Shown here: positions 1-36,201 of the stretch, piece by piece
Numbering within the stretch: the stretch's first letter is position 1
How the letters are laid out: each line of letters opens with the position of its first letter
DNA from: Myxococcales bacterium
GTDB lineage: Bacteria; Myxococcota; Myxococcia; Myxococcales; JAJYLH01
DNA length: 36,201 nucleotides
Assembly (NCBI GenBank): GCA_021787845.1
Contig: JAJYLH010000055.1
Span: 1-36,201, forward strand
Direction of reading: 5' to 3'
Program-made: the position numbers and the translations under genes
Notes under the pieces: model-generated
What the model was told of the DNA's origin: nothing
The model's database searches: none
Seen by the model: only the letters and a program-made list of their open reading frames with translations

Positions 1-114
1 CGCGAACAGGCGCGTAACCACCTCTCCCGCTACGCCGACGGCAACCCACGCAACGTCATCCTACGCTCCGCCCCAGCCCACCAGAAGGCTCATCTCCATG
101 TGGTTTCAGAATAG
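1..114 (+). CDS. C-terminal fragment of an unidentified protein
   Basis: Frame 1 is open from the window edge to a TAG at 112-114 and gives 37 residues ending HLHVVSE. Third codon positions are mostly G or C, as in the real genes nearby, which suggests the tail of a gene that begins outside the window. No domain can be recognised in so short a piece. It could also be chance, since open frames are common at this GC content. Confidence 0.3.
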   Translation, partial: REQARNHLSRYADGNPRNVILRSAPAHQKAHLHVVSE

Positions 115-150
115 CCGCACCCGTTTCAAATGGGAATCGAAATTGGAGCT

Positions 151-335
151 GGAGCCGGACACGCCAGTGTCCGGGTGCAGGCACGGACTTCAAGAACCGT
201 AGGGCGGGGGCTTGTCCCATGGGCTTGCCCCCCGCCGCACGCTGACGCCGCCCCCAACGGCGGGGGAAAGCCCCCGCCCCACAATCCTCATTCGCGTTGC
301 CGTGCCTGCGCCCGGACACTGACGTGTCCGGCTCC
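151..335. repeat. Nested inverted repeat, about 185 bp (MITE/REP-like)
   Basis: The outer arms at 151-186 and 300-335 are reverse complements at 34 of 36 positions and begin GGAGCCGGACAC. A second pair lies inside: GGGCGGGGGCTT near 202-213 and AAGCCCCCGCCC near 268-279. Each outer arm is itself a small hairpin (CGGACAC, 4-nt loop, GTGTCCG at 156-173). No transposase gene is present. The inner GC-rich part and one outer arm recur at 4321-4425, so it is a dispersed family. Confidence 0.8.
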
Positions 336-543
336 AATTTCGGCCGAGAAAGAGCATGATCATGAACGTCATCTCGTTCCCCGCCACCAACGCGAAACGG
401 CGCAGAGCCGGAAAAGAGTGCCTTGGCATAGGCACAGTTAGCCCCTCTCCCGCTTGCGGGGGAGGGTTGCGGGAGGGGGCCTTCGCACCGCCCCGAGGAT
501 AACGCAGGACGACCTGAGACAACTGCATACCCGGAAAGCGGAG
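336..543. other. Intergenic stretch with a short GC-rich palindrome
   Basis: No credible gene is seen between the first palindromic element and the one starting at 544. Positions 442-480 hold a palindrome of the form CCCCTCTCCCGC, TTGC, GGGGGAGGG followed by a second GGGAGGGGGC, resembling dispersed intergenic repeats seen in many GC-rich genomes. Nothing else stands out. Confidence 0.5.
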
Positions 544-803
544 ACTGGGTATCCACTCATCTGCGGTGAACGGCCGCCCAGCCTGTTTGGCCTCACCCCC
601 CGCTGCCGCGCGTCTCTCCTCTGCGCGATTGAGCTGCGCAGACGCGAGGGGCTCAAGGCGCTGGAGCTCGGTAACACGTCCAATTCTCTGAGCCCCCTCG
701 CGTTTTCGGCGGTTCCATGCTGATAATGAGAGCGGGCGCGCGGCAGCGGCGGTGAGGCCGGCCGAGCACCGCGCCGCGAGTCGGAGATGTGTGGATACCC
801 AGT
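544..803. mobile_element. MITE-like 260-bp imperfect palindrome with flanking direct repeats
   Basis: The terminal inverted repeats are perfect over 13 bp: ACTGGGTATCCAC at 544-556 and its complement at 791-803. Similarity continues inward in blocks (CATCT; GGCCTCACC plus GCTGCCGCGCG; GCGAGGGG-CTCA) so that each arm spans roughly 115 nt around a short centre near 660-690. AAGCGGAG occurs immediately outside both ends (536-543 and 804-811), as expected of an 8-bp target-site duplication. No transposase is encoded, so this is a non-autonomous element if mobile. Its right-hand direct repeat provides the GGAGA ribosome-binding sequence of the next gene. Confidence 0.7.
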
Positions 804-821
804 AAGCGGAGAGCCCGTCAG

Positions 822-1562
822 ATGATCATGCATCTCGGACTTGGGATGTCGCTGGCGCTCGCGGGGGTCGCGCTCGTCGCCTCGACGTTGGCGGGGGTGA
901 CCGGTTTCGGCGGCGCGGCGTTGCTGCTGCCCGCGTTGGTGCTGGCCGTCGGTACCCGCGACGCGGTGCCCATCCTGACCATCGCGCAGCTCGTCGGGAA
1001 CGGGAGCCGCGTCTGGTTCAACCGGCGCGAGCTGAACGGGCGGGTCGTCGGGTGGTTCGCCCTCGGCGGCGTGCCGTTCGCGCTGCTCGGGGGGGTGCTC
1101 TTCGCGCGCGCGCCGCTGGCCGGGCTGACTCGCCTCCTGGGCGCCTTCCTGCTGGTGATCGTTCTGTGGCGGCGGCTGCGGCCGAAGACAGAGGTGCATT
1201 TCCCGGTTCAGGCTTTCGCCGCCGTGGGCGCCGGGTCGAGCTTCTTGTCGGCGCTGATCGGCAGCGTCGGTCCGCTGATGGCACCGTTCTTCCTGGCCTT
1301 CGGGCTGGTCAAGGGCGCGTACATCGGAACCGAGGCGCTCGCGACCGTGACCATGCACGTCGCGAAGCTCGTCGCCTACCGCGGCACCGGGATTCTGCCC
1401 GCCACGAGCATCGCCGCGGGCCTGGCGATGGGGCCGGTGATGATTCTCGGCTCCTGGATCGGCAAGCGCATCGTCGACCGCCTCCCCGAGCGCGTCTTCG
1501 TCTACCTCATCGAAGGCGTGATGGTCGCGGCGGGCCTGCTGTTCCTGATTCGCGGGCACTGA
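822..1562 (+). CDS. TSUP (TauE/SafE) family membrane permease
   Basis: A hydrophobic protein of 246 residues with about seven or eight membrane segments, glycine-rich helices and a TGFGG stretch near residue 27, typical of the TSUP family (PF01925). The family exports or takes up small anions such as sulfite, sulfoacetate or related organosulfur compounds across the inner membrane; the substrate cannot be told here. The start at 822 follows GGAGA at 808-812 with good spacing. An upstream in-frame GTG at 789 lies inside the preceding MITE-like element and is unlikely. The gene stands alone: a repeat-rich 867-bp gap separates it from the next gene. Confidence 0.85.
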   Translation: MIMHLGLGMSLALAGVALVASTLAGVTGFGGAALLLPALVLAVGTRDAVPILTIAQLVGNGSRVWFNRRELNGRVVGWFALGGVPFALLGGVLFARAPLAGLTRLLGAFLLVIVLWRRLRPKTEVHFPVQAFAAVGAGSSFLSALIGSVGPLMAPFFLAFGLVKGAYIGTEALATVTMHVAKLVAYRGTGILPATSIAAGLAMGPVMILGSWIGKRIVDRLPERVFVYLIEGVMVAAGLLFLIRGH

Positions 1563-1571
1563 CGGGCAACT

Positions 1572-1727
1572 GCTTATCGGGATGACCGCACCTCGCTTGG
1601 GTTCCTGGCCGCTCGTCCTGAGCGCAGTCGAAGGACGGGCGGTCCGTGCGGCATCGCGCTCGTCCCTCGACTGCGCTCGGGATGAGCGGCATTGCCCACA
1701 TGGCTTGGTGCGGTCAACCCGATAAGC
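1572..1727. mobile_element. MITE-like 156-bp palindromic element
   Basis: The terminal inverted repeats at 1572-1592 and 1707-1727 match at 20 of 21 positions and begin GCTTATCGGG. The interior holds a second inverted pair (about 1611-1639 and 1662-1690) of the family containing GAGCGCAGTCGA, a motif that recurs at 5670-5723, 22412-22560, 28387-28420 and 34529-34594. No target-site duplication is evident and no protein is encoded. The tandem array starts 3 bp after its right end. Confidence 0.75.
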
Positions 1728-1730
1728 GCC

Positions 1731-2160
1731 TCCGGAGGGTAGAGTTCGGCACTCTGGCGAGGGTCGCCAGAGTTCCGGGAGGTACGGTCGGGCATTCTGC
1801 CGAGGGTTGCCAGAGTTCCGGAGGGTAGGGTCGGGCACTCTGGCGAGGGTCGCCAGAGTTCCGGAGGGTAGGGTCGGGCACTCTGCCGAGGGTCGCCAGA
1901 GTACCGGGGGGTAGGGTCGGGCACTCTGCTGAGGGTCGCCCGAGTACTCGAGAGTAGGGTCGGGCACTCTGCCGAGGGTCGCGAGAGTTCCGGAGGGTAG
2001 GGTTCGGCACTCTGCCGAGGGTCGCCAGAGTACCCGAGGGTAGGGTTCGGCACTCTGGCGAGTGTCGCCAGAGTTCCGGAGGGTAGGGTCGGGCACTCTG
2101 CCGAGGGTCGCCAGAGTACCGGAGGGCAGGGTTCGGCACTCTGGCGAGTGTCGCCAGAGT
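1731..2160. repeat. Exact tandem array: ten copies of a 43-bp hairpin unit
   Basis: Each unit is a 20-bp connector (consensus TCCGGAGGGTAGGGTCGGGC) followed by a 23-bp palindrome (ACTCTGGCGA, 3-nt loop, TCGCCAGAGT). Palindromes start at 1751, 1794, 1837, 1880, 1923, 1966, 2009, 2052, 2095 and 2138: a constant 43-bp step with no insertion or deletion over 430 bp. Copies 1, 3, 8 and 10 have perfect 10-bp stems; the others carry one to three mismatches. The unit is not a multiple of three and no start codon or RBS accompanies an open frame, so this is not a repeat protein. The connectors are conserved, so it is not CRISPR. Confidence 0.95.
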
Positions 2161-2429
2161 CGGGAAACGATAAAGCCTGCCACGTCAGGTGTGGCGCTCG
2201 GGGTCGCGAAGCCGTTTCTGCGCTCAGCCCGGCGGGGGACAAGCCCTCGCCCTACGGTCACGCGGAACAGGTGCGTCACCGGATAGGCATGGAAGGAACC
2301 TCTCCCGGTGCGTGGAGGAGGGAGGGTGTAGGATGAGCGAGGCGCAGCGCGGCCCATCGACAAGGGCGGCCTACGATGGGCTCGGCTGCCCAACTCGTCC
2401 CGCGAGACGACGGCACGAAGGAGCACGCG
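2161..2429. repeat. Intergenic repeats between the array and the acyl-CoA ligase gene
   Basis: Two dispersed palindrome families lie here. At 2231-2254 is GGCGGGGGAC followed by AAGCCCTCGCCC, also seen near 202-280 and 4321-4345. At about 2332-2395 is a degraded copy of the family with arms ending in CCCATCG, whose best copy is at 5504-5619. The phrase CCGGATAGGCATGGAA at about 2280 also occurs inside that better copy. An AAGGAG ribosome-binding site at 2418-2423 belongs to the next gene. Confidence 0.6.
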
Positions 2430-4163
<1,734 letters not shown>

Positions 4164-4226
4164 GAGATGTCGCTCCGCCATCCCCTTCCGGTTCACACGT
4201 TCTTCACAGTCCCCGGTGCCGACCGC

Positions 4227-4270
4227 TGATCAGACCGATCGGTCGGATCGGACTGATCGGTCTGATCAGC
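4227..4270. repeat. 44-bp palindrome of the ACCGATCGG family, copy 1
   Basis: The outer 15 nt on each side, CTGATCAGACCGATC and its complement, pair perfectly, and pairing continues imperfectly to the centre. The core ACCGATCGG recurs in copies at 8955-8990 and 9411-9453. It lies between two co-directional genes. There is no T-run, so terminator function is uncertain. Confidence 0.8.
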
Positions 4271-4320
4271 CCGGCACCATCCGGTTCGCGATGCGGCAGG
4301 ATCGCACGGGGCGTTGCCGC

Positions 4321-4425
4321 GCGGCGGGGGACAAGCCCCCGCCCTCCGCCTTCGGACGGACGACGTCGAAACCCGTGGCCGTACCGAACCCGGAGACTGA
4401 GGTGTCCTGCTCCAACATCCGCTGA
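4321..4425. repeat. Partial copy of the 151-335 element
   Basis: GCGGCGGGGGACAAGCCCCCGCCC at the left resembles the inner palindrome of the first element. CGGAGACTGAGGTGTCCTGC near 4391-4410 followed by TCCAAC matches its right outer arm imperfectly. The left outer arm is missing. It ends just before the GAGGG ribosome-binding site of the next gene. Confidence 0.6.
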
Positions 4426-4434
4426 GGGCATGCG

Positions 4435-5466
4435 ATGAGGGACCTCGCCTCCGCGTTCAAGGGCCTTTCGAATCTCGTCAAGCTCCCGGCGCGGGCGAAA
4501 CCCGCGGTGGGCGTGACGCCGGCCGACGTGGTCCATGCTGAGAACAAGTGGCGGCTGCTGCGCTACCGACTGCGGCCGGAGGGAGCCGCATTCGCGACGC
4601 CCATCGTGATGGTGCCCTCGCTCATCAACCGCCACTACGTGCTCGACCTGATGCCCGGGAAGAGCCTCGCCGAGTTCCTCGTCGCGCGAGGGCATGACGT
4701 GTACTGCATCGACTGGGGCACGCCGGGCGACGAAGATCGTTTCATCTCCTTCGATGACCTCGCCGATCGCGCGCTCGGGCGGGCACTCTTGCGCGCGTGT
4801 CGCGTGAGCGGCTCCGACGCGGCGCATCTCTTCGGCTACTGCCTGGGCGGCACGCTCGCGGTCATCCATGCGGCGGTGCGTCCAGAGCGCGTGCGCTCGC
4901 TCGTCGCGCTGGCGGCGCCCGTCCGCTTCGACGACGACGGCCTGCTCGCGCGGTGGACCAACGCGCCCGGGTTCGACGTCGCGGCGCTGGTCGAGGGCAT
5001 GGGCAACGTGCCCTGGCAGCTCATGCAGAGCGCGTTTCACCTCCTGCGCCCGACCCTCCAGCTTTCGAAGAGCGTGCACCTGCTCGACCGGGCGTGGGAC
5101 GACGAGTACCTGGACGGCTTTCTCGCGCTCGAGACCTGGGGCAGCGACAACGTCTCGTTCCCGGGGCGCGCGTATCGGGAGTACGTCGAGCGGCTCTATC
5201 AGCAGAACCTCTTGCACAAGGGCGAGCTGCGCCTCTCCGGACGACTGGCGCGGATGGAGTCGATCGCGATGCCGGTGCTCGCGATTGCCTTCCAGCACGA
5301 CAACATCGTCCCGCAGGCAACGGCGGCGGAGCTCATCGACCGCGTCGGGAGCGAAGACAAGGAGCTGTGGACCCTTCCCGGCGGGCACGTCGGCGCGGTG
5401 GTATCTCGGGCCGCGGCCAAGGGGCTGTGGCCGAAGCTGAGCGCCTGGTGGGCCGTGCGCGATTGA
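4435..5466 (+). CDS. Class III-type polyhydroxyalkanoate synthase-like protein (PhaC family)
   Basis: A 343-residue alpha/beta-hydrolase-fold protein. The nucleophile box is GYCLGG (Cys136), with Cys in place of the usual lipase Ser, which is the hallmark of PHA synthases. Asp289 (in QHDNIVP) and His318 (in GGHVG) complete the triad at the expected spacing. The length fits class III PhaC (about 350-360 residues), which polymerises hydroxyacyl-CoA at the granule surface and normally needs a PhaE partner. No phaE, phaA, phaB or phasin gene is present in the window, so activity as a polymer synthase is inferred. It could instead be an acyltransferase or hydrolase of the same family. The start at 4435 follows GAGGG at 4424-4428. 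Confidence 0.85.
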   Translation: MRDLASAFKGLSNLVKLPARAKPAVGVTPADVVHAENKWRLLRYRLRPEGAAFATPIVMVPSLINRHYVLDLMPGKSLAEFLVARGHDVYCIDWGTPGDEDRFISFDDLADRALGRALLRACRVSGSDAAHLFGYCLGGTLAVIHAAVRPERVRSLVALAAPVRFDDDGLLARWTNAPGFDVAALVEGMGNVPWQLMQSAFHLLRPTLQLSKSVHLLDRAWDDEYLDGFLALETWGSDNVSFPGRAYREYVERLYQQNLLHKGELRLSGRLARMESIAMPVLAIAFQHDNIVPQATAAELIDRVGSEDKELWTLPGGHVGAVVSRAAAKGLWPKLSAWWAVRD

Positions 5467-5503
5467 CGAGAAGGGCGGTTCGCCCCCGCAACCCCTCGCG
5501 GTA

Positions 5504-5619
5504 GGATGGGTGGAGCGTCAGCGCAGCCCATCGACGTGCGGCTCAAGCCATCCGATGCCCGCAAGCGTATCAACCGGATAGGCATGGAACGATGGGCTAC
5601 GCTGACGCTCCACCCATCC
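5504..5619. repeat. Inverted-repeat element with 30-bp ends
   Basis: The arms at 5504-5533 and 5590-5619 match at 29 of 30 positions, beginning GGATGGGTGGAGCGTCAGCG. The 56-nt centre holds CCGGATAGGCATGGAA, shared with about 2280. Less perfect copies lie at 2332-2395 and 21069-21143. No coding capacity. Confidence 0.85.
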
Positions 5620-5669
5620 TCCCTCCTTCCGCTCATCCCTTTGCGCGGTCGAGGGATGGGCGCCGCCGC

Positions 5670-5723
5670 GAAGAACCGCTCGTCCCTCGTCCTTCGACTG
5701 GCGCTCAGGATGAGCGGTTCTTC
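5670..5723. repeat. Palindrome of the GAGCGCAGTCGA family
   Basis: The arms GAAGAACCGCTCGTCC (5670-5685) and the near-complementary 5708-5723 match at 15 of 16 positions. The interior holds the CCTTCGACT and GCGCTCAGGATGAGC core of this dispersed family. It lies between the convergent ends of the PHA synthase-like gene and the cysteine-rich lipoprotein gene, so it could also help end transcription from both sides. The only sequence between it and the lipoprotein stop is a short unremarkable stretch. Confidence 0.7.
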
Positions 5724-5763
5724 GTTTGGGCACGGATTCTGTCTTGGACAGGAGTAGCCCTGT

Positions 5764-6939
5764 CTACATCGTGCATTCCTGGGCGCACACGCCGTTCTGG
5801 CAGGGCTTGCCGCCGCAGTCGGAGGCGCTCTGGCAGGCGTTGTCCGACTTGCAGACGGGCGTGGCGCCGCTGGTGTCGCACGAGTAGTTCATCGCGCACT
5901 GGCTCGCCGGGTCGGCGGCGCAGGGCCCGGAGGTCGGGGCCGGCGCGCACTTCCCGTTGACGCAGGCGAGACTGAGCTCGCATCCGGTCATGGCGTACTC
6001 CGCGCCGGCCGGTGTGGCGGTGCAAGTGCCGCCGTTGCCGACCCAGCTCGAGCAGGTTCCCGCCGTCACCGTCATTTGGCCAGAAGAACCCCCCGAAACC
6101 GCGAAGCCGAGGCAGACGAGTTGGGGGCCGCAACCCGACACGCCCGAGGCGGGATCAGACTGAGTCCCGCAGGGCTGGCCCTTCGCGATGTCCGCTTTGC
6201 ACGTGCCGCTTTCGCCCGCCATGTCGCAAAACAAACCGGACGCGCAGTCGTTGTCGGAGGAGCAGGTCGCCCCGGCGTTTCCCGCGTTCGGCGCCGCGCA
6301 CTGGCCCTGGGAGCTGCCGTTGCCGATAGCGCAGTAACCGCTCTGGCAGTCGCTGTTGTCGTTGCACGAACCTCCGTTCGCCTGAACGGCGGTGCACTTG
6401 TTGGTCGTCGAGTCGCAGTAGGCGCCGTGCGTGCACCCGGCGTTCGAGCAGTCCGCGCCGACGGCGGCGTTGGCGACGCAATGGTCCGGGCAGGTCTGGC
6501 CCTGGCACGTCCCGTCGACGCACTCGCTGTCGTTCGCGCAGGCCCCACCCGTCTGGACCTTCGCGACCAGCACCGCGCTACAGTCGCTAATCTGCGCGTT
6601 GAGACCGTTGAGGCCGGACGCGCAAGCCAGGGAGCCGATGTCGTTGAGACAGCTCTGGGCCTTCGCCGTGTCGAAGCCCAGGCGGCCGGCTTTCACCTCG
6701 GCCGAAACGTAGCCCAGGTCGACGTTGAGCCCGCCCGAACAGAAGGCGTACTCCATCTCGGGAACACAGCGCGTCATGTAGGCGCACAGAGCGGATTGAG
6801 CCTTGGTGGCGAAGTTGTCGGCGGTGACCGCGCCGCCTCCGCCTCCGTTGCCATTGCCATTGCCGTTGCTGTTGGTCGGCCCACAGGCAACGACCGCCGC
6901 CACCAGGGCGAGCGAGAGCACGTATTTGATCGAACGCAT
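5764..6939 (-). CDS. Cysteine-rich lipoprotein with Dickkopf-like repeats
   Basis: A 391-residue exported protein. The N-terminus is a lipoprotein signal (lipobox VVAC, lipidated Cys19) followed by an Asn/Gly-rich linker. An alpha-type region with scattered Cys is followed by many closely spaced Cys in patterns such as CxxDxxCxxGxCxGxxC. These resemble the Dickkopf N-terminal or EB-type disulfide modules often found in myxobacterial surface proteins. The role is unknown; disulfide-stabilised envelope display or adhesion is an inference. The start at 6939 follows GGAG by 7-8 nt; longer in-frame starts would bury the signal peptide. A near-consensus promoter lies at 7032-7061, and the gene is divergent from the membrane protein at 7202. 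Confidence 0.85.
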   Translation of the reverse strand: MRSIKYVLSLALVAAVVACGPTNSNGNGNGNGGGGGAVTADNFATKAQSALCAYMTRCVPEMEYAFCSGGLNVDLGYVSAEVKAGRLGFDTAKAQSCLNDIGSLACASGLNGLNAQISDCSAVLVAKVQTGGACANDSECVDGTCQGQTCPDHCVANAAVGADCSNAGCTHGAYCDSTTNKCTAVQANGGSCNDNSDCQSGYCAIGNGSSQGQCAAPNAGNAGATCSSDNDCASGLFCDMAGESGTCKADIAKGQPCGTQSDPASGVSGCGPQLVCLGFAVSGGSSGQMTVTAGTCSSWVGNGGTCTATPAGAEYAMTGCELSLACVNGKCAPAPTSGPCAADPASQCAMNYSCDTSGATPVCKSDNACQSASDCGGKPCQNGVCAQECTM

Positions 6940-7031
6940 GGAAGAGCTCCTGTCATGGAAACGCTGAGTGGTTGGGAAAGGCCCTACGTCGTCGAACCGA
7001 GCTGGGATCGTGCGATAACCCATGGCCGGCG

Positions 7032-7061
7032 AGGCTAGCCCGGGGGAGAAGCCGGTGTCAA
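7032..7061 (-). promoter_or_regulatory. Probable sigma-70-type promoter of the cysteine-rich lipoprotein gene
   Basis: Read on the minus strand: TTGACA (-35, complement of 7056-7061), an 18-nt spacer, and TAGCCT (-10, complement of 7032-7037). The -35 box is a perfect consensus. It lies about 93 bp upstream of the start codon at 6939. Confidence 0.5.
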
Positions 7062-7094
7062 GCGCGGGGCCGCGCGGGTTCCCGCTGTCCGCGC

Positions 7095-7124
7095 TTGACG
7101 GGCGGCCCATGGTCGGTCTAGGCT
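7095..7124 (+). promoter_or_regulatory. Probable sigma-70-type promoter of the membrane protein gene
   Basis: TTGACG at 7095-7100, an 18-nt spacer, and TAGGCT at 7119-7124. It mirrors the promoter on the other strand 34 bp away, with the same spacer length. The start codon follows at 7202, with GAGGTG at 7188-7193 as ribosome-binding site. Confidence 0.45.
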
Positions 7125-7201
7125 CCGCGCGCGCCGAACCTTCGGCGACGTGGGGCTGGAGGACGAGCGGGCGAAGATGCTCGTCCCGAGGTGACGTGCG
7201 G

Positions 7202-8326
7202 ATGTGGAAAACGGTGGAAGGCTCGACGGGGCGCCTCATTCAGCTTTGCCTCGCCATGTTCTCGTTCTACGTCGTCTTCGGGACCGCCACCAAGGCATTC
7301 ACGGCCAGCTCGGCCCTCCAACCCCCGATGTCCCCGGTCGGTTTCCTGCTGTGGACCACCGTGGGCGGGTCCGGGATCTGCTTGGCGGTGGTGTTTCTCG
7401 GCGGCTGGTTTCGGCGCGAGTCCGCCCAGACCTTTTCGCTGCTCGGCCTGCGGCTGCCCGTGGAGGCCCGCTACGTCATCCTTGCCGGCATCTTCACGGC
7501 GGTCATCATCCCGACCACGACGCTGCTCTACATCCTTCTCAAGTCGGTGATGGTGGCGATGGTCGTCATGCGCGCCAGCATCATCGTGTCCAGCCGCATC
7601 ATCGACGAGATTCAGAAGCGCATGGGCATCCTCAAGAAGACCGTCTACTGGGAAGAGAACGTGGCCGTCGGTTTCGCCATCGTCGCGTTCTCGGCGCAGG
7701 CATTGGGCGCGACCAAGACCGATTTCGACTTCCTCTACAACACGCCCGCGCTCATCGTGCTCATCGCTTTCGTGGTGGCCTACGCGCTGCGCATCTTCAT
7801 CATGAACTACTACAAGAACACTCGCCCCAAGGGCACCGAGCAGAACAACAAGTGGTACTTCTCCGTCGAGCAGATTTCCGCCAGCGTCACGATGCTCCTC
7901 GTCGGCATCGTCCTCTTCTTCGTCCCGAGCCACTTTGCAGCGATCGTGGACCTCCATCGGTCGGTGGTGGCGCCCAACCCGAACTGGCCGTGGGCGCTGA
8001 TCATCGGTCTCGTGTACGGCATGGTGGCCTTCTTCGGCGTCTTCATCTTCATGTTCAAGGGACGAACGGCGACTTTCGCGGGCCTGGCCTATTCGCAGAC
8101 GTCCCTCGCCGCCGGCACCATCGCGACGCTCGCCGCCTATTTCCTCCTCCACCTGCCGTTCCCGACGGTCCGCGACTGGCTTTCCTTGGCGCTGATCGCG
8201 GTTGCCTTCACGTTCCTCGGTCTCGCCGAGCGCAAGCGGGTCGTCGAGCTGGCCCAGACGCACGAGTTGGAGCCGGTCGGCGGCGGGCCGGCCGCCGGGG
8301 CGGGAGCGGTTGCGCCGCAACCTTGA
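7202..8326 (+). CDS. Multi-pass membrane protein, possibly DMT-superfamily-like
   Basis: A 374-residue protein with about ten hydrophobic segments, including residues near 15-35, 48-65, 90-115 and several after 150. A charged loop (EIQKRMGILKKT) sits near the middle. The arrangement resembles drug/metabolite transporter-type permeases, but no signature motif can be named, so the function is unknown. The ATG at 7202 is preceded by GAGGTG at good spacing; an in-frame GTG and ATG upstream fall in the promoter region. The stop is 16 bp from the stop of the convergent thioesterase gene. The C-terminal tail is Gly/Ala/Pro-rich and probably disordered. Confidence 0.75.
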   Translation: MWKTVEGSTGRLIQLCLAMFSFYVVFGTATKAFTASSALQPPMSPVGFLLWTTVGGSGICLAVVFLGGWFRRESAQTFSLLGLRLPVEARYVILAGIFTAVIIPTTTLLYILLKSVMVAMVVMRASIIVSSRIIDEIQKRMGILKKTVYWEENVAVGFAIVAFSAQALGATKTDFDFLYNTPALIVLIAFVVAYALRIFIMNYYKNTRPKGTEQNNKWYFSVEQISASVTMLLVGIVLFFVPSHFAAIVDLHRSVVAPNPNWPWALIIGLVYGMVAFFGVFIFMFKGRTATFAGLAYSQTSLAAGTIATLAAYFLLHLPFPTVRDWLSLALIAVAFTFLGLAERKRVVELAQTHELEPVGGGPAAGAGAVAPQP

Positions 8327-8342
8327 AGCGGCTTGGCTCAGC

Positions 8343-8873
8343 TCAGATTGCAGCGCCGCGGGTCAAGCTCTCCGCGTCCTGCCAGCGGCGAATCGCGTCG
8401 GGCATCGGCGGCGAAACCGGGTCGACGCCGACGAGCTCCATCAGCTTCGGTGCGGGGACCATCCCTGCGCGATCGCGAAACGACCCGCGGACGATGGCGC
8501 TCGCCGCGAGCTCTCCCGCCACGTAGAAGCGCTGCTGGAGATAGAACCAGCGCTCGTCCCAACAGACCGCCCGGGTCGCCAGCTCGAACCGGTCGAGGAG
8601 CAGGAGCGGTCTCCGGTAGCGGATGGTCAAGGACGCCACGATGGGCCGCCAGCGGTTCTCGAGGACGACCCGGCCCATCCCGTTGCGCACGACGAGGTCG
8701 AACCGGCCGAAGTCCATGTGCGTCAGGTAGCGCCCGTTGTTCATGTGGCCGTTGGTGTCGAGGTCGTGCGGCCACACGCGCCGAGCGAGACGGCTCTCGC
8801 CGAGCGCGCCGAGCCTCGGCCGCAGGAGCGACCGGGTGAGCGCGCCGGCGAGCTGGACGGTGTACAGCAGCAT
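8343..8873 (-). CDS. Hotdog-fold acyl-CoA thioesterase (THEM6/4HBT_2-like)
   Basis: A 176-residue protein. The segment HDLDTNGHMNNGRYLTHMD near residues 37-55 is the 4HBT active-site helix region, in which Asp, Asn and His/Asn residues position the thioester. The long form with a hydrophobic N-terminal segment resembles the THEM6-type family. It probably hydrolyses an acyl-CoA or acyl-ACP thioester; the chain specificity is unknown. The start ATG at 8873 is chosen; an in-frame TTG lies 6 nt upstream, and neither has a strong ribosome-binding site. It is divergent from the DUF488 gene, and an ACCGATCGG palindrome lies in the shared upstream region. Confidence 0.82.
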   Translation of the reverse strand: MLLYTVQLAGALTRSLLRPRLGALGESRLARRVWPHDLDTNGHMNNGRYLTHMDFGRFDLVVRNGMGRVVLENRWRPIVASLTIRYRRPLLLLDRFELATRAVCWDERWFYLQQRFYVAGELAASAIVRGSFRDRAGMVPAPKLMELVGVDPVSPPMPDAIRRWQDAESLTRGAAI

Positions 8874-8954
8874 GGCCAAGGAGAATGCGCGCGGTCGGCT
8901 CGGCCGTCGAGCGTTCGGGCGTGCACCTGGGCGCGGCCGGCGACATCTTCGACT

Positions 8955-8990
8955 TGACCGATCGGACCGATCGGACCGATCGGTCGGATT
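8955..8990. repeat. ACCGATCGG repeat family, copy 2
   Basis: Three direct copies of ACCGATCGG occur in a row at a 9-bp step, the last running into GGTCGGATT in opposite sense. It abuts the GGAG ribosome-binding site (8991-8994) of the DUF488 gene and lies between two divergent genes, so it cannot be a simple terminator for either. Confidence 0.8.
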
Positions 8991-9001
8991 GGAGACTCCG
9001 C

Positions 9002-9409
9002 ATGGTGCGCATCAAGAGAGCCTACGAACCGCCCGCCCCGACTGACGGGCGCCGGGTGCTGGTCGATCGCCTGTGGCCGCGTGGCTTGAAGAAGGAGGAC
9101 GCCTCGCTCGATGACTGGGCGAAAGCGCTCGCGCCGAGCGACGAGCTGCGCCGCTGGTTCGCGCACGAGCCGGCGAAGTTCGACGAGTTCGCTGCCCGCT
9201 ACCTGGCCGAGCTATCGGGCGAGGAGGCGCGAGCGAAGCTGCGCGAGCTCGAGCGCCAGGCGAAGACCGAAACGGTGACGCTCGTCTTCGCCGCGAAGGA
9301 CGAGGCCCACAACAACGCGGTCGTGCTCCGGGAGCTGCTGGCGAAGCGCGGCGCGAAGCCGTCGGCGCGGCGAACGGCTCGCCCGGCGAAGAAGCTGGTC
9401 CCGCACTGA
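9002..9409 (+). CDS. DUF488 family protein
   Basis: A 135-residue protein with the family signature: IKRAYEPP near the start, then RVLVDRLWPRGLKKE, LDDWAKALAPSDELRRWF, and HNNAVVLRELL near the end (PF04343). The biochemical role of DUF488 is not established. The C-terminal tail (residues about 118-135) is Lys/Arg-rich and lies beyond the family core. The start at 9002 follows GGAG at 8991-8994. Repeat copies of ACCGATCGG lie directly before and after the gene, so it forms a single-gene unit. Confidence 0.88.
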   Translation: MVRIKRAYEPPAPTDGRRVLVDRLWPRGLKKEDASLDDWAKALAPSDELRRWFAHEPAKFDEFAARYLAELSGEEARAKLRELERQAKTETVTLVFAAKDEAHNNAVVLRELLAKRGAKPSARRTARPAKKLVPH

Positions 9410-9410
9410 A

Positions 9411-9453
9411 CGACCGATCGGACCGATCCGTCCGATCCGACCGATCGGTCCGA
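9411..9453. repeat. ACCGATCGG repeat family, copy 3
   Basis: Alternating GACCGATCGG, GATCCGTCC and GATCCGACC units form a strongly self-complementary 43-bp stretch in the 60 bp between the converging DUF488 and ClpX-like genes. It could act as a bidirectional transcription stop here, although no T-run follows. Confidence 0.75.
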
Positions 9454-9469
9454 GGCGCGTACGCGGCTT

Positions 9470-10549
9470 TCAGGCGCGCGCGTCCACCTCGCGCGTCGTC
9501 TGGGCGCGCTTGAGCTGCCGGCGCACGTACGCGGCGTCGACGACGACCTTGCGGCTGCCGAGCTCGGGGGCTTCGAAGAGCACGTCGGCGCAGACCTCTT
9601 CGAGAATCGCCCGCAGGCCGCGCGCGCCGACCTGCCGCGCGAGCGCGTAGCGCACGATCTCCCGCACCGCGCTCTGCCGCACGACCAGGTCCACGCCATC
9701 GAGCGCCAGCCGCGACCGGAACTCCTTGACCACCGCGTCCTCCGGCTCGACGAGAATCCGCTCCAGCTCGTGCGCCGTCAGCGACCGCAGCTCGACCACC
9801 ACCGGCAGGCGGCCCAAAAACTCCGTCAGCATTCCGTAGGCGACGAGATCCTTCGTCTCTATCCGGCGCCGCTCCCGCTGCCCGGTTCCTCTGCCGCTGT
9901 CGAAGCCGATTGGCCGGCGCGTCTCCAGGTCGCCGTAGAGGTCGGTGAAGGTCCCCGCGCAGACGAAGAGGATGCCGGTCGTGTCGATGACCACGCTTTC
10001 CTGCCGGCTCCAGGGCTGCCCGGCGCCCGCCGGGACCTGCACCTCGCGCCCTTCGAGCAGCTTCAGGAGCGCCTGCTGCACGCCCTCGCCGCCGATGTCC
10101 CGCGCGCCCGCGCCGTTCTGCGCGCCCTGCGACCGGCGGGCGAGCTTGTCCACCTCGTCGATGAAGACCACCCCGCGTTGCGTGTCCTCGACCGAATGGC
10201 CGGCGCGCAGGTAGAGGTCGGTGATCATCAGCTCGACGTCCTTGCCGTAGTAGCCGGCCTCCGTGTACTCGGTCGCGTCGGCGACGGTGATGGGCGCGCG
10301 CAACACGCCAGCGAGGTGCTGGGCGAGCAGCGTCTTGCCCGACCCGGTCGGACCGATGAGGAGGATGTTCGACTTCCTCCACAGCCCGTCGTAGCCCCGC
10401 CGCACCGCTTCTGCTCGGCGCATGTGCGCGTACGCCGCGAGGGCGATGGCGCGCTTGGCGTCCTGCTGCCCGATGACGTGACGATCGAGGTGCTCCAAGA
10501 TGTCACGCGGGGTTGGCAACGGAGCATGCTCAGGCCGGGTGAGCTTCAT
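9470..10549 (-). CDS. ClpX-like AAA+ unfoldase lacking the N-terminal zinc-binding domain
   Basis: A 359-residue AAA+ ATPase closely similar to ClpX across its core: HVIGQQDAK at residues 24-32, Walker A GPTGSGKT at 66-73, Walker B VVFIDEVDK at 127-135, and sensor 2 VGARGLR at about 298. An IGF tripeptide at 214-216 is in the place where ClpX carries its ClpP-docking loop. ClpX normally has an N-terminal four-cysteine zinc domain of about 60 residues that binds adaptors; it is absent. The pore-1 loop reads GYYGKD, where ClpX usually has GYVGED. This looks like a second, specialised ClpX paralogue rather than the housekeeping one. No clpP or tig gene is adjacent. The start at 10549 is preferred over an in-frame ATG at 10588, because homology begins just after it. 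Confidence 0.87.
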   Translation of the reverse strand: MKLTRPEHAPLPTPRDILEHLDRHVIGQQDAKRAIALAAYAHMRRAEAVRRGYDGLWRKSNILLIGPTGSGKTLLAQHLAGVLRAPITVADATEYTEAGYYGKDVELMITDLYLRAGHSVEDTQRGVVFIDEVDKLARRSQGAQNGAGARDIGGEGVQQALLKLLEGREVQVPAGAGQPWSRQESVVIDTTGILFVCAGTFTDLYGDLETRRPIGFDSGRGTGQRERRRIETKDLVAYGMLTEFLGRLPVVVELRSLTAHELERILVEPEDAVVKEFRSRLALDGVDLVVRQSAVREIVRYALARQVGARGLRAILEEVCADVLFEAPELGSRKVVVDAAYVRRQLKRAQTTREVDARA

Positions 10550-10709
10550 CCGTGCCCCCGCCAGCCCAGGTGAGTAGCCGCCGACCATCGGCGCTCAGGA
10601 CCGGGACCACGCCAACGCTAACCGCGCGATCGCGCCGACGGTAGCCGTGGCGAGCTGGCGGGCGCTGAGGATGCCAGGCAAGAAAGAGCGGGAACGGCTT
10701 GCTGGCCGG

Positions 10710-12575
10710 CTATTGCGGCGCGACGGCGATCGCCTGCGACACCGAGCTCGACTGGGCGAACTGGTCGGTCACGGTCAGCGTGACGACGTAGTTGCCCTTC
10801 ACGTTCAGGTTCGCGACGTCGGTCTTGATGTTGGTCGGCGTGCTCAACGTCGCGGTCGAACCGGCCGGCTTGTTGGTCAACGCCCACTGGAAGGTCAGCG
10901 TGTCCGTCGCTTCCGGCCCGGTAGAACCGCTCCCGTCCAGCGTGAGCACCATCCCGACCTGCGGCGCGGTCGTGCACTGGCTCGAGCCCGCCTGGTGCGC
11001 GCAGACCGTGATCTTCGGCACCGGCGGGAAGTTCGGAGTGTTCTCGCTCAAGAGGTCGACCTCGTACGCGCCGCCGTTGCTCGCGTAGGACGGGTCGTCA
11101 CTGACGATGCGCAGCTTCGCCGAGTCGTTCGCCAGGCTCACCGCGTCGTTGAAGGTGACGACCAGGTCGTCGTGCCCAGCAGGAGCGACGCTGGCCGCCG
11201 CGAAGGTCGGAATCGAGTAGCTCCCCATCGGATTGGTGCTCGCGGGAATCGTGACGCTCGAAACGTGCAGGGTCGCGCTGCCCGCGTTCTCCAGCCGCAC
11301 CGTCCGCGTCAACCCTTTCGCGCCCGTCGCGGTCTGGCCGAAATCGATCGGCGGATCCTGCTCCGCGCCGGTGGTCGGGTCGAGCCACTTGACGACCAGC
11401 TCCGGGTCCGTCCCGCCGATCAGCGTGACGCTCGCGGTCTCGGTCCCGCCGGGAGTGGTCGCGGTCACCAACACCGTTGCCTTGTCCACCGTGGCCTGCT
11501 CCGGCGTGTAGGTCACCGTCACGTCTTTCGAGCTGCTCGCGGGCACGTCGATCGTTTCCGTCTCCGGTCCGCTCGGCCCCAGCGTGAACGCCTTCGTCCC
11601 GCCATCCGGCTTGATCGTGATGCCGACGCCGTTCAGGCCAGCGGTACCGCTGTTGATCACCGTGAAGGTCTGCGACTCCGGCGTCCCGGTCTGCGCGTGG
11701 AAGAACGTCAGCTCCGTCGGGTCGACGCTCAACGCCGGCGCGACCGAGTTCGCGAACATCCCCAGCTCCCACACGCCGGGGTCGGTCCCGCCGTTCTTCG
11801 GCTGCGGATCGGTGCTGACGATCTTCATCCGGATGTTCGGCGTCAGCGACAGCTTCGGCGGCGGCGAGAAGCGCACCGTCACGTCGCGCGCCTCGCCTCC
11901 GCGCAGGACGAACGGCGCCTGGTCTTTCGGCGTCGAGAAGAGGCGCGCGTCGGAGAGCGCCTGGGAGCTCGTCGGGTCCGGGTAGGCCTGCGGGTCCGGA
12001 TAGAACGACATCGACTGCACGGTGAGGTTGCCGCAACCGTTGTTCGCGAGGTGGGCGACCCGGTCCGCCGTCTGCCCGGCCGGGATGTTGTCGAACTCCA
12101 GGTCGTTGCAGGGCTGGAGCTGTGAGTCGCCAGCGGTCTGTGGGCAGGTCACCTCGAAGTCGACGTCGGGCAGGTTCGAGCCGTTGCCGACGAGCGTCGC
12201 GTGCTGGGTGCCGTTCGTCTCCGCGTCGGTCACCACGTCGAACGCGCCGGCGAACTCGTCCGCCGTCGGGGGGGTGAAGCCCACCCGCACAGCGACCTGC
12301 TGGCCGGGGTCGAGGCTCGCCGGCAGCGGCGCGAGGAGCGTGAAAGAGACGCCACTCACCGTGCTCTTCGTCGCGTCGATGTCGATCGGCACGGTGCCAG
12401 TGTTCTCGAGGAGAATCTGTTGCTCGCTCGTCGCGTTCAGGCAGCCGACCCCGAAATCGAGGCTCTTGGGCGACATCACGAGGACGCTCGTCGCGTGCTG
12501 CAGGTGCGTGCCCCCGCAGTTGCAGGCGGCGAAGAACGGCAGGACGAGCGAAATTGCGAGACGGCGCGCGCGCAT
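10710..12575 (-). CDS. Large lipoprotein with ASH (choice-of-anchor D) and PKD-like domains
   Basis: A 621-residue exported lipoprotein. The signal peptide ends FFAAC (lipidated Cys18) and the mature protein begins CNCGGTHLQ. Several beta-sandwich repeats of the ASH/choice-of-anchor D type follow (for example SPKSLDFG, then TGTVPIDI and VRVGFTPP; later PTELTFFHAQTG and PPIDFGQTA). Near residue 545 a PKD-like domain begins (LTLDGSGSTGPEATDT, then FQWALTNKP and YVVTLTVTD). It is probably an envelope or surface structural protein; the role is unknown. A paralogue with the same mature N-terminus lies at 23658-25511. The start at 12575 follows GAGG. The 120 bp before the ClpX-like gene holds nothing recognisable. 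Confidence 0.87.
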   Translation of the reverse strand: MRARRLAISLVLPFFAACNCGGTHLQHATSVLVMSPKSLDFGVGCLNATSEQQILLENTGTVPIDIDATKSTVSGVSFTLLAPLPASLDPGQQVAVRVGFTPPTADEFAGAFDVVTDAETNGTQHATLVGNGSNLPDVDFEVTCPQTAGDSQLQPCNDLEFDNIPAGQTADRVAHLANNGCGNLTVQSMSFYPDPQAYPDPTSSQALSDARLFSTPKDQAPFVLRGGEARDVTVRFSPPPKLSLTPNIRMKIVSTDPQPKNGGTDPGVWELGMFANSVAPALSVDPTELTFFHAQTGTPESQTFTVINSGTAGLNGVGITIKPDGGTKAFTLGPSGPETETIDVPASSSKDVTVTYTPEQATVDKATVLVTATTPGGTETASVTLIGGTDPELVVKWLDPTTGAEQDPPIDFGQTATGAKGLTRTVRLENAGSATLHVSSVTIPASTNPMGSYSIPTFAAASVAPAGHDDLVVTFNDAVSLANDSAKLRIVSDDPSYASNGGAYEVDLLSENTPNFPPVPKITVCAHQAGSSQCTTAPQVGMVLTLDGSGSTGPEATDTLTFQWALTNKPAGSTATLSTPTNIKTDVANLNVKGNYVVTLTVTDQFAQSSSVSQAIAVAPQ

Positions 12576-12621
12576 CTTTGGGCCTCGCCCCCGGCAGGCA
12601 AGAGCGCCCGGGCGGCCGCAC

Positions 12622-12651
12622 ACGATAGCTGCCCGTCCGGTCGCCGGACAA
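12622..12651 (-). promoter_or_regulatory. Possible promoter of the ASH/PKD lipoprotein gene
   Basis: Minus strand: TTGTCC (complement of 12646-12651), an 18-nt spacer, and TATCGT (complement of 12622-12627), about 47 bp before the start codon at 12575. It lies in the 245-bp region shared with the divergent ECF sigma gene. Confidence 0.4.
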
Positions 12652-12820
12652 CGGCGCGACGGTCCGCCTCCATGCCTTTCGCGAGGCACGAGCCGGCCCT
12701 AGCCTTTCGCGGCGGTGATCGGCCTTTCGAGCATCCGCTGGCGGACGAGAAGCCTTGCGGCCACGACACGAGCGGCCGACGCTTGCGCACCGCCCGCGCT
12801 TCGCGAGACAACGGGACCGC

Positions 12821-13336
12821 ATGGATCGGCAGAATCTTCGGCAGCTCTACGAACGCTACGCTGGCCACGTCCACGGCCGCTGCCGGTATCTGCTCAAGGA
12901 CGAGGAAGCGGCCCGCGACGCGGTGCAGGAGGTCTTCCTCAAGGCGCTCGATCACGGCGACGCGTTTCGAAACGAGGCGCAACCGTCGACCTGGCTCATC
13001 CGCATCGCCACCAACTACTGCCTGAACGTCCTGCGCGCGCAGGCGAACAAGACCCGTCAAGCCGTGCGGGAGGGCCGCCTCGAAGTAGCAGGGCCGCAGG
13101 CCCTCTGGAGCACCGACCGCGCCGAGCGCCGCCAGCTCGTGCGCGAGCTGCTGGAACAGGTCGACCAGGAAACCGCCGCGGTCGCCGTCCACTACTTCGT
13201 CGACGAGATGACCCAGGAGGAGATCGGCGAAATCGTCGGGCGCTCGCTCCCCACCGTGCGCAAGCGGCTACGCGAGTTCATCGACGCGGCGAGCGCCCTC
13301 GCCGGCGAGCCTCCGTCGACCGCCGTCGGACGCTGA
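12821..13336 (+). CDS. ECF-type RNA polymerase sigma factor (sigma-70 family)
   Basis: A 171-residue two-domain sigma factor. Region 2 spans about residues 8-68 (LYERYAGHVHGRC, then DAVQEVFLKAL and PSTWLIRIATNYCLNVLR). Region 4 lies at about 118-155 (AVHYFVDEMTQEEIGEIVG, then SLPTVRKRLREF, a helix-turn-helix that reads the -35 element). The lack of regions 1 and 3 identifies the extracytoplasmic-function group. The next gene, 83 bp downstream, encodes a zinc-finger anti-sigma factor, so this factor is probably held at the membrane until an envelope signal releases it. The start at 12821 is chosen from homology; its ribosome-binding site is weak, and a longer in-frame start exists at 12755. 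Confidence 0.92.
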   Translation: MDRQNLRQLYERYAGHVHGRCRYLLKDEEAARDAVQEVFLKALDHGDAFRNEAQPSTWLIRIATNYCLNVLRAQANKTRQAVREGRLEVAGPQALWSTDRAERRQLVRELLEQVDQETAAVAVHYFVDEMTQEEIGEIVGRSLPTVRKRLREFIDAASALAGEPPSTAVGR

Positions 13337-13419
13337 CGTCGCCTTGGCCTCGTGTCCTCGCGCCGTTCTTTTCCAGTGACGCCGGTCACAGGTGTCCAAC
13401 GCCGTCGAGGAGGCACGCG

Positions 13420-14193
13420 ATGAACGAGCTGTCCCCCATCGAAGCGGCCTGCGGAGGGCCGAGCCTGGCGACCTTGCGCCGCTACGACACCGGCGAGCTC
13501 GCGCCGGCGGACGCGGCGCGGGTCCAGGCCCACGTCGACGGGTGCGAGGCCTGCCAGGCGGTGCTGGGCGATTTTTCCGCCGAGCGAACCGCGGTACGGC
13601 TCGAAGTCCCGTTCAGCGCAATCGAAGCGAGGCTACCCGGCGGCCGCGCGCTCGCCAAGCTGCGCCGCTTCAGCCTCTATCTCGCGCTGCCGCTCATCGG
13701 CGCCGCTGCCGCCCTCTTCCTCGTCCCGCGCCGGACCACGAACGGCGAGGCGCCGGCCATCCGCCGCAAGGGCGCCCGGCTCGACTATTTCGTCAAGACG
13801 CCCGCGGGCGTGCGTCCCGGCAACCAGTTCGCCGGCCTGCGCCCGGGCGACCGGATTCGGTTCCGCTACGATGCCGAGCGGATGAAGTACGTCCTGATCG
13901 TCGGCGTCGACCCCGACGGCAAGGTGTCTGCGTACGCCGCGAGCGGCGATCGGTCGATGCGCTCGGCGGGCCCCGGCCTCAACCTCGTCCCGAGCGCGGT
14001 CACCCTCGACGCCGACCCGCAGCCGGAGCGGGTCTTCGCGCTCTTCTCGAACGAGCCGATCGCGGTGGACGAAATCGTGCCCGCGGCGAAGGACGCGCTG
14101 CACGAGGCGCACGGCGACGTCACGCGCGTGAAGCATTTGCCGCTGGCGCGCGACGTGGAGCAAGCGACGGTGCTCCTCCGACGGGCGCCCTGA
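13420..14193 (+). CDS. Membrane anti-sigma factor: zinc finger plus DUF4384-like domain
   Basis: A 257-residue protein. The N-terminal cytoplasmic part has the zinc anti-sigma signature His38-x3-Cys42-x2-Cys45 (HVDGCEAC). One membrane helix spans about residues 85-103. The extracytoplasmic part reads RPGDRIRFRYD, then YVLIVGVDPDGKVSAY and ERVFALFS, resembling DUF4384 domains found with caspase-like and kinase proteins. It should sequester the preceding sigma factor and sense an envelope state through the outer part; the sensing role is inferred. The start at 13420 lies 6 nt after GAGGAGG at 13407-13413, one of the strongest ribosome-binding sites in the window. The caspase-like gene begins 18 bp after its stop, so they are probably co-transcribed. 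Confidence 0.87.
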   Translation: MNELSPIEAACGGPSLATLRRYDTGELAPADAARVQAHVDGCEACQAVLGDFSAERTAVRLEVPFSAIEARLPGGRALAKLRRFSLYLALPLIGAAAALFLVPRRTTNGEAPAIRRKGARLDYFVKTPAGVRPGNQFAGLRPGDRIRFRYDAERMKYVLIVGVDPDGKVSAYAASGDRSMRSAGPGLNLVPSAVTLDADPQPERVFALFSNEPIAVDEIVPAAKDALHEAHGDVTRVKHLPLARDVEQATVLLRRAP

Positions 14194-14211
14194 CGCAAGA
14201 GAAGAAGGCGG

Positions 14212-15804
14212 ATGCGAAGAGCGCTCGTCATCGCCGGAATCGTCCTCGCCGCGTCCTTCGCGCGCGCGCAGGCGGGCGAAACGCGCGCGGCGGTGATCGT
14301 CGGCGACAATGACGGCGGCAGCGGTGCCGTCCGGCTGCGGTACGCGGTGACCGACGCGGAGCGGATCGATCGCATCCTCACGACGCTCGGGGGAGTCCTT
14401 CCGGCGAACGCGTTCCTCCTGCGCCACCCGACGGTCGCCCAGCTCGAGCAGGCGCTCACCGACGCCGACCGCCGCGCGCACGGCGGGGTCGTCTTCTTCT
14501 ACTTCTCCGGCCACTCCCGCGACGGGGCGCTTCGCCTGGGAGAGGAAGCGCTCCCGCTCCCCGAGCTGCGCCGGCGGCTCTCCGCTCTCCACGCGCGGGT
14601 GAAGGTCGCCATCCTCGACAGTTGCAACAGCGGCGAGCTCATCCGGTCGAAGGGCGGCACGGTCGGCCCGCCCTTTCGCGTCAGCATCGAGGCGCCGGGC
14701 CCCGAGGGCCTCGCCGTCCTCGCCTCCAGCGCCGCCGGCGAAGACTCGCAGGAGTCCGACCTCTTGGGGGCCTCGTTCTTCACCTACTACCTCGCGTCCG
14801 GCCTGCGCGGCGACGCGGACACGAACCAGGACGGCAAGGTGACCCTCTCGGAGGCCTACGACTACGCCTACGCGCGAACGGTGGCGGAGACCGCCGAGGC
14901 CCGCGCCGGGCTCCAGCACCCGACCTACGGCTACACGCTCTCCGGCACCGGTGACGTATGGCTCACCGACGTGTCCAACGCGACCGCGGCCCTCATCCTC
15001 CCGCCCGATTCCAGCGGCGACTACGTCATCGTCGACGCCCGCAAGCGCACCCTGGTCGCGGAGGTGGACAAGGCGAAGGGTACCCGCCGGACGGTAGCCC
15101 TCCCGCCCTCGACCTACGAGGTGAAGCGCCGCGACGGGGACCACGCGCTCTTCGCCCGGGTGCGCCTGTCGAAGGGAGACCAGGTGACCCTCTTCGACGG
15201 CGCGATGGAGCGCATCGCCCTCGCCCGCAACCTCGTCAAAGGCCCCGACTGGGCGGGCGACCTGGCCCGGGTGCGGCCGTGGCGCTTGAGCGTCTCGGCG
15301 GGGGCCGCGCGGCAGTTCTTCTTCGCCGCCGCCACCCGCTCCGACTACTTCCCCGACTTGACGCTGGGCGAAATCGATGTCGAGCTACGGGACCTCTTCT
15401 CCAGCGCGGCGCCGGTCCTGGGTATCGACTTCGCGGCGGGCACCGCGCCCTTGACCTTGAAGCTCGGCGAAACCGCCATCGTGAGCCAGGTGACCCAGTG
15501 GATGGGCGGCGTGAGCTTTCTCGAGGAGCTGCCGGCGGGCCGCTTCAAGCCATACCTGGGCGTCCGGCTGAGCGTCATCGACGTCGAGCGCGGCTTCTCG
15601 CCCACTTCGAGCGGCCAGTCGTTTCCGAGCCAATCGCTTCTGACGAGCGCTCCCGGAGTCGTGGCCGGGGTGAACGTGCGGCTCGTCGGCCGGCTCGCGC
15701 TGGGCGTGCGGGCGCGCGCGAGCTTTCTCCTCTACCGCTCGCAGGACCAGGACCTCTCGCTCGGCTACGCCGACGTGGGCCTGGTCCTGAAATGGGAGCT
15801 CTAG
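14212..15804 (+). CDS. Exported caspase-like (C14) protein with probable C-terminal beta-barrel
   Basis: A 530-residue protein. The signal peptide is cleaved after about residue 19 (FARA). The p20-type caspase domain covers about residues 24-240 and has the catalytic dyad His101 (FYFSGHS) and Cys138 (ILDSCNSGE), so the protease is predicted intact. DADTNQDGKVTLSE at 201-214 matches an EF-hand-like calcium loop. After a linker, residues about 290-360 look like an Ig-like or PEGA-type segment. Residues about 370-530 show alternating hydrophobic/polar strands ending VGLVLKWEL, suggestive of an 8-stranded outer-membrane barrel. Caspase-like proteins of bacteria cleave after basic residues; the substrate is unknown. 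It is tightly linked to the anti-sigma gene upstream and abuts the lipoprotein gene downstream. Confidence 0.85.
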   Translation: MRRALVIAGIVLAASFARAQAGETRAAVIVGDNDGGSGAVRLRYAVTDAERIDRILTTLGGVLPANAFLLRHPTVAQLEQALTDADRRAHGGVVFFYFSGHSRDGALRLGEEALPLPELRRRLSALHARVKVAILDSCNSGELIRSKGGTVGPPFRVSIEAPGPEGLAVLASSAAGEDSQESDLLGASFFTYYLASGLRGDADTNQDGKVTLSEAYDYAYARTVAETAEARAGLQHPTYGYTLSGTGDVWLTDVSNATAALILPPDSSGDYVIVDARKRTLVAEVDKAKGTRRTVALPPSTYEVKRRDGDHALFARVRLSKGDQVTLFDGAMERIALARNLVKGPDWAGDLARVRPWRLSVSAGAARQFFFAAATRSDYFPDLTLGEIDVELRDLFSSAAPVLGIDFAAGTAPLTLKLGETAIVSQVTQWMGGVSFLEELPAGRFKPYLGVRLSVIDVERGFSPTSSGQSFPSQSLLTSAPGVVAGVNVRLVGRLALGVRARASFLLYRSQDQDLSLGYADVGLVLKWEL

Positions 15805-16797
15805 ATGAACCTGGCCAAGGTCGCCGCGGCGGTCGCCCTCATCGGCTTGGCGGGAGCGCTCCCGGCCTGCGGCGGCCTCTCGAACGAGGAGCTGCAGGCG
15901 CTGGCCGTGCTCCCGGACGGCCACCTCGCGGTCCAGGCGCCGGAGGACGACGGGCAGGCGCTGGGCGCGAATGGCCCCGGCAACGCTTCCGCTCCCCTCA
16001 CCGGCCCGGGCATCGTCCGGCAGGCGAACGTCACCGCGGCCGTCCTGAACCTCTACCTCGCCCAGGTGGTCGCGCACATCCAGTCGATCGCCCAGCGGCG
16101 GCCGTCGAGCCGGGCCGGGCACCGGTTCGTCTGGGGACCGTTTCCGATTCGCGGCCGGTACTTCGCCCGGGTGACGATCGGCCGCGACCCGACCGCGACC
16201 TGTCCGGGCGAAGCGGCCGCGGTCGATGACGGCCAACCGCGTTTCCGTTTCACGGTCGAGCTGTCGGACGCGACGACGGGCACCTTCCGTGGGGTCGTCA
16301 CCGGCCAGGTACACGGCTCCGACTTCGACCATTCCTGCGGCAGCCTGACCTTCGACAAGTCGGTCGACCAGGCCTTCGGCGGCGCTGCCGCTCTCCACGA
16401 CCCGGCGTCGGTCACCATCGGCTGGACCCGCGACGACACCGCCCACGCCCTGGACGTGCAGCTCAGCTACGCCGACCACGGTGGGAGCGACCTGGTCGGC
16501 GGGGTCGATTACCAGTTCGAACGAGGCCCGAGCAACGAGCACCGACAGTTCGCGTTCGTGGCGCCGGTCAACCTGGTACGCGGCAGCGCTCTCGAGAACC
16601 TCCACGCGGCGGTGCAATGGAGCGGCGCCCACGCGACCGCCGGCCGCGCCGACTACCAGCTCGACGGCGGCGACGTCGTCGGCGTCCTGAAGGGCACCGC
16701 CTGCTGGAACGGCCGGGAGCGCTACCGCGACGACTGGACCGGACTCACCGGCGATCCGAGCGTCTGCGGCGCGTTCGAAGCGCTGCCGCCACCCTGA
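15805..16797 (+). CDS. Hypothetical lipoprotein of the caspase/ECF cluster
   Basis: A 330-residue protein with a lipoprotein signal ending LPAC (lipidated Cys22). The rest is beta-rich and has no recognised domain. Four mature-region cysteines (near residues 133, 172, 294 and 326) could form two disulfides. The ATG directly abuts the TAG stop of the caspase-like gene, and GGGAG lies within the end of that gene, so translation is probably coupled. It may be a partner or substrate of the caspase-like protein at the outer membrane, an inference from position alone. Confidence 0.75.
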   Translation: MNLAKVAAAVALIGLAGALPACGGLSNEELQALAVLPDGHLAVQAPEDDGQALGANGPGNASAPLTGPGIVRQANVTAAVLNLYLAQVVAHIQSIAQRRPSSRAGHRFVWGPFPIRGRYFARVTIGRDPTATCPGEAAAVDDGQPRFRFTVELSDATTGTFRGVVTGQVHGSDFDHSCGSLTFDKSVDQAFGGAAALHDPASVTIGWTRDDTAHALDVQLSYADHGGSDLVGGVDYQFERGPSNEHRQFAFVAPVNLVRGSALENLHAAVQWSGAHATAGRADYQLDGGDVVGVLKGTACWNGRERYRDDWTGLTGDPSVCGAFEALPPP

Positions 16798-16822
16798 CCA
16801 ACGCGGCTAGACTGCCCTTGCC

Positions 16823-18253
16823 GTGCACGTCACCTGGGTCGTCGTCGCCGAAGTGGTCTACGTCGTGTCGCTCGCGACGTGGATCGTGCTGGAGAAGCGC
16901 CAGCCGCTCGCGACCATCGCCTGGGTCCTCTCGCTCGCGCTGCTTCCCATCGTCGGGTTTCCCCTCTACTGGCTGCTCGGGCCTCGCCGCCTCCGGCGCA
17001 AGCGCTCGCGTCGCGCGCTCGCTCTCAGCCGCATCCGGGCGTCGCTCCCGGACGTGCGCGCGCTGGCCGACCCGAGCCTCGGCGTCGTCCACGAGAAGCT
17101 CGACGCCCGGCGGCGGCAGCTCATCGCGCTCGCGCTCAACAACAGCCAAGCGCCCTTGTCGGCCGGCAACGACGCGCGCGTCCTGCGCAACGGCGCCGCC
17201 TGCTACGCGGCCATCGAACGCGCGGTCCGCGCCGCCCGGCACCACGTGCATTTCCAGTACTACATCTTCGAGCCCGACGAAGCCGGCCGCCGCTTTCGCG
17301 ACCTGCTCGTCGAGAGGGCCGAGAGCGGTGCCGAGGTGCGTCTCTTGGTCGACGGGTTCGGCTCCCACAAGCTCTCCCGCCGGTTCCTCGCTCCGCTCGG
17401 CCGCGCGGGGGTGGAGCTCGCGTTCTTCAACCCCGTCGCCTTCGCCCGCCTGCGTCCGGCGAATTTTCGCAACCACCGCAAGATCGTGGTGGTCGACGGC
17501 GAGGTCGCGTTCACCGGTGGCTTGAACGTCGGCGACGAGTACCTGGGCCTCGCGCCGACGGCGGGCGCCTGGCGCGACACCCATCTGGAAATCCGGGGAC
17601 CGGGAGCGCTCGCGCTCCAACGGCTGTTCGCCGAGGACTGGAGCTACGCGACCGGCCGCTCCATCGCGACCAGCTCCTATTTCGAGGAGCATCCCGGGAC
17701 CGGCGACGCGCTGGTGCAGATCGTCGGCTCGGGCCCGGACCGCGACTGGCAGGCGATTGCGCAAGTCTTCTTCGCCGCCATCGCGAGCGCGCGCGACCGG
17801 GTGCTCTTGACGACCGCCTACTTCTGCCCGGACGAGCCCGCGCTCGCCGCACTCACCACCGCCGCCCTGCGCGGGGTCGACGTGCAGCTCCTCCTGCCGC
17901 GCAAGACCGATTCCCTCCTCACCCGCGCCGCCGGCCGCAGCTTCTTCGACGAGCTGCTGCGGGCGGGGGTGCGCATCTACGAGTACCTGCCGGGCCTCTT
18001 GCACGCGAAGACGCTGGTCGTCGACGAGGCGTTCGCCGCGATCGGGAGCGCGAACTTCGACCAGCGGAGCTTCCGCCTCAACTTCGAGGCGACAGCGCTC
18101 CTCTACAGCGAGACCGTCGCCGAGGACCTCGCGACCATCTTCGAGCAGGACCTGACGGTCTCCCGCGAGATCACGGTCGAGGATCGGCAGGGCCGCGGCG
18201 CTCTCGACAAGCTCAGCGAAGCGGGCGCGCGGCTCCTCTCGCCGCTGTTGTGA
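16823..18253 (+). CDS. cls: Cardiolipin synthase (phospholipase D family)
   Basis: A 476-residue membrane enzyme that joins two phosphatidylglycerols to cardiolipin and glycerol. Two N-terminal membrane helices lie at about residues 5-22 and 30-50. There are two HKD motifs: His218-Lys220-Asp225 (NHRKIVVVD, followed by TGGLNVGDEY) and His394-Lys396-Asp401 (LHAKTLVVD, followed by GSANFDQRS). This is the full set expected of bacterial Cls. The start is a GTG at 16823, 25 bp after the lipoprotein gene, so it may belong to the same transcript as the ECF/caspase cluster, which would fit an envelope-stress role. It converges on the lipoprotein gene at 18345. Confidence 0.93.
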   Translation: MHVTWVVVAEVVYVVSLATWIVLEKRQPLATIAWVLSLALLPIVGFPLYWLLGPRRLRRKRSRRALALSRIRASLPDVRALADPSLGVVHEKLDARRRQLIALALNNSQAPLSAGNDARVLRNGAACYAAIERAVRAARHHVHFQYYIFEPDEAGRRFRDLLVERAESGAEVRLLVDGFGSHKLSRRFLAPLGRAGVELAFFNPVAFARLRPANFRNHRKIVVVDGEVAFTGGLNVGDEYLGLAPTAGAWRDTHLEIRGPGALALQRLFAEDWSYATGRSIATSSYFEEHPGTGDALVQIVGSGPDRDWQAIAQVFFAAIASARDRVLLTTAYFCPDEPALAALTTAALRGVDVQLLLPRKTDSLLTRAAGRSFFDELLRAGVRIYEYLPGLLHAKTLVVDEAFAAIGSANFDQRSFRLNFEATALLYSETVAEDLATIFEQDLTVSREITVEDRQGRGALDKLSEAGARLLSPLL

Positions 18254-18344
18254 ACCACATCGGGCACCCAAGCGGGGGTCGCCGCCCACCAGTCGTCCCG
18301 CTCGGCCTCGCAAGAGCTCGCCACGCCGGCGCGCCCGCGACCGC

Positions 18345-19436
18345 TCACGGCGCCGCGAACGGGTCGGTGGACGGGGGCGCTGCCGAGTAGCTCACCTCGC
18401 CGTCGGCCCCGACGGTGAGAAGCCCCAAGCAGGAGAAGCTCTGCTTGCCGCCGGCGACGTCCTGGGCGATCGAATCGCTGGCGAGGTCCGAGAGGATCAG
18501 GTCGAACCGCCTCTCCGCGAGCACCGTTCCGTCGCGCTTGCGCAAAGAGAGCCAGGCCGGGACCTCGATGTCGCTTCCGCCAGCCCTGGCCGCGACGATC
18601 GCATATCGCCCACGAGGAGCGCTATCAGCGAGCACCACCGCTTCCGCCCCCTGGTTCGACGCGCTCGACAGCTCGAGCTTCGCCTGCCACGCCCCATCCG
18701 CCACGAAGGTCGGCGTCCTCGCGTTCACTTCGGCCCCGCCGAGCTTCGGCCCGACCAGGAGCCGCAGGTCGAGGTCGGCGTCGCCAGACCAGGTCAGCTC
18801 GGCGATCACGCCGATGCGCGGGTCGCTCGGCTTCGCGACCACGTCGAACGCGCCGTGGCCCGCGGCTCCGGCCACGTACAGGACGAGAGCGCCGCCGGAT
18901 GACGCCAGCGCTTCCCCACTCACCTGGGTGCCCGCCTCGAGCGGCCACAACAGGTTCCACTGCGGGTCGTACGCCCACGCGGTGTCGATGGTCGTTCCCC
19001 AACCGCCTGAAAGCGACAGCACGTCCTCGTTCTGGGAAACGGCCGGCGCCCGAGCCAGGGTCGTGTCGGGCACCTTCACCGCGAGCAGGTAGCTCTCGGT
19101 TCCGAGGGGGACCCCGTCCTTAGACTTCGCTTGGACCGTGAATCGCCGCCACTGTCCGACGACGGTCGGCATGCCCTGCAGCGTGCCGTTGCCGTCTAGC
19201 GTGATGCCGTCCGGGAGCGCTCCCGCCGTCAACGAGACCACCGGCGGCACCCCGTCGCTGACCACGCTTCCCTGAACGGCGACGAAAGGCGAGACGAGCG
19301 GCGACGCGAGCGGGACCAGCTCGGCCGTTGGCGGCGGCAGGGGCTTGTCGGCGCCGCCGCAGCCCGGCATCAGGGTCATGCTGAGCAGAACCGCACCCGC
19401 CCTCCAAAGCGCGCCGCCTCGCGTCCGCCCGGCCAT
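18345..19436 (-). CDS. Lipoprotein with putative Ig-like and DLDL-motif beta domains
   Basis: A 363-residue exported lipoprotein whose signal ends LMPGC (lipidated Cys26). Residues about 66-108 resemble a putative-Ig (He_PIG) repeat: LTAGALPDGITLDGNGTLQG, ending with FTVQAK. Near residue 215 the stretch ELTWSGDADLDLRLL starts a second beta-sandwich domain. The same WxGxxxxxxDLDL pattern occurs in the lipoprotein at 23658-25511 and is reminiscent of YfaP/DUF2135-type domains. The function is unknown. The start at 19436 follows GGAAGG closely. The upstream 85 bp before the tRNA terminator has no clear promoter. Confidence 0.8.
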   Translation of the reverse strand: MAGRTRGGALWRAGAVLLSMTLMPGCGGADKPLPPPTAELVPLASPLVSPFVAVQGSVVSDGVPPVVSLTAGALPDGITLDGNGTLQGMPTVVGQWRRFTVQAKSKDGVPLGTESYLLAVKVPDTTLARAPAVSQNEDVLSLSGGWGTTIDTAWAYDPQWNLLWPLEAGTQVSGEALASSGGALVLYVAGAAGHGAFDVVAKPSDPRIGVIAELTWSGDADLDLRLLVGPKLGGAEVNARTPTFVADGAWQAKLELSSASNQGAEAVVLADSAPRGRYAIVAARAGGSDIEVPAWLSLRKRDGTVLAERRFDLILSDLASDSIAQDVAGGKQSFSCLGLLTVGADGEVSYSAAPPSTDPFAAP

Positions 19437-19523
19437 GGTCCTTCCCCCGAGCGGTGAAGCTGGGACGCGGCCTTTGCGCTCGCAAGGTCGCCTCGAAAGA
19501 GCACAGCGCGCGGAGAAACGAGC

Positions 19524-19553
19524 GCGGCCGACTCCGCTGACGGAATCGGCCGC
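19524..19553 (-). terminator. Hairpin terminator after tRNA-Leu
   Basis: A 13-bp stem with one G-T wobble pair and a 4-nt loop lies 5 bp beyond the 3' end of the tRNA on the same strand. The following sequence has only a short T-run (GTTTCT), so termination may be partial. Confidence 0.6.
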
Positions 19554-19558
19554 GTCGA

Positions 19559-19643
19559 TGGTGCCCAGGGCGAGATTCGAACTCGCACGCCGCGAGGCGC
19601 TACCCCCTCAAGATAGTGTGTCTACCAGTTCCACCACCTGGGC
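19559..19643 (-). tRNA. tRNA-Leu (anticodon GAG)
   Basis: An 85-nt tRNA including an encoded CCA end. The acceptor arms GCCCAGG and CCTGGGC pair perfectly. The anticodon arm CTATC / GGTAG encloses the loop TTGAGGG with anticodon GAG, which reads CUC and CUU codons; CUC is abundant in these genes. The T-arm contains GTTCGAATC, and the long variable arm typical of class II tRNAs is present between the anticodon and T arms. Confidence 0.96.
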
Positions 19644-19693
19644 TCTTGGGTCGTCGCCGCGGGCTTTTCGCCCATCCGCGCGGCGGAGACGCC

Positions 19694-19722
19694 TTGTTAG
19701 CACCGGCCACCTTCGAGAGCAA
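19694..19722 (-). promoter_or_regulatory. Possible tRNA-Leu promoter
   Basis: Minus strand: TTGCTC (complement of 19717-19722), a 17-nt spacer, and TAACAA (complement of 19694-19699), about 50 bp upstream of the tRNA 5' end. It lies just downstream of the secG stop codon, so the tRNA may be transcribed separately or together with secG. Confidence 0.4.
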
Positions 19723-19737
19723 CCGATTCTTCCGCGG

Positions 19738-20145
19738 CTACTTCTTCTTCGCCGCGGGAGGCGCCGGGAGCGGAGCGGAAGCCGGCGCGCTCTTCGGCGC
19801 GGTCGAGGCCGCTGGAGCCGGCGCGCTCTTCGGCGCGGTCGACGAGGTCGCGGCCGGCTTCGGGGCCGTGGTGGCGGCATGCTGGGCAGGAGCGCTCGAG
19901 GGCACCACGGAGCTCGACCGGGAGGAGATGATCGCGAGCAGCATCGAGACCGCCATGAAGAGGACGGCGGAGCCGACGGTGATCTTCTCGAGCAGCGAGG
20001 TCGACCCGCGCCCACCGAAAGCGGAGCCGGACCCTCCGCCGCCGGTGATGCCGCCCAGACCGGGTTCCTTTCCCGGCTGCATCAGGATCACGAGGATCAA
20101 GAAGAGGCTGACGAGGACGAGCACGATGGTCAAAAGCGTCTGCAT
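19738..20145 (-). CDS. secG: SecG, protein-export membrane subunit
   Basis: A 135-residue protein. Two membrane helices lie at about residues 3-22 and 55-75, joined by the conserved cytoplasmic loop LMQPGKEPGLGG followed by GSAFGGRGS, the SecG signature. It assists the SecYE channel in Sec-dependent export. The C-terminal 55 residues are an Ala/Pro/Lys/Ser-rich tail with repeats such as APKSAPAP, beyond the usual length of about 75-110, likely disordered and cytoplasmic or periplasmic. The position after tpiA (gap-pgk-tpiA-secG) is a common bacterial arrangement. Confidence 0.93.
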   Translation of the reverse strand: MQTLLTIVLVLVSLFLILVILMQPGKEPGLGGITGGGGSGSAFGGRGSTSLLEKITVGSAVLFMAVSMLLAIISSRSSSVVPSSAPAQHAATTAPKPAATSSTAPKSAPAPAASTAPKSAPASAPLPAPPAAKKK

Positions 20146-20263
20146 GCGTTGCGCTCGGAGCTGGCCTGACGCGGCGCCAAAGCCGCGTGAAGGGCGCCCT
20201 CCATAACGCAGGAGGCCCGCGTTTGGAAAGCGAAAACCGCCGCGGTGGCGGGATCGTTCCCGG

Positions 20264-21025
20264 CTAGCGGCGGCGGGCGGCGGCGACGATGCGCGCGAAA
20301 TCGTCCGCCTTCAGGCTCGCTCCACCGACGAGCGCGCCGTCGACATCCGGCAGCGCCAGTAGCTCCGCCGCGTTGTCCGGCTTGACGCTGCCGCCGTACT
20401 GGATGCGCACCTTGTCGGCGACCGCCCGGCCGGCGAGGTCGGAAATCCACCCCCGCAGCGCCTGGTGGACCTCCTGCGCCTGGGCGGGCGTCGCGACCCT
20501 GCCGGTGCCGATGGCCCAGACCGGCTCGTAGGCGACGACGAGCGCCTCGACTTGAGCGGGTGAGAAGCCGGCGAGGCAAGCGCGGATCTGTCGCGAGACC
20601 ACGTCCAAGGTGCGGCCGGCCTCGCGTTCGGCCAGCGTCTCGCCGAGGCAGACGATCGGCGTCAGGCCGCTCTCCAGCGCCGCTCTCGCCCGGCGGTTGA
20701 CCGCCTCGTCGGTCTCGCCGAAGTGCTGGCGCCGCTCCGAGTGGCCGACGATCACCGAATCGCAGCCGACCTCCTTGAGCATCGGTGCCGAGACTTCGCC
20801 GGTGAACGTGCCCTGGGCCTCCCAGTGGCAGTTCTGGCCGGCGAGCCGGAGGTGTGAGCCCAAGAGCGCCTGGCGAGCCGCCGCGAGCGAGGTGAACGGC
20901 GGCGCGATGCCGACCTCAACGGAAGCGCTCTCGTTGAGCTTGGCGCGCAGCTCCCGCACCAGAGCGACGGTCTCGCCCGGTGTCTTGAACATCTTCCAGT
21001 TGCCGCAGATGAAAGCTTTGCGCAT
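20264..21025 (-). CDS. tpiA: Triosephosphate isomerase
   Basis: A 253-residue TIM-barrel enzyme that interconverts glyceraldehyde 3-phosphate and dihydroxyacetone phosphate. The catalytic residues are visible: Asn/Lys in CGNWKM near residue 10, His in IVGHSERR, Glu in [12 protein letters not shown], and the phosphate-binding YGGSV. The length is normal. The start ATG at 21025 gives the usual MRK(A)FICGNWKM N-terminus; a TTG lies 6 nt upstream. A 118-bp gap to secG holds a 7-bp-stem hairpin at 20169-20188. A terminator and a palindromic repeat lie between pgk and tpiA. Confidence 0.96.
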
Positions 21026-21068
21026 GACCAATCTTGCCCCGCTTCACGACGAACGTTGGAGGGCCGTA

Positions 21069-21143
21069 GGATGGGTGGAGCGTGACGCAGCCCGTCAGTC
21101 GCCGCGTCGCCGCACGATGGGCTCTGCTCCGCTTCACCCCTCC
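21069..21143. repeat. Degraded copy of the 5504-5619 inverted-repeat family
   Basis: The left arm begins GGATGGGTGGAGCGT and ends at CCCGTC. The right arm holds CGATGGGCT and CACCCCTCC in complement orientation. The centre is only about 18 nt. It lies between the pgk terminator and the tpiA start. Confidence 0.65.
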
Positions 21144-21165
21144 TGCTTGCAGGACCGGAAATCCG

Positions 21166-21203
21166 AAAAAAATAGTAGCGCTCGCGGACGCTCACCGCTT
21201 GCG

Positions 21204-21207
<4 letters not shown>
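21166..21207 (-). terminator. Rho-independent terminator overlapping the pgk stop codon
   Basis: On the minus strand the stem arms GTAGCGC-AA-GCGG and CCGC-GA-GCGCTAC (11 of 13 pairs) enclose a short loop and are followed by TATTTTTTT. The left arm includes the pgk TAG. Seven consecutive T are exceptional in this GC-rich window, which makes this the clearest terminator present. Confidence 0.88.
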
Positions 21208-22385
<1,178 letters not shown>

Positions 22386-22411
22386 GCGGACCTCGAGAAG
22401 CGCGAGCGCCG

Positions 22412-22560
22412 CTCGTTCCTCGACCGCGCTCGGGATGAGCGGCACCGCTCCCGAGCACCAACGCCACCAGGCCACGTTCCGGCGGATGGACGGGCTGCGC
22501 GCTCGCGTTCCAGCCAACCGGCAGGGCTACCGCTCATCCCGAGCGCAGTCGAGGAATGAG
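22412..22560. repeat. Palindromic element between gap and pgk
   Basis: The core arms at 22416-22442 and 22530-22556 match at 26 of 27 positions, and the similarity extends about 4 nt outward on each side. The arms carry the dispersed GAGCGCAGTCGA motif. The 87-nt centre has no recognised feature. The element fills almost the whole gap-pgk spacer and would fold into a long hairpin in the mRNA. Confidence 0.85.
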
Positions 22561-22571
22561 TCCGGTGCCGC

Positions 22572-23576
22572 CTAGCTCCTCGCCATCATCTTCGCGACGT
22601 CGATCATCCGGTTGGAGAAGCCCCACTCGTTGTCGTACCAGGCGAAGACCTTGACCATCTTCTCGCCGATGACCTGGGTGTCCAGCGCGTCGAAGATGGC
22701 CGAGTGCGGGTTGCCGTTGTAGTCCTTGCTGACCGTCGGCGCCTCGTCGTATTGCAGGATGCCCTTCAGCGGCCCTTCCGCTGCCTTCCGGAACGCCTGG
22801 TTCACCTCGTCCACCGTCACCGCCCGCGAGAGGTTCGCGGTCAGGTCGACCAAGCTCACGTTCGGCGTCGGCACCCGGATGGACAGGCCGTGCAGCTTGC
22901 CCTTCAGCTCCGGAATCACCTCCGCCACCGCCTTGGCCGCGCCGGTGGTGGTCGGAATCATCGACATCGCCGCCGCCCGCGCCCGCCTGAGGTCCTTGTG
23001 CGGCAGGTCGAGGATGCGCTGGTCGTTCGTGTAGCTGTGGATGGTGGTCATCAAGCCCTGCTCGATGCCGAAGGCGTCCAAGAGCACCTTCGCCACCGGG
23101 GTCAAGCAGTTGGTGGTGCAGGAGGCGTTCGAGACGAGGAAGTGCTTCTGCGGGTCGTACTTCTCGTGGTTGATGCCGTAGCAGATGGTGATGTCCTGCC
23201 CCTTGGCAGGAGCGCTGATGAGGACCCGCTTCGCTCCCGCTTTCAGGTGCAGCCCGGCGGTGTCCCGCTCCTTGAACTTGCCGGTGCACTCGAGCACCAC
23301 GTCGACGCCCAGCTCCCGGTACGGCAGCCTCGACGGGTCCTTTTCGGCGGTGACGCGGATCTGGCGGCCGGCCACCTCGAGACCGCTCCCGGTCGCCTTC
23401 ACCGGGTGCGGAAAGACGCCGTGGACCGAGTCGTACTGCAAGAGGTGGGCGAGCGTCTGCGGGGTGTCGATGTCGTTGACGAGCGCGAACTCCAGGTCCT
23501 CGCCGCGCTGAATCGCCGCGCGCAGGATGCAGCGTCCGATGCGTCCGAAACCGTTGATCGCGAAGCGAATGGCCAT
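22572..23576 (-). CDS. gap: Glyceraldehyde-3-phosphate dehydrogenase, type I
   Basis: A 334-residue enzyme that oxidises glyceraldehyde 3-phosphate to 1,3-bisphosphoglycerate with NAD or NADP. It shows the N-terminal dinucleotide-binding INGFGRIGR, the active-site SNASCTTNC, the His of the HSYTNDQ segment, and the C-terminal WYDNEWGFSNRM. Asp at the end of the second strand (VNDI) suits NAD preference. The start at 23576 has GAGGAGAG about 7 nt upstream; an in-frame ATG 18 nt earlier would overlap that ribosome-binding site. A good promoter lies just upstream. Confidence 0.97.
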   Translation of the reverse strand: MAIRFAINGFGRIGRCILRAAIQRGEDLEFALVNDIDTPQTLAHLLQYDSVHGVFPHPVKATGSGLEVAGRQIRVTAEKDPSRLPYRELGVDVVLECTGKFKERDTAGLHLKAGAKRVLISAPAKGQDITICYGINHEKYDPQKHFLVSNASCTTNCLTPVAKVLLDAFGIEQGLMTTIHSYTNDQRILDLPHKDLRRARAAAMSMIPTTTGAAKAVAEVIPELKGKLHGLSIRVPTPNVSLVDLTANLSRAVTVDEVNQAFRKAAEGPLKGILQYDEAPTVSKDYNGNPHSAIFDALDTQVIGEKMVKVFAWYDNEWGFSNRMIDVAKMMARS

Positions 23577-23606
23577 CCGTCTCTCCTCGGGCAAAAAGGG
23601 AGGCGG

Positions 23607-23635
23607 AACATAGGGACGTCGCCGGAAGAGGTCAA
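23607..23635 (-). promoter_or_regulatory. Promoter of the gap-pgk operon
   Basis: Minus strand: TTGACC (complement of 23630-23635), an optimal 17-nt spacer, and TATGTT (complement of 23607-23612). It sits in the 81-bp gap after the lipoprotein stop and about 30 bp before the gap start, so the glycolytic genes need not depend on transcription from upstream. Confidence 0.6.
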
Positions 23636-23657
23636 GCGGCCCGATCGAGCAGCACCG

Positions 23658-25511
23658 CTACTGGCAAGCGCCGACCGTATTGTTGGTGTGGTCGAAGTTC
23701 CAGTAGTAGCCGGCAAGCGGCTGTCCCGTGGAGTCCGTCTGGGTCGGCGCGTCCTTCACCGGCTTGAGGTGCGAATCGACCTTCGTCACGGTCGGCAGCG
23801 CGGTCGGGTCGGTCGGGAAGTCGACCTCCGCGGCGACCCACACGTCGCCGGTTCCCTGGAGCGCTGTCGTGGGGCTCAGTGTCTGATGGACCGCGTCGTT
23901 CTTCAACCAGACGTCGAGCGTGGGCGTGATGGCGCCGCTCTCGCCCAGCGGACCCGGGTTCCAGAGGTCGACCGCCACCCGGAACTTCGAGTCGGGTGGC
24001 GCCGAGATGAGCGAGGTGCTCTCGAGCTGCCCGGCTGTCCCCTGGTCGTCGCGCAACAGATGCGGAATCGCCTCGAATGCCCCGCCGTCCCAGTTGCCGA
24101 AGACCGGCCAGGCCGGGTTTCCCCAGAACGTGTCCTGCTCGCAGAACAGCACCGCCGGTCCGCTGAGGTTCGGGCCCTGGTCGGTCAACAGGTGCAGGTC
24201 GAGGTCCGCGCCCTGGTACTGCTGCCCCTGCCAGGAGAGCTGCACCGCCAGGTCGTCGTGCGGCACGCCGTCGACGGTGACGCTCGCGCTCGCCGGTTGG
24301 CCGAGGTTGTCCTTGACGACGAGATGGACGGTGTAGCTCCCCACCGCGTCGAGCTGAAGGGCACCGGTGCTGGGGGGCGTTCCGGGCGTCACCTCGGCGC
24401 GGCTCGTCGCCTGGGTCGCGCTCGGGTCGGGGGTGAAGTCCGTCGACCAGGCGTAGGAGAGCACGCCGCCCTCCGGATCGAACGTGCAGGGCTTGCCGGT
24501 TGCGGGGTCGGTGCCTTCGCTCGTCAGGGTCACCACTGCGCCCGGCCGGACTGCTGCCGAGACACCCGCGGGGCAGTCGAGCGCCGGGTTCTGCGCGCAG
24601 TCGTAATCCTGCGCCGGCAAGGTCTGCTGCTGCGGTGTCGCTTCCCCATTCTGGTAGAGGTAGACGGTCTGCGTCACTTTGGCGACGCTGAGGCAGACCT
24701 TGGGCGGCAGGTTCGGGTTCGCCGTCACCTCGACGGGAACCTTGACCGTCGGATGCGCCGGGTCGTTCGAGGGCACCACCAGGTTCGCGTCGAAGGTCTC
24801 GGCAGCGGAGCCGGTGAGCAGCGACGGAAGCGGCTTCCACACGACCTGGGAGGTGACGGTCTGCCCCGCGGTCATCGTCGAGGTCGAGATGAGCGGCGCG
24901 ATGCCGAGCTGCGAGACCGGCGGAATCGGCTTCGAGGGATCCTGCGGCTCGAGGTCGACGGTGCCGAGCTTCAGCGGTACCTGCCCGACGTTCTTGATCG
25001 AAAACGAAGTGGAAGCGCTACAGGTCGCCGACGACGCTCCCGTGGGGCAGGCGGTCGCGGCCATCGTGATGCGGTCGGGCGTCACTTGGATCTCGGGGCT
25101 CTTGCCTTGTCCCGATAAGAGCACCCGCCGGTCGCCGCGGGCGTGGTCCGGGTCGTCGGTGTTGATGACGAGGGTGCCCGCGTCGGTGCCGACCTTGGTC
25201 GGCGAGTAGAGGAGCGTGAGCACCACGTCGCCGTCGCCGGGAATGATCGAAGGCGGAGCGGGCGACACCCGGAACGGCCCCGAGGGGTCCTCGATGTGCG
25301 CGTCGAGCGAAAGGTCCGCGCTCGACTCCGCGATCAAGGTCAGCACCTGGGTGCCCGAGTCGCCCACCGCGACGAGACCGAAGTCGATGCCGTCGGGCAC
25401 CGGGCCGAGCGCGGGGTCCACCTTCTGCACGTGCGTCGGCGAGCAGTTGCACCCGCCCGCCACGACGAGCGCACCGACCGCGACCGCCACGAGCCGCCGC
25501 TGAATTCGCAT
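23658..25511 (-). CDS. Large lipoprotein with ASH, PKD-like and DLDL-motif domains
   Basis: A 617-residue exported lipoprotein whose signal ends AGGC (lipidated Cys21); the mature start CNCSPTHVQ mirrors the protein at 10710-12575. An ASH/choice-of-anchor D domain (GIDFGLVAVGDSGTQVLTL and LLYSPTKVGTDAGTLVINTD) is followed by a second similar one. A PKD-like segment follows (VVTLTSEGTDPATGKPC, VLSYAWSTD, SYTVHLVVKDN). A final domain begins QLSWQGQQYQGADLDLHLL. It is likely a surface or periplasmic structural protein of unknown role. The ATG at 25511 is supported by GGAG 7 nt upstream. The end of the gene is 22 bp before the gap-pgk promoter. Confidence 0.87.
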   Translation of the reverse strand: MRIQRRLVAVAVGALVVAGGCNCSPTHVQKVDPALGPVPDGIDFGLVAVGDSGTQVLTLIAESSADLSLDAHIEDPSGPFRVSPAPPSIIPGDGDVVLTLLYSPTKVGTDAGTLVINTDDPDHARGDRRVLLSGQGKSPEIQVTPDRITMAATACPTGASSATCSASTSFSIKNVGQVPLKLGTVDLEPQDPSKPIPPVSQLGIAPLISTSTMTAGQTVTSQVVWKPLPSLLTGSAAETFDANLVVPSNDPAHPTVKVPVEVTANPNLPPKVCLSVAKVTQTVYLYQNGEATPQQQTLPAQDYDCAQNPALDCPAGVSAAVRPGAVVTLTSEGTDPATGKPCTFDPEGGVLSYAWSTDFTPDPSATQATSRAEVTPGTPPSTGALQLDAVGSYTVHLVVKDNLGQPASASVTVDGVPHDDLAVQLSWQGQQYQGADLDLHLLTDQGPNLSGPAVLFCEQDTFWGNPAWPVFGNWDGGAFEAIPHLLRDDQGTAGQLESTSLISAPPDSKFRVAVDLWNPGPLGESGAITPTLDVWLKNDAVHQTLSPTTALQGTGDVWVAAEVDFPTDPTALPTVTKVDSHLKPVKDAPTQTDSTGQPLAGYYWNFDHTNNTVGACQ

Positions 25512-25584
25512 CGCCAAGCTCCAGGGAACGCATCATGCGCGGCCCCTCGCGCGCGGCGCAAGCGTTCGGGGACCGGAAGCCGGC

Positions 25585-27606
25585 CTAGCGTCCGGTGCCA
25601 GAATTCAGCTGCAACGCCTGCGCGACGCCATCCCATCGCGCGGGGTCGGGAACGAGCTGGCGCAGCTCGGTGAGGTCGGTCCGCACCCGGTTCAGGTGAG
25701 AGGTGGCGATGTGCGCGTTCAAGGCGCTCAGCCAGACCGCTGCCGAATTGGGAAAGCGCTCAAGGCATCTATCGGCCAGCGGCAACGCCGTCAGGTAAGC
25801 GCGAAGCGACAATGCCCGGCGCACTTGCATCGCCGCCGCCTCGTCCGCCGCCGTCGTCGGCGCGGCCTTCACGCATCGCTCGACCGCGGCGAGTTGCTCC
25901 GGGCTCAGCCGCGGCGCGAACCGCTGGAGCGCTTCCGGGCACCTTCCGGCGACGACCAACGCGACCAGGAGGTCCCCGGCGTCGTGCAGGCTCGGGGCTT
26001 CCAGAATCGCGATCGCCCGCGCGAACTCGCCCGTCTCCGTCGCCAGACGCCCCCGCAGCTCTCGAAAACGGTCCGACTGGCGCAGCCACCGGAGGCCCGC
26101 GGGTGGCACCTGCCGGGCGAGAGCCCTCACGCTCTGCGACGGCGGCGGGCGGCCGGCGGCGAGCGCCTCGGCATCCTCGCGGAGCCGGTCGAGCGCCTCC
26201 GGCGAGGCGTTCTCGCGCTGTTCCTCGATGTCCATCCACCGCAAGAGCGAGTCGCCCTTGTCCTTCGGCCCGGGGAAGAGCCGCAGCCGCTCGACGGCAA
26301 GCTGCGACGCGCGATCGAAATCGCCCGCGGACCACGTCGCGCGCATCACCGAGTTCACGACCACCGGATCGTTCGGATGCTCGAGGTGCTCCGATTCCCA
26401 CAGCGCGAGGTCGCTGCGGAAGTCGCGCAGGTGCGGCACCGCCACCAGGCACCAGGAGCCCAGCAGCAACCCGAATGCGCCATAGGCGAGCCACGGCGCA
26501 ATCACCGGTCGGGAGCGCTGCCGGAATCCCGCGAACCCGCGCGCGACGATCGCGGCGATGCCGAGCAGCGGCAGGTAGAGAAAGCGGTCGCCGTAGTAGT
26601 AGAGCCCGCCGAGCGGCACCAGGTTGAGCATCGGCAGCGCCGGCACCAAGAACCAGGCGACGTCCGCGAGGTAGGGCCGCAGCTCAGGCTTCTGGCGCGC
26701 GCGCGCGACGAGGAGAACGACGAGCAGGACGGCGGCGACGCCCAGGGCGACCATCCACGGGGAGGTCCGGTGGGGGCCGCCGAGCGCCTTCGAGAGGTCG
26801 AACCCCGACTGCACGCTCGGCGAAAACGGCGCGACCAGGTGGCGAAAGAATTGCCCGGCGCTGCCGAGGACCCGTTCGAGCCAACCGAGAGCGGTAAAGC
26901 CGGACGGCGGCGCTCTGAAGGGGACGACCAGCATCCGCGCGCCGAAGGCGACCGCGACCGCGCCGAGCGGGAGGAGCGCCTGGCGGAGCCGCTCGCGATT
27001 CGCCGGCAGGAGCAGGGCGTCGGTCACCAGCGCCGCCGGCACCGCGACCGCCGACTCCTTGAAGAGCGTCGCGGCGACGAAGAGGGCCGTCGCGAGCGCG
27101 GTGAAGCCCGCCGTGCGCCGTTCCCAGGCGAGCATCGCGAGGAGCAAGACCGCCGCCGCCCAGATATCCGACGCCGCCGATAGCCAGGCGACCGACTCCG
27201 CTCTCGAGGGGTGCAGCGCGAACACGAGCGCCCCCGCGAGCGCCGCGAGCTCGTCGCCCGCCCGCTTCTCCAGCCAGAGAAAGACGAGCAGGCAGACGAC
27301 GAGGTGTAGCCCGATGCTGACCAGGTGATAGCCGACCGGCTTCTCGCCGAACGCCCGGCGCTCGAGGATGATCGCGAACGTCAAGAGCGGCCGGTAGAGG
27401 CGGGAATCGTGCTCGACGCCCGGCCTGAGCTGGTCGGACGCCGCCCAATAGTTCTCGGTGAACGCCCGCTGCCACCGCCGGGGCGCGTGTTCGATGAGGG
27501 TGTGGTCGTCCCAGACGAACCCGCCGGAAATCGCCGGGCGAAAGACGGCGAGAACGCAGAGCGCGAGCAGCGCCGCCAGGACCGGCTGAGACAGAGGTCG
27601 GCGCAT
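25585..27606 (-). CDS. TMTC-like GT-C membrane glycosyltransferase with C-terminal helical repeats
   Basis: A 673-residue protein. About ten membrane helices occupy residues 8-450. Motifs match the TMTC/DUF1736 group of GT-C transferases: GGFVWDDHTLI (Asp33-Asp34 in the first loop), LYRPLLTF, YHLVSIGLHLVVCLLVF, and LHPSRAESVAWLSAASDI. Eukaryotic TMTC proteins transfer mannose from a lipid carrier to cadherin domains. The soluble C-terminal part (about 460-673) is helix-rich and probably TPR-like, suggesting protein substrate binding. The bacterial substrate is unknown; neighbouring beta-domain lipoproteins are conceivable targets, a guess from position. It lies 73 bp upstream of the ASH/PKD lipoprotein gene on the same strand and is divergent from greA. 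The ribosome-binding site is weak. Confidence 0.78.
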   Translation of the reverse strand: MRRPLSQPVLAALLALCVLAVFRPAISGGFVWDDHTLIEHAPRRWQRAFTENYWAASDQLRPGVEHDSRLYRPLLTFAIILERRAFGEKPVGYHLVSIGLHLVVCLLVFLWLEKRAGDELAALAGALVFALHPSRAESVAWLSAASDIWAAAVLLLAMLAWERRTAGFTALATALFVAATLFKESAVAVPAALVTDALLLPANRERLRQALLPLGAVAVAFGARMLVVPFRAPPSGFTALGWLERVLGSAGQFFRHLVAPFSPSVQSGFDLSKALGGPHRTSPWMVALGVAAVLLVVLLVARARQKPELRPYLADVAWFLVPALPMLNLVPLGGLYYYGDRFLYLPLLGIAAIVARGFAGFRQRSRPVIAPWLAYGAFGLLLGSWCLVAVPHLRDFRSDLALWESEHLEHPNDPVVVNSVMRATWSAGDFDRASQLAVERLRLFPGPKDKGDSLLRWMDIEEQRENASPEALDRLREDAEALAAGRPPPSQSVRALARQVPPAGLRWLRQSDRFRELRGRLATETGEFARAIAILEAPSLHDAGDLLVALVVAGRCPEALQRFAPRLSPEQLAAVERCVKAAPTTAADEAAAMQVRRALSLRAYLTALPLADRCLERFPNSAAVWLSALNAHIATSHLNRVRTDLTELRQLVPDPARWDGVAQALQLNSGTGR

Positions 27607-27777
27607 CGGCTCGGGAGCATCGCACGGCACCGCCAGCGAGTGACGCGAGATAGCGAGCGCCGAAGCGCCTGGCCTGCGGGGCCGACAGACACGGAGCGCG
27701 GGACCGACCGCCGGGGCATCTTCGGGGGACGGGCTCGGTTTCGTCTTGACGGACAAGCGCGGACCGTGCGACGAAGG

Positions 27778-27821
27778 AGCCGGCCGGCCTGCTCTCTTGA
27801 GGCGTCGGCCGCTTGTTTTTT
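27778..27821 (+). terminator. Attenuator-like hairpin in the greA leader
   Basis: AGC(C)GGCCG near 27778-27786 pairs with CGGCCGCT at 27806-27813 with one bulge; GCCT and AGGC extend the stem inside. It is followed by TG and six T (27816-27821), ending 19 nt before the greA ATG. On position it would act within the greA leader. A TTGACG sits at 27746-27751, but no convincing -10 box follows. Confidence 0.45.
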
Positions 27822-27840
27822 CGGCTGGTGGAGAAAGGCG

Positions 27841-28344
27841 ATGGCGATGGAGGGACGGATTCCGATGACCCGCGGGGGCGCGATCGCGCTCAAGAACGAG
27901 GTCAAGCGGCTGAAGGCGGTCGAACGGCCGAAGGTGATCGCGGCGCTGGCCGAAGCGCGCGGGCACGGCGACCTGTCCGAGAACGCCGACTACGAGGCGG
28001 CGAAGGACCGGCAGGCGTTCATCGAAGGCCGCATCGCCGACATCGAGCACAAGCTGACGCAGATGGACATCATCGACGTCGCGAAGCTGTCCGGGAACAA
28101 GGTGCTGTTCGGCGCGACGGTGACGCTCGAGGACGAGGACGGCGCCCGCCTCGTCTACCAGGTCGTCGGCGACCTCGAGGCGGACCTGAAGAAAGGGCGC
28201 ATCAGCGTTTCCAGCCCCATCGCGCGGGCGCTCATCGGGCGCGAGGAGGGCGAGACGGTGACCGTGCGCGGCCCGAAGGGCGGCGGCAAGGACTACGAAA
28301 TCATCGCGGTCGAGTTTCGCGACGACCAGGTCGTCGAAGAGTAG
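27841..28344 (+). CDS. greA: Transcription elongation factor GreA
   Basis: A 167-residue factor that enters the RNA polymerase secondary channel and stimulates cleavage of backtracked RNA. The N-terminal coiled coil carries the acidic tip in ARGHGDLSENADYEAAKDRQ, the GreA/GreB signature. The C-terminal FKBP-like domain ends in SSPIARALIGREEGETVTV. It is slightly longer than typical GreA (about 158) at the N-terminus. Start choices are the ATG at 27841 or one 6 nt later. It is divergent from the TMTC-like gene, and recG follows after 135 bp on the same strand. Confidence 0.95.
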   Translation: MAMEGRIPMTRGGAIALKNEVKRLKAVERPKVIAALAEARGHGDLSENADYEAAKDRQAFIEGRIADIEHKLTQMDIIDVAKLSGNKVLFGATVTLEDEDGARLVYQVVGDLEADLKKGRISVSSPIARALIGREEGETVTVRGPKGGGKDYEIIAVEFRDDQVVEE

Positions 28345-28386
28345 GAGCTCGAAGAGAATAGGGTGCACGAATCACGGAGCCCTGGA

Positions 28387-28420
28387 CCGCTCACCCTCGA
28401 CTGCGCTTGGGACGAGCGGG
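28387..28420. repeat. Single arm of the GAGCGCAGTCGA palindrome family
   Basis: The sequence is complementary to the arms at 22530-22556 with a few changes (core TCGACTGCGC). The partner arm is missing or too degraded to identify. It lies in the leader of recG. Confidence 0.5.
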
Positions 28421-28479
28421 AGCGGGTCAACGCCCGAAGATGCTCGGATCAACGCTTCCCAGCTCCTGAGCGGTCCCCG

Positions 28480-30969
28480 ATGGGCGACGAACTTGCCTTG
28501 CTCAAGCAGGCCTTCGCCCCTCTCGAGGGGGGGGTGCGCTTCGCCTCTCGCGGCGACCACGCGCTCTTGTCGCTGCGCGACCTCGACCAGCTCGCGGCCC
28601 GGGCGGCGGCCGAGGCGCGCAAGCTCAAGCTCTCCCCGGCGCACGAGCGCGCGATCGGTCGGCTCCTCCTCCATGCGAAGTCGTTCGACCACGCCTCGCT
28701 CGACGAGCGGCGGCGCGCGGTCGACGGCATCGCGGCGGAGATGGCGATTCTCTTCGCCGAGCCGCGGGAGGCGCCGGGCGAGCCGGCGGGCCGGCCCCGG
28801 GTGCGGTCCTTGTCGGCGGAAGGGTCGCTCGCGCCGGTGGCGCTCGAGGGCGAGGTGCTCCAGAAGCCCCTCACCCTCCTGCGGGGCGTCGGCCCGGCGG
28901 TAGCGCAAAAGCTTGCCGGCAGGGGTCTCGCCACCTTCGGCGACGCGCTGCTCTACCTGCCGCGCAAGTACGAGGACCGCCGGCAGGTCACCTCCATCCA
29001 GAAGGCGCGGCCGGGGCAGCACGTGGTGGTGGCCGCCCGCATCGTCGCCTACCGCGAACGCTTCGCGCGCAAGCCCTTGTTCGAGCTGGAGGTCGACGAC
29101 GACACGGGGCTCTTGGTCGCGCGCTGGTTCGGGTTCAAGCCCGGCGCCTTTCGCTCGTTCGTCACCGGCGCGCCGGTGGTGCTGTCGGGCGAAGTCCGCG
29201 CGGGCTACCGGGGCCAGAAGGAAATCATCCACCCCGACCTGGAAATCGGCGACGCCTCCGACGACGCGAGCTTCGGCCGCATCGTCCCGGTCTACACCGA
29301 CATCGAGGGGCTCTCCCAGCGGCACTACCGGCGCATCGCCCGGCGAGCGATCGAGGCGTGCGGGACCAACGTCGATGATTTCTATCCACAGAGCTTTCGG
29401 GCGGCGCACGGCCTGGTCGGGTTGGGCGAGGCGCTGGGCTGGGTCCACTTCCCGCCCTCCGACGCCGATTTCGATGAGCTGGTCCGCTTCTGCTCACCGC
29501 CGCAGCGGAGGCTGGTCTTCGACGAGCTCTTCTTCGTCCAGCTCGGGCTCGCGCTGAAGAAGCAGGGCGTCCGGGTGGAGCCGGGCATCGCCCTCCGGGT
29601 CGACGAGCGGATTCGCGCGCGGGCGATCGGCCGGCTGCCGTTCGAGATGACGAAGGCGCAGGCGCGGGCGTTCGACGAGATCGCCCGGGACCTCGCGAAG
29701 CCGACGCCGATGAACCGGCTCCTCCAGGGCGACGTGGGCAGCGGGAAGACCGCGGTCGCGCTGGCGAGCGCGCTCGTCGCGGTGGAGAACGGCTACCAGG
29801 CGGCGGTGATGGCGCCGACGGAGCTGTTGGCCGAGCAGCACCAGCGCACCTTCGAGAACCTCCTCGGCGACGGCCTCTTCCCGCGCGCGAGGCACGGCCT
29901 TTCGCCGGTGCGAAGCGTGCTCCTGACCGCCGGGCTCGGCGCCAAGGAGCAGAAGCGGACCGTGCGCGAGGTCGAAAGCGGCACCGCGCGGATCGTCGTC
30001 GGCACCCACGCGCTGATTCAGGAAGACGTCCGGTTCGAGAGCCTGGCGCTCGCGGTTGTCGACGAGCAGCACCGCTTCGGGGTCCTTCAGCGGGCGCGGC
30101 TGATGGAGAAGGGGAAGCGGCCGCACGTCCTGGTGATGACCGCCACCCCGATTCCGCGCACGCTCGCCTTGACGCTCTACGGCGACCTCGACCTGTCGGT
30201 GATCGACGAGCTGCCGCCGGGCCGGACGCCGGTCGTGACGAAGAGCTACTCGTCGAAGACGCGCCCGAAGGCGTACGACGTCGTCCGCCGGGAGATCGCC
30301 CGCGGTCACCAGGCGTACGTGGTGCTGCCGCTGGTCGAGGAGAGCGAGAAGCTCGACCTCAGGAGCGCTACCGAGGAGTTCGAGCGGCTCGGGCGGGCGG
30401 AGCTAAAGGGCTTGAGCTTGGGCCTCGTCCATGGCCGGATGTCGAGCGAGGAGCGGGCGAGCGCGATGGAGTCCTTCCGGCGGGGCAGGGCGCAGGTCCT
30501 CGTCGCGACGACGGTGATCGAGGTCGGGGTCGACGTGCCCAACGCGAGCGTGATGCTGGTGGAGCACGCCGAGCGCTTCGGGCTCTCGCAGCTCCACCAG
30601 CTTCGGGGCCGGGTCGGGCGGGGCGCGGCGAAGTCGCACTGCCTGCTCGTCCACGACGAGCAGAAGGCGTCGGCGGTCGCTCGCGAGCGGCTGGCGGTGA
30701 TGGTGCGCACGACCGACGGCTTCAAGCTGGCGGAGAAGGACTTGGAGATTCGGGGGCCAGGCGAGTTCCTGGGGACGCGCCAGAGCGGGTTGCCCGACCT
30801 GTTGATCGCCGACCTGCTACGCGACCAGGCGATTCTGAAGGAGGCGCGGGAGGCCGCCTTCGCGCTGGTCGAGCGCGACGAGCGCCTGCGCGCGCCGGAG
30901 CACCGCGGCATCGCTCAGGAGCTGCGCCGCCGCTGGGCGGAAAAGCTCTCGCTCGCCCGGATCGGTTGA
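28480..30969 (+). CDS. recG: ATP-dependent DNA helicase RecG
   Basis: An 829-residue branch-migration helicase that remodels stalled forks and recombination intermediates. The N-terminal wedge/OB region is preceded by a helix-hairpin-like LLRGVGPAVAQKLAGRGL near residues 130-147. Walker A GDVGSGKT lies at about 417-424, the Walker B DEQH at 528-531 (DEQHRFG), motif III MTATPIPRTL follows, and VATTVIEVGVDVPNA and LRGRVGRG complete the superfamily 2 core. The N-terminal 120 residues are an additional helical segment, so the protein is longer than E. coli RecG (693). The start at 28480 is preferred because upstream in-frame sequence is repeat DNA; its ribosome-binding site is weak. Confidence 0.95.
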   Translation: MGDELALLKQAFAPLEGGVRFASRGDHALLSLRDLDQLAARAAAEARKLKLSPAHERAIGRLLLHAKSFDHASLDERRRAVDGIAAEMAILFAEPREAPGEPAGRPRVRSLSAEGSLAPVALEGEVLQKPLTLLRGVGPAVAQKLAGRGLATFGDALLYLPRKYEDRRQVTSIQKARPGQHVVVAARIVAYRERFARKPLFELEVDDDTGLLVARWFGFKPGAFRSFVTGAPVVLSGEVRAGYRGQKEIIHPDLEIGDASDDASFGRIVPVYTDIEGLSQRHYRRIARRAIEACGTNVDDFYPQSFRAAHGLVGLGEALGWVHFPPSDADFDELVRFCSPPQRRLVFDELFFVQLGLALKKQGVRVEPGIALRVDERIRARAIGRLPFEMTKAQARAFDEIARDLAKPTPMNRLLQGDVGSGKTAVALASALVAVENGYQAAVMAPTELLAEQHQRTFENLLGDGLFPRARHGLSPVRSVLLTAGLGAKEQKRTVREVESGTARIVVGTHALIQEDVRFESLALAVVDEQHRFGVLQRARLMEKGKRPHVLVMTATPIPRTLALTLYGDLDLSVIDELPPGRTPVVTKSYSSKTRPKAYDVVRREIARGHQAYVVLPLVEESEKLDLRSATEEFERLGRAELKGLSLGLVHGRMSSEERASAMESFRRGRAQVLVATTVIEVGVDVPNASVMLVEHAERFGLSQLHQLRGRVGRGAAKSHCLLVHDEQKASAVARERLAVMVRTTDGFKLAEKDLEIRGPGEFLGTRQSGLPDLLIADLLRDQAILKEAREAAFALVERDERLRAPEHRGIAQELRRRWAEKLSLARIG

Positions 30970-31002
30970 GCTTCCCGTCGTCGGCGCGCGGCCGATCTCC
31001 GC

Positions 31003-31929
31003 TCACCAGGAGAACCCCAGGCCCTCTTTCGCCCGCTCGGTGCCGGGCGCCAGCCGCGCCTCGATCGCCTCGTAGATCAGGATCGGCAAGAGCGCCCCGT
31101 TGAAGTACATCGCGTAGCTCTCCACCGGCAGAATCCAGGTGAAGAGCCCCAGCACCTGCTGGTGGTTCCAGACCCACCAGCCGCGCCCGCACCCCATCAG
31201 CTCGACGAAGAGCACGAAGACGAAGTAGACGACCACCGTCACCCACAAGCGCCGGCGGTCGACGCGGTCGCGCACCTTCGGGTAAAGAAGAGCGCCGGCC
31301 CCCAGCGCGGCCAGCATCACGAACGTCCAGCCGAACTGGTGCGCGCCGGCCGAGTACGTCAGCGCGGTCGCGTGGCAATGCTCCGTCGGCACCATGGTGT
31401 CTGGCAGAGCCGGACCGGTTTGCAGATGGCCGTAGACGAACAGACCGATCGCGCTCGCGATGAGAGTCGCTCCGGTGCCTCGCAACGCGAGCTTCATCCA
31501 TCTCGGCGTCGGCCCCGCCTTGGGATGGGGCGGGACCTGGCCGTCGAGCCACAGGTAGAAGAGCACCGGCAGGTTCAAGAAGAGCGGATAGAACAGGAAT
31601 TCCTCGAGGGGGATGTCGCCGATGGTCCATCCGGTCAAGGCGTCGATTCGGGTATCGAACCCCCAATAGCAGTGCTCGATCGCGACCTGCTCGGCGACGG
31701 CGGCGATGATGATCAGCAGGGCGCTCGTCAGGATGAACGCGACCCGCCGGCGCCGGGCAGCCTGCTTCAGCGTCGTGGCAAGCAGATAGGCCATCGGACC
31801 GAGCCCCAGCACGAGCTCGTGCACCAGGTACCAGTGCACGTGGCGCCCATGGACGTCTCCCAGGTGCTGGAGGTACACGAGGCCGAGAACCGACGACGCG
31901 AGAGCGACGAGCACCCAGAACAGCCGCAC
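31003..31929 (-). CDS. Fused lycopene-cyclase-domain membrane protein (CrtYc/CrtYd-like)
   Basis: A 308-residue protein with about eight membrane helices in two related halves. Each half has the lycopene cyclase-type pattern of an aromatic-rich loop followed by a Pro-hydrophobic-Glu motif: CYWGFDTR then IPLEEFLFY (Pro107-Glu110), and WWVWNHQQVLG then LPVESYAMYF (268-271). In the second half the usual second Glu is Ser. Family members cyclise the ends of lycopene to form beta- or epsilon-rings. No other carotenoid gene is in the window, so the substrate is uncertain. The start is a GTG at 31929 with GGAGG about 9 nt upstream; extensions further upstream lack homology. It converges on recG with a 33-bp gap. 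Confidence 0.65.
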   Translation of the reverse strand: MRLFWVLVALASSVLGLVYLQHLGDVHGRHVHWYLVHELVLGLGPMAYLLATTLKQAARRRRVAFILTSALLIIIAAVAEQVAIEHCYWGFDTRIDALTGWTIGDIPLEEFLFYPLFLNLPVLFYLWLDGQVPPHPKAGPTPRWMKLALRGTGATLIASAIGLFVYGHLQTGPALPDTMVPTEHCHATALTYSAGAHQFGWTFVMLAALGAGALLYPKVRDRVDRRRLWVTVVVYFVFVLFVELMGCGRGWWVWNHQQVLGLFTWILPVESYAMYFNGALLPILIYEAIEARLAPGTERAKEGLGFSW

Positions 31930-32320
31930 GGCCTGACCTCCAGAAGCGCGGTGAGAAGCCGATGCTAGGCTCGCCAGGCGCTTACGTCCACCACCTGACA
32001 AGTGGCCCGGCGTCGTGCGATGCTCGACTCGGCCATGTGGGGGCAGTTGAGGAGCCGACCGACGCCCCGTCCCACCGCCGCCGTCAGGCCCTCGCTCGCG
32101 CTCCCGACCGGCGGAGCCGCCGCCGGCTCGGCCCCGTCCTCTGACGCTCGCGGGCGGCTTCGCCGCGGTGCCGGCCCGCCACTCCGTCCGTTCACCGGCA
32201 CGCCCGTCGTTCCGGGCACGCGGCCCGTCGTCCACCACCTCGCGCGCGCCATCTCCGGGCACTCGATAGCCTACCAGGATCGGTCCTGGTCGAGGGTAGC
32301 GCCGGAGGGGGCCGTCTAGG
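31930..32320. other. 391-bp divergent intergenic region without a recognised gene
   Basis: It lies between the cyclase-like gene and the histidine kinase gene. Open frames of about 95-105 codons exist on both strands but have low-complexity composition, no ribosome-binding site and no recognisable motif. The only feature seen is a perfect 7-bp inverted repeat, ACCAGGA-TCGG-TCCTGGT, at 32273-32290, about 30 bp before the kinase start, a possible operator or leader hairpin. Confidence 0.5.
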
Positions 32321-34468
32321 ATGGCGCGCCGCCGGCGTCTGTTTTCGTTCCGGCTCGGCCGCAGCGCCCGGGTGCTGCTCGCGCCGGCCCGCAAGATCAC
32401 GCCGCTCGCGGAACGGATGCAGATCCGGCTGATGGGCGACATCCTCACCGTCCTGCTGCCGTTGTTCGCGTTGATGGCGATCGCCTCGGTCGTCGCCCGG
32501 CGGCAGCCGCTCACCTCGCTGTCGTACGCGATTCCGGTGGTCCTCATCGGCGGCACCGCCTTTGCCTGGAAGCTCGCACGCACCAACCAGCGCCTGGGCG
32601 CGGCGGTGCTCGTCGCGATCAACATCCTGGGCGCGTTCCTCGCGGGCGTGGACGAGCACGAGCCGGTCCGCGCGTTGGCGGCGGATTCTTTTGCGGTCTT
32701 GGGCGTCCTCTACGCGAGCTTCCTCTTGTCGCCGCGGGCGACGGTGGCCGCGGCGGTGTCGAGCCTCGGCTCCGTGTTCCTGCTGCCGCTATTGAACCCG
32801 CGCATCACCTTTCGGGACGTGGTCATCCCGGCGTTCTTCCAGGCATTCCTCTCCAGCCTGGTCGCCGTCACCGCGTACCTGCGCGAGCGCCAGCGGTCCC
32901 AGCTCGAACGCCGGTCGGAAGCGCTCCAGGAGGCCGAACGGCGCCTGAGGGTGACGATGGACTCGTCCCTCGACGCGGTGGTGACCTGCGACGAGTCCGG
33001 ACGGGTGGTCGAATGGAGCCGGCAAGCCCAGGCGATCTTCGGCTACACCCGCGACGAGGCCCTGCGCGAGGAGCTGGTCGAGCTCTGTTTCCCGGAGGAC
33101 GGCCGGGGGGAGGTGTCGCGGCTGCTCGAGCAGGCGATGGGCGCGCGCGGCCTGACGGTCCACCGCGAGCTCGAGGCCCGGCGGCAGGACGGCGCCGAGC
33201 TGCCGGTGGAGCTGAGCGCTTCCGGTCTGGAGCTGCGGGGCCGCCAGGCGACAGCGGTCTTCCTCCGCGACCTGTCGGAGCGGCGGAAGATTCAAGCCGA
33301 CCTGGTCCAGAGCGACCGGCTGATTTCGGTCGGGCGCCTCGCCGCGGGCGTCGCCCACGAAATCAACAACCCGATGACCTACGTCCTCTCGAATCTCCAG
33401 CTCGCGGTCGAGCTGACGCAGCAGGCCGATCTCGCGCTCGGCGAGAAGGGCGCGGACCTCGCGGCCGGGCTCAAGGACGCCCTCGACGGCGCGCAGCGGG
33501 TGCAGACCATCGTCCGGGACCTGCGCACCTTCTCCCGGGCGCAGACCGACGAGGCCCGTCCGGCGCGGCTGGAGCAGGTGCTGGAAAGCGCGGTCCGCAT
33601 CGCGTGGAACGAGATTCGGCACCGGGCCCGGCTCGTCAAGCGCTACGGGCGAACGGGGCCGGTCGTCGTCAACGAGTCGCGCCTGGGCCAAGTGTTTCTG
33701 AACCTCTTGATGAACGCGGTGCAGGCCTTCCTGCCGCGGGCGGAGGGCAACGAAATCATCCTGACGATTTCGACCCTCCCCGACCAGCGCGTCGCCGCCA
33801 GCGTCGCCGACAACGGGCCCGGCATCGCTCCCGAGGTCAAGGCCCGGCTCTTCGCGCCGTTCTTCACCACCAAGCCGCCCGGGCAGGGGACCGGGCTCGG
33901 CCTCTACCTGAGCCGCGGCATCGTGCGCGGGCTCGGCGGCGACCTCACCGTCGACTCGACCGTCGGCCGGGGCAGCACCTTCACGGTCACCTTGCCCCCG
34001 GCGAGCTGGTCCGCGCTCGCCAAGCGTCCCCCGGAGCCACCGCGTTCGACCGCCTGCCAGACCCACCCGCCGTTGTCGATTCTGGTGGTCGACGACGACC
34101 CGCGCATCCTCCGCGTCCTGGAGCGGATGCTCGTCAGCCACCGCGTCACCGCGTGCGAAAGCGGAGCGCAAGCGCTGGAGCACAGCGTCCACGAGGCGTT
34201 CGACCTCGTCCTGTGCGACGTGATGATGCCCGGGATGAACGGGTTCGAGGTGGCGCGCCAGCTCGTCGAGCGCCGGGGGGTCAGGCCCGAGCAGGTGGTC
34301 TTCATGAGCGCCAACGTGCTCGAGGAAATCGACGGCCTCGACGCGAGCCCGTCGCCGGAGCGCTGGCTCGACAAGCCGCTCGAGCTCGAGAAGCTGAACG
34401 AGGTGCTGGTCCACGCCGCAAGCCAGGCAAGAGCGGTGCCGGAGGCCGCAGCGGCGAAAGAGGCGTGA
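32321..34468 (+). CDS. Hybrid sensor histidine kinase with PAS and receiver domains
   Basis: A 715-residue protein. The domain order is: N-terminal membrane region with about five or six helices (residues 40-185); a PAS domain (about 207-320, MDSSLDAVVTCDESGRVVEW, then IFGYTRDE); a HisKA dimerisation domain with phospho-acceptor His346 in GVAHEINNP; a HATPase domain (NLLMNAVQAF, DNGPGIAPE, GTGLGLYLSRGIV); and a C-terminal receiver domain (LVVDDDPRILR, phospho-acceptor Asp633 in CDVMMPGMNG, then a conserved Lys in LDKPLE). The signal is unknown. No DNA-binding response regulator is adjacent, so it is an orphan kinase passing phosphate to its own receiver or to a distant partner, as is common in myxobacteria. 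The start is uncertain; an in-frame ATG at 32417 is an alternative. Confidence 0.9.
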   Translation: MARRRRLFSFRLGRSARVLLAPARKITPLAERMQIRLMGDILTVLLPLFALMAIASVVARRQPLTSLSYAIPVVLIGGTAFAWKLARTNQRLGAAVLVAINILGAFLAGVDEHEPVRALAADSFAVLGVLYASFLLSPRATVAAAVSSLGSVFLLPLLNPRITFRDVVIPAFFQAFLSSLVAVTAYLRERQRSQLERRSEALQEAERRLRVTMDSSLDAVVTCDESGRVVEWSRQAQAIFGYTRDEALREELVELCFPEDGRGEVSRLLEQAMGARGLTVHRELEARRQDGAELPVELSASGLELRGRQATAVFLRDLSERRKIQADLVQSDRLISVGRLAAGVAHEINNPMTYVLSNLQLAVELTQQADLALGEKGADLAAGLKDALDGAQRVQTIVRDLRTFSRAQTDEARPARLEQVLESAVRIAWNEIRHRARLVKRYGRTGPVVVNESRLGQVFLNLLMNAVQAFLPRAEGNEIILTISTLPDQRVAASVADNGPGIAPEVKARLFAPFFTTKPPGQGTGLGLYLSRGIVRGLGGDLTVDSTVGRGSTFTVTLPPASWSALAKRPPEPPRSTACQTHPPLSILVVDDDPRILRVLERMLVSHRVTACESGAQALEHSVHEAFDLVLCDVMMPGMNGFEVARQLVERRGVRPEQVVFMSANVLEEIDGLDASPSPERWLDKPLELEKLNEVLVHAASQARAVPEAAAAKEA

Positions 34469-34495
34469 TGAGCTTTCCGGTTCGCTCCGGCTGAC

Positions 34496-34630
34496 GTTCT
34501 CCGCGAGCCCCGAGCGGAGGCGATAGCCGGAGCGCAGTCGAAGGACAGGCATCGAGGGGACCGCCCATGCCTGCCCTTCGACTCCAGCCGCTCCTGCCGT
34601 CGCGGCCACCGCTCGGGGCTCGCGGGGAAC
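34496..34630. repeat. 135-bp nested palindrome between convergent genes
   Basis: The outer arms at 34496-34517 and 34609-34630 match at 21 of 22 positions (GTTCTCCGCGAGCCCCGAGC type). An inner pair at 34529-34552 and about 34567-34594 carries the dispersed GCAGTCGAAGGA motif and CAGGCAT. It lies between the stops of the kinase gene and metK and could serve as a bidirectional stop. The remaining about 90 bp up to metK shows nothing. Confidence 0.8.
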
Positions 34631-34721
34631 GGCTGCCACGCCCCAGGTGGAGCGAAAAGCCCGTGAGGCCTGAGGTCCTGGCGCGAAGGCCCGGCCGGAC
34701 CGGTGGCCGGCCGCCAACGCG

Positions 34722-35924
34722 CTACGCCAAGGCGACCGAGCGAATGGGCGTCGGCGAGCCGCGCAAGCCAGCCGCTTCTCTGAGCTCGGCCGCCTTGTCG
34801 GTCCGCTCCCAGGTGAACTCCGGCTCCGCGCGCCCGAAGTGGCCGTACGACGCGGTCCTCTCGTAGATCGGCCGGAGCAGGTCGAGGGTGCGGACGATCT
34901 GGGCCGGCTTCAAGCCGAACGTCTGCCGTACCGCCTGGGCGATGCGCTCCTCCTCGACGGCACCGGTCCCGAAGGTCTCGACGAGGACGCTGACCGGCTC
35001 CGCGACCCCGATGGCGTAGGCCACCTGCACCTCCGCCCGGCGCGCGAGCCCGGCGGCGACGATGTTCTTCGCGACGTAGCGGCCCATGTACGCCGCCGAG
35101 CGGTCGACCTTGGAGGGGTCCTTGCCGCTGAAGGCGCCCCCGCCGTGCCGGCCCATCCCGCCGTAGGTGTCGACGATGATTTTCCGGCCGGTCACCCCCG
35201 CGTCGCCCATGGGGCCACCGATGACGAAGCGGCCGGTCGGGTTGATGAAGTACTTGGTGTGCCCGTCGACCAGCTCCTTCGGAATCACCGCCTCGATCAC
35301 CTCGGCGTGCACCGCCTCGCGCAGCTTCTCGATGGGGATGTCCGGGCTGTGCTGGGTGGAGATGACGACCGCGTCGATGCGCTGCGGCCGGCCGCCCCGG
35401 TACTCGACGGTGACCTGGCTCTTCCCGTCCGGCCGCACGAACGGCAAGCTCGTGCGGCGCGCCTCCGCAAGCCGCCGGGTCAGCTTGTGCGCCCAGGAAA
35501 TCGGCGCCGGCATCAGCTCCTTCGTCTCGTCGCAGGCGAAGCCGAACATCATCCCCTGGTCGCCGGCGCCCTGCTCGTTGGCCTCGTTGGTCGCCTCGTC
35601 CACCCCGAGCGCGATGTCCGCCGACTGCTTCTCGATGGCCGAGAGGACCGCGCAGGTGTTCCCGTCGAAGCCCATGCTGGAGTCGGTGTAGCCGATGCGG
35701 CGGATGGTCCTGCGGACGATCTCGGGAATCTCGACGTAGCAGTTCGTCGTCACCTCGCCGGCGACCAGGGCGAAGCCGGTCTTCAAGCAGGTCTCGACGG
35801 CGACGCGGCCGCGCTCGTCCTTCGCCAGGATGGCGTCGAGGATGGCGTCGGAAATCTGGTCGGCGATCTTGTCGGGGTGGCCCTCGGTGACCGATTCCGA
35901 GGTGAACAGGTAGTCGAGCTGCAT
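34722..35924 (-). CDS. metK: S-adenosylmethionine synthetase
   Basis: A 400-residue enzyme that makes S-adenosylmethionine from methionine and ATP. Signatures are [19 protein letters not shown] at the N-terminus, [12 protein letters not shown], and the P-loop-like [19 protein letters not shown]. The length is that of canonical MetK. The ATG at 35924 gives the standard [12 protein letters not shown] beginning and has GGAGG upstream; a longer in-frame start would span the promoter. It is divergent from the short gene at 36098. Confidence 0.97.
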
Positions 35925-35964
35925 CCTTGGATCCTCCGCCCGAACCGGGCTCGAAAAGCTGGCG

Positions 35965-35993
35965 AGGTTAGCGGCCACGCCCGTCGCGGTCAA
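35965..35993 (-). promoter_or_regulatory. Probable metK promoter
   Basis: Minus strand: TTGACC (complement of 35988-35993), a 17-nt spacer, and TAACCT (complement of 35965-35970). The start codon follows after about 40 bp. The leader contains a small hairpin (GCCCG-GTT-CGGGC) next to the ribosome-binding site; no known SAM riboswitch class could be recognised. Confidence 0.5.
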
Positions 35994-36045
35994 CGCGAGA
36001 TTCGGCGGGGGGCGTAAGTCGGAGAAGTGAGCACGGAGATGGGGC

Positions 36046-36084
36046 TTGTTTTTCCGGCGTGTCTGATAGTATACGGGCTATCAG
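36046..36084 (+). promoter_or_regulatory. Promoter overlapped by an inverted repeat (possible operator)
   Basis: TTGTTT at 36046-36051 and TATACG at 36070-36075 (18-nt spacer) form a plausible promoter. The perfect inverted repeat CTGATAG (36063-36069) / CTATCAG (36078-36084) flanks the -10 box. The region is AT-richer than its surroundings. A repressor bound here would block the promoter; the regulator could be the downstream gene product itself. Confidence 0.45.
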
Positions 36085-36097
36085 AGAGGAGGAGTCG

Positions 36098-36201
36098 ATG
36101 TCCGACCCAGTTTCCAAGCTCGAATTCGACCGTGCGGCGCTGTTACAGGCGCTCGCCGCCACGGGCGACATGCGCCGCGGATCCATCACCGAGGTCTACC
36201 G
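36098..36201 (+). CDS. Start of a small protein, truncated by the window edge (possibly DUF6788-like)
   Basis: The ATG at 36098 follows GAGGAGGAG with good spacing. The 34 visible residues begin MSDPVSKLEFDRAALLQ and end MRRGSITEVY. The RGS(I/L)TE segment after a short helix resembles small DUF6788-type proteins often found near transposases, but this is a tentative reading from a fragment. The strong ribosome-binding site and a promoter with an overlapping palindrome argue that the gene is real. Confidence 0.6.
   Translation, partial: MSDPVSKLEFDRAALLQALAATGDMRRGSITEVY

Follow-up and report, generated by a model that had tools for sequence, protein, structure and literature searches.

The role of bacterial caspase homologues has long been debated, and they have mostly been discussed in connection with cell death. 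In the DegS-RseA-RseP-sigmaE pathway, a periplasmic site-1 cut near the membrane is followed by a site-2 cut and then by the appearance of free sigma factor. The sigma-caspase linkage itself has been known since 2012, when Asplund-Samuelsson et al. (PMC3501461) surveyed operons that join a sigma-70 factor to a metacaspase in Deltaproteobacteria, among them Myxococcus xanthus, Anaeromyxobacter, Haliangium, and Sorangium. In Craspase, the inhibitor that restrains an ECF sigma factor is cleaved by Csx29, a caspase-fold (CHAT) protease that works with Cas7-11, Csx30, and CASP-sigma (PMC10028731). Proteolytic control has also been proposed for ECF54, whose genomic context holds CHAT and other peptidases (ECF review, PMC8999054), and ECF sigma factors also occur in the EACC2-caspase systems described to date (PMC8195603).

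The locus described here lies in a 36,201-nucleotide stretch of a Myxococcales genome (hereafter the window), and encodes an ECF sigma factor, a membrane anti-sigma factor, an exported caspase, and a lipoprotein. Like the operons surveyed in 2012, it joins a sigma factor to a metacaspase; the account of those operons, in the available part of the survey, is without the anti-sigma motif, barrel, lipoprotein pair, promoter element, and mechanism that are found in or proposed for units of the window type (PMC3501461). A search of the open-access literature found no prior description of a barrel-bearing caspase, of the shared motif, of the lipoprotein pair or of the promoter element, and no paper on a caspase that cuts an anti-sigma factor in myxobacteria.

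The closest known mechanism is that of Csx29/Csx30/CASP-sigma, in which the ECF-type sigma factor has an inhibitor that is cut by a caspase-fold protease from the same locus (PMC10028731). However, Craspase is RNA-triggered and part of a CRISPR system, whereas the protease discussed here is exported, is predicted to reside in the outer membrane, and is encoded beside a membrane anti-sigma factor with a periplasmic domain. No CRISPR protein is encoded by the unit or its neighbors, and the comparison with type III-E Craspase is one of logic alone. The order of events proposed below is that of DegS-RseA-RseP-sigmaE and of other pathways in which anti-sigma factors undergo regulated intramembrane proteolysis, but the part of the site-1 protease, taken there by a serine protease or signal peptidase, would here fall to an outer-membrane-attached cysteine protease of clan CD. 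Finally, communication of an outer-membrane barrel protein with an inner-membrane anti-sigma factor and an ECF sigma factor is also the principle of FecA/FecR/FecI-type cell-surface signaling (PMC9249621, PMC11637429). In contrast to that TonB-dependent signaling, the barrel predicted here is small (8 strands) and bears a protease domain, and the unit has no TonB-dependent receptor.

A conserved sigma factor, anti-sigma factor, caspase, and lipoprotein unit

The genome that contains the window (6.24 Mb in 153 contigs) belongs to the same order as Myxococcus, Corallococcus, Archangium, and Anaeromyxobacter, and its 59 listed relatives are all related to it at the order level only. The first gene of the unit (12821..13336, + strand) encodes a 171-a.a. 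ECF sigma factor, for which TIGR02937 (85 bits), Sigma70_r2 (E-value 5.5e-16), and r4_2 all score above their cut-offs; as is typical of the ECF type, it has regions 2 and 4 and no further sigma regions. It is followed on the same strand by the genes for the 257-a.a. anti-sigma factor (13420..14193), the 530-a.a. caspase (14212..15804), and a 330-a.a. lipoprotein (lipoprotein B; 15805..16797), and then by cls (16823-18253), a cardiolipin synthase gene (TIGR04265, E-value 2e-128). Successive gaps are 83, 18, 0, and 25 bp, and all frames of the cluster have the codon-position G+C pattern typical of real genes. Gene calls and profile matches thus bear out the original prediction of four co-directional, closely spaced genes, with cls 25 bp beyond the lipoprotein gene.

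Lipoprotein B carries a lipobox cysteine (Cys22) and, in an alignment, conserved Cys300 and Cys321. It has no Pfam match at an E-value of 1, and its AlphaFold2 model (pLDDT 80) has no Foldseek match in the PDB at an E-value of 0.001. The fold candidates returned by VIA-align (OspA, Z 7.6; others, Z 7.0-7.3) were set aside, as such values are to be expected even when no true relative exists.

A caspase search of 60 genomes gave a match in 52, with about 30 homologues that are full length including the barrel, and the order sigma factor, anti-sigma factor, caspase, lipoprotein recurs around homologues of the window caspase. When each species was represented by a single genome, 80 named loci were obtained, among which 64 full-length caspases had room for neighbors. 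The anti-sigma gene lies one gene upstream of the caspase in 61/64 loci, the sigma gene two genes upstream in 61/64, and a homologous lipoprotein B gene downstream in 58/64; starts and stops overlap or abut between sigma and anti-sigma genes in 57 of these loci and between anti-sigma and caspase genes in 51, which points to a single transcript. Genes of the relatives were called by a simple script and loci from different sources overlap, so that counts of named loci and non-redundant sets are preferable. The co-occurrence exceeds chance, and the gene order is conserved across dozens of myxobacterial species.

The synteny expected of a compact functional unit is therefore present, although the composition of that unit differs from the one first proposed. 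A second, homologous lipoprotein (A) is encoded three genes upstream of the caspase in 52/64 loci, and the usual unit thus has five genes: lipoprotein A, sigma factor, anti-sigma factor, caspase, and lipoprotein B. The lipoprotein of the window is accordingly a conserved member that most relatives combine with a second, homologous one. The window itself has no lipoprotein A gene; another homologue is encoded elsewhere in the genome (contig C128). Neither the second lipoprotein nor the outer-membrane barrel described below had been recognized in the original prediction, which had also supposed that cardiolipin supply is induced together with proteolysis. This part of the interpretation did not hold: cls adjoins the unit in this window only, is found beside it in 0/64 related loci, and was rejected as a member of the conserved unit.

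The sequence TTTC[TC]G-N16-GTGTCC occurs about 20-120 bp before the start of the first gene of the operon in many relatives. Of the 19 exact matches to the pattern in the 60 genomes, where a reversed control gave 1, 14 precede an operon of this type, which suggests that in relatives the sigma factor drives its own operon, in keeping with the idea of an ECF switch dedicated to the unit. In the genome under study, a good match lies 95 bp upstream of the C128 lipoprotein gene, with a score of 14.3 that is reached by about 1-2 background hits per Mb per strand. A weaker promoter-like sequence, TTTCC-N17-GTGTCC, lies in the gap between sigma and anti-sigma genes of the window (13370..13400, + strand; matrix score 7.4, background about 22 per Mb per strand). 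Its resemblance to the operon-front element of relatives is suggestive only, and a search of the same genome with a pattern derived from the genome's own site gave 54 matches against 31 for the control, near background.

Placement behind a promoter-like element, in one operon with and downstream of the sigma and anti-sigma genes, is also where a target gene is usually found. Alternatively, then, the caspase could be an effector that is induced by the sigma factor and cuts envelope or cell proteins in lysis, remodeling, or predation, while another protease or a ligand frees the sigma factor from its inhibitor. Myxobacterial metacaspases have indeed been discussed in developmental autolysis, in the available part of the 2012 survey (PMC3501461). 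Taken as the whole explanation, such a role seems rather unlikely, as it leaves unexplained the basic-Gly motif that occurs in caspase-linked anti-sigma factors and in the caspase loop and is lacking in unrelated anti-sigma factors (see below). An effector role is compatible with an upstream role, and the enzyme may have both at once.

The exported caspase and its predicted outer-membrane barrel

The caspase begins with a signal peptide and matches PF00656 (Peptidase_C14) with 43.8 bits (cut-off 21.4; E-value 3e-11). It is the sole C14 match of the 6.24-Mb genome. The His101/Cys138 dyad was correctly read as intact (codons 14512..14514 and 14623..14625, + strand), both residues being invariant in two caspase alignments, and together with the p20 fold it places the protein in Peptidase C14. 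An EACC1-associated caspase it is not, since NF047832 scores 64.3 bits against a cut-off of 140. The acidic residue Asp136 of the DxC sequence is invariant, which only fits with, rather than indicates, proteolysis after arginine or lysine.

An AlphaFold2 model, built from an alignment of 45 relatives (pLDDT 87), comprises the caspase domain, a small beta domain, and eight long strands at residues 358-529. Foldseek matched the N-terminal part to caspase-7 and caspase-3 and to a Candida glabrata metacaspase that was solved with calcium, and a sequence-profile search matched the same metacaspase. The protease domain also contains an EF-hand-like loop, D203-T-N-Q-D207-G-K-V210-T-L-S-E214 (14818..14853, + strand), in which Asp203, Asp207, Leu212, and Glu214 are invariant and Gly208 and Val210 nearly so in the 45-relative alignment. 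The pattern is found in 102/117 caspases, and the loop is a possible calcium site.

The eight strands (358-370, 383-393, 402-418, 421-439, 445-462, 474-492, 495-509, and 514-529; 15283..15798, + strand) are antiparallel and close into a barrel of the OmpA/NspA kind in the predicted model. Foldseek aligned the C-terminal part with NspA (1p4t; TM-score 0.72), as well as with OmpA, Ail, OmpX, and OmpW, and a profile match to NspA was also obtained (E-value 8e-5). In small barrels of the OmpA/NspA kind, the N- and C-terminal ends are both on the periplasmic side. The protease domain is therefore predicted to lie in the periplasm, anchored to the outer membrane by the barrel.

Only two stretches of the model have pLDDT below 50, namely residues 344-354 and 143-161. 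The latter (14638..14694, + strand) is a loop located after the catalytic cysteine, and contains R145-S-K147-G148 (14644-14655), of which Arg145, Lys147, and Gly148 are invariant among the 45 relatives. We propose that this sequence is a motif for self-processing or an exosite.

A basic-Gly motif shared by the protease and the anti-sigma factor

The anti-sigma factor has a cytoplasmic HxxxCxxC zinc finger (zf-HC2, 29.3 bits, cut-off 22.2, E-value 9e-7), in which His38, Cys42, and Cys45 are nearly invariant, and a single hydrophobic segment that starts at residue 86. The finger, the predicted transmembrane helix, and the adjoining sigma gene identify it as a class I zinc (zf-HC2) anti-sigma factor. 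Its periplasmic domain is DUF4384-like at most, as the PF14326 score of 21.8 bits stays below the curated cut-off of 27, and the limits of this domain are uncertain. The invariant residues of the anti-sigma alignment are Ala96, Arg115, Lys117, and Gly118. The last three form, just outside the membrane, the juxtamembrane motif R115-R-K117-G118 (13762..13773, + strand), where the proposed site-1 cut would fall after Lys117; the DUF4384 match begins at residue 140, about 22 residues past this motif.

The caspase loop and the anti-sigma stalk thus have in common a basic residue followed by glycine, usually as R-x-K-G. Scoring of the active-site motif was possible in 110 partner caspases, and the loop contains basic-Gly in 110/110 of these, with lysine at position Cys+9 in 108. 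Among 113 non-redundant caspase-linked anti-sigma factors, the basic residue is present in 113/113 (lysine in 111, arginine in 2) and is followed by glycine in 112/113. In contrast, R-x-K-G was found in 0/20 and KG in 1/20 of a control set of non-redundant, caspase-less membrane anti-sigma factors from the same genomes.

Nine relatives from the same anti-sigma family have no caspase in their locus by tblastn and were scored as unlinked; L095 was excluded from this set, as a caspase gene lies upstream of it on the same strand. Basic-Gly has been lost in 4/9 (L276, L277, L269, and L271) and is kept in 5/9 (L232, L270 as RG, L272, L273, and L274); the gene next to L232 encodes a barrel without a protease, which marks this case as a remnant. 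The difference between linked and unlinked sets has a Fisher p of about 1e-5, a value that ignores kinship on the tree and, like the other motif counts, gains apparent strength from the motif having been noticed in the data on which it was then tested. Retention in five unlinked relatives may reflect recent caspase losses or a structural role of the motif.

If the role were only structural, the motif would be the start of the DUF4384-like domain on the one hand and of the caspase loop on the other, their likeness coincidental, and an ordinary sigma/anti-sigma pair would drive an unrelated exported enzyme. Apart from the five retentions, the uncertain limits of the periplasmic domain leave some room for this explanation. 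It is nonetheless very improbable, given that caspase-less relatives with the same periplasmic domain lost basic-Gly in several lineages and that the DUF4384 match starts well beyond the motif.

In a divergent second caspase family, which bears a lipobox and has SHG and CHSG as its active sites, KG follows the lipobox and occurs again in the stalk of the anti-sigma factor; in L187 both are RDKG. Some caspases without a neighboring anti-sigma gene also keep KG (L064, L071, L143, and L144), which counts against the proposal made below. That both proteins carry the motif in two caspase families, and in the second at the caspase N-terminus rather than just in a loop, would also be expected if a third protease cuts the motif in both proteins, or if the motif is a docking site, with caspase and sigma factor activated in parallel. 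We regard this as improbable. Self-cleavage is a simpler fit, both to the position of the motif in a disordered loop right behind the catalytic cysteine and to the preference of orthocaspases for cutting next to positively charged residues, on their C-terminal side (PMC6426788).

The arginine at P3 was also compared between protease and anti-sigma factor, and is present in both proteins in 86 pairs, in neither in 16, and in one only in 6. This co-variation was not used as evidence, since on the tree it is mostly a single ancestral split, with one joint change against six single changes (p 0.07, not significant).

Together, the motif data favor, short of proof, a common cleavage site in caspase and anti-sigma factor. 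The original prediction had left open whether the protease acts upstream or downstream of the sigma factor; the presence of basic-Gly in both the caspase loop and the anti-sigma factor favors the upstream position.

A proposed envelope-to-transcription switch

From the parts, their order, the export signals, the promoter-like element, and the shared motif found in the sequences, and the barrel predicted in the model, we propose that the caspase acts as the site-1 protease of its own anti-sigma factor, and that the unit is a self-contained envelope-to-transcription switch with positive feedback. The probability of this reading is put at slightly more than one half (about 0.55). The anti-sigma factor would keep the sigma factor at the inner membrane, while the barrel would anchor the caspase in the outer membrane so that the protease domain lies in the periplasm. 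Upon an envelope signal, perhaps relayed by the barrel, by the lipoproteins, or by the calcium-type loop, the activated caspase would process itself in its loop at R-x-K|G and would cut the anti-sigma factor at this same motif, close to the periplasmic face of the inner membrane. This would constitute site-1 cleavage. A site-2 protease, for which M50 proteins encoded in the same genome are candidates, and cytoplasmic proteases would finish the anti-sigma factor, and the freed sigma factor would transcribe its own operon, closing the feedback loop. A single-pass anti-sigma factor and genomic M50 genes, both prerequisites of regulated intramembrane proteolysis, are present.

More tentatively, an outer-membrane caspase could be its own zymogen as well as the site-1 protease, with both cuts made at one R-x-K|G, and could in this way directly couple an outer-membrane event to transcription, each myxobacterial genome having several paralogous sets of sigma factor, anti-sigma factor, and caspase. 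We know of no other periplasmic site-1 protease of the caspase fold; if the proposal is true, this would be the first one known, and it would be tethered to the outer membrane. A large group of caspases, present in many copies in myxobacteria, would then be signaling proteases that release sigma factors.

Surroundings of the cluster and of a second lipoprotein gene

On either side of the sigma/anti-sigma/caspase/lipoprotein cluster, and on the strand opposite to it, the window encodes an exported protein that contains Ig-like domains, at 10710-12689 (-) and 18345-19436 (-); the domains are of the HYDIN/ASH and He_PIG types, and no homologues of these two proteins were seen beside the related operons. 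The same genome has a second homologue of the window lipoprotein (G000:C128:101545-102663, equivalent to L288:7546-8664), which lies with metabolic genes on both sides and has a promoter-like element upstream.

Other caspase loci

A second caspase family (L182-L200; e.g., L183, L187, L188, L192, and L197) carries a lipobox and an [ST]HG/CHSG active site, with a barrel-like end and the basic-glycine motif, KG, close to the N-terminus. Its genes also adjoin those of a sigma factor and an anti-sigma factor, followed by a different lipoprotein family. Paralogous sigma/anti-sigma/caspase triplets without lipoproteins (L052-L071; e.g., L060:9485-11824) are present as several sets per genome; in many of these sets the caspase reaches 700-830 aa and ends in a long C-terminal region that Pfam does not recognise. 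Among the related loci, BNCN01000006.1 (L079) is titled Comamonas sp. KCTC 72670, yet its locus groups with Myxococcaceae, and the record is therefore probably mislabelled or contaminated.

Anti-sigma factors without a complete caspase

At L232:7569-8968, an anti-sigma factor containing RIKG is followed by a 202-aa barrel remnant without the protease part; this locus is a degraded module. Anti-sigma factors of the same family as that of the window also retain KG at L272, L273, and L274, where a caspase is absent nearby; either the caspase was lost recently, or another protease acts on them.
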